From the NCBI GenBank assembly GCA_015064955.1, contig SVRD01000018.1:1-36209 (forward strand): DNA of 36,209 nt, in the 5' to 3' direction. The stretch's first letter is position 1, and the number at the start of each line of letters is the position of its first letter. Positions 1 through 36,209 of this stretch are shown here, one piece after another. Source of the stretch: Oscillospiraceae bacterium. GTDB lineage: Bacteria > Bacillota > Clostridia > Oscillospirales > CAG-382. The notes beneath the pieces are model-generated. The model saw only the letters and a program-made list of their open reading frames with translations, was not told where the DNA came from and ran no database searches. The position numbers and the translations under genes are program-made.

Positions 1-213
1 CAACAACAACTATATATAATAAATTTATTTCTTTTTTCTTTTTTACAAAAGCTTCTTTTTCTTTGCTTCTTTCTTTTTCTTGTCTTTCTTTTTTCTGAAA
101 CCGCTCTCCCCAAAGCGATTTCCGCCCGATTTTTCGCCCCTCGCCGTAATTCTGCCCGCGTGCCCGCCCCCTTGCACGTGATTATTATACAATATCTTTC
201 GGCGCTTTTTCAT
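1..213. other. AT-rich, pyrimidine-biased stretch with no supported gene
   Basis: The plus strand is strongly T/C-rich, especially over positions 25-100. The minus strand can be read as an open frame ending in a lysine-rich tail, but base composition alone explains this and I do not call a gene. A TATAAT-like minus-strand hexamer lies near 190-196 without a good -35 partner. The window starts here, so the end of an upstream gene could lie just outside it. Confidence 0.5.
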
Positions 214-301
214 CCCGTCTTTTTCCCGACTTTCTCCCGACTTTCTCCCATCTTTGTCCCGACTTTTTCCCGTCTTTGTCTTGACTTTCTCCCACATTTT
301 T
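214..301. repeat. Eight imperfect 11-bp tandem repeats
   Basis: Eight consecutive units of exactly 11 bp follow one another, typified by CCCGACTTTCT, with variants such as CCCGTCTTTGT and CCCACATTTTT. The period equals about one helical turn. Three units make 33 bp, so a minus-strand reading gives an 11-residue K/D/R/S/G-rich peptide repeat. No convincing start signal supports translation. The tract ends about 20 bp before the first multi-hairpin repeat. Confidence 0.8.
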
Positions 302-322
302 CTCTTGCAGATATAACTATTA

Positions 323-497
323 CGCGGTGAGCCTCCCTTGTGTAAAGGGAGGTGGCACGGCGCAAGCCGTGACGGAGGGATTGTCATTGAATAGTGAAAA
401 GTGAAAAGTGAAGAGTGAAGAGGTGCGGAGGATTTCCGCATCGCGAAAATCTCCATTTTCATTAGAATTCATTATGAATCGTTTTGATAAAACATAA
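323..497. repeat. Multi-hairpin interspersed repeat, copy A (long form)
   Basis: This is a long copy of a repeat also found at 503-565 and 8559-8734. The core has a hairpin with arms CCTCCCTT and AAGGGAGG, then a CACGGC/GCCGTG hairpin closed by a GCAA loop. A microsatellite of GTGAA(A/G)A units follows, then a hairpin around GATTTCCGC/GCGAAAATC, and last an ATTCAT/ATGAAT inverted repeat. The minus-strand reading yields a proline-rich peptide that is commonly mis-annotated as protein in Clostridia (recollection). It is best seen as a non-coding palindromic element of the REP or MITE kind. Confidence 0.85.
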
Positions 498-502
498 CTC
501 CC

Positions 503-565
503 ACGCGGTGAGCCCCCCTTGTGTAAAGGGAGGTGGCACGGCGCAAGCCGTGACGGAGGGATTGT
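503..565. repeat. Multi-hairpin repeat, copy B (63-bp core only)
   Basis: This second copy of the core starts 5 bp after copy A and keeps the two GC-rich hairpins, with one C insertion or substitution in the first arm. It lacks the microsatellite and 3' hairpins. Only about 30 bp separate it from the -35 box of the response-regulator promoter, so it could act as a structured boundary or a transcription insulator. Confidence 0.85.
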
Positions 566-598
566 GAAGTCGCTTGCGCTCTCGACGCGAAGCGTTGT

Positions 599-627
599 TT
601 GACAATAAAGCAAATGCGTGATATAAT
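599..627 (+). promoter_or_regulatory. Near-perfect sigma-A promoter of the two-component operon
   Basis: TTGACA lies at 599-604 and TATAAT at 622-627, with a 17-bp spacer and a TG at 619-620 (extended -10). Transcription should start near 634. This decides the start of the next gene: an in-frame ATG at 599 would lie inside the promoter, so the ATG at 662 is used. Confidence 0.9.
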
Positions 628-661
628 GAAAACGACAAAAATGAGAAGGGACGGTCAAGGT

Positions 662-1345
662 ATGGAACAGCGCAAAACGATAGCGATAATCGACGATGAC
701 GTTTATATCGGCGATATGCTGTCCGAGCTTCTTGTGCGCGAGGGATATGACGTATTGCGCGCCTATTCGGGTACAGAGGCGCTTTATCTGCTTCAAAGCA
801 CAGCCCCCGACCTGATTTTGCTCGATTTGATGCTCCCCGGCATCTCGGGCGAATTGCTTTTGCCGAATATAAAGGATATTCCCGTCATCGTTGTCTCTGC
901 AAAGCTCGATATCGACAACAAGGTCGACCTTTTGCTCAACGGCGCGGTCGACTATATTACAAAACCGTTCGACACCAAGGAGCTTCTCGCGCGGATAAAC
1001 GTGCATCTCAGACTGTCCTCGCCGCGCGGGAATGAGATCGACCGTACCGAACCGCAGGAAAACGAGCTTATGCTCGACCTCGGCGCACGCGGTGTTTACG
1101 TCAACGGTGTTTCGGTCCACCTTACCCGTACCGAATACGCGATATTGAAGCTGTTGATGCAAAACCCGAACCGCGTGATAACCAAAAGTCTCCTGCTCGA
1201 CCGCATCAGCCACGACACCCCCGACTGCACCGAAAGCTCGCTCAAGGTGCATATAAGCAACCTCCACCGCAAGCTCCGCTCGGCAGGCGGCAGAGAATAT
1301 ATCGAATCGGTCTGGGGTATCGGGTTCAAGCTGATCGGAGGTTGA
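662..1345 (+). CDS. OmpR/PhoB-family response regulator
   Basis: This is the DNA-binding response regulator of a two-component system (227 aa, usual OmpR-family length). The receiver domain covers about residues 5-117. It has acidic residues D11/D12, the phospho-acceptor D55 (in LLDLMLP), S79 and the conserved K101 (TKPF). The C-terminal winged-helix domain covers about 130-226 and includes the typical segments TRTEYAILKLL, SLKVHISNLHRKL and VWGIGFKL. The start at 662 is chosen because the promoter at 599-627 excludes the upstream in-frame ATG; a purine-rich GAGAAGGG lies about 10 nt upstream. The downstream histidine kinase begins 2 bp after the stop, so the two are co-transcribed and should be partners. 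Regulated genes cannot be read from the sequence. The flanking lipoprotein genes are convergent and have their own promoters. Confidence 0.95.
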   Translation: MEQRKTIAIIDDDVYIGDMLSELLVREGYDVLRAYSGTEALYLLQSTAPDLILLDLMLPGISGELLLPNIKDIPVIVVSAKLDIDNKVDLLLNGAVDYITKPFDTKELLARINVHLRLSSPRGNEIDRTEPQENELMLDLGARGVYVNGVSVHLTRTEYAILKLLMQNPNRVITKSLLLDRISHDTPDCTESSLKVHISNLHRKLRSAGGREYIESVWGIGFKLIGG

Positions 1346-1347
1346 CT

Positions 1348-2166
1348 ATGATACCGTATCTGCCTTGGATAATTGCGGCGGTTATGACTGCCGCGGCGGC
1401 TCTGCTCGCGGTGCTGTATTTTAACCAACGCAAAAAATCAAACCGCGCTGTTCGGAATTTGCCGAGCAGTGCTCCCGAGCACGAAAATAGCGAAAATCGG
1501 GAGAATTCAACAATAAGCGACGAAATAGTGAACCTTTCCCACGATCTGCGCACCCCGATAACCGCGATCTACGGCTATCTCGACCTGCTTCAGAACGAGG
1601 AAAAGAGCGAAAATGCCGAACGCTATATCAGCCAGATAGAAAACCGCGTCGGCGTGCTCAACCATCTCACCGAGGAGCTCTTCGGCTGTGCAGTGGTCGA
1701 ATCTCTTGCGACAGAAAAGGGAAGTACTGTCGATCTGAAAGCCGAGTTAGAGGAATCGCTTGCCGCGTTCTACGGGCTTTTCGTTCAGAATAATATCACC
1801 CCCGAGCTCGATCTGCCCGAGGGCAAGGTGCTTTGCGTTCTCGACCGCGTTTCCGTCTCGAGAGTTTTCGGCAATATCATCACCAATGCGCTCAAATACA
1901 GCCTCGGCGATTTTCGCGTTTCGATGACAAGCGGCGGCGAGATATGCTTTTCAAACCGTGCGAGCCTGCCCGAGCAGGTGACAGGCGAAATGCTACTTGC
2001 GCGTTATTACACAGTTGATTCGGCGGCGCGCTCGACAGGATTGGGGCTGTCTATCGCAAAAACGCTTGTCGAAAAGATGGGCGGCAGAATAAATGCACTT
2101 TTCCGCGACGGAACTCTGTTTATAAAGCTTGAGTTTGACACGGCGGAAGAGGAAAATAAGAGATAA
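1348..2166 (+). CDS. Membrane sensor histidine kinase, short form
   Basis: Autophosphorylating kinase partner of the preceding regulator (272 aa). One membrane segment lies at about residues 6-25 with almost no extracellular part. A short linker then leads to a dimerisation/phospho-acceptor domain with H65 in LSHDLRTP, and to an ATPase domain with the N box NIITNALKYS and the G box TGLGLSIAKTL. The D-x-G-x-G motif is degenerate, as in some VanS-like and intramembrane-sensing kinases. With no sensor domain it probably senses membrane state or a partner protein (inference). The ATG at 1348 is preferred over TTG at 1342, because GGAGG at 1337-1341 sits 6 nt before the ATG. It overlaps no gene and is followed at once by a terminator. 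Confidence 0.93.
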   Translation: MIPYLPWIIAAVMTAAAALLAVLYFNQRKKSNRAVRNLPSSAPEHENSENRENSTISDEIVNLSHDLRTPITAIYGYLDLLQNEEKSENAERYISQIENRVGVLNHLTEELFGCAVVESLATEKGSTVDLKAELEESLAAFYGLFVQNNITPELDLPEGKVLCVLDRVSVSRVFGNIITNALKYSLGDFRVSMTSGGEICFSNRASLPEQVTGEMLLARYYTVDSAARSTGLGLSIAKTLVEKMGGRINALFRDGTLFIKLEFDTAEEENKR

Positions 2167-2177
2167 CAAATAACAAA

Positions 2178-2200
2178 AAAGACCGCGTGAAGCGGTCTTT
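2178..2200. terminator. Bidirectional intrinsic terminator between convergent genes
   Basis: Perfect 9-bp arms AAAGACCGC / GCGGTCTTT enclose the loop GTGAA. A T-run follows on the plus side and an A-run precedes it (T-run on the minus strand). It ends both the two-component operon and the minus-strand lipoprotein gene that stops at 2219. Confidence 0.9.
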
Positions 2201-2218
2201 TTAATGTTTTATGCGTTG

Positions 2219-2962
2219 TTATGCGATAACTTCGATTTCGTTTACGAATGCGAAGATGCCGTCGAGCTCGAATTCAACCTTAACGTAGCGTGCGCTGCCG
2301 TCAAAGCTTGCTTCTGCCCAGTATGCAGTGTCTTCCGCGGTAGAGGTGGGGAGAGTACCAACCTTTTCCCAGCTGTCGCCGTCGTTGGAAAGGTAAACGT
2401 TGATAGCCTTGGGAGGCACAACAGCCGCGCCGGTGTTGTTTACGAGGTTAGCTCTTACGCCGGCAATATCCTGTTCCTTGCCGAGATCAATTATAGCATA
2501 GCCAACCTTGTCGGGAGCGTTAACTTCAGCAGCGTCGGTGTTGCAGTAGAATGCAAACCAGGTGCCGTCGTATGCCATCGCGCCGACAGCGTTGCCGTCG
2601 GTGAGGTCAGCGGTGTAGGGGCCGTGGCCGATGCCGGTGCCGGAAATGGTAACCGACTTGCCCTTTGCGATGTTTTCGCCTTCAACGGGTTCGGTGTCTT
2701 CGGGAAGAGATTCAGCAACAGATTCGTCTTCGGAAACTGCTTCGGATGCTGCTTCGGATTCAGCTTCGGATTCAGCTTCGGATTCAGCTTCGGATTCAGC
2801 TTCGGAAGCTGCAACGGATTCTTCCTTGGAAACGTTTTCGGAGGTAGCTGCTTCGGAGGAAGCCGCTGCTTCGGAGGAGGTTTCGCTTTCTTCGGAGCAA
2901 GCCGCGAATACACAGCAAGCAAGAACGAGAACAAGCGCGAGAATAAGTGAAATCTTTTTCAT
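2219..2962 (-). CDS. Discoidin (F5/8 type C)-like lipoprotein, paralogue 1
   Basis: Predicted surface lipoprotein (247 aa). Its signal sequence MKKISLILALVLVLACC ends in a lipobox region, with cysteines at LACC and FAAC. A stalk of Ser/Ala/Glu repeats (SEAE units) covers about residues 25-90. The C-terminal 150 residues resemble a discoidin/F5-8C beta-sandwich: NIAKGKSVT at the start, then TDGN, IIDLGKEQDIAGVRA, VYLSNDGDSWEKVGT, ARYVKVEF and NEIEVI. Such domains often bind glycans or other surface ligands; the ligand here is unknown. AAGGAG lies 8 nt before the start, and the gene has its own consensus promoter. It is a tandem paralogue of the gene at 3097-3879: signal and stalk are nearly identical, but the binding domain is strongly diverged. 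Predicted role: cell-surface or extracellular binding. Confidence 0.88.
   Translation of the reverse strand: MKKISLILALVLVLACCVFAACSEESETSSEAAASSEAATSENVSKEESVAASEAESEAESEAESEAESEAASEAVSEDESVAESLPEDTEPVEGENIAKGKSVTISGTGIGHGPYTADLTDGNAVGAMAYDGTWFAFYCNTDAAEVNAPDKVGYAIIDLGKEQDIAGVRANLVNNTGAAVVPPKAINVYLSNDGDSWEKVGTLPTSTAEDTAYWAEASFDGSARYVKVEFELDGIFAFVNEIEVIA
2735..2815. repeat. 12-bp tandem repeats coding the Ser-Glu-Ala stalk
   Basis: A run of nearly identical 12-bp units (GCTTCGGATTCA on the plus strand) encodes the SEAE repeats of lipoprotein 1. A matching set occurs at about 3640-3725 in lipoprotein 2, where GCTTCGGATGCT units alternate with them. Such tracts are prone to slippage and unequal exchange, so stalk length may vary between strains. 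Confidence 0.85.
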
Positions 2963-2995
2963 AGTAGTTCTCCTTGTAGTTAATGTTGTTTTAAC

Positions 2996-3024
2996 ATTAT
3001 ACTACAAAAAAGCGGCTCTGTCAA
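2996..3024 (-). promoter_or_regulatory. Consensus promoter of lipoprotein gene 1
   Basis: Minus-strand TTGACA (3024-3019) and TATAAT (3001-2996) with a 17-bp spacer, a perfect match to the sigma-A consensus. The leader begins with a small inverted repeat, AATGTT...AACATT, ahead of AAGGAG. Confidence 0.9.
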
Positions 3025-3058
3025 TAAGAAGTCTTTTTCGCTGTTACAACGCAAAAAA

Positions 3059-3080
3059 AGAGAGCCCGTCGGGGCTCTCT
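3059..3080 (-). terminator. Terminator of lipoprotein gene 2
   Basis: The 9-bp arms AGAGAGCCC / GGGCTCTCT enclose a 4-nt loop. On the minus strand a run of seven T follows. It separates the two lipoprotein genes into independent transcription units. Confidence 0.9.
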
Positions 3081-3096
3081 TCAGTTGGCTTTTGAA

Positions 3097-3879
3097 TTAT
3101 TCAGCCGCGCCGTAAACTTCGAGCTCGGAGATGAACATCCAGCCTGCTCTTGCGAAGCGGAACTGAACGTACTGACCGCTGCCTGCACCTTCGATGGTGG
3201 TAGCGATACAGCAGGTTGCGGGATCGTCTGTGGGAACAGCGTCGCCGACAGAGGTCCAGGTTTCGCCGTCATCGGAAACGAGAACTTCAATAGTCATGTT
3301 GGTAGCGCCGATACCGTTGTCGAGCTTGGAGGAACCGATGTGAGCAACGAACTTAGCAAGATCCTTGCTTTCGCCGAGGTCGATGGTGATCCAAGCGTAG
3401 CCGGTAGCAGCATAGTCGGGATGTACGCCGGTCCAGCCTGCCCAGATGGAGTTGTCATAGGTGGTGTCAGCTGCTGCGATCACGCCGTCGGTAAGAGAAC
3501 CGGGCTCGTCGGGGTAGCAGATGGGAGCATTGGGATCCCAGCCCCAACCCACGTCAGCGCCGCCCATTCTGAACTGATCAGAGGTGGTGTAGGACTTGCC
3601 TGCAGCGAGGTTGTCATCGCTTGCTTCGGGAACAGAAACTTCAGCTTCGGATTCAGCTTCGGATGCTGCTTCGGATTCAGCTTCGGATGCTGCTTCGGAT
3701 TCGGTTTCGGATTCAGCTTCGGAAGCTGCAACCGATTCTTCCTTGGAAACGTTTTCAGAGGTAGCTGCTTCGGAGGAAGCTGCTGCTTCGGAGGAGGTTT
3801 CGCTTTCTTCGGAGCAAGCCGCAAATACGCAGCAAGCAAGAACGAGAACAAAAGCGAGAATAAGTGAAATCTTCTTCAT
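3097..3879 (-). CDS. Discoidin (F5/8 type C)-like lipoprotein, paralogue 2
   Basis: Surface lipoprotein of 260 aa with the same N-terminus as its neighbour (MKKISLILAFVLVLACC...) and a matching SEAE/SEAA stalk to about residue 80. The C-terminal 170 residues form a longer discoidin-like domain: NLAAGKSYTTS, SLTDGVIAA, WITIDLGESKDLAKFVAHIG, VLVSDDGETWTSVG, YVQFRFA and ISELEVYG. It is richer in Trp, Gly and Pro than the paralogue and includes a CC pair. An in-frame ATG 48 nt upstream is rejected: AAGGAG lies 8 nt before 3879, and the upstream ATG is close to the -10 box. The near-identity of the first about 75 codons with the adjacent gene, set against diverged ligand domains, suggests duplication followed by domain divergence. 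Ligand unknown. Confidence 0.88.
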   Translation of the reverse strand: MKKISLILAFVLVLACCVFAACSEESETSSEAAASSEAATSENVSKEESVAASEAESETESEAASEAESEAASEAESEAEVSVPEASDDNLAAGKSYTTSDQFRMGGADVGWGWDPNAPICYPDEPGSLTDGVIAAADTTYDNSIWAGWTGVHPDYAATGYAWITIDLGESKDLAKFVAHIGSSKLDNGIGATNMTIEVLVSDDGETWTSVGDAVPTDDPATCCIATTIEGAGSGQYVQFRFARAGWMFISELEVYGAAE

Positions 3880-3914
3880 AATAGTTCTCCTTAAAATAAT
3901 TTTAGGTTGATATA

Positions 3915-3943
3915 AGTATACACCCATTATGCCTTTCTGTCAA
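3915..3943 (-). promoter_or_regulatory. Promoter of lipoprotein gene 2
   Basis: Minus-strand TTGACA (3943-3938), 17-bp spacer, TATACT (3920-3915). Its -35 matches paralogue 1 and its -10 differs by one base. Confidence 0.88.
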
Positions 3944-4022
3944 GAAGCATTTTTTGCCCGGTCGGGTTATACTTGAAATATATAAATAAATTGTAAAAGA
4001 GCTGAAATTTTTAAAAAAGCTA

Positions 4023-4051
4023 TTGAAAATTTCGTCAAAATGGTATATAAT
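4023..4051 (+). promoter_or_regulatory. Promoter of the cmk-plsC-ispH/rpsA operon
   Basis: TTGAAA at 4023-4028 and TATAAT at 4046-4051 with a 17-bp spacer. Predicted transcription starts around 4058, leaving a leader of only about 13 nt before the cmk ATG. The region is divergent from lipoprotein gene 2. Confidence 0.85.
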
Positions 4052-4070
4052 CGTATCTTGGTGATATTTT

Positions 4071-4751
4071 ATGCTCAACAAAACAATCAAAATAGCGCTG
4101 GACGGGCCCTCGGGCTCGGGAAAAAGCACGTTGGCGAAGAATCTTGCAAAACGCTACGGCTTTGTATATATCGACACCGGCGCACTCTACCGCACGATAG
4201 GTCTCTTTGTTTCGGACCGCGGGATCGATTCTGACGATGCCGAAAATATTATTGCCTGCCTCCCCGAGATCAAGATCGAAATGAAGCTTGAAAACGGCGG
4301 CGGCGCGGTATATCTCGGCGGAAAACGTATAGGCGAGGAGATCCGCACCCCTCTTATTTCAAAATACGCATCCGACGTCTCGAAAATTCCCGAGGTGCGC
4401 GCATTTTTGCTCGAAACACAGCGTTCTATCGCCCGTGAAAACAATGTAATAATGGACGGCAGAGATATCGGAACGGTCATTCTTCCCGATGCTCAGGTAA
4501 AGCTGTTTGTCACCGCCTCGCCCGAGGCACGTGCGAATCGCCGCTATGCCGAGCTTTGCCAACGCGGCGTCGAAACGACCTATGAGGACGTTCTGGCAGA
4601 AATGAAATGGCGCGACGCGAACGACAGCGGCAGAGAGATCGCCCCCGCGATTCCCGCAGAGGACGCGATAATGTTCGACAATTCGGGTATGAGCATAGAG
4701 GAAACCGTCGACAACGCCGCGAAAATCATAGATAAGGTTGTCAATTTATGA
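4071..4751 (+). CDS. cmk: Cytidylate kinase
   Basis: Cytosolic (d)CMP kinase of pyrimidine nucleotide supply (226 aa, standard length). The P-loop is at residues 11-19 (DGPSGSGKS), followed by the nucleotide-binding segment YIDTGALYR and the family signature DGRDIGT at about 136-142. The lid and base-binding region (ANRRYAEL...WRDANDSGRE) is present. A weak GGTGAT ribosome site precedes the ATG. The stop codon overlaps the next ATG (ATGA), so the operon is translationally coupled. The order cmk, plsC, ispH-rpsA is a recurring arrangement in Clostridia (established gene-neighbourhood knowledge). Confidence 0.97.
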   Translation: MLNKTIKIALDGPSGSGKSTLAKNLAKRYGFVYIDTGALYRTIGLFVSDRGIDSDDAENIIACLPEIKIEMKLENGGGAVYLGGKRIGEEIRTPLISKYASDVSKIPEVRAFLLETQRSIARENNVIMDGRDIGTVILPDAQVKLFVTASPEARANRRYAELCQRGVETTYEDVLAEMKWRDANDSGREIAPAIPAEDAIMFDNSGMSIEETVDNAAKIIDKVVNL

Positions 4752-5365
4752 GTGCATATAAGTTCGTACGCGGAGCAGTAAGCATCTGGGCGAAGCTCGC
4801 CTACCGCGCCGAATACCACGGAAGAGAAAACGAGCCTGTCGGCAAAGCTTTCATCGCTTTTTCGAATCACACCTCGTTTTCCGACCCGCTTTTCACCGCC
4901 TGCGCTTTAAAAAGCGAGCTTTACTTTATGGCGAAAAGCGATCTCACAAAGAAATCGCGGTTTCTTAAATGGATCTTCAATGCCTGCCACGTCGTCACCG
5001 TCAACCGCGGCGAATCGGATATTGCCGCACTGCGAAAAAGCTGTGACGTTTTGAAAAACGGCGGTTGCTTGGGCATCTATCCCGAAGGAACCCGTATCCC
5101 CGCGCCCGCACCGAAGGCAGAAAACGCTTTGGCGGGAATCGGACTTATGGCAACCCGCACCAAAGCCGACCTTCTCCCCGTAACGATATGCTACGGCAAA
5201 AAGAACAACAAACCGAATATCTTCCGCAAGGTGCACGTCTATATCGGCAAGCCGATAAGCTATGAGGAATATTCGACGGTGAACGAACACCCGAATTCTC
5301 ACGAAATAGCCACCTATTCGTTCGGCAAGCTTTGCGAGGATTTTGAAGAGAACAACCATGACTGA
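4748..5365 (+). CDS. plsC: 1-acyl-sn-glycerol-3-phosphate acyltransferase
   Basis: Makes phosphatidic acid by acylating lysophosphatidic acid at the membrane (205 aa, short form typical of Firmicutes). The catalytic motif HX4D is H41-D46 (NHTSFSDP), and the PEGTR motif at about 112-116 binds the glycerol-phosphate. A further family block, LLPVTICYG, follows. The start overlaps the cmk stop by 4 bp, and the end overlaps the next start by 8 bp (ATGACTGA), so translation is coupled on both sides. Confidence 0.95.
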   Translation: MSAYKFVRGAVSIWAKLAYRAEYHGRENEPVGKAFIAFSNHTSFSDPLFTACALKSELYFMAKSDLTKKSRFLKWIFNACHVVTVNRGESDIAALRKSCDVLKNGGCLGIYPEGTRIPAPAPKAENALAGIGLMATRTKADLLPVTICYGKKNNKPNIFRKVHVYIGKPISYEEYSTVNEHPNSHEIATYSFGKLCEDFEENNHD

Positions 5366-7376
5366 GATCACGGTATCGGAATACAGCGGCTTTTGCTTCG
5401 GAGTAAAGCGCGCTGTCGATATGATAAATAAAAGCATCGAGGAGCAGTCGGGCAGGATCTACTGCCTCGGCGAGCTTATCCATAACCGCATTTTCAACGA
5501 ATCGTTAAAGAAGCGCGGAGTGAGCTTTATCACCGCGTCGGAGATTGATTCCCTCCCCGAAGATGCTGTCGTGTTTTTGCGTGCCCACGGCACGACAAAA
5601 CAGATAGTCGAGCATCTGGAATCCCGCGGGATAAGATATATCGACGCCACCTGCCCTTATGTAAGCAAGATCCACAAGGTAGTCGACGCACAACCAATGG
5701 AAACGGCGGTTATCGTCATCGGCGATGAACATCACCCCGAGGTCGAGGGTATTATGAGTCACGCCAAGGGAAAGGGAACTGTTTTTGCCGACAAGGCGGC
5801 GATAGACGATTCTCACCCGAACGGCGAGATCGACGAAAGCGATTGTATTTTAGCGGTACAAACAACCTATTCGGGCGCCGAATGGGAGCGCTGTAAGGAA
5901 CGGATAAAGGAGCTTTATCCGAACGTGCGTGTTTTCGAAACGATATGTAACGTGACCGAAAGCCGCCAGAAAAAGACTCGCGAGCTGGCTGAAAAAAGCG
6001 ATCTTGCCGTTATAGTCGGCGGGCGCAACAGCTCGAACACGGCGAAGCTTTTCGCCATAGCGAGTGAGGTTTGCAGTAATTCGTTTATGATCGAATCGGC
6101 AAACGAGCTCGACAATCACGTAGAGCAGATACGCTCTGCAACTAAAATTGCAATAGCCGCCGGCGCATCGACGCCGAGCGGGATAATACAGGAGGTATAT
6201 AACAAGATGGCAGACATCGCAAGAGAGGAACTCAGCTTTGCCGAGATGCTCGAACAGTCATTCAAATCTTTAAATACAGGTGAAAGGGTTACCGGAATCG
6301 TTCTGGCAGTCAATCCTACCGAGGTCAAGGTTGACCTTGGTACGAAGCACACGGGTATTCTCCCGTACGACGAAATTACCGCTGAAAGCGGCGTCAACCT
6401 TAACGAGCTTTTCAAGGTAGGCGACGAGGTCGAAGTAATTTGCGGCAAGTTCAGTGATTCCGACGGCACCGTTCTTCTTTCCAAGAAGAAGATCGATATG
6501 CACAAGTATTGGGAAGCAATCAAGGCTGCAAACGAATCGGGCGAGCTTATCGAAGGCACAGTCAAGGAAATCATCAAAAACGAAAAGGGCTACGCAGGCG
6601 TTATCGCACTTTATGGACCTAACAAGGTCTTTATTCCCGCATCGCAGACCGGCGTTCCCAAGGGTGAAGAGCTCGAAACACTCAGAGGTCAGAAGGTCAG
6701 CTTCAAGATCATCGACGTAAACGACCAGAAGAAGAGAGCAGTCGGCTCTATCAAGGCGTCCAACCGCATCTCCCGTAAGGCAGCAGAAGAGGAATTCTTC
6801 GCTAACGTACAGGAAGGCGACAAGTTCGAGGGCAAGGTTCGTGCTCTTATGAGCTACGGCGCATTCATCAACCTCGGCGCAGTTGACGGTATGCTTCACA
6901 TTTCCGAGCTTTCTTGGGGCAAGCTCAAGAAGCCCGAAGAGGTTTTGAACATCGGCGACACCGTGAACGTGTTCATCAAGTCGGTTGACAAGGAAAAGAA
7001 GAGAATCTCGCTCGGCTACAAGACCGAAGAGAACGATCCCTGGAACATCTTCAAGAACAACTACAACATCGGCGACGTTGTTGACGCTACTATCGTTTCG
7101 CTCATGCCCTTCGGCGCATTCGCTGAAATCTTTCCCGATATGGACGGTCTTATCCACATCAGCCAGATTTCCGACAAGCCCATTCCCAATCCCGCAAGCG
7201 TGCTCAAGATCGGTGACAAGGTTACCGTAAAGATCACCGCGGCAGATTTCGAGAGAAGAAGACTCAGCCTCTCCATTCGCGCTCTTTTAGAGGATGCGGA
7301 AGCTCCCGCTGAAGAAGCGACCGAAGCGAATGCTGAAGAAGCGACCGAAGCGAATGCTGAAGAAGCAGCTGAATAA
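5358..7376 (+). CDS. ispH-rpsA: Fusion of HMBPP reductase (IspH) and ribosomal protein S1 (RpsA)
   Basis: Bifunctional protein of 672 aa. Residues 1-283 are IspH, the last enzyme of the MEP isoprenoid pathway. Its 4Fe-4S cluster cysteines are C13 (GFCFGVKRAV), C99 (DATCPYV) and about C197 (CNVTESRQ). Residues about 300-640 carry four S1 RNA-binding repeats, including MSYGAFINLGAVDGMLHIS and MPFGAFAEIFPDMDGLIHIS. The tail is an acidic repeat of EEATEANA encoded by a direct 21-bp tandem repeat. The ATG at 5358 is preferred to TTG at 5343, as it overlaps the plsC stop. At the junction a GGAGG precedes an in-frame ATG at 6207, and codon choice downstream shifts toward AAG, CTC, ATC and TTC, as in a highly expressed gene. 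Separate production of S1 is therefore possible. The fusion itself is known in Clostridia. Confidence 0.95.
   Translation: MTEITVSEYSGFCFGVKRAVDMINKSIEEQSGRIYCLGELIHNRIFNESLKKRGVSFITASEIDSLPEDAVVFLRAHGTTKQIVEHLESRGIRYIDATCPYVSKIHKVVDAQPMETAVIVIGDEHHPEVEGIMSHAKGKGTVFADKAAIDDSHPNGEIDESDCILAVQTTYSGAEWERCKERIKELYPNVRVFETICNVTESRQKKTRELAEKSDLAVIVGGRNSSNTAKLFAIASEVCSNSFMIESANELDNHVEQIRSATKIAIAAGASTPSGIIQEVYNKMADIAREELSFAEMLEQSFKSLNTGERVTGIVLAVNPTEVKVDLGTKHTGILPYDEITAESGVNLNELFKVGDEVEVICGKFSDSDGTVLLSKKKIDMHKYWEAIKAANESGELIEGTVKEIIKNEKGYAGVIALYGPNKVFIPASQTGVPKGEELETLRGQKVSFKIIDVNDQKKRAVGSIKASNRISRKAAEEEFFANVQEGDKFEGKVRALMSYGAFINLGAVDGMLHISELSWGKLKKPEEVLNIGDTVNVFIKSVDKEKKRISLGYKTEENDPWNIFKNNYNIGDVVDATIVSLMPFGAFAEIFPDMDGLIHISQISDKPIPNPASVLKIGDKVTVKITAADFERRRLSLSIRALLEDAEAPAEEATEANAEEATEANAEEAAE
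6191..6209 (+). promoter_or_regulatory. Internal ribosome-binding site and start codon at the IspH/S1 junction
   Basis: GGAGG at 6191-6195 is followed 11 nt later by an ATG (6207) that is exactly in frame at residue 284. It begins MADIAREEL, typical of an independent protein N-terminus. This looks like the ancestral rpsA start retained after fusion. Use in the cell is not shown by sequence alone. Confidence 0.6.
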
Positions 7377-7386
7377 TTAAAAACAG

Positions 7387-7417
7387 ATTGCCCGAATGCT
7401 TCTCGTGTTCGGGCAAT
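7387..7417 (+). terminator. Hairpin after ispH-rpsA (terminator or attenuator)
   Basis: Perfect 10-bp arms ATTGCCCGAA / TTCGGGCAAT with an 11-nt loop, followed by TCTTGT. The U-tract is short, so partial read-through into the next gene 25 bp away is likely. Confidence 0.65.
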
Positions 7418-7441
7418 TCTTGTAAAAAGGAAGATTTTAAT

Positions 7442-8302
7442 ATGAAATTACTTTTCGGTACCGATATCACCAACGATAAGAATAATACCGAGCTCGCGGG
7501 AAGCGAGTTTATTGTCGAAAGAACCGACCGCGCAACTCTCGATTCGCTCGAGCGCGCAAACGAAAAGGTCGAGCAGGAAATCGAAAAAACCAAGCTCCCC
7601 ACCGCGCTCCGTTTGATAAAGAGTATAGCAGGGTATGCTTTTGCGGCGATGGCGATTCTGTTTGTCCGCTTTTATTTCAATAACTCGACCGAGGGAGTCG
7701 GCTTTTCACAGATCTATGCCCGTATCCCGTGGGCGCTCTGGATCGCTGTCGGCGGCGGAATCGTTTGGGCTGTTCTTGCGATAATCGCGCATAAGCACAG
7801 CGAGGAAATTGTGCAGACCGGCGACCTTGCCTTTGCCGATAAAAACAGCGATATGATCGTTGAAAGCATCTACCGCAATTTTTCTGTTCCCGAAGGAACT
7901 CCCGATACCGATATCCTCTGTATCAGCTATAAACAGAAAAACGGCGAGATCAAGCCGAAATCGAGAAAAACACTCCCCGCGCATATCAATATCGCGTTCA
8001 AGGTGTTCAACGACGGAACTCGTCTTTGTATTGCCGAGCGCGCGAATAAATATGCAATCGACCTTTCCTGTATCAAGGGTATTCGCCGCGTGGATAAGCG
8101 CATTTATATGGCACCCTGGAATAAGGACGAGTATTTCAACGAGGGTATTTATAAGCAGTACAAGATGACCGCGAACCAATACGGCCACGTGTATATGAAG
8201 TATTATTATGCGCTCGAGTTTGTGTCGAACGGTGTCGAGTGGGAGCTCCATTTCCCCTGCTATGAGTTCGAGACGTTTAAGAAGGCGCTCAATATTCGCT
8301 GA
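7442..8302 (+). CDS. Uncharacterised membrane protein with two transmembrane segments
   Basis: I do not recognise the family (286 aa). The N-terminal 55 residues are hydrophilic and charged (SLERANEKVEQEIEKTK, coiled-coil-like). Two membrane segments follow at about 60-80 (IAGYAFAAMAILFVRFYF) and 97-118 (WALWIAVGGGIVWAVLAII). A soluble C-terminal domain of about 165 residues, rich in beta-prone and aromatic residues (YMKYYYALEFVSNGVEWELHF), could be a PH-like membrane-proximal fold; that is a guess. The ATG at 7442 has AAGGAAG 7 nt upstream. An upstream in-frame start near 7388 would lie in the terminator hairpin and is rejected. No operon partner follows. Confidence 0.8.
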   Translation: MKLLFGTDITNDKNNTELAGSEFIVERTDRATLDSLERANEKVEQEIEKTKLPTALRLIKSIAGYAFAAMAILFVRFYFNNSTEGVGFSQIYARIPWALWIAVGGGIVWAVLAIIAHKHSEEIVQTGDLAFADKNSDMIVESIYRNFSVPEGTPDTDILCISYKQKNGEIKPKSRKTLPAHINIAFKVFNDGTRLCIAERANKYAIDLSCIKGIRRVDKRIYMAPWNKDEYFNEGIYKQYKMTANQYGHVYMKYYYALEFVSNGVEWELHFPCYEFETFKKALNIR

Positions 8303-8558
8303 CGCTCTCGACACAAAATGCTTTGCATTTTGGTCGGTTATATCGCTTCGCTTCGCTTGCTCTCGATGAAAATTTGACAATTTTCATCGTTTTTGTGAGC
8401 GCCGTACATTCGCATAGGATTCGTGCGCCTCACTTCGTTCGTTGTCCGAATCCTCGGCGCTCTAAGGTATAAAAATCGACGCGCATGTCGCCGATTTTTA
8501 TGGGATTTTTCATCGAAATCGCTTGCGCGATGAGGGTACCACACGAGATGTGAAAACT
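8303..8558. other. Hairpin-rich intergenic region
   Basis: No gene is supported. At least five inverted repeats follow each other: AAAATGC/GCATTTT near 8316, CGATGAAAATT/AATTTTCATCG near 8365-8390, AGGATTCG/CGAATCCT near 8417-8455, AAAAATCG/CGATTTTT near 8471-8500, and CATCG/CGATG near 8512-8534. The density of perfect arms suggests decayed or nested palindromic repeat elements rather than a single RNA gene. Confidence 0.65.
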
Positions 8559-8734
8559 CGCGATGAGCCTCCCTTGTGTAAAGGGAGGTGGCACGGCGCA
8601 AGCCGTGACGGAGGGATTGTCATTGAAAAGTGAAGAGTGAAGAGTGAAGAGTGAAGAGGTGCGGAGGATTTTCGCATCGCGAAAATCTCCATTTTCATTA
8701 GAATTCATTATGAATCGTTTTGATAAAACATAAC
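8559..8734. repeat. Multi-hairpin interspersed repeat, copy C (long form)
   Basis: Nearly identical to copy A over its whole length, including the GTGAAGA microsatellite (three to four clean units here), the GATTTTCGC/GCGAAAATC hairpin and the end TTTTGATAAAACATAAC. In this copy the 3' hairpin arms are perfect, while copy A carries a CC mismatch. It lies about 8.2 kb from copy A in the same orientation. Confidence 0.88.
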
Positions 8735-8796
8735 ACCCTCGCGGAGAGAAGGCTGTGGCAAATAACTTCTTGCAACGCGGGAACTGAAAATTTTTG

Positions 8797-8818
8797 CCGA
8801 GCTTTTGCAAAAGCTCGG
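8797..8818. repeat. Perfect 22-bp palindrome
   Basis: The sequence CCGAGCTTTTG is followed directly by its exact reverse complement. It lies between repeat copy C and the pgeF promoter. It may be a protein-binding operator or the stem of a short hairpin; nothing in the sequence decides which. Confidence 0.7.
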
Positions 8819-8838
8819 GTGGGAACTAAAAAGTTCGA

Positions 8839-8868
8839 AAAAAGGAGAGCAACAGGCTCTTCTTTTTG
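8839..8868 (+). terminator. Intrinsic terminator upstream of the pgeF operon
   Basis: Arms AAAGGAGAGC / GCTCTTCTTT (one G-U pair) around loop AACAG, followed by a T-run. It should block transcription entering from the left; the pgeF promoter overlaps its T-run. Confidence 0.7.
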
Positions 8869-8897
8869 TTTACTTTTGTTTATTTATTTGATATAAT
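8869..8897 (+). promoter_or_regulatory. Extended -10 promoter of the pgeF-recG-dusB operon
   Basis: TTTACT at 8869-8874, 17-bp spacer, TATAAT at 8892-8897 preceded by TGA (extended -10). Transcription should begin near 8904, which places the ATG at 8901 outside the message and favours a start at 8922 or 8928 for the first gene. Confidence 0.82.
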
Positions 8898-8921
8898 AAA
8901 ATGAATAGGTATAGAAGGGTG

Positions 8922-9737
8922 ATGGAATTGAACGATTTTCTCTACATCGGCGGCGAAGTGCCTTATTATAAAAGCCGTCTGTTTGATAGCCACGGCATAA
9001 AGCACGCCTTTTTCACACGCAACGGCGGAGTGAGCGAGGGCGCGTTTTCGAGCCTGAATTTCGCAATCGGCACGGGCAAAGTGACCGACAGCGAGGAAAA
9101 CGTGATCAAAAACCACTCTATCGCGGCAAAGCTTTTCGGACTGTCGGAAACCGACATCTGCCGAAGCTACCAGACCCATACCTCAAACGTCGTTCTCGCG
9201 GATAATACCGACCGCGGCAGAGGGATAATTCTTCCGCAGTATGAAAACGGTGTCGACGGTATGGTGACTGCCGAAAGGAATCTACTGCTCTCGATCCGCA
9301 CTGCCGATTGCGTGCCGATCTTGCTTTGCGATACCGAAAAAAGAGTCTGCGCCGCGGTCCACTCGGGCTGGCGGGGAACTGTCGGCGGTATCGCCGAGAA
9401 TGCGGTCGAGCTTATGGTAAAGCAGGGCGCAAGCCGAGAGAAGATCATCGCCGCGATCGGACCTTGCATAAATAACTGCTGCTACGAGGTAGGAGAAGAG
9501 CTTTACGATTCGTTTTCGTCGGCGGGCTTTGATTGCGGACTTGTATTTGAAAAAAGAGGGAGCAGGTATATGCTCGATCTGAATACAGCGAATAAGCTCG
9601 TTCTCAACCGCGCGGGTATTGCCGACAGCAATATTTCGATTGCGGGAATCTGCACGAAATGTAACAGCGATCACTTTTTCTCGCACCGCCGTGACGGCGT
9701 AATAAGAGGCACGATGAGTGCGATGATTCATATATAA
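8922..9737 (+). CDS. pgeF: Laccase-domain protein, peptidoglycan editing factor / purine nucleoside phosphorylase (YfiH family)
   Basis: Member of the multicopper-oxidase-like DUF152/YfiH family (271 aa from 8922). Characterised members act as purine nucleoside phosphorylases or adenosine deaminases, and E. coli PgeF affects peptidoglycan composition. The metal-site residues are visible: H86 (QTHTSNV), C130 (TADCVPILL) and H147 (VHSGWRGTVGG). Family blocks GPCINNCCYEVGEE and SHRRDG are also present. Start choice: the promoter excludes ATG 8901. GAAGGG lies only 2 nt before ATG 8922 but 8 nt before an in-frame TTG at 8928, so the true start may be 8928. It opens a five-gene operon with the next gene 10 bp away. 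Confidence 0.9.
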   Translation: MELNDFLYIGGEVPYYKSRLFDSHGIKHAFFTRNGGVSEGAFSSLNFAIGTGKVTDSEENVIKNHSIAAKLFGLSETDICRSYQTHTSNVVLADNTDRGRGIILPQYENGVDGMVTAERNLLLSIRTADCVPILLCDTEKRVCAAVHSGWRGTVGGIAENAVELMVKQGASREKIIAAIGPCINNCCYEVGEELYDSFSSAGFDCGLVFEKRGSRYMLDLNTANKLVLNRAGIADSNISIAGICTKCNSDHFFSHRRDGVIRGTMSAMIHI

Positions 9738-9747
9738 GGAGAAGGAT

Positions 9748-10875
9748 ATGGTAAAGGTATTTCACTGCGCGGATATCCATCTGGATTCCCCGTTTTCGCT
9801 CTTTTCACCGCGTGAGGCGGAAAAAAGACGTACCGAGCTTCGCGCCGCGTTTACGTCTGCGCTGATGTTCGCGCGCGAAAAGAAGGCGGATATATTTATA
9901 ATCAGCGGCGACCTTTTCGACGGAAAATACGTCACCCGCGACACCCGCGAGCTTTTGCTGCGCGAATTTGCGAAATGCCCCGAAATGAAGATATTTATCT
10001 CGCCGGGCAACCACGACCCGTACGTTGCGGGCTCGGTATATGATACCGTCAGCTTCCCCGAAAACGTTCATATCTTCGGCGGCGAGCGCGAAATGGTTTC
10101 GCTCTCTGAGCTCGGGGTCGATGTTTACGGTGTCGGCTTTACGGCGAAAAACTGCATTTCGTCGACCGTTGCGGGATTCAAAATAAACGACCCGTCGCGT
10201 ATAAATATCCTTGTCTGCCACGGCGACTTGACCGGCGACCGCACAAACGCGCCGATAACCAAGCAGGAAATCGCCGAATCGGGATTTGACTATATCGCAC
10301 TCGGTCATATCCATAAGCCCTCGGGCCTTATGTGTGAAAACGGCGTTTATTATGCCTATCCCGGCTGTATCGAGGGCAGAAGCTTCGACGAGCTCGGATA
10401 TAAGGGTGCGATGTACGGCGTTATCGAAAAGGGTAAAGCCGATATGTCGATGAAGCGGTTCTCGAAATCGCGCTACGAATGGATCGAGGTCGACCTTGGC
10501 GGTGTGAGCGAAAAGATGGAAGCGCTCGACCGTATTCGTCAAGCGGTCCGCCCCTATAACGAGGATACCGCGCTTCGCGTCACCCTGAAGGGCGAAACGA
10601 AGGACGCATTTGTTATACTCGAAAACGAGATCGGCAGAGGCTGTGAATATCCTTATTATATCGAGCTTATCGACGAAACACGTGTTGTCCCCGAGCTTGC
10701 CGAGCTCGAGCAGAGCAATACGTTGAAGGGTGTTTTTGTCAGCAAGCTGCGCGAAAAAATGCAAACACTTGATGAGGACAGCGAGGAGTATCGCGTGCTT
10801 TCGCTTGCGCTGAAGTACGGTATCGCCGCGCTGGAGGACAGAAGCGTTGTCGATTACAGCGGAGGTGAGCAGTAA
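9748..10875 (+). CDS. yhaO: SbcD/Mre11-like metallophosphoesterase (YhaO-type)
   Basis: Predicted nuclease subunit of a DNA-repair complex (375 aa). The calcineurin-like metal-binding motifs are all present: D9-x-H11 (HCADIHLD), GDLFD with D55, GNHD at about 87-90, VCHGDL and LGHIHKP. The length matches B. subtilis YhaO rather than classic SbcD. GGAGAAGG precedes the ATG. The stop codon overlaps the start of the YhaN-like ATPase (TAATG), the usual pairing of a nuclease with its SMC-like ATPase. The substrate is presumably DNA ends or hairpins (inference from the Mre11/Rad50 family). Confidence 0.92.
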   Translation: MVKVFHCADIHLDSPFSLFSPREAEKRRTELRAAFTSALMFAREKKADIFIISGDLFDGKYVTRDTRELLLREFAKCPEMKIFISPGNHDPYVAGSVYDTVSFPENVHIFGGEREMVSLSELGVDVYGVGFTAKNCISSTVAGFKINDPSRINILVCHGDLTGDRTNAPITKQEIAESGFDYIALGHIHKPSGLMCENGVYYAYPGCIEGRSFDELGYKGAMYGVIEKGKADMSMKRFSKSRYEWIEVDLGGVSEKMEALDRIRQAVRPYNEDTALRVTLKGETKDAFVILENEIGRGCEYPYYIELIDETRVVPELAELEQSNTLKGVFVSKLREKMQTLDEDSEEYRVLSLALKYGIAALEDRSVVDYSGGEQ

Positions 10876-13076
10876 TGAACGTTACTATCGAAAGAATCGA
10901 AATAATCGCCTTCGGCAAGCTGAAAAACGTTTCGGTCACCGCGCAAAGCGGAATTAATATTCTTTCCGCCCCCAATGAAAGCGGTAAATCGACGCTTGCG
11001 TCGTTTATCAAATTCGTTTTCTACGGCTACGTCGGCGGAAGAATGCAGAGCCTGACCGATAACGAAAAAAGACTCTATACCCCTTGGGATGCCGAAATCT
11101 CCGAGGGAAGCATCTATATAACCGCGGACGGCGAAAAATATACCGTCTCCCGCCGCTGTCTCGCCTCGGGCAAGGAAAGCGTCGAGGTCGTAAAGCGCAA
11201 CAGCGGCAAGGCTGTGTTTGTCGGCGAAATTCCGGGCGAGGTGTTTTTTGGTGTTTCGGAGGACGTATTCGCACGCACACTGTTCTTCCGCCAGCTTACT
11301 CTTCCTCAGACAAAGGACGAAATCCTTGCCGAGCGGTTGCGCAATATCGCGATAAGCGCGTCCGAGCAGGTCGGCACAAAAAAGGCGGTCACCGAGCTTA
11401 ATAAAGCCAAAAACGAAATTAAAAGCCGTATGGGCAACGGATTGATGCCGAAAGCCGAGAGCGAACGCGACGCTTTGGAGGAGGCAATAACCGCTTCTGT
11501 CGATTCGGGCAGAGAAATGACAAGACTGAACGGCGAGATAAAAAAGCGCCGTGCACTTATAGACGAGGCAGAGAAAAAGCTCGAAGCACTGACGGTCGAG
11601 CGCAAAAATATCGAAAAATACGAGGCAGAAAAAAAGCTCGCCGCGATCGACAAGCTCGCGCTCGAGGAACGAGATGCACGCGAATATTACAACGAGGCGG
11701 CTTCTCAGCTCAAATCGCGCGATGAAAACGGCGAATTCCGCGCACTTTATGCAAAAAACACCGAGTACGTCGCCGAATGCCGCGAATGCGAAACTCTTTC
11801 GTCGGCGCTCGAGGAGGCAGAAGCCGAGCGCGATGCGCTTTCCGAATCCTGCCCGCTCGATTCGGCAACCGCAAAGCAGGCGAGAAAGCTTCTCGCGTCG
11901 TCGAAAAAGACGGCAAATATCCTCTTTATCGTTGCCGCGGTGCTTGCCGTTGTCGGAATTATCACTGCACTTGCGAGCAAATCGACAACGGGACTGGGAA
12001 TCGTTATCGCGGTTCTCGGGGTTATTCTTTGTGTTGCGGGCGCGGTCGTTATTTCCAAGCCGTCAGGGCTCGCAAAGCAGCAGGGTATGACTGTTTCCGA
12101 GCTTCAAAAGCATTCCGAAAATCAGCCCGTCGTCGCAAAACAGATTCACGACGTCGAAATCAGAATCAAATCGCTCACCGAGGATTTCGAGGAAAGCCGC
12201 ACCCACTGCTCGCTTCTCAAGCGCGAGCTCGATGCCGGTATAAATAAATATATCGACGTTTCGGGTGTCGATTATGCCGATATGCTCGAAAGAATACTCG
12301 CGCTTTCGACCGAAAGCGGCGAAAGACTTGCTGTCTGGCGCACCAAAAAGGAGCTGCTTGATACCGCGACAGAGGGCGTCGACGTAGAATCGCTTCGTGC
12401 CGAGGCAGAGGGCGCAACAAAGCCCGAGCGCGACAGAGCGACAGTCGACCGCGAATTAAGCTTTTACAGCAAGCAGTCCGAGCAGCTATCAGAACTCAAC
12501 CGCCGCGATGAATTGACGGTTGCAACTCTCGAGGCGAAATTCGGTGATCCCGCAACTCTTATCGGTAAGCGCGATTCGCTCAACGAGATGATAAGCGAGC
12601 TTGCCGTCAAGCACAAGGCATACGAGACCGCGATAGCCTATATCGAGGAATCCGCCGATTATATGAAGAGTATGGTCGCTCCGCGAATTGCCGAGCGCGC
12701 CGATGAATATTTCACCGCCGCAACCGGCGGAAAATACGATTCGCTCGATATCGACACCAAGCTTTCGATGAGCTTCGGCGAGGATATCAAGCGAAGCTGT
12801 GAATATCTGTCCGCGGGCACGCGCGACAGCGCATATCTCTCGCTCAGACTCGCGCTTGCGGATATGCTTTTCGGCGGCTGCGGCGTGCCGATGCTTCTCG
12901 ACGATGCGTTCGTGCGTATCGACGATAACCGCTTGCGTATGATTTTGGGCGCAATCGGCACTGCGGCGAAAAAGCATCAGATATTTATTTTCACCCACAG
13001 CACCCGCGAAGCAGATGCACTCGGCGACGTGGGCATAGCATATAACGAAATAGCGTTCAGCAAAGAACAGCGATAA
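10875..13076 (+). CDS. yhaN: SbcC/Rad50-like ATPase with an internal membrane hairpin (YhaN-type)
   Basis: ABC/SMC-type ATPase of 733 aa, partner of the preceding nuclease. Walker A is at about residues 32-40 (APNESGKST). Long Glu/Lys/Ala-rich coiled coils run from about 180 to 335 and 400 to 620. The signature motif (LSAGTRDSAYLSLRLALAD, near 644) and Walker B (MLLDDAFVRID, near 672) follow, then a switch histidine (HSTREADAL). Residues about 347-395 form two hydrophobic segments (ILFIVAAVLAVVGIITAL and GIVIAVLGVILCVAGAVVI) at the position where Rad50 has its hook. This suggests the coiled-coil tip sits in the membrane. The downstream recG begins 10 bp after the stop. Confidence 0.9.
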   Translation: MNVTIERIEIIAFGKLKNVSVTAQSGINILSAPNESGKSTLASFIKFVFYGYVGGRMQSLTDNEKRLYTPWDAEISEGSIYITADGEKYTVSRRCLASGKESVEVVKRNSGKAVFVGEIPGEVFFGVSEDVFARTLFFRQLTLPQTKDEILAERLRNIAISASEQVGTKKAVTELNKAKNEIKSRMGNGLMPKAESERDALEEAITASVDSGREMTRLNGEIKKRRALIDEAEKKLEALTVERKNIEKYEAEKKLAAIDKLALEERDAREYYNEAASQLKSRDENGEFRALYAKNTEYVAECRECETLSSALEEAEAERDALSESCPLDSATAKQARKLLASSKKTANILFIVAAVLAVVGIITALASKSTTGLGIVIAVLGVILCVAGAVVISKPSGLAKQQGMTVSELQKHSENQPVVAKQIHDVEIRIKSLTEDFEESRTHCSLLKRELDAGINKYIDVSGVDYADMLERILALSTESGERLAVWRTKKELLDTATEGVDVESLRAEAEGATKPERDRATVDRELSFYSKQSEQLSELNRRDELTVATLEAKFGDPATLIGKRDSLNEMISELAVKHKAYETAIAYIEESADYMKSMVAPRIAERADEYFTAATGGKYDSLDIDTKLSMSFGEDIKRSCEYLSAGTRDSAYLSLRLALADMLFGGCGVPMLLDDAFVRIDDNRLRMILGAIGTAAKKHQIFIFTHSTREADALGDVGIAYNEIAFSKEQR

Positions 13077-13086
13077 GGAAGCATAA

Positions 13087-15168
13087 ATGGCAATAAGGCT
13101 GACAGAAAGCACCCCGATACAATTTATAAAGGGAGTCGGCGAGGCGAGAGGTGCCGCGTTTGCCCGTTTGGGTATCGAAACCGCGGGCGACCTTCTCGGC
13201 TTTTATCCGCGCGCCTATGAGGAACGCGGAAGGGTGATAAATATCACCGATTCGATCGACGGCGAGATCTGCTCGCTCGTGCTTACCGTCCGCGAAACCT
13301 CGGCTGTGCGTCAGATACGCAAGGGATTCAGCGTCTTCCGCTCTATCGCATACGACGAAAGCGGAAGCATCGAGCTCGTCTTCTTCAATATGCCGTTTAT
13401 GGCAAGATCGCTCACCTCGGGCAGACGCTTCCGTGCATACGGCAGAGTGAGGATCGGACGCTACGGCAGGGAAATGGTCTCCCCGAAATTAGAGCCGATA
13501 CTGCAAAACACCGAATTGCCCTATTACGTACCGGTCTACCGTCTTTCACCGCCGCTTACTCAAAAGGTGATCAGACAGTCGGTTTTGTCGGTTTTGCCGC
13601 TTTGCGAATCGCTTCCCGAGCTTTTGCCAAAATCGGTTATAGAAAAATATGAATTGCTTCCCCGAAGCGAAGCGGTAAGCGAGCTTCATTGTCCGACAAC
13701 CCCCGAATCACTTCAAAAAGCGAAAAAAACACTCGCATTCACCGAAATAACCGTGTTCAGACTCGCGCTTTCACAGCTTCGAAGCGAGGTAAGGCGTGAA
13801 AACGCTTGCCCCCTCGGCTTGAAGAATACGGGGATAAAGAGCTTCTTTTCCTCACTGCCGTTCGAGCTGACAAACGCGCAAAAAAAAGCCGTCAAGGAGA
13901 TATTTGCCGACCTCGGCAACTCCTATCCGATGGCAAGATTGCTTCAGGGCGACGTCGGAAGCGGCAAAACAGCCGTCGCCGCGGCGGCTTTGTATCTCTG
14001 TGTGAAAAACGGATATCAGGCGTGTATGATGGCACCGACAGAGATACTTGCAACACAGCACAAAAAAACACTCGATAAATTTCTCTCGCCCTTCGGCATA
14101 AGAACCGAGCTTCTTATCTCGGGTATGCCCGCTTCGGAAAAGCGCCGTGTGCGTGCGGGTCTTGCCGACGGAAGCATTGATATCGCAGTCGGTACCCACG
14201 CGCTCATCACCGACAAGACCGAATTTTCCTCCTGCGCGCTCGCCGTTGTCGACGAACAGCACCGATTCGGCGTAAAACAGCGCAAGGCACTGCTCGATAA
14301 AAGCGAAAACGGCGACAAACGCGCCCACATGCTCGTTATGTCGGCAACCCCGATCCCGCGCTCGCTCTCGCTCATAATCTTCGGCGATCTCGACGTATCA
14401 CTGCTCGACGAGCTTCCCCCCGGCAGACAAAAGATCGAAACAAGGATCATACCGTCGCAAAGCAGAGATACGGCGTATCAGATCATACGCGATTCGGTTG
14501 CGGCAGGCGGCAGAGCATATATCGTTTGCCCGCTTATCGAATCGGGCGAGGACAGCGACGGGCAGGAAAACGAGCGTGTCGCCGCCGAGGAGCATTTCAA
14601 AAGTCTTTCCGAAGGCGAATTAAAGGGTATCCCGATGGGGCTTTTGCACGGCAGAATGAAGCCCGACGAAAAGGCAAGCGTAATGGCGGATTTCGCATCG
14701 GGAAAAACAAGCGTGCTCGTTTCGACGACGGTCATCGAGGTCGGCGTCGACGTGCCCGAGGCGACTGTTATGGTTATCGAAAATGCCGAAAGCTTCGGTC
14801 TTTCACAGCTTCATCAGCTCCGCGGACGTATCGGCAGAGGAAGCAGACGCTCGGTCTGCCTGCTTATCCACGGCAAGAACAGCGATGAAAGCGCGGACAG
14901 ACTCAAAATAATGCGCGACACCTCCGACGGCTTCAAGGTTGCCGAGGCGGATTTGGAAAAGCGCGGCCCCGGCGACTTCTTCGGAGTCCGCCAAAGCGGC
15001 GAATTTTCGGTTGCGCTTGCCGGCGCGAGCGATATAAAAATGCTCGCCTCGACCGATAGCTTTGTAAAGGAAATTTTAAACCAACGCGACAATGAGGAAT
15101 ATAAGCCGCTTTTCGACGCGGCGGAGCGATTCCTCGAAAGGAACGGCGACGGCAGGACCGTCAACTGA
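13087..15168 (+). CDS. recG: ATP-dependent DNA helicase RecG
   Basis: Branch-migrating helicase that processes stalled forks and Holliday junctions (693 aa, standard length). The N-terminal wedge/OB region covers about 1-180. The helicase core follows: Walker A LLQGDVGSGKTAVA near 285-298, the DEAH-box variant DEQH in VVDEQHRFGVKQR near 389, motif III VMSATPIPRSLSL, and the C-terminal half with LLHGRMKPDEK, VSTTVIEVGVDVPEAT and QLRGRIGRGSRRS. The TRG-type C-terminal region (GPGDFFGVRQSG) is intact. AAGGAAG precedes the ATG, and the operon continues with dusB 3 bp after the stop. Confidence 0.97.
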   Translation: MAIRLTESTPIQFIKGVGEARGAAFARLGIETAGDLLGFYPRAYEERGRVINITDSIDGEICSLVLTVRETSAVRQIRKGFSVFRSIAYDESGSIELVFFNMPFMARSLTSGRRFRAYGRVRIGRYGREMVSPKLEPILQNTELPYYVPVYRLSPPLTQKVIRQSVLSVLPLCESLPELLPKSVIEKYELLPRSEAVSELHCPTTPESLQKAKKTLAFTEITVFRLALSQLRSEVRRENACPLGLKNTGIKSFFSSLPFELTNAQKKAVKEIFADLGNSYPMARLLQGDVGSGKTAVAAAALYLCVKNGYQACMMAPTEILATQHKKTLDKFLSPFGIRTELLISGMPASEKRRVRAGLADGSIDIAVGTHALITDKTEFSSCALAVVDEQHRFGVKQRKALLDKSENGDKRAHMLVMSATPIPRSLSLIIFGDLDVSLLDELPPGRQKIETRIIPSQSRDTAYQIIRDSVAAGGRAYIVCPLIESGEDSDGQENERVAAEEHFKSLSEGELKGIPMGLLHGRMKPDEKASVMADFASGKTSVLVSTTVIEVGVDVPEATVMVIENAESFGLSQLHQLRGRIGRGSRRSVCLLIHGKNSDESADRLKIMRDTSDGFKVAEADLEKRGPGDFFGVRQSGEFSVALAGASDIKMLASTDSFVKEILNQRDNEEYKPLFDAAERFLERNGDGRTVN

Positions 15169-15171
15169 TTT

Positions 15172-16137
15172 ATGAAAATAGGAAATATCGAATTCCGCCA
15201 CGGGCTCTTTCTTGCTCCGATGGCAGGTATAACCGACCACCCATTCCGCGCGCTTTGTGTCGAAATGGGTGCAGAGGGGGTCACAAGCGAGCTTATCAGC
15301 GCAAAGGGTGCGACCTACGGCGACAAAAAGACCGAGCTTCTGGCAAGAGTCTATGACGATGAACGCATCGCCGCGATACAGATATTCGGCTCCGACCCCG
15401 AAATAATGGCAAACGCCGCCAAGCTTATGATGCGCTATAACCCCGATTATATCGACATAAATATGGGCTGTCCCGTGCCGAAGCTGGTAAAAAACGGCGA
15501 GGGAAGTGCGCTTATGCGCAACCCCGAGCTCTGCGAAAGGATAGTTTACGCGGTGAAGAACGCCGTCGATGTCCCGGTTACCGCGAAATTCCGCAAAGCG
15601 TTTGACGACGGCGACGAGGATTGCGCCGTGCGTGTTGCGCTCGCCTGCGAAAGAGGCGGCGCCGATGCCGTTTTTGTCCACGGCAGGACCCGCTCGCAGA
15701 TGTATTCGGGCAGGGCAGACAGGGAAATAATAAAGGCGGTAAAGTCCTCGGTGGGAATCGCGGTCGTCGGCAACGGCGACGTTGACAGCTACGAGGAATA
15801 CCGCTCGATGATAGAGGATACCGGCTGTGACGGAGTTATGATCGGCAGAGGTGCATACGGCTCGCCCTGGGTGTTCAGAGAGATCGTATCCAAGGCAGAG
15901 GGCAGAGAATACACCGAGCCGAGCATCAGCGAAAAAAATTCGCTTCTCAAAAAACAGCTCGATGCGGTAATAAACGAAAAGGGATTGAACGGGATCCGCG
16001 AATTCCGCCACCATATCCTTCAGTATTGCAAGGGCTTTAAGGGAAGCGCGGCTATGCGTAAGAATATCTCGCTTATTACCTCGCGCCAATCGGCGATAGA
16101 TGCGATCGACACAGTGTTTGACTGCCGCGAGGGATAA
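15172..16137 (+). CDS. dusB: tRNA-dihydrouridine synthase, DusB type
   Basis: FMN-dependent enzyme that reduces uridine to dihydrouridine in tRNA D-loops (321 aa). Family landmarks are the N-terminal LAPMAGITDHPFR, the catalytic C100 in DINMGCPVPKL followed by KNGEGSALM, VTAKFRKAFD, the phosphate-binding VHGRTRSQMYSG, GNGDV and IGRGAYGSPW. There is no strong ribosome site; translation is probably coupled to recG, whose stop is 3 bp upstream. It is the last gene of the pgeF operon. Confidence 0.96.
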   Translation: MKIGNIEFRHGLFLAPMAGITDHPFRALCVEMGAEGVTSELISAKGATYGDKKTELLARVYDDERIAAIQIFGSDPEIMANAAKLMMRYNPDYIDINMGCPVPKLVKNGEGSALMRNPELCERIVYAVKNAVDVPVTAKFRKAFDDGDEDCAVRVALACERGGADAVFVHGRTRSQMYSGRADREIIKAVKSSVGIAVVGNGDVDSYEEYRSMIEDTGCDGVMIGRGAYGSPWVFREIVSKAEGREYTEPSISEKNSLLKKQLDAVINEKGLNGIREFRHHILQYCKGFKGSAAMRKNISLITSRQSAIDAIDTVFDCREG

Positions 16138-16161
16138 AGGGAGTCAAAGCGCGTACTTCTA

Positions 16162-16190
16162 TTGACTTTTCGATCGGTTTGTGCAATAAT
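16162..16190 (+). promoter_or_regulatory. Extended -10 promoter of the cpsB-cpsC-cpsD module
   Basis: TTGACT at 16162-16167, 17-bp spacer, AATAAT at 16185-16190 preceded by TGC. This makes the Cps trio a transcription unit separate from dusB. Confidence 0.8.
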
Positions 16191-16222
16191 GAAATCACGA
16201 ATAATAAAGAAAGGGTCGTTTT

Positions 16223-16960
16223 ATGTTCTTTTCCGACATCCACACACATCTGCTTTATGCAACGGATGACGGCACCGCCACGCGAGACGAAATGTTCCGC
16301 GCGATAGATATGGCATATGATCACGGCACCCGCTTTTTGTGCGTAACGCCGCATTTCTGCCCCGAATTTTTCGGGGATAACCGTGCGCGCGCTCAAAAAT
16401 CGTTGGAAATTCTTTTGAGCTACCGTGACGAAAAGTACAAAGACCTTGAAATATTGTTCGGCAACGAGCTTTACTATACCCACGACAGCATTTCGTGGAT
16501 GAAAAACGGCTTGAGCCGCCCTATCGGCGAAACGAGATACGTGCTCGTCGAGTTCGACGTGAACTCGAGCGAGGACCATATCGCCGAGGGAGTGGACAGG
16601 CTTCTGAATATCGGCTATATCCCGATAATCGCACATGCCGAGCGCTATAAAAGGCTCTCCGCCGGCAGACTGTCGGCACTGCGCGAAAACGGCGCACTCG
16701 TTCAGATAAACGCCGAAGCATTGAATTGCGGAATAAGATTTTTCGCAAGAAATCTTCGGGCAAAAACGCTTCTTTCCGAGAAAATGGCGGACTTTGTCGC
16801 AAGCGATGCCCACGGCATCAATACCAGACCGCCGCTTATCAAAAAAGCGTTTGATTACATATCACAAGCCTACGGCAGAGAATATGCCGAAGAGCTTTGC
16901 TTGACCAACGCGAAAAAATTGCTTTTCGCAAAGAATGACACGGAGGAAACAGATGAATAA
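16223..16960 (+). CDS. cpsB: CpsB/YwqE-type PHP-family protein-tyrosine phosphatase
   Basis: Manganese-dependent phosphatase that reverses autophosphorylation of BY-kinases (245 aa). PHP metal ligands are visible in DIHTHLLYATDDG (H7, H9), VTPHFCPEFF, the central LFGNELYY, IIAHAERYKRL and the C-terminal VASDAHG. AAAGGG precedes the ATG. Its 3' end overlaps the start of the next gene by 8 bp (ATGAATAA), so phosphatase, adaptor and kinase are produced together. Confidence 0.93.
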   Translation: MFFSDIHTHLLYATDDGTATRDEMFRAIDMAYDHGTRFLCVTPHFCPEFFGDNRARAQKSLEILLSYRDEKYKDLEILFGNELYYTHDSISWMKNGLSRPIGETRYVLVEFDVNSSEDHIAEGVDRLLNIGYIPIIAHAERYKRLSAGRLSALRENGALVQINAEALNCGIRFFARNLRAKTLLSEKMADFVASDAHGINTRPPLIKKAFDYISQAYGREYAEELCLTNAKKLLFAKNDTEETDE

Positions 16961-17801
16961 CAGAATCAGCCTCAAAACGATATCGTTAAAGGACCTCTGG
17001 AACGTACTGCGCGGATGCTTCTGGTTCGTGCTCGCGGCGGGAATAGTATTCACCGTCGGTATGTATGCCTATGCAAAGGTAACCTATTCGCCCCTTTATT
17101 CGTCAAAGGGAACAATGTATCTTATCAATACCGATGCCGAGGTGGACAAGGACAATCCCCAAAGCCAGAACCAGTGGACCTATGAATACACACTCGCAAA
17201 CGTAGTTATCTCGGACACCGTATATATCCTCAAAAGCCGCACCGTGCTTGATAACGTCGGCAAGGAGATCGGCATAAATAACGGATATAATGCTCTCAGC
17301 GGCAGTATTACGATATTTCACCCCGAGGATACCCGTGTTCTCGAAATAACCGCTGTTGCCTCCACCCCCGAAAATGCAAAAAAGATCGTCGACAGCCTCT
17401 GCAAATACGGCCCCGAGGAAGCAAACAACGTGCTTCAGTACGACCGTATCCGCGTTTACGAGGAGGGCACGTACAGTAATTGGGCGATCAATCAGATAAG
17501 TTTCTCGAACTATATCAAATTCGGCATCATCGGCGGTGCACTCGTCTATCTCATCTTCCTCGCAATGTTCCTTTTCGATAACTATATTCACACCGAGGAG
17601 GATATCGAGCGTTACCTCGGAGTAAGCATTATCGGCGATATCCCCGATGCCGATGCTCCCAAGAAAAAGAATAAATATACAAACTATAAAAAGAGCTACA
17701 AGCACTCGTCGGAAAAGGGTTATTACGGCACAAGACTTGTCAATCCAAGCGAGCTCAATGCCGAACCAAAGGTCGAAATAAGCGAAGGGGAGGAAAAGTA
17801 A
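16953..17801 (+). CDS. cpsC: Wzz/CpsC-type membrane activator of the BY-kinase
   Basis: Polysaccharide co-polymerase-like membrane protein (282 aa). Transmembrane segments lie at about residues 22-43 (FWFVLAAGIVFTVGMYAYAKV) and 190-210 (FGIIGGALVYLIFLAMFLF), flanking an extracellular Wzz-type domain. The cytoplasmic tail (DIERYLGVSIIGDIPDADAPKK) should touch and activate the kinase. GGAGG 6 nt upstream of 16953 favours this ATG over the one at 16935. The tail is long and Lys/Tyr-rich (KKKNKYTNYKKSYKHSSEK), an unusual extra that could be a phosphorylation target. The next gene starts immediately after the stop. Confidence 0.9.
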   Translation: MNNRISLKTISLKDLWNVLRGCFWFVLAAGIVFTVGMYAYAKVTYSPLYSSKGTMYLINTDAEVDKDNPQSQNQWTYEYTLANVVISDTVYILKSRTVLDNVGKEIGINNGYNALSGSITIFHPEDTRVLEITAVASTPENAKKIVDSLCKYGPEEANNVLQYDRIRVYEEGTYSNWAINQISFSNYIKFGIIGGALVYLIFLAMFLFDNYIHTEEDIERYLGVSIIGDIPDADAPKKKNKYTNYKKSYKHSSEKGYYGTRLVNPSELNAEPKVEISEGEEK

Positions 17802-18491
17802 ATGGAAGCTGTAAAGCTGAGATTGCCCGGTGACAACGATTTCTTCACCGAGGAGGCATATAAGGTTCTCCGTACCAACCTTCAATTCTGCGGACAGGAC
17901 GTAAAGGTTATCGCGATAACGAGCTGTAACGAAAACGACGGCAAGACCACTGTCGCGCTCCATATCGCAAAAAGCTTTGCCGAGCTCGACAAAAGAGTTC
18001 TGCTTATCGACGCCGATATGAGAAAATCGGTTATGGCGGGCAGAAACACCAGCGCACAGTCGCACAGCGGCTTGAGCGAGGTTTTAACGGGTATGTGCCC
18101 GATAACAGAATGTCTTTATCCCGTTGTAAACAGCAAAATGCATATTCTTTTCGCAGGACAATATCCCCCCAACCCCGTCGAATTGTTGAACGGCAAATAC
18201 TTTGCCGCGCTCATCAACGAGTGCCGCAAGGTTTATGATTATATCATTATCGACACTCCGCCTCTCGGACAGGTTATCGACGCGGCTGTCGTTGCCGAAA
18301 AATGCGACGGTGCGGTTATGGTGCTCGGAAACTCCAAGGTGCACTACCGTATGGCGCAGGAGGTTATCGAGCAGATCAAAAAGAGCGGCTGTAAAATGCT
18401 CGGCGTTGTCCGTAATAACCGCAAGCAGAGCAACCGCAAATATTACTACCGCAAATATTACCACCACGACAGCAAATCAAAAAAGAAATAA
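17802..18491 (+). CDS. cpsD: CpsD/CapB-type bacterial tyrosine kinase (BY-kinase)
   Basis: Cytoplasmic autophosphorylating tyrosine kinase (229 aa). Nucleotide motifs: Walker A in TSCNENDGKTTVA (K48, T49), Walker A' VLLIDADMRKS near 67-77 and Walker B YIIIDTPPLGQ. The Walker A has Asn where the common form has Gly (usual GxGKS context). The C-terminus carries the Tyr cluster RKYYYRKYYHH near 213-223, the expected autophosphorylation site. With CpsB and CpsC it makes a complete control circuit, yet no glycosyltransferase or polymerase gene follows. The operon ends at a terminator, so its target pathway must lie elsewhere. Confidence 0.93.
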   Translation: MEAVKLRLPGDNDFFTEEAYKVLRTNLQFCGQDVKVIAITSCNENDGKTTVALHIAKSFAELDKRVLLIDADMRKSVMAGRNTSAQSHSGLSEVLTGMCPITECLYPVVNSKMHILFAGQYPPNPVELLNGKYFAALINECRKVYDYIIIDTPPLGQVIDAAVVAEKCDGAVMVLGNSKVHYRMAQEVIEQIKKSGCKMLGVVRNNRKQSNRKYYYRKYYHHDSKSKKK

Positions 18492-18497
18492 AATACC

Positions 18498-18530
18498 GCC
18501 CGTATGTCAATAGATATGCGGGCAGTTTTT
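18498..18530 (+). terminator. Terminator of the cps module
   Basis: 10-bp stem GCCCGTATGT / ATATGCGGGC (two wobble pairs) with loop CAATAG, followed by GTTTTT. It directly precedes the promoter of psd. Confidence 0.8.
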
Positions 18531-18536
18531 ATAGCG

Positions 18537-18565
18537 TTGACAATCTGTTCGGAAAAGGTTATAAT
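18537..18565 (+). promoter_or_regulatory. Perfect consensus promoter of psd
   Basis: TTGACA at 18537-18542, 17-bp spacer, TATAAT at 18560-18565. A second TATAAT lies at 18572-18577. In-frame codons upstream of 18612 overlap this promoter and cannot be part of psd. Confidence 0.92.
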
Positions 18566-18611
18566 TAATCGTATAATGCCGAAAAATGTATGTTTCGCAA
18601 AGGAGCTTGTT

Positions 18612-19481
18612 ATGATAAAGGACCGCAACGGAAATATAATCGCAACCGACAGCGCACAGGGCGGTATGCTCGATTTTCTGTATAAAAACGCATTCGGACG
18701 CTTTGTTACAAAGCTTCTTTCGCGCAAATTCATTTCCGAGCTCGGCAGGCTCTATATGGAATCACCGCTTTCAAAGCGCCATATTTCCAAGCTTATCAAA
18801 GAGAATAATATTGATATGAGCGAATACGAAAACCGCGAGTTTTCTTCGTTCAACGATTTCTTCACCCGCAAGCTCGCCGACGGCGGCAGAAGCTTCGATA
18901 TGTCGCCGGAAGTAGTTATCGCCCCTGCCGACAGCAAGCTCACCGCTTACGATATAAACGAGGATTCGCTTTATCATATCAAGGGCTGTGATTATTCGGT
19001 AAAATCGCTTCTCGGAGGTGACGAGGAGCTTGCAAAACGCTTCTATGGCGGAAAATGCCTTGTCTACCGTCTCTCCGTCGATAATTACCACCGCTATTGC
19101 TATATGGATTCGGGTATTGAGGAATACTATCGTCATATCCCCGGAATATACCATACCGTCAACCCGATCGCTCTCGAGTATTACGACGTCTACGGCAAAA
19201 ACTGCCGCGAGCTTACAATGCTCAAAACCGATAATTTCGGCAGCGTCGCATATATCGAGGTCGGCGCGATGATGGTCGGCAAGATCAATAACGTTCACCC
19301 CGAAAACCGCTTTGAGCGCGCGGAGGAAAAGGGATTTTTCTCGTTCGGCGGCTCGACTATCGTGCTTTTGTACGAAAAGGACAAAATCGTACTCGATTCG
19401 GATATTGCCGAAAACAGCAGCCAAGAGATCGAAACCTGTGTGAAGATCGGCGAGCGTGTCGGTATTCGTGCGGAGGCATAA
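18612..19481 (+). CDS. psd: Phosphatidylserine decarboxylase proenzyme
   Basis: Makes phosphatidylethanolamine from phosphatidylserine at the membrane (289 aa). The proenzyme cleaves itself to form a pyruvoyl group. The cleavage motif is G246-G247-S248-T249 (FSFGGSTIVLL), a GGST variant of the usual LGST. Other family blocks are RLSVDNYHRYCYMDSG, the HTVNPIAL segment, and VGAMMVGKINNVHPE. AAAGGAG lies 6 nt before the ATG at 18612. It is followed after only 1 bp by the DUF4855-like gene, so they share a message. No phosphatidylserine synthase gene is nearby. Confidence 0.95.
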   Translation: MIKDRNGNIIATDSAQGGMLDFLYKNAFGRFVTKLLSRKFISELGRLYMESPLSKRHISKLIKENNIDMSEYENREFSSFNDFFTRKLADGGRSFDMSPEVVIAPADSKLTAYDINEDSLYHIKGCDYSVKSLLGGDEELAKRFYGGKCLVYRLSVDNYHRYCYMDSGIEEYYRHIPGIYHTVNPIALEYYDVYGKNCRELTMLKTDNFGSVAYIEVGAMMVGKINNVHPENRFERAEEKGFFSFGGSTIVLLYEKDKIVLDSDIAENSSQEIETCVKIGERVGIRAEA

Positions 19482-19482
19482 T

Positions 19483-21543
19483 ATGGAATATAAAAATATC
19501 GCTCTCGGAAAAGAAATCGCGATCGAATCGCTTGCTCCGATAGAAAACAGCTATAAAAGCGTCGAAAAGGGGAGCAAGGATATGCTCACCGACGGAAAGA
19601 TCGGCGACCCTTCGGATTGCTACGGCGGCGAATGGGCGCATTTTTACCGCGGTGTCGGCCGTGTGCTCACTCTCGACCTTTCGGATATCTGTGCGGTAAA
19701 TGCCGTTGAGCTCGGCTTTATTCACGATATCGGCAAGGGTATCTATTCTCCCGAATCGGTGCGCTTCTCGCTTTCGGAAAACGGTGTTGATTTTTATTTC
19801 GCAGGCGAGGTCGAAGCCCCCTATCCCGCCTCGTTTTCGATGCAGACGAGAGCCGTTTATTCAATAATATTCAAAAACGATATCCGCGCACGCTATGTCA
19901 GAGCCGAGTTTACTGTTGAGGTAAATTCCTTTGCCGACGAATTCAAGGTGCTCGGACGTGCTGCCGAAAGCTACGATATGTCCCCCTCGGGCAAAAGGCT
20001 CGAATATACGGAAAAGAATCGCTATGCAGCCCGCGATTCGCTCGGAGGAGTATGCGATATCCCGCTCATCTATTTCGGATATTGGCCCGAAAACGAGCGC
20101 ATCGGCAAAATCACGAGCGATGATTTTCTGCCCTATCTCGCATATATCGACGAAAACGGCAACCCGATAGATACGATGTTCGATTCGATCCTTATGCTCA
20201 TGCTCCAAGGCCGTTGTCCCTCGGGCGCGAGCCTCGGATATCACGGCGAAGCATCGAAGCTGTCCGATTGGGAATATATTATTTCCGAGCTTTTCGGAGA
20301 GGGAATCAACCTTACCGCGCTCAACGATGCTGTCGGTCGGCTGAAAGGGAAAATATTCGAAAAGGACTATAAGCACAAGGTGTTTCTCACCGCGCCCGTG
20401 CCGAAGATTTCGCTCTCGCCCTTTGGCGATATGAACGGCGACGGTATCGAGGAAAAGCTTTTGTCTACCGACGATTGCGTCGATGCGTATATCTGGTTTG
20501 TCGATGCGGTCAAGCGCCGCTTCGATGCCGAATGCTTTGAAAATCTTCGGTTAGAGGGCTATTTCTGGTGCAACGAATCGCTCTCCCGTGCGACACGTGA
20601 CGACGAGGAATATTTCGCAAAACGCTGTGTCGATGCACTTCACGAACGCGGATATAAATGTATATTTATCCCGTATTTTCAGGCGGGCGGCTGTGAAAAG
20701 GCGGAACGCGTCGGCTTTGACTGCACTACAATGCAGCCGGGTCTGTCGTTTCAGGCGGCACTTCAGCATAACCCTCATTTGTCTTTTGCCGATTTTACCT
20801 CGCTGTGCAAAAAATACGGCTTCGGCGTCGAGCTCGAAATACATCAGGGTGTCAAAAATGAACAAGAACGCGAAAAATATATCGCGCTGTTCGATTCTTA
20901 CCTCCGCGAATGTATGAACAACAGAATGATGACCGAAACCGTCCACACCTATTATCAGGTTGCGGGCCCCGGAGTTTTCCATTATTGTGCTTATTCAAAG
21001 CTTGCTCCCGTGCGCGCTGTCTACGACAAGCTTTATAAATTCATCAAGGGCACTCTGACCGAATCGGATTTTGCCACGACCGAGCCGAACAGCGACTCTG
21101 CCGAAACACCTTCCGCAGATTCTCCCACCGCAGAATTGCACGCCGCAGATTCACCCGCCGAGGAAATCAACGAATCGGTCGAGAAAACGGCAACCGAAAT
21201 CACCGAGGAATCGGCAAACGGAATCATCGGTGAAGTGTTACCCGAATCGCTCGAACTTCCCGAAATTTTCTCGAAAATCCCCAAACTTCCCGAAATCTCC
21301 GAAAATTCATCGAGTATTTCCGAGCGATCCGAGATCCCCGAAAATTCATCGAGCATTCCCGAACCTCAAGAGATCCCCGAAAAGCTTCAAACTGTTTGCG
21401 ATAGCATGCGTGAAAAACCGCAAGTAAGAACCGAAAAGCAAGACAGATCGGGACTTAAAAAGAAGATCGCCATCGGTGCGGGTATTGCCGCCGCTGTCGG
21501 AGCCGCCTATGCGATCGTCAAGGCAATAAAGGAAAAAGACTGA
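19483..21543 (+). CDS. DUF4855-type protein with a C-terminal membrane tail
   Basis: Large protein of 686 aa. Residues 1-165 look like a discoidin/F5-8C-type fold (NIALGKEIAIES, LTDGKIGD, LTLDLSDICAVNAVELGF, VRFSLSENGVDFYFAGE, ARYVRAEF). Residues about 180-510 match the DUF4855 pattern, probably a TIM-barrel glycosidase-like fold (DDFLPYLAYIDENGNPIDTMFDS, LRLEGYFWCNES, GYKCIFIPYFQAGG, GVELEIHQGVKNE). A low-complexity Ser/Pro/Glu stretch follows (LPEI and IPEN repeats). The end is a basic-flanked hydrophobic helix (IAIGAGIAAAVGAAYAIV). There is no N-terminal signal peptide, which is odd for this family; a tail-anchored topology would leave the domain in the cytoplasm. CGGAGG precedes the ATG. 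Enzymatic activity is unknown. Confidence 0.85.
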   Translation: MEYKNIALGKEIAIESLAPIENSYKSVEKGSKDMLTDGKIGDPSDCYGGEWAHFYRGVGRVLTLDLSDICAVNAVELGFIHDIGKGIYSPESVRFSLSENGVDFYFAGEVEAPYPASFSMQTRAVYSIIFKNDIRARYVRAEFTVEVNSFADEFKVLGRAAESYDMSPSGKRLEYTEKNRYAARDSLGGVCDIPLIYFGYWPENERIGKITSDDFLPYLAYIDENGNPIDTMFDSILMLMLQGRCPSGASLGYHGEASKLSDWEYIISELFGEGINLTALNDAVGRLKGKIFEKDYKHKVFLTAPVPKISLSPFGDMNGDGIEEKLLSTDDCVDAYIWFVDAVKRRFDAECFENLRLEGYFWCNESLSRATRDDEEYFAKRCVDALHERGYKCIFIPYFQAGGCEKAERVGFDCTTMQPGLSFQAALQHNPHLSFADFTSLCKKYGFGVELEIHQGVKNEQEREKYIALFDSYLRECMNNRMMTETVHTYYQVAGPGVFHYCAYSKLAPVRAVYDKLYKFIKGTLTESDFATTEPNSDSAETPSADSPTAELHAADSPAEEINESVEKTATEITEESANGIIGEVLPESLELPEIFSKIPKLPEISENSSSISERSEIPENSSSIPEPQEIPEKLQTVCDSMREKPQVRTEKQDRSGLKKKIAIGAGIAAAVGAAYAIVKAIKEKD

Positions 21544-21570
21544 GTCGGACTGAGAGAAACGAAGTTATTT

Positions 21571-21625
21571 TTCACGAAAAGTGAGCGTCGGCGTAGATAA
21601 CTACGACAGTCGAGCTTTTCGTGAA
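21571..21625. other. Long two-part hairpin in the 3' region of the psd operon
   Basis: Outer 11-bp arms TTCACGAAAAG / CTTTTCGTGAA enclose an inner stem GTAG/CTAC plus GTC/GAC with loop ATAA. It could stabilise the mRNA 3' end or be a decayed repeat element. No T-run follows directly. Confidence 0.65.
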
Positions 21626-21670
21626 AGCCCTTGAAAATACAATAAAAAATCAATTTCCTTATATAAAAAG

Positions 21671-21704
21671 AATCGAGCTTCAAAGTAAAAAATGAAGCTC
21701 GATT
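21671..21704. terminator. Intrinsic terminator of the psd operon
   Basis: Perfect 12-bp arms AATCGAGCTTCA / TGAAGCTCGATT, loop AAGTAAAAAA, followed by TTTTG. The same stem sequence is used again at 26381-26411. Confidence 0.82.
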
Positions 21705-21761
21705 TTGCGTGATTATTTCTTTCAAGGGCGTAAAGAACGAGTTTGTCTTCTGTCCGAGCAA

Positions 21762-21787
21762 AAAGGCTTGGTGCTTGCCAAGCCTTT
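21762..21787 (-). terminator. Terminator of the 45-aa gene
   Basis: 10-bp arms AAAGGCTTGG / CCAAGCCTTT with loop TGCTTG. On the minus strand a T-run follows, so it ends transcription from the small gene at 21825-21962. Confidence 0.8.
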
Positions 21788-21824
21788 CGCTTTGAAAACG
21801 AAAATGAAAAGCGAAAATATGTTA

Positions 21825-21962
21825 TCAACCGCCGAAGCAGGCAGTGAAAAGCGTGAGCAACGATATGAACAAAGCCGATCCCGTCACGCCCTTGATAAAA
21901 CCGTTTATAAAACCGTCGCGGTCATTTACGGCTCTTTTCGCCAATGCAACGAATTCTTTCAT
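21825..21962 (-). CDS. Small protein (45 aa) with one hydrophobic segment
   Basis: This short gene has a perfect AGGAGG (21976-21971) 8 nt before ATG. The protein begins MKEFVALAKRAVNDRDGF. It has an amphipathic, charged N-terminal half and a hydrophobic second half (GSALFISLLTLFTACFGG) that could insert into the membrane. A TATAAT lies about 45 bp upstream (22013-22008), and a strong terminator lies 38 bp downstream. It is therefore a complete one-gene unit. I recognise no family. A membrane-active small peptide or toxin-like role is only a guess; no antisense partner is obvious. The CF ending resembles a lipobox without a following chain, which is probably chance. Confidence 0.75.
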   Translation of the reverse strand: MKEFVALAKRAVNDRDGFINGFIKGVTGSALFISLLTLFTACFGG

Positions 21963-22007
21963 TTCTGTGTCCTCCTAAAAGCGTTTTTGTATCGTTTCTA
22001 TGGCTTT

Positions 22008-22013
22008 ATTATA
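22008..22013 (-). promoter_or_regulatory. -10 box of the 45-aa gene
   Basis: TATAAT on the minus strand, about 46 bp before the start codon. No convincing -35 is found at 16-18 bp, so this rests on the -10 and the gene context. Confidence 0.5.
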
Positions 22014-22060
22014 TCGGTTTCGGTGTCCCATAAACAGTACAGTGAATCACTTTTTCAAAA

Positions 22061-22094
22061 AAATATTGCCGCAAATTTCTTCACGGCAATATTT
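22061..22094 (-). terminator. Terminator for the 75-aa gene transcript
   Basis: 11-bp arms AAATATTGCCG / CGGCAATATTT, loop of 12 nt, followed on the minus strand by seven T. It would end a message from the gene at 22275-22502 with a 3' untranslated region of about 180 nt, or a separate small RNA from 22095-22274. Confidence 0.85.
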
Positions 22095-22274
22095 CTGTTG
22101 TAAGTGAAGCCCTTGCCGAGTGAGCTTTTCCGCTTTTAAAAAGGAGATTTCAAGAAAACATAGTATGCGGAAAAGTATTTTTCGGCGTACAGGGTATTTC
22201 TTTTTCCTTTTTGAAGCTGAAACGGTCGTTAAAGCAAAATAACTTCACTTCTTGGAATGGTCTACATTCCGAAA

Positions 22275-22502
22275 TTACAGGTCATCGGCATCCTGAACAG
22301 GTCTTGAATATCTGTCCTTGGGCACACCGGTATAACTGCCGAGAATATCGGAATTCATTTCGGGAACCATATTGTTCAGTCCGAATAGGTCCGTAACGAG
22401 ATTTGTGGGATATCCGGCGTTGGCTGCCAACGGATGAGGATGATAGTTCTTGTCCCCACCGTCAATGCCTTTGGGAAACCTGTATTTTTGACGTTTTCCC
22501 AT
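22275..22502 (-). CDS. Small conserved-looking hypothetical protein (75 aa) ending in a PVQDADDL motif
   Basis: The ATG has AGGAG about 8 nt upstream. The protein is hydrophilic, with a basic N-terminus (MGKRQKYRFPKG), a central segment NLVTDLFGLNNMVPEMNSD, and the ending ILGSYTGVPKDRYSRPVQDADDL (SYTG and PVQDADDL blocks). I recall similar SYTG...PVQDADDL endings in small uncharacterised clostridial proteins, but give no function. A hairpin (CGAACGAA/TTCGTTCG, 22519-22539) sits in its leader just before the ribosome site. It is divergent from ruvX. It has no membrane segment and no cysteines. Confidence 0.82.
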   Translation of the reverse strand: MGKRQKYRFPKGIDGGDKNYHPHPLAANAGYPTNLVTDLFGLNNMVPEMNSDILGSYTGVPKDRYSRPVQDADDL

Positions 22503-22518
22503 AATTGATGCTCCTGTC

Positions 22519-22550
22519 CGAACGAATCTCTTTCGTTCGATGTTATTATA
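22519..22550 (-). promoter_or_regulatory. -10 box and leader hairpin of the 75-aa gene
   Basis: TATAAT on the minus strand at 22550-22545 without a good -35, followed by an 8-bp perfect hairpin (arms CGAACGAA / TTCGTTCG, 22519-22539) ending 5 nt before AGGAG. The hairpin occupies the first bases of the transcript and could stabilise it or control ribosome access. Confidence 0.55.
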
Positions 22551-22582
22551 TCCGCAACAGACAAAACAATACGCGATTCAGG

Positions 22583-22611
22583 TTGACAAATTTCGGAAAA
22601 TATTTTAAAAT
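22583..22611 (+). promoter_or_regulatory. Promoter of ruvX
   Basis: TTGACA at 22583-22588, 17-bp spacer, TAAAAT at 22606-22611. It lies back-to-back with the promoter of the 75-aa gene. Confidence 0.85.
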
Positions 22612-22637
22612 GAATTCAAACAGAAAGGGTATTTGCT

Positions 22638-23054
22638 ATGAGAGTAATAGGAATAGATTACGGCGATGCAAGAGTCGGTCTTGCCGTAAGCGACGAAACG
22701 GGATTTCTTGCCTCCGCGGTCTGCACGGTAAACGTCAGCGGTATGCGCGACGCTTGTAAAAAGGTTGCCGAAAAAATAAAAGAGCTCGGCGGTACGCTTA
22801 TCGTGCTCGGCTTGCCGAGGAATATGGACGGAAGCGAATCCTTCCGCGCCGAAAAGACCCGCGCCTTCGCCGAAATGATCATCGAGGCAACCGAACTCGA
22901 GCTTGTGTTTGTCGACGAGCGTCTTTCGACAGTCGAGGCATATACCTATATGAATATTACCGACTTCAACGGCAAAAAACGCAAAAAGGTCGTCGACGCC
23001 CTTTCCGCGCAAATAATCCTGCAATCCTATCTCGACTCCAAGGGGAGAAAATAA
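22638..23054 (+). CDS. ruvX: Putative pre-16S rRNA nuclease / Holliday-junction-resolvase-like protein YqgF
   Basis: RNase H-fold protein of 138 aa (standard length), linked to 16S rRNA 5'-end maturation and annotated in older work as a Holliday junction resolvase. Catalytic acidic residues are in GIDYGDARVGLAVSD (D7), FVDERLSTVEA and the C-terminal KKVVDALSAQIILQSYLD; the block VLGLPRNMDGSE is diagnostic. AAAGGG precedes the ATG. It stands alone with its own promoter and terminator. Confidence 0.95.
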   Translation: MRVIGIDYGDARVGLAVSDETGFLASAVCTVNVSGMRDACKKVAEKIKELGGTLIVLGLPRNMDGSESFRAEKTRAFAEMIIEATELELVFVDERLSTVEAYTYMNITDFNGKKRKKVVDALSAQIILQSYLDSKGRK

Positions 23055-23059
23055 AACAA

Positions 23060-23084
23060 AAAAAGACGGATATACCGTCTTTTT
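23060..23084. terminator. Bidirectional terminator between ruvX and the tRNA-Pro locus
   Basis: 10-bp arms AAAAAGACGG / CCGTCTTTTT with loop ATATA and T-runs on both sides. On the minus strand it directly follows the displaced tRNA 3' end at 23089-23115, as a terminator follows a genuine tRNA gene. Confidence 0.88.
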
Positions 23085-23088
23085 ATTT

Positions 23089-23115
23089 TGGTCTGAGTGA
23101 GAGGATTTGAACCTC
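23089..23115 (-). repeat. Displaced copy of the tRNA-Pro 3' end (candidate attachment-site remnant)
   Basis: These 27 bp exactly repeat the last 27 bases of tRNA-Pro(CGG) at 23328-23354, including the T-loop, acceptor 3' strand and CCA. On the minus strand the T arm reads AGAGG-TTCAAAT-CCTCT. No D arm, anticodon arm or 5' acceptor partner precedes it. The two copies are 239 bp apart in the same orientation, as expected for the two ends of something inserted at a tRNA 3' end. Confidence 0.8.
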
Positions 23116-23327
23116 TCGCGGCCCACACCGTTCGCATAGTCGCAAGCCGCGCCGTCTTTCGCCGCCTTGCCTTGCTTCTTGCTCTGCGGTGCTCACTACG
23201 CAAAAAACGATTCCCCGAATCGTTTTTTCTTGTTCCCCCTTGGTCCCGTGTTCGTGCCCAATCGACCGTCGGTTCAATATTACTCAAAAAATAAAAAACA
23301 AGAAGCCCGAAGACTTCTTGCTTTTTA
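23116..23327. other. 212-bp segment between the two tRNA-Pro 3' ends
   Basis: No gene fits here. It contains a hairpin with perfect 12-bp arms (AAAAAACGATTC / GAATCGTTTTTT, 23202-23228), a GC-rich inverted repeat near 23116-23155, and the tRNA-Pro terminator at 23299-23320. A 10-base block CGGGACCAAG on the minus strand matches the anticodon arm of tRNA-Pro. Confidence 0.6.
23299..23320 (-). terminator. Terminator of tRNA-Pro
   Basis: Stem CAAGAAG / CTTCTTG with an 8-nt loop, followed on the minus strand by TTTTTTATTTTTT. It lies 7 bp after the tRNA CCA end. Confidence 0.88.
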
Positions 23328-23404
23328 TGGTCTGAGTGAGAGGATTTGAACCTCCGGCCTCTTGGTCCCGAACCAAGCGCTCTACCAAACTGAGCCACAC
23401 CCAG
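23328..23404 (-). tRNA. tRNA-Pro, anticodon CGG
   Basis: 77-nt complete tRNA with encoded CCA. Acceptor stem CTGGGTG / CACTCAG (one G-U), discriminator A. The anticodon stem is CTTGG/CCAAG with loop TTCGGGA, giving anticodon CGG. The T arm is GGAGG-TTCAAAT-CCTCT. A consensus promoter lies a few bases upstream and a strong terminator follows. Confidence 0.95.
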
Positions 23405-23414
23405 ATACCAACGT

Positions 23415-23443
23415 ATTATAACAAAAGCAAAATGTTTTGTCAA
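23415..23443 (-). promoter_or_regulatory. Consensus promoter of tRNA-Pro
   Basis: Minus-strand TTGACA (23443-23438), 17-bp spacer, TATAAT (23420-23415). The predicted start is within about 5 nt of the mature tRNA 5' end. Confidence 0.92.
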
Positions 23444-23507
23444 TCCTTTTGCAAAAACAAAAGATAAAATAAAATCGACCAATCCTCCACAAAATTGTTA
23501 AAAAATA

Positions 23508-23536
23508 TCGACAAATGCGAAAAGTTGGAGTATAAT
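23508..23536 (+). promoter_or_regulatory. Promoter of the ClC antiporter gene
   Basis: TCGACA at 23508-23513, 17-bp spacer, TATAAT at 23531-23536, with about 30 nt of leader before the start codon. Confidence 0.82.
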
Positions 23537-23571
23537 TAGCTGTCAATCCGGTTTTAAGAAGGCGCAACACT

Positions 23572-25158
23572 ATGAAAGAATACAAATACAAGGAATATAT
23601 AAAAAACGTTTTCCCCTGCATCTATTACGGTGTGCTTTGCGGCTCGGTCACGGGCGCGCTCATCTTTCTTTTTAAATATGCCGCGAGCAAGGCGGAATCG
23701 CTCTCGCGTTATATTTATTCAATCGCAAGCGGAAAATACGGATATATCGCGCTGACGTTTGCCGTATTGTGCATCGCCGCGATGTGTATGTATTATATCC
23801 ATAAAATAATCCCCGAATCGCGCGGCGGCGGTATCCCTCGAAGCGAGGGTGTGCTCCGCGGAGTGCTCAGCTTCCGCTGGTTCAAAACACTTGTCGCAAC
23901 CTTTTTCGGCAGTATATTGAGCTTTATCTGCGCGCTCCCCGTCGGAAGCGAGGGCCCCGCAGTGCTTATGGGCACGTCTGTCGGCAAGATGTGCGGCAAT
24001 ATCTCGAAAAATCGCTCCACCTGGAGCAGATATATTATGACAGGCGGCGCGGGCGCAGGCTTTGCGGTCGCAACCGGTGCACCGCTTTCGGGTATCCTTT
24101 TCGCGCTCGAGGAGATTCACAAAAGATTCACCCCGATGCTCGTTCTCACCGTTTCGATGTCGGTCGTTTCCGCCACCGCAGTCAATCAAACGCTTTGTCA
24201 ATGCTTCGGCATAAGCGCAAGACTTTTCCATATCGAGCAATTCAAGCCGTTTGAGCTTTCAGATATCGGCTATCTTCTCATTCTCGGCGTGCTTACCGCG
24301 CTTGCGGTCGCGCTTTTCGATTCCTCGATCTCGCTTTACGGCAAGCTTACAAAAAGAATAAAGCGCTTCCTCACTCCGCAAATAAAGCTTATTATCATTT
24401 TTGTTGCGGCGGGTATATCGGCGTTTGTTTTTGACGATGCTGTATACAGCGGCCACCATACTATCGAATCGGTAATGGTAAACAACAAAGCCTTTTCCGT
24501 CCTGCTCGCGATTTTTGCGGCAAGACTTTTGATGATGATACTCGTCACCGACAGCGGTGTTACAGGCGGTATCTTTATTCCCACTCTCGCTATCGGTGCG
24601 GCGTTTGCTGCGCTCGTGTCCAAAACACTTGTCGGCATCGGTATGGACGAATCGCTTTTCCCCGCGGCAGTCTTTTTGGGAATGTGCGCCTTTATCGGCG
24701 GCACTCTGCGCGCCCCTCTTACCGCTTCGGTTCTCTTTATCGAGCTTACGGGGCAGTATACCGATCTGCTTTACGTTGCGCTTGTCGTGTTCACCGTTAC
24801 CTATATCACCGAGATCTTTAACAGAACCCCCTTCTATGATCAGGCACTCGAGAGCATGGAGCACGCCCAGAATCAAGGCAAGGTTCCGACGATAGCCTGC
24901 TTCGAAATGAAGGTCGCCCACAACAGCTTTGTTGTCGGAAAGGCTGTGCGTGATATAATGTGGCCGTCGAGCTCGGTCGTTATCGGAATAACCCGTGCCG
25001 AAGAAATCGAGCGCGATATGGATAACGACGGCGAAAAGAGACTCTTTGTCGGCGATACAGTTGTGATAAGAGCGCGCTTCTTCGATGAAGCCGAGCTTAT
25101 AAAAACACTTCACGGCCTTGTCGGCAGTGATTACGAAATAAAACGCACCGAAATTTAG
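23572..25158 (+). CDS. ClC-family chloride/proton antiporter with a C-terminal regulatory domain
   Basis: Polytopic membrane protein (528 aa). The ClC core has GGGIPRSEG (selectivity filter, near 83), PVGSEGPAVLMG with the gating glutamate E127 (Ser replaces the usual Arg/Lys of GREGP), ALEEIHKRF with E181 at the place of the internal proton glutamate, and TPFYDQAL with the inner-gate tyrosine. Having both glutamates argues for Cl-/H+ exchange rather than a channel. Residues about 445-528 form a soluble domain that resembles an RCK_C/TrkA_C ligand-binding module (VGKAVRDIMWPSSSVVIGI...GDTVVIRARFFDEAELIKTLHGL). AAGAAGG lies upstream of the ATG. The lipoprotein gene follows after 7 bp. Confidence 0.92.
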   Translation: MKEYKYKEYIKNVFPCIYYGVLCGSVTGALIFLFKYAASKAESLSRYIYSIASGKYGYIALTFAVLCIAAMCMYYIHKIIPESRGGGIPRSEGVLRGVLSFRWFKTLVATFFGSILSFICALPVGSEGPAVLMGTSVGKMCGNISKNRSTWSRYIMTGGAGAGFAVATGAPLSGILFALEEIHKRFTPMLVLTVSMSVVSATAVNQTLCQCFGISARLFHIEQFKPFELSDIGYLLILGVLTALAVALFDSSISLYGKLTKRIKRFLTPQIKLIIIFVAAGISAFVFDDAVYSGHHTIESVMVNNKAFSVLLAIFAARLLMMILVTDSGVTGGIFIPTLAIGAAFAALVSKTLVGIGMDESLFPAAVFLGMCAFIGGTLRAPLTASVLFIELTGQYTDLLYVALVVFTVTYITEIFNRTPFYDQALESMEHAQNQGKVPTIACFEMKVAHNSFVVGKAVRDIMWPSSSVVIGITRAEEIERDMDNDGEKRLFVGDTVVIRARFFDEAELIKTLHGLVGSDYEIKRTEI

Positions 25159-25165
25159 GAGAAAT

Positions 25166-26371
25166 ATGAAAAGAATACCGTCTTTTGCGCTTCTTCTCGC
25201 GCTTTGCCTTTTGCTTTCGGGCTGTTTTTCGGATATTCTCGAAAATTTGGTCGGCGGCGAATCTTCTTCCGTCGTTGACGAATCGTCAACCGTGTCGAAT
25301 GATGATTCATTTACTTCCGAAACGGACAGCTCGCTCGAATCGGGAATAACGCCTTTTCAATCCCGCGAGATATCGAGCCTCACCGAGCTGCGCGATTATA
25401 TCAGAGATAATAAGGACAGAGGCGTTTTGAGCTTCGGCTTTAAATATCTCGGCGATTCGAGCGAGCTCGACGGTGTCGTTATCGCCCGTATCGCAACCGC
25501 CTGTGTTGTAAATTATTATATCGAAAACGAAAATGAATATACTATCACGATAATCGAATATCCCGGCGACAGAATCGTCGATGCATACCGAAGCGGAGAT
25601 ATGCATCTCCTTAACGACGACGAAAAGAAGGCACTCAAAATCGCCGAGGAAATAGTAAACGATGCTGCCGCAAAAGCCAAAAACAGCTACGAGCTCGAAA
25701 TTCTGCTTCACGACGAGGTATTGAAGCGGGTGAGCTATTTCGACGGCACGACCGAAGTGCCCGATGCCTTCAATCCGCCCCGTCACTTAACAGTTGTCGG
25801 CGCGCTTATCGACGGAAAAGCCAACTGTCAGGGCTATGCCGGTGCGTTCTATACTCTTGCCTCTATCGCGGGATTTGAAGTCGGCAGAATGTCGGTCTAT
25901 AACAATGACGGAAGCCATATCTGCAACACGATCAAACTCGATGGGAATTGGTACGTTGTAGATACTACCTTCAACGATGCATTCACCGACAGCGAGGACG
26001 CCCCGTCACTGTATTACCTTTTCAATGCGGGCAGGGATATGTGCTGTGATTTTGTCTGGAGCGAGGAGACCGAGTACTACCCGATTGCAGATAAAAGCGA
26101 CGAAAACTATTATTATTTCGAGCAAAAGGGAAAAAGCGTTCTCTGCTTTGACGATGAAAAAAAGCTCGCAAACGAAATAATGAAGCGTTGGTATTACGAC
26201 GGCGTCACCGAATTCCACGCGGCAGTTCTCGGAAAAAAGGTCACTTGGGAGGAGCTCGCCGACGAATTTCAAAATGCGTCCATACCCGCCGAGGTCGGCT
26301 ATAACTATACTATATGGACTCTGTTCAACGGCAGAGACAGCTTCTTCGCCGTAAGACTGACCGGTGAATAA
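25166..26371 (+). CDS. Transglutaminase-like lipoprotein
   Basis: Secreted and lipid-anchored protein (401 aa). The signal peptide MKRIPSFALLLALCLLLSGC ends in a clean lipobox LSGC (C20), followed by a Ser/Thr/Glu-rich linker to about residue 65. A transglutaminase-like core covers roughly 155-275, with the catalytic triad C221 (GKANCQGYAGAFYTLAS), H251 (GSHICNTI) and D266 (WYVVDTTFND). Bacterial members act as peptidases or cross-linking enzymes on the cell surface; the substrate is unknown. AGGAG precedes the ATG. It is probably co-transcribed with the ClC gene, though a functional link is not evident. Confidence 0.9.
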   Translation: MKRIPSFALLLALCLLLSGCFSDILENLVGGESSSVVDESSTVSNDDSFTSETDSSLESGITPFQSREISSLTELRDYIRDNKDRGVLSFGFKYLGDSSELDGVVIARIATACVVNYYIENENEYTITIIEYPGDRIVDAYRSGDMHLLNDDEKKALKIAEEIVNDAAAKAKNSYELEILLHDEVLKRVSYFDGTTEVPDAFNPPRHLTVVGALIDGKANCQGYAGAFYTLASIAGFEVGRMSVYNNDGSHICNTIKLDGNWYVVDTTFNDAFTDSEDAPSLYYLFNAGRDMCCDFVWSEETEYYPIADKSDENYYYFEQKGKSVLCFDDEKKLANEIMKRWYYDGVTEFHAAVLGKKVTWEELADEFQNASIPAEVGYNYTIWTLFNGRDSFFAVRLTGE

Positions 26372-26380
26372 ATACAATAA

Positions 26381-26411
26381 AAAATCGAGCTTCGTTTTGA
26401 AGCTCGATTTT
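26381..26411. terminator. Bidirectional terminator between convergent genes
   Basis: Perfect 13-bp arms AAAATCGAGCTTC / GAAGCTCGATTTT with loop GTTTT. It ends both the ClC/transglutaminase unit and minus-strand trxA. It shares its stem with the terminator at 21671-21704. Confidence 0.92.
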
Positions 26412-26415
26412 TGTT

Positions 26416-26730
26416 TTAAAGAGTGTTTACAACGTTGATATATGCTTCCTTGGGGCGATATCCGATAATCGTTTCGGCGATCTTGCCGTTTTTAAAGATC
26501 ATCACGGTCGGAATGCTCTGAATACCGAATCGGTTTGCGAGCTCGGGGTTTTCGTCAACGTCTATCTTGCCGACCTTGATTTTGCCTTCGTATTCCTCGG
26601 CGATCTCTTTTATGATCGGAGCGACCATACGGCAGGGGCCGCACCAGGTTGCCCAAAAGTCTACCAAAACGGGTATATCGGAGTTGATGACCTCAGAATC
26701 AAAATTGCTGTTGTTAAGAATTATTTCCAT
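26416..26730 (-). CDS. trxA: Thioredoxin
   Basis: Cytosolic disulfide reductase (104 aa, standard length). Active site W29-C30-G31-P32-C33, with the usual [13 protein letters not shown] context, the buried D24, and the cis-Pro loop [10 protein letters not shown]. An in-frame upstream start is rejected: GGAGAA lies about 8 nt before the ATG at 26730, and the longer frame would begin at an unusual codon ahead of it. It is expressed from its own promoter at 26790-26762, so it is not dependent on the upstream protease gene. Confidence 0.97.
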
Positions 26731-26761
26731 ATTCGGCTTCTCCTTTTCCTGTTGATAATTA

Positions 26762-26790
26762 ATTTTACCATACAAAATTCCAAAAGTAAA
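26762..26790 (-). promoter_or_regulatory. Extended -10 promoter of trxA
   Basis: Minus-strand TTTACT (26790-26785), 17-bp spacer, TAAAAT (26767-26762) preceded by TGG. It partly overlaps the end of the upstream gene's intergenic space. Confidence 0.72.
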
Positions 26791-26796
26791 GACAAT

Positions 26797-27501
26797 TCAT
26801 TTCGCAGTTATCATATTTTTCAGCTCTCTCACCGCGTCGCCCAGCCCGCCGACAGAATCTATAATGCCGTATTTTACCGCCTCGCTCCCGTCGATAACCG
26901 TTCCGATGTCGGTCGTCATATCGTCGGTTGCCGTCATCAGCTTGCGAACCGTTTCGCTGTCGGCGCGCGAATTTCTCACAATAAAATCAATAATTCGTTC
27001 CTGCATTTTTGAAAGGTTCGCAAAGGTCTGGGGCACGCCGATAACAAGCCCGTTCAAACGAACGGGGTGAAGCGTCATCGTTGCACTCGGTACGATAAAT
27101 GATTTTTTCGCCGATACCGCAAGCGGAACCCCGATCGAATGTCCGCCGCCCAAGACTATCGAAACAGTCGGCTTTGTCATTCCCGCAACAAGCTCGGCAA
27201 TCGCCAATCCCGCCTCGATATCGCCGCCGATCGTGTTCAGCAAAAGCAAAAGCCCGTCGATCTCGTCGCTTTCCTCGACTGCAACAAGTGTCGGGATACA
27301 TTGTTCGTATTTTGTCGATTTGCTTTGCGGCGCTGCGGCAAAATGCCCCTCTATCTGCCCCGCAATAACCATCGAATGTATGCATATCCCGTTGCCGACG
27401 GTGGTAACACTTCCGCTTGCGGCGCACTCGCGCTCGGCTTCCCGCGCTTCTTCATCAAAGCATTCGTCTGTGCCGTTTGAGTATTTCTCGTTTGCTTTCA
27501 T
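26797..27501 (-). CDS. ClpP/TepA-family serine protease-like protein
   Basis: Crotonase-fold ClpP-like protein (234 aa), closest by pattern to the TepA/YlfB-type proteins found near spoIIIE/ftsK in Firmicutes. The nucleophile is S122 in GGGHSIGVPLA. The catalytic histidine is H145 in TMTLHPVR. The GGDIEAGLAIAELV helix and the C-terminal AVKYGIIDSVGG block are typical. The N-terminal 30 residues are acidic and unlike ClpP. AAGGAAAACGG precedes the ATG. No Clp ATPase or ftsK lies in the window, so its partner is unknown. Confidence 0.88.
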   Translation of the reverse strand: MKANEKYSNGTDECFDEEAREAERECAASGSVTTVGNGICIHSMVIAGQIEGHFAAAPQSKSTKYEQCIPTLVAVEESDEIDGLLLLLNTIGGDIEAGLAIAELVAGMTKPTVSIVLGGGHSIGVPLAVSAKKSFIVPSATMTLHPVRLNGLVIGVPQTFANLSKMQERIIDFIVRNSRADSETVRKLMTATDDMTTDIGTVIDGSEAVKYGIIDSVGGLGDAVRELKNMITAK

Positions 27502-27611
27502 ACCGTTTTCCTTTTTTATTATTAATTCGCATTTGTCCGATTTTTATTCAAAAGCATAAATTAACGGATTATGGTAAGGATAAAAAGAAAAATCAAAAAT
27601 CGGGTGATATT

Positions 27612-30600
27612 ATGCGAAAGCAATTAAAAAGAGCATACTCGGTCATAAAAAACAGCCTCGGCGACAGCGATATCTCGCCTTGGGTGAGCGACAATTTTTA
27701 TTGCATCGACAGATACTATCTCTCCTCGCTCAAGGATAAATATTCGCACAAATGCAAACGGCTGTTTTCGGTGATAAAGGACTGCTGTGAGGCACACGAC
27801 TGCTGTCCGACCGCTACTCAGCTCAGAGAGCGTATATCGGCGGAGCGTGTCGGGTTTTCTTATTATGAGCTTTGCTCGATAAGAAGCCTTGTCGCCGCAA
27901 GCGCGATAATCGCCATCGCAGAATGTGTAAAAAGCGGCAAAAGAGGTTATCTGCTCCCAAATGCAATAAAGCTTCTTCACAGTCTCGACGATACCGAATA
28001 CGACGATATGATACCGCTTCTCTGGCGCACCGAGGGTATAATTGCGAATTTCGAGGAGGATTACGACCGATTCGACCTGCCCACAAAGGCGGCATACCGC
28101 AGTGCGATCGCAAAAAGAGCTTTGTCAAGGCGGATAAGCGAATCTTCCGCAGCAAAGGAGCTTATAACGCTCGCAAGACAGAAAAAACTCCCGCTCGGCA
28201 AGCTTTTGTTTGTCCCGAAAACGAAATATGCGGTCTTGTGGCTCATGCTTTCTCTTTCGGTGTTTTTGCTTCTTTCGTTTTTTGCGCTTTACTTTGTCGG
28301 CGCGGTCGGAATATTGCTTTTGATTCCGTTCTGGATCGCCGCCTCGCAAATTGCCGACAGTGTTGTTTCGCTTGTGATCCCTCCGTTCTATGCGCCGAGG
28401 TATGCACTCGATAAGATTCCCGACAATGCAAAAACACTTGTCACAGTTGCGGCACTTATGTCGGGTGGCGACGGTGATAATCGTGTATTTGAATCGCTCG
28501 AGCGGTCGTATTGTATGAACCCCGAAAAAAATATCTATTATTGCCTGCTCGCCGACCTGCCCGATTCCGACACTGCCTATCTTTTGAGCGACAGCGCGGT
28601 GATAAACAATGCGCAAGCACGTATAGATGCGCTCAATCAACGCTACGGCGAGCGCTTTTGCCTCTTTTTCCGCGAGCGAAGCTACAATAAAAGCGAACAG
28701 CGCTACGGCGGATACGAGCGCAAGCGCGGCGCGGTGTGCGAGCTTGTCAGCCATATCGTAAAGGGCAAGCGCCACGAATATTACGGCGGCGATTTTATCC
28801 GCGATATCAAATATCTTTTGACTCTCGATTCCGACACAAATCTTTCGGTCGGCTCGGTTACCGAGCTCGTATCGGTCGCGCTTCACCCCGCAAACCGCCC
28901 GATTTTAAGAAATAATACCGTCGAAAGCGGCTACGGTATAATTCAGTCGACGGTGCGTACCGAGCTCAAGAGCGCATATAAGACGTCGTTCTCTCGCCTT
29001 ATAAGCGGTGCCGGCGGTACAGACGCCTATTCAAACGCAGCGTTTTCGCGCTCGCAATCGCTTGTCGGCTCGGGGAGCTTTTGCGGAAAGGGGCTTATCG
29101 ACGTTTCGCTGTTTTATTCGCTCGCGGTAAACAAACTGCCCGACGGTCTTGTACTTTCCCACGACGTGCTCGAGGGGCATCTTCTTAAAACTCTGGCAGT
29201 TACCGATATAACCCTTACCGATTCGACCCCCGCCAACGCTGTTTCGTTCTTCCGCAGACAGCACCGCTGGCTGAGGGGCGATTTTCAAAACCTGAATTTC
29301 CTTTTCGGCAAAATTTTTTCTCCTTTTGCAAAATTGCGTATACTCGTCACCGCAGTCAAGCATTTGTCGCCTGTTTTCGTGCTCGCTTCGCTTGTTTGGG
29401 GCGCGTTTTTAAAGGATACCGACGGTCTTTTGCTTTTTCTGCTCGCCTTTTCCGAGCTTTTGCTCCCCTTTGCCGTCGCAACAGTGCGCTTCTTGCTTTC
29501 GGGCTCGCCCTTTGCAGTCTTCCGATATTTTTCAAAAGCATCTGCCGAGCTCACCCAAAACCTTCTGCGAATCCTTTTCGAGATCATCTCGACCGCGCGC
29601 AAGGCTTTGCTTGCCGCGCACGCGCTCATACTCGCGGTGATAAGAAGCATTACAAGGAAAAAAACACTCGAATGGACCACCGCCGCCCAAGCCGAAAGGC
29701 TCTCGTCGTCGCTCGGTAAATATGTCATCGACGGCGCGCTAAGCTCGCTTGTCGGTCTGCTTCTTTTGGCTTTTGCCGGAGCGCCGTTTATAAAGCTTTG
29801 CGGATTGCTTTTCTTCATTTATCCGCTCGTGTCGCTCTTTCTTTCGAGAAGCGTCGGAGGCGGAGATATTTCGGAAATACGGCTCACAAAAAAGCAAAAC
29901 CGTCTTCTCACCGCCCACGTCGGCGATATGGTGCGCTTTTATACCGATAACGTCGGCGAAGCGACAAACCATCTCCCGCCCGACAATATCCAGCTCTCGC
30001 CGGTGAGCGATACCGCGATGCGAACCTCACCGACAAATATCGGCTTTTATCTCGTTTCGCTTCTCGCCGCTCGCGATTTCGGGCTTATCGACACCAAATT
30101 ACTCTGCGACCGAGCGGAGCGGTGTATAGAATCGGTCGAGAAAATGGAAAAATACCGCGGAAACCTTTATAATTGGTACGATTTGAACGATCTGTCGGTT
30201 ATCGGCGATCATTACGTTTCGGCGGTCGACAGCGGTAATTTCACAGTAATGCTCGAGGTCTTGAAAAACGGAATACCCGAATATGCCGATGAGGATACGC
30301 GCGTCGCCCCGATCGCCCGCCGTATCGAAGCGATAATATCGCAAACCGATCTCGGTGTATTTTACGATAAACGCAAATGCCTTTTCAGAATCGGGCTCAA
30401 CGGCAAGACCGAAAGAGCAGACGGAAGCTGCTATGATATGCTGATGAGCGAGGCGAGAATGACTGCCTATTATGCCGTCGCAAAGCATATCGTTCCGAAA
30501 CGCCATTGGCAGATGCTCGGCAGAACCCTCACTCACAAAAACGGATATATCGGAATGATGAGTTGGTCGGGCACTGCGTTTGAATACCTTATGCCGCTGT

Positions 30601-33600
30601 TGTTTTTGCCGCTCTACCGCGATTCCTTTATTTATGAAAGCGTCGCCTTTGCGCAGTCGGTGCAAAAAAGCAGACAGGGAGTTTGGGGAATAAGCGAAAG
30701 CGCATTTTATTCCTTCGACAGCGAAATGCATTATCAATACAAGGCAAACGGTATCCAGTCTCTCGCGCTCAGACGTGTTTCGGCGAACGAAAATATCGTT
30801 TCTCCCTATTCGACCTACCTTGCGCTTTGCATAAACGGCAGAGACGCTTTTAAGAATCTCACCGAGCTCGAAAACAAGGGTATGTACGGCAAATACGGAC
30901 TTTATGAGGCGCTCGATCTCAATAACGATTCCGAGGGAATATGTGTAAAAAGCTATATGGCGCACCATGTCGGTATGAGCATCATCGCCTGCGCCAATGC
31001 GGTCTTTAACAATATTTTCGTGCGTCGCTTTATGTCCGACCCGTTCATTTCGTCGGCGAGCGAGCTGTTGCAGGAAAAGATACCCACAAATACGCATATT
31101 TTCGATGAGCGCGTCGGCACAGCAGCAGAGGAAAAGCGAACCGCGCACACCGATTCGTCATCGCAAAAATTCGACCCGACCGACTGCGCACTGCTGAACC
31201 GCGGTGATATGACCGTGACTGTAAACGGACTCGGACATATCGGGATAATATGCGGCGAACGGATTGTTGCAAACACAAATTTCGACCCCGAATCACTCCG
31301 CTTCACCCCCGGAGTCGTGTTTTCACGGCAGGGCAGAGCATACGGCTGTGCGGGACTGTATGCCGGCGCGGACAGCAGCTTTGAAAAGAACGACAGATCG
31401 GTTTCTCATATCGTTTCGTCAAAGGAATTTTCGGGCAGGGTAAGATACAGTATGTCGAAAGTCAGTAATTGTCTGATCGTCAGCACTCGCGCCGAGGCGA
31501 TGAAGAAATACGATATCAGCCTTGTTTTTGAGCCGGTGCTCGAAAAGCAAAAAAGCTTTCTTGCCCATATTTCGTTTTCGAGACTGTTTATCGAAAGCGA
31601 ATACGACACAAAAAAGCGGATTCTATATTTCCATCGCAGAAGCCGTATCGACGGAAGCTATGTCTTTACTCTTGCTGTTGCCCCGCGCGACAGAGATATG
31701 GAATTTGAGTTTTCGTCAAGCCGCGAGAATATGGAAAGGACGTCCTTCGGCTCGCCGCTCGACTATGCTTTCGAAAAAACCGAAAACCGTGTCGGCGCGT
31801 GTATCGACCCGATCTGCCTTGTGCGCTCCTCGGGGTGCGACGGCGGGCGCGCCGTATTTTTGGTCACCTGCGCCGAAACCAAGGGCGAATGCGAAAAAAA
31901 TATTCGACTTGCGCGCTCGGACAAGCGCGAGCTTGGATTGCTGCCGCACGGCAGCATATTCAAATCTCTGCTTTCGTCGCTTCAATTCGGATCGGGGCCG
32001 AAGCCTACCGAATCGCTCACAAAAAGCAATATCGGCGACCTTTGGAGCAGGGGTATCTCGGGCGATCACCCTATTGCGCTCATCTCGCTTTCCGAGCGAG
32101 CGATAACCCGCACCGAGTCGGTTGTCAAATCGTTTGCCGAGCTTGCAAGGTGTATGATCAGATGCGAGCTTATCTTTGTCGTCTCCGACAGCGATAAGTA
32201 TAACCGCCCCGTCGAATCGTCGCTCCGCAGTATCTGCAGAGAGCAAAACCTGCTTCACTTTATCGGCAGAAACGGCGGGATCTTTATTCTTCGCCGCGAG
32301 TCGTTGAACGATGATTTTTATAAAACACTTGTTAATTCCGCCTGCTATTTCGCCGATTTTTATAACGATACTCTACGCCAATCCCTCGCAATCGGTCAAC
32401 CGATACCGATAATCGAATCGGCAGAAAGCAATTTGCCGATAACCGTTCCCGACGGAGCGGTAAGGGCGGGCAACGGATATTTTATCGGCGATTGCTATAC
32501 CGTCGACAAAAGCAAGAAAGCAAAGCTGCCCTATTCTTTTGTGCTGACGGGAAAGCGGTTTTCTTCGGTTATTACCCAATCAAGCCTTGGCTATACCTTT
32601 TACGACAACGCGCGCGAATGCAGAATCGGCTCGTTCTACGGCGATATCGGCTCGCTCGATAACGGCGAAAGACTGTTTTTGTACCGCGACGGTAAAAAAT
32701 ACGACCTCTGCGCCGTCTCGCATAAGGTCGAATATAAAAAGGGCTTTGCCGTCTATTCGGGCGGGATCGACGGCATTGAATACAGCGTGACCGTTACTGT
32801 TCACCCGAAATTCCCGATAAAGCTTATAAGAGTGCGCTATAAGGATTCCGCCCGTGTGAAAAGTGTTTTTTCGGTCAATGCCGTAATGGGCGACAGCGCA
32901 CGTGCAATCAATTCGCTCGGATTTACCCGGAACGAAATCAACGGGAATTCGCTTCTTGTTTTCAAAAATAACTTCGGCACGACTTTTTCCGAGGGCTTCG
33001 GATTTATGGGCGTGTGCGGAGCAGGTGCTTGGGAGAACGGATTGGAGCTTCGGTCCGATTCGTGCGATGCTTTGTTCTTCCTCGGTGCCTGCACGACCGA
33101 AAACGCCGTGCGCGAGATCGCCGCGCGTGTGAATCACTCCTTTTTCGATGAATCGCTTTCAATGGCGGAGGCAAACGCCTGCGCGATGATACCGCACTTC
33201 GATTTCAGGACAAAAAGCATTTCAAACGATATTCTGATGCGGTTTTTCCTGCCCTATCAGGTTGCCGCCTGCCGATTCTATGCGCGAGGCTCGTTTTATC
33301 AAAGCGGCGGCGCATACGGCTTCCGCGATCAGCTTCAGGATTGCCTCACACTCGTCTATGCCGATCCGAAAGCAGTCAGAACTCATATAATCCGCTGCTG
33401 TGCACATCAATACCTCGACGGAAGCGTTATGCATTGGTGGCATACCCGCCACAAAAACGGCGTGAACGCGGGGATAAGGAGTAAATGCTCCGACGATCTG
33501 CTTTATCTTCCGTTGGTGGTTGCCGATTATATCGAAAAAACAGGCGACAGGGAAGTGCTTTCGCTCAACGTGCGCTATCTCACCTCGTCGCCCCTCGGTG

Positions 33601-34649
33601 CAAGCGGCGAACGCTACGAATACCCCGAGCTCAGCGACGTTAGCGAGAGCATCTACCGCCACTGCCTGCGTGCGCTTGCCTGCGCCGAGCGCAAGGGTAA
33701 AAACGGCTTGATCCTTATGGGAAGCTGTGATTGGAACGATGCCTTTTCGCTTGTCGGCGAGAGGGGAATCGGCGAAAGCGTTTTTTCGAGCCTGCTGTTT
33801 GTCATCTCGGCAGAGGCGTTTATGCGCGTCGCCGAGGGATTTAACGATAAGGAAACGGTAGAGCATTATCGTGAATCGGTCGGGAAAATCAGACAGTCGG
33901 TCGAAAATTGCGCCTTTTACGGCGACAGATATGCCCGCGCGTTCTGCGACGACGGCGAAATACTCGGTATCGATCAAAGCGAGGAATGCAAGCTCGATAT
34001 CCTTTCCCAATCCTTCGCCGCGCTTGCAAATCTCGATGAACAGCGAACAAAAACCGCACTGACAACCGCATTCAAGGGTCTTTACGACCCGCAAAACCGG
34101 ATTTTCAAGCTGTTTTCGCCTCCCTTTTCAAACGGCAGGGCGCGCGTCGGCTATATCCGCGGATACGTAAAGGGTATCCGCGAAAACGGCGGACAGTATT
34201 CCCACGGCGCACTTTGGGGCGCGCTCGGATTTCTTCGCGCCGGTATGGTGGAGGAGGCACTGCTTGTTCTCGATTGTGTCAATCCCATCTCGCGCCATTT
34301 CGATAAATCACTCTCGCAAAAATACAAAGCCGAGCCCTATGCCGTCGCCGCCGATATCTATTCGGGCGACTTTGCGGGCAGGGGCGGCTGGAGCTGGTAT
34401 ACCGGCGCGGCATCGTGGTATTACCGTATAATGCTCGAATACGTTCTCGGATTGAAGCTCGGCGCAAACGGCACATTGATCTCCGCCTGCCCGAGAATCG
34501 AGTTCGAGGGCGAGCTCGAATTAAACGGCAAGCGTCTTTTCGTCACTGCCTCGCGCGAGAACGAAACAGCGCTTTTTAACGGCGCCGAGGCTGTCTTTCC
34601 GCTCGTGCTCGAGTCACCCGAAAACACTCTTTTTCTCCCCGTTAAATAA
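27612..34649 (+). CDS. Cyclic beta-1,2-glucan synthase-like protein (GT84 + GH94)
   Basis: Giant membrane enzyme of 2,345 aa, shorter than the about 2,800-2,900 of the rhizobial NdvB/ChvB/Cgs proteins. Membrane segments lie at about 205-248. A family-2-like glycosyltransferase domain has DSD near 404 and the acceptor motif QHRWLRGD near 549. More membrane segments lie at about 576-633 and 702-745. A glucoamylase-like (DUF3131-type) domain covers about 790-1160, and GH94 sandwich and catalytic domains run from about 1200 to the end, with the catalytic region GSCDWNDA near 2036-2042. In related enzymes the GH94 part controls chain length by phosphorolysis. The ATG at 27612 has GGGTGAT upstream; the longer frame overlaps the divergent protease gene. 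The product is presumably a linear or cyclic beta-1,2-glucan. Confidence 0.92.
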   Translation: MRKQLKRAYSVIKNSLGDSDISPWVSDNFYCIDRYYLSSLKDKYSHKCKRLFSVIKDCCEAHDCCPTATQLRERISAERVGFSYYELCSIRSLVAASAIIAIAECVKSGKRGYLLPNAIKLLHSLDDTEYDDMIPLLWRTEGIIANFEEDYDRFDLPTKAAYRSAIAKRALSRRISESSAAKELITLARQKKLPLGKLLFVPKTKYAVLWLMLSLSVFLLLSFFALYFVGAVGILLLIPFWIAASQIADSVVSLVIPPFYAPRYALDKIPDNAKTLVTVAALMSGGDGDNRVFESLERSYCMNPEKNIYYCLLADLPDSDTAYLLSDSAVINNAQARIDALNQRYGERFCLFFRERSYNKSEQRYGGYERKRGAVCELVSHIVKGKRHEYYGGDFIRDIKYLLTLDSDTNLSVGSVTELVSVALHPANRPILRNNTVESGYGIIQSTVRTELKSAYKTSFSRLISGAGGTDAYSNAAFSRSQSLVGSGSFCGKGLIDVSLFYSLAVNKLPDGLVLSHDVLEGHLLKTLAVTDITLTDSTPANAVSFFRRQHRWLRGDFQNLNFLFGKIFSPFAKLRILVTAVKHLSPVFVLASLVWGAFLKDTDGLLLFLLAFSELLLPFAVATVRFLLSGSPFAVFRYFSKASAELTQNLLRILFEIISTARKALLAAHALILAVIRSITRKKTLEWTTAAQAERLSSSLGKYVIDGALSSLVGLLLLAFAGAPFIKLCGLLFFIYPLVSLFLSRSVGGGDISEIRLTKKQNRLLTAHVGDMVRFYTDNVGEATNHLPPDNIQLSPVSDTAMRTSPTNIGFYLVSLLAARDFGLIDTKLLCDRAERCIESVEKMEKYRGNLYNWYDLNDLSVIGDHYVSAVDSGNFTVMLEVLKNGIPEYADEDTRVAPIARRIEAIISQTDLGVFYDKRKCLFRIGLNGKTERADGSCYDMLMSEARMTAYYAVAKHIVPKRHWQMLGRTLTHKNGYIGMMSWSGTAFEYLMPLLFLPLYRDSFIYESVAFAQSVQKSRQGVWGISESAFYSFDSEMHYQYKANGIQSLALRRVSANENIVSPYSTYLALCINGRDAFKNLTELENKGMYGKYGLYEALDLNNDSEGICVKSYMAHHVGMSIIACANAVFNNIFVRRFMSDPFISSASELLQEKIPTNTHIFDERVGTAAEEKRTAHTDSSSQKFDPTDCALLNRGDMTVTVNGLGHIGIICGERIVANTNFDPESLRFTPGVVFSRQGRAYGCAGLYAGADSSFEKNDRSVSHIVSSKEFSGRVRYSMSKVSNCLIVSTRAEAMKKYDISLVFEPVLEKQKSFLAHISFSRLFIESEYDTKKRILYFHRRSRIDGSYVFTLAVAPRDRDMEFEFSSSRENMERTSFGSPLDYAFEKTENRVGACIDPICLVRSSGCDGGRAVFLVTCAETKGECEKNIRLARSDKRELGLLPHGSIFKSLLSSLQFGSGPKPTESLTKSNIGDLWSRGISGDHPIALISLSERAITRTESVVKSFAELARCMIRCELIFVVSDSDKYNRPVESSLRSICREQNLLHFIGRNGGIFILRRESLNDDFYKTLVNSACYFADFYNDTLRQSLAIGQPIPIIESAESNLPITVPDGAVRAGNGYFIGDCYTVDKSKKAKLPYSFVLTGKRFSSVITQSSLGYTFYDNARECRIGSFYGDIGSLDNGERLFLYRDGKKYDLCAVSHKVEYKKGFAVYSGGIDGIEYSVTVTVHPKFPIKLIRVRYKDSARVKSVFSVNAVMGDSARAINSLGFTRNEINGNSLLVFKNNFGTTFSEGFGFMGVCGAGAWENGLELRSDSCDALFFLGACTTENAVREIAARVNHSFFDESLSMAEANACAMIPHFDFRTKSISNDILMRFFLPYQVAACRFYARGSFYQSGGAYGFRDQLQDCLTLVYADPKAVRTHIIRCCAHQYLDGSVMHWWHTRHKNGVNAGIRSKCSDDLLYLPLVVADYIEKTGDREVLSLNVRYLTSSPLGASGERYEYPELSDVSESIYRHCLRALACAERKGKNGLILMGSCDWNDAFSLVGERGIGESVFSSLLFVISAEAFMRVAEGFNDKETVEHYRESVGKIRQSVENCAFYGDRYARAFCDDGEILGIDQSEECKLDILSQSFAALANLDEQRTKTALTTAFKGLYDPQNRIFKLFSPPFSNGRARVGYIRGYVKGIRENGGQYSHGALWGALGFLRAGMVEEALLVLDCVNPISRHFDKSLSQKYKAEPYAVAADIYSGDFAGRGGWSWYTGAASWYYRIMLEYVLGLKLGANGTLISACPRIEFEGELELNGKRLFVTASRENETALFNGAEAVFPLVLESPENTLFLPVK

Positions 34650-34651
34650 AA

Positions 34652-34672
34652 AAGACCGCGTATTGCGGTCTT
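34652..34672. terminator. Bidirectional terminator
   Basis: 8-bp arms AAGACCGC / GCGGTCTT with loop GTATT. The longer T-run is on the minus strand, serving the small membrane protein gene. The stem resembles that at 2178-2200. Confidence 0.85.
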
Positions 34673-34682
34673 ACATATTGCA

Positions 34683-34988
34683 TTATTCCTCGTGTGTTCC
34701 GTTTGCGATGTTGTTCTGCTCGTTCACCGAAACAAACGAAATGATATAGGTGTATATAGCTATTGAAATGTAGTTCATCACCGATTTGAATATCTCGTTC
34801 GATGCAAAGGTCTTCAGTCCACTCGAGATCATAATCACCAGTGCGGCGAGCGCGAGCATAATAACGATATTTTTCGCAAAATGATACGCCCCGACCTTTT
34901 TCTTCGCGCCAAAAATGATCCAGGATATAAACGTAATAAGGTTTATTCCGGGTATAAATCTTATAATTTTCTGCGCTTTAAGCCACAT
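34683..34988 (-). CDS. Small membrane protein with three hydrophobic segments (101 aa)
   Basis: I do not recognise the family. Hydrophobic segments lie at about residues 10-27 (RFIPGINLITFISWIIF), 39-60 (AKNIVIMLALAALVIMISS) and 70-86 (VMNYISIAIYTYIISFV), with a basic loop GAKKKVGAYH between the first two. The tail is hydrophilic. AAGGAG lies 10 nt before the ATG, and an extended -10 promoter lies upstream. It is a one-gene unit convergent with the glucan synthase; a link to that enzyme is possible but only positional. Confidence 0.85.
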   Translation of the reverse strand: MWLKAQKIIRFIPGINLITFISWIIFGAKKKVGAYHFAKNIVIMLALAALVIMISSGLKTFASNEIFKSVMNYISIAIYTYIISFVSVNEQNNIANGTHEE

Positions 34989-35030
34989 TTGCGTTGCTCC
35001 TTGTTAAAAAATCGGATACGCTCTAACAAA

Positions 35031-35059
35031 ATTCTAACATATTAAATCAAAAAAATCAA
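35031..35059 (-). promoter_or_regulatory. Promoter of the small membrane protein gene
   Basis: Minus-strand TTGATT (35059-35054), 17-bp spacer, TAGAAT (35036-35031) preceded by TGT. Confidence 0.75.
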
Positions 35060-35120
35060 CAATCAAACCTATGACAAAAAAGAAAAAAGCCCAAAATCAT
35101 AACTATTTTCAAAAAAACTG

Positions 35121-35149
35121 TTGCAAAAACCGAATTGTCGTGATACAAT
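35121..35149 (+). promoter_or_regulatory. Extended -10 promoter in front of the tRNA-Ser-derived array
   Basis: TTGCAA at 35121-35126, 17-bp spacer, TACAAT at 35144-35149 preceded by TGA. Predicted start near 35156. It is the only good plus-strand promoter I find between here and the intact tRNA at 36103, so a precursor of about 1 kb covering every tRNA half may be made. Confidence 0.75.
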
Positions 35150-35167
35150 ATACCTCGCGGCATAAAT

Positions 35168-35204
35168 CACCGCAACAGTACAAAGGCGGGGCGTAGACCC
35201 GTCG
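35168..35204 (+). repeat. Most degenerate unit end of the tRNA-Ser array
   Basis: The 25 bases at 35168-35192 match 35368-35392 at 23 positions (both contain CACCGCAACAG and AGGCGGGGC), exactly 200 bp apart. The following CGTAGACCCGTCGAAAG keeps only the TCGAAA of the anticodon loop. I read it as a decayed first unit; this is the least certain member. Confidence 0.5.
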
Positions 35205-35252
35205 AAAGTACCTTTCAAAAGAGAATATAACTAAAAATTCAATATAAACTAT

Positions 35253-35402
35253 GCAGAGGTATCGAAGCGGGGACGTCGCCGAGCGCCGCCGGTGGCGGAA
35301 ACAGCGAGGCGTAAGGAGTGGCAGCGGTCGAAATTTTGTGAGCGTTTAGCGAGCGAAAAATTTCGGGCACCGCAACAGGACATAGGCGGGGCTGACTCGA
35401 AA
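35253..35402 (+). pseudogene. tRNA-Ser(CGA) 5' half, interrupted in the D-loop
   Basis: GCAGAGGTATCGAAGCGG (35253-35270) has the same acceptor strand as the intact tRNA at 36103. The sequence resumes at about 35378-35402 with a D-loop-like GGACATAGG and CGGGGCTGACTCGAAA, ending at the anticodon-loop boundary. The intervening about 107 bp is GC-rich, with an arm pair GAAATTTT/AAAATTTC near 35330-35364 and a CGCC/GGCG hairpin near 35283-35297. No 3' half follows, so it cannot make a tRNA. Confidence 0.7.
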
Positions 35403-35550
35403 GGTAGCCGAGCTTATCACTCACGAGAACGCAAAATCTCGCGTATTCTTCGATTTCCTCGCAAATGCTTCATTTTTCTTGAATTTTGGATGAATGCATT
35501 TCACCATCGGCCTTGCAAAAGCCGTGCAAAATTCAAACACAATCGAATAC
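35403..35550. repeat. Array unit body 1 (148 bp)
   Basis: Non-coding body, identical in length to body 2 at 35591-35738, with about 14 mismatches in 148. Shared landmarks are GGTAGCCGAG, CACGAGAACGCAAAATCTCG, a CGGCCTTGCAAAAGCCG inverted repeat and the end CACAATCGAATAC. Confidence 0.85.
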
Positions 35551-35590
35551 GGAGAGATATCGAAGTGGTCATAACGGGGCTGACTCGAAA
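35551..35590 (+). pseudogene. tRNA-Ser(CGA) 5' half, copy beta (40 nt)
   Basis: It begins GGAGAGATATCGAAGTGG and ends GGCTGACTCGAAA, matching 37 of 40 bases of the intact tRNA's first 40. The match stops at the last base of the anticodon loop. The acceptor GGAGAGA is the common tRNA-Ser form and would not pair with the 3' strand CCTCTGC present at the array end. Confidence 0.85.
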
Positions 35591-35738
35591 GGTAGCCGAG
35601 TTTATCACTCACGAGAACGCAAAATCTCGCGTTTTCTCGCAATATCTCCCAAATGCTTCATTTTTCTTGAATTTTGAGTGAACGCATTTTAACATCGGCC
35701 TTGCAAAAGCCGTGCAAAATTCAAACACAATCGAATAC
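35591..35738. repeat. Array unit body 2 (148 bp)
   Basis: Second copy of the 148-bp body (see 35403-35550). The last 50 bases, from CATCGGCC to CGAATAC, are identical in the two copies. Confidence 0.85.
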
Positions 35739-35778
35739 GGAGAGATATCGAAGTGGTCATAACGGGGCTGACTCGAAA
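35739..35778 (+). pseudogene. tRNA-Ser(CGA) 5' half, copy gamma (40 nt)
   Basis: Base-for-base identical to copy beta, 188 bp away. It is followed by an unrelated body beginning TACTTTGGCT. Confidence 0.85.
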
Positions 35779-35910
35779 TACTTTGGCTTACTTTTGAGTA
35801 CCCCTTCAAAAACCGCTTGATATAAGGGTTTTTGAGCATCTGTTTTGCAAACAGATATTTTGTCTAATGGTTTATCTAATGATTTTGCCACGACTAACAC
35901 AGTTAAATAC
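35779..35910. other. Array unit body 3, unrelated AT-rich sequence
   Basis: A body of 132 bp with no gene and no similarity to bodies 1 and 2 except the last bases AAATAC. It has a small inverted repeat ATCTGTTTTGCAAACAGAT near 35839 and an extended -10-like TGATATAAG near 35818-35826 without a -35. Confidence 0.6.
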
Positions 35911-35950
35911 GGAGTGATATCGAAGTGGTCATAACGGGCCTGACTCGAAA
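35911..35950 (+). pseudogene. tRNA-Ser(CGA) 5' half, copy delta (40 nt)
   Basis: It begins GGAGTGATATCGAAGTGG and matches 35 of 40 bases of the intact tRNA. It has a changed acceptor base and an anticodon-stem change (GGGCC for GGGGC). The similarity again ends with CTCGAAA. Confidence 0.82.
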
Positions 35951-36102
35951 GACTCTGACTCATTTGGAAGTTCTAACAGCAACTTTCTTTGAAACAAGCG
36001 GATTTTCCCGACTTGAAATTTTTTCAAAAGTATCATTCCTTATTTAACCTAATCTACAATCTAATCTTTTTTTGAAACGCATTTTAGTGTTTCACCCTAC
36101 AC
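35951..36102. other. Array unit body 4, unrelated AT-rich sequence
   Basis: A body of 152 bp without a gene. It has an inverted repeat TTGAAATTTTTTCAA near 36013-36027. I find no convincing promoter immediately before the intact tRNA. Confidence 0.6.
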
Positions 36103-36194
36103 GCAGAGGTATCGAAGGGGTCATAACGGGGCTGACTCGAAATCAGTTTGCGGCTTAAAACCGCACGAGGGTTCGAATCCCTCCCTCTGCGCCA
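36103..36194 (+). tRNA. tRNA-Ser, anticodon CGA
   Basis: 92-nt tRNA with encoded CCA. Acceptor GCAGAGG / CCTCTGC, discriminator G. Anticodon stem GCTGA/TCAGT with loop CTCGAAA, anticodon CGA at 36138-36140. The long variable arm is GCGG-CTTAAAA-CCGC, typical of tRNA-Ser, and the T arm GAGGG-TTCGAAT-CCCTC. It is the only complete member of the array; the three non-interrupted partial copies upstream match only its first 40 nt. Confidence 0.95.
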
Positions 36195-36209
36195 TCAAAG
36201 GGCAATGAA

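Follow-up and report, generated by a model that had tools for sequence, protein, structure and literature searches.

Tandem 5′ halves of tRNA-Ser(CGA) in Clostridia as a probable record of serial, nested integration of islands at the anticodon loop

When elements integrate repeatedly at the same att site, a series of att sites results, as in CIMEs and in the tandem accretion of ICE-related elements. For mycobacteriophage Fionnbharth and its relatives, the original article describes a tRNA-dependent lysogeny, in which attB lies inside a tRNA gene, a tyrosine integrase acts on a common core of 8–10 bp and the tRNA gene is not rebuilt, the phage tRNA having its own tested promoter and overlapping gene 37 (PMC10865867). 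The Lactobacillus johnsonii prophage Lj965 is mentioned alongside this mechanism in the same article, and a second article states that its own group reported the mechanism in Sinorhizobium prophages (PMC12429752), so that tRNA-dependent lysogeny is not confined to actinobacteriophages. For genomic islands, the Islander article gives a 5′ tDNA fragment in 159 of 3919 islands and a model in which a single fragment is displaced while the gene is restored by the island, candidates smaller than 2 kb or without an integrase being filtered out (PMC4383910). Moreover, tRNA fragments left by integration are treated in general terms in another article (PMC9897764). A description of arrays such as the one presented here was not found among the titles and abstract openings listed from the open-licence literature.

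The window, i.e., the whole stretch of DNA that was analysed, is the entire contig C23 (36,209 bp) of the Oscillospiraceae genome G000, which is 82% complete and 1.76 Mb in size. Near its right end, a first-pass annotation made from the letters alone had described tRNA-Ser(CGA) 5′ halves in tandem, closed by one intact tRNA. This array is real, and the coordinates and spacings given for it hold (Table 1). The intact tRNA-Ser(CGA) is called by ARAGORN and matches Rfam RF00005 with 50.1 bits, and the three 40-nt halves show 94–95% identity to its 5′ half over the aligned part. All four halves end at the anticodon loop CTCGAAA, the loop ends being spaced by 188, 188, 172 and 192 bp; this includes the first half, which carries an insert at about 35271–35378. 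Bodies 1 and 2 are duplicates, as had been stated, with 93% identity over a 188-bp repeat, and for bodies 3 and 4 the repeat finder returned no alignment to them. The statement that the array holds no protein gene was borne out as well, one unsupported open reading frame of 129 aa being all that was seen. The pattern GGGGCTGACTCGAAAV occurs twice in the window compared to 0.00 occurrences expected from 100 shuffles. The copy that had been called decayed, at about 35168–35204, is indeed an older piece, yet it is better described as the truncated end of a D-loop-insert half (25-nt repeat, 92%) which has no anticodon loop; a counterpart of this remnant was seen by eye in the relatives G018 and G005.

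Table 1. Features of the array at the right end of the window (positions in bp).
Feature	Position	Strand	Basis
Putative native promoter of the tRNA locus (TTGCAA, 17 bp, TACAAT)	35121–35149	+	sequence, promoter score
Older remnant, comprising the end of a D-loop-insert half (no anticodon loop) and leader	35168–35252	+	repeat
Orphan 5′ half 1, acceptor GCAGAGG, D-loop interrupted by dispersed repeat	35253–35402	+	
Body 1, GGTAGCC family, read as island left end	35403–35550	+	repeat, L143 comparison
Orphan 5′ half 2, GGAGAGA, taken as the 5′ portion of the island 1 tRNA	35551–35590	+	
Body 2, GGTAGCC family	35591–35738	+	repeat comparison
Orphan 5′ half 3, GGAGAGA	35739–35778	+	repeat and pairing analysis
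Body 3, read as island left end, arm-like direct repeats	35779–35910	+	
Orphan 5′ half 4, GGAGTGA	35911–35950	+	repeat and pairing analysis
Body 4, read as left end of the innermost (latest) island	35951–36102	+	
Intact tRNA-Ser(CGA), GCAGAGG/CCTCTGC, read as tRNA of the innermost island	36103–36194	+	ARAGORN, Rfam
CTCGAAA in the intact tRNA, proposed crossover and next attB	36136–36142	+	
Contig end, 15 bp past the tRNA	36195–36209	.	

The D-loop insert (35271–35378) is a dispersed repeat of about 108 bp, for which the window copy gave no Rfam match at E values up to 1. Two further copies are present in the window genome (G000:C4:8291-8394 and G000:C6:71244-71346), one of them just upstream of the tRNA-Ser(UGA) gene that this genome also encodes, and the repeat occurs at 24 places on a replicon of Vescimonas fastidiosa (L280). 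An open reading frame of 2410 aa at 27417–34649 adjoins the array.

Such arrays are widespread in Clostridia. A half followed by a non-tRNA continuation was found in at least 117 stretches of reference genomes, and the titles among the matches listed mostly name Clostridia or its families, next to one from Bacilli and some that read only "bacterium". The pattern is not peculiar to one assembly, as it is also present in named-strain records and in the one-contig genome G044; examples are Flavonifractor sp. An10, Sinanaerobacter chloroacetimidivorans BAD-6, Eubacterium coprostanoligenes ATCC 51222 and Merdimmobilis hominis An559. Within 450 bp after an orphan half, a next half or a tRNA-Ser follows in 103 of the 104 cases with enough downstream sequence, at a spacing of 165–214 bp in 93, 78–89 bp in five and 347–378 bp in five of them, after 40 orphans near the end of the stored stretch, which is not always a contig end, had been dropped from this count. 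Some genomes are present in two collections (e.g., G035/L106), and identical units or tRNAs were removed prior to counting, which left 98 distinct units in 37 body families, 86 of these units being 169–214 bp long. Array content varies by eye among species of one genus at apparently the same locus.

The GGTAGCC body of the window was found in 13 of 295 genomes of the order and in nine of 148 genera, three of the 13 being short weak matches, and another body was found beyond the order (14 of 391 genomes), with two strong cases in G420 and G609. The bodies carry direct repeats like those of attP arms, with 7.45 of 8 matches in 31 family representatives versus 5.55–5.94 in ten shuffles. These repeats begin 81–91 nt from the crossover in 21 of the 31 representatives and resemble the arm sites of phage attPs in L195, L202 and L203. 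In the bodies with TCTTCTTCG, a hairpin lies directly before the tRNA 5′ half (A1 columns 123–147), and five of its stem pairs are altered on both sides in three of eight sequences.

Next to the anatomy of the arrays, the pairing of the acceptor stems was compared. In 80 arrays the intact tRNA passed a 6-of-7 acceptor filter, using the best of four 3′ offsets, and the intact acceptor pairs with itself at 7/7 in all of these 80 filtered arrays. The 102 orphan 5′ halves reach a mean of 5.72 pairs with the 3′ half of the intact tRNA (34 perfect, 26 with six pairs and 42 with five or fewer), which is slightly higher than with random 3′ halves (mean 5.47, maximum 5.67 over 200 draws). As this pairing is barely above random, orphan and intact genes are mostly different tRNAs, and at several loci the two derive from different tRNA-Ser(CGA) lineages. 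At least two orphan halves are present in 18 arrays of this set of 80.

If an island splits a tRNA gene and brings a whole one, the old 3′ half is expected at the far end of the island and should pair with the orphan 5′ half. The first case of this kind is G035, where the orphan reads GGAGAGG, the intact tRNA GGAGGGT/ACCCTCC with an integrase just behind it, and a displaced 3′ half with the acceptor CCTCTCC lies about 92 kb downstream. The 3′ half was searched in 64 genomes, i.e., in 63 array-bearing genomes, two of which gave no match, and in G021; all listed places were inspected, intact tRNAs were set aside and 56 additional places were included. This resulted in 27 displaced 3′ halves beginning at CTCGAAA in 26 of the 64 genomes, while none was found in the other 38. 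Since similarity in the displaced halves starts at CTCGAAA, the crossover overlap is taken as the seven-base anticodon loop. Of the 27, 23 are informative, as their acceptor is not the one found in the intact tRNA. Among these 23, 20 form all seven pairs (7/7) with an orphan 5′ half from their own genome, 17 of them without a G-U pair, whereas 5000 permutations gave 4.9 such pairings on average and 12 at most. A 7/7 pairing with the intact 5′ half is shown by two of the 23, and the exceptions to the orphan pairing are G726 (2/7), G696 (6/7) and the inner 3′ half of G693 (4/7). When matches to the T-arm only are left out, 25 displaced 3′ halves remain and 20 of the 21 informative ones are paired. 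The tRNA is thus rebuilt at neither junction, as both halves are displaced and, in these 20 cases, pair with each other.

In nine genomes the displaced 3′ half lies downstream of the array on the same contig and strand, at distances of 3–102 kb, namely about 3 kb in G714, 8 kb in G021, 15 kb in G706, 15.5 kb in G694, 18 kb in G696, 25 kb in G688, 26 kb in G728, 92 kb in G035 and 102 kb in G693 (Flavonifractor sp. An10), G021 and G706 being uninformative for pairing. Most of the 27 are on contigs other than that of the array. In the flanking sequence alone, a matching 3′ half was seen only in G021 and G006, besides one match of a different tRNA type. The islands L063 and L064 have a displaced 3′ half about 9–10 kb downstream of an intact tRNA-Ser(CGA), starting from the same anticodon loop, and have no 5′ half upstream of that tRNA.

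Of the 61 arrays whose sequence continues for at least 600 bp after the tRNA, 31 have an integrase open reading frame no more than 2.5 kb downstream of it, as judged with a search profile that included the integrases of two arrays from the counted set, and none was found within this distance in the other 30. It is on the opposite strand in 31 of 31 cases and within 430 bp in 26, whereas tRNA-Ser(CGA) genes without an orphan half have such an open reading frame in 5 of 23 cases. PF00589 was detected in L379, in L381 and in G035 at 42975–43550. The whole tRNA-Ser(CGA) sits about 150 bp inside the left end of the island, and in L143 an intact tRNA and an integrase open reading frame come after a body of the GGTAGCC family. 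In the 15.5-kb island of G694, for example, the integrase beside the tRNA is accompanied by genes for transporters and metabolism, and an excisionase-like HTH protein is encoded close to the right end; similarly, the 25-kb island of G688 encodes an integrase beside the tRNA, ParB and a Dnd-like cluster as well as, close to its right end, an excisionase-like protein which scores below the curated cut-off. The DndB-like, PAPS-reductase-domain and AAA_23 genes of G688 (L380/L381) resemble a DNA phosphorothioation cluster. A Pfam scan of 20 open reading frames from G694 and G688 detected no phage structural domains.

A tRNA-Ser(CGA) 5′ half was also seen in an attP-like site of phage-like contigs of IMG/VR (L195, L196, L202, L203 and L201/L198), adjoined by a tyrosine integrase in those checked (L196, L201 and L203); L201 and L198 look like the attP and attR forms of nearly one phage. 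The L201-type integrase was considered as mobiliser and rejected, being present in 17 of 295 genomes with a half nearby at 0 of 18 loci. Classical islands that duplicate the 3′ half were likewise rejected as the cause of the arrays; they occur at the same gene in G006 and G002, with no 5′ half before the tRNA. The arm repeat GTTCTCTCC gave two matches in viral contigs, neither with a tRNA half.

The comparison between genomes shows the crossover site, a replacement tRNA that is whole, an integrase close by and displaced 3′ halves whose acceptors match those of orphans, and it suggests, with a probability of about 0.8, that the array arose by serial, nested integration of islands at tRNA-Ser(CGA). 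A tyrosine integrase of the island would recombine attP with the 7-bp anticodon loop CTCGAAA and thereby split the gene, so that the left side would keep the 5′ half and the native promoter and the 3′ half would be moved to the far right end of the island. The gene would not be rebuilt, as the island would carry a complete tRNA-Ser(CGA) about 150 bp inside its left end, followed by the integrase gene reading toward the tRNA. This island tRNA, which has no recognisable promoter and would come to lie about 190 bp downstream of the old tRNA start, would probably be expressed by read-through from the old promoter and would also be a fresh attB for the next island, which would leave another 5′ half. 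The window would record at least four such integrations. The suggestion that the array consists of remnants of several integrations was thus right in kind, each half marking one integration at the anticodon loop.

Read-through is in line with the promoter scores, which have a median of 10.7 upstream of arrays (n=128) and of 6.6 in bodies (n=80; p=1e-10). In the window, the stretch 35060–35160 scores 11.4 and bodies 1–4 score 6.35, 10.5, 8.58 and 7.14; a score of at least 11 is reached in 6 of 87 bodies, and sites resembling the window promoter are also found upstream of arrays in relatives. An own promoter, which has been shown for the Fionnbharth tRNA but does not belong to the definition of tRNA-dependent lysogeny given in the abstract of that article, was not recognised in silico, the bodies scoring no better than shuffles. 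With a strong sigma70-like site upstream and weak ones in most bodies, transcription of the replacement tRNA probably starts at the promoter of the former tRNA gene. Terminator-like inverted repeats, which are present in many bodies, make such read-through less certain.

The simplest reading of the stacked halves is that each island entered the tRNA of the preceding island. In G693, a single contig carries an array and, after it, two displaced 3′ halves, which are located at 396.4 and 480.7 kb. The outer one pairs with the remaining orphan, and the inner one has no partner in the array, from which we infer that one unit was lost by recombination between halves, whereby its 5′ half was deleted. 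The inner 3′ half and the displaced half of G709 are preceded by the same 23 nt, and a left body is common to both genomes, so that one 18-kb island seems to be bounded at both ends in two genomes. An array with every partner half in nested order was not found among the genomes searched.

It had also been suggested that the repeats are small non-autonomous units, and gene-less mini-elements of about 190 bp that consist of an attP only, i.e., of a body and a 5′ half, and depend on integrases of phages or islands acting in trans would fit the narrow unit length, the similar bodies across families and orders, several of which are short weak matches, and the fact that three exact unit strings had no match in viral_contigs. 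Such elements would leave the resident 3′ half with the intact tRNA, and the first orphan should pair with it, but the mean is only 5.65 of 7. Most orphans do not pair in this way; their partner 3′ halves lie elsewhere in the same genomes, in nine of them downstream on the same contig, and the 20 of 23 pairings largely contradict mini-elements, as do the integrases near the tRNA. We therefore regard this explanation as improbable and read the units of about 190 bp as left ends of large islands that bring a tRNA. The same orphan pairing speaks against scars of phages that restore the 5′ half and were shrunk by deletion between attP arm repeats, which we consider very improbable. Contigs of suitable phage-like type do exist: L201 and L198 share 99.4% identity over the 3961 bp that lead up to the anticodon loop, beyond which they diverge into a P′ arm or a host 3′ half, and scars of 164–187 bp are calculated from the arm repeats of L195, L202 and L203. 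However, ARAGORN found no tRNA near those attPs, and whole tRNAs of other lineages, mismatched orphans and displaced 3′ halves would stay unexplained; moreover, such scars would favour 3′ halves that pair with the intact tRNA, and the opposite is seen in most cases.

A precursor RNA with tRNA-half modules had been proposed as a further explanation. Such an RNA may be produced, as the best promoter-like site is found ahead of the array, but no function is indicated. That the halves regulate or process the tRNA as parts of a functional leader RNA would fit a strong promoter-like site that lies upstream only in most arrays, as well as the compensatory changes at five stem pairs of the hairpin before the tRNA in one body family. 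We give this idea very little credence, since array content differs between species of the same genus and serial integration accounts for the anatomy unaided.

For the window itself, the model draws on the comparison with other genomes. The contig stops 15 bp past the tRNA, so that the islands of the window itself, which would lie or have lain beyond the contig end, are out of view; an integrase reading toward the tRNA is predicted there. A displaced 3′ half was not found in the 82% complete window genome, the two other matches being the intact tRNA-Ser(GGA) and tRNA-Ser(UGA). The islands of this strain may be unassembled, unbinned or already deleted, and in the latter case only their left ends and the needed tRNA may be left. 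The genome encodes one tyrosine recombinase of 329 aa, which is Xer-like by eye; no support was obtained for this resident recombinase as mobiliser.

In a wider sense, we lean slightly towards the view that tRNA-Ser(CGA) of gut Clostridia has been serially hijacked and is owned by islands, each newcomer destroying the resident copy, capturing the promoter for a promoterless replacement located in its attP region and in this way supplying the attachment site of its successor, the array being an ordered record of invasions with the oldest nearest to the promoter. Serial integration explains an odd array and offers a route to islands that are missed by tDNA screens for one fragment and a restored gene. 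It suggests that in many Clostridia a tRNA gene has repeatedly been replaced by island-borne copies, that the host is tied to the island and that the order of past integrations can be read from the array. Furthermore, tRNA-dependent integration, which has been described for phages, would be extended to islands and to a promoterless replacement tRNA.

In comparison to the known systems, the arrays share with tRNA-dependent lysogeny the tyrosine integrase, an attB in a tRNA, a short core (7 bp here) and a gene that is not rebuilt. Unlike in Fionnbharth, the tRNA of the Clostridia islands lies between core and integrase, seemingly has no promoter and is placed downstream of the host tRNA promoter; G694 and G688, as the two carriers that were examined, have islands without detected phage structural domains, and the replacement tRNA is apparently reused as attB, resulting in stacked halves. 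With the 5′-fragment islands of Islander, they share a 5′ tDNA fragment upstream of an intact tDNA and an anticodon-centred crossover, but here displacement affects both fragments, and a whole new gene takes the place of the old one, the intact tRNA being mostly a different gene and the displaced 3′ half matching the orphan. Similar to CIMEs and the accretion of ICEs, serial att sites arise from repeated integration at one site, but the elements would be nested within the tRNA of the previous element and not placed side by side. As a summary, tRNA-dependent integration is already known and is also reported or suspected outside actinobacteriophages; what seems new here is the promoterless-looking whole tRNA beside attP, its likely reuse as attachment site, the tandem halves as a record thereof and the class-wide spread of such islands.
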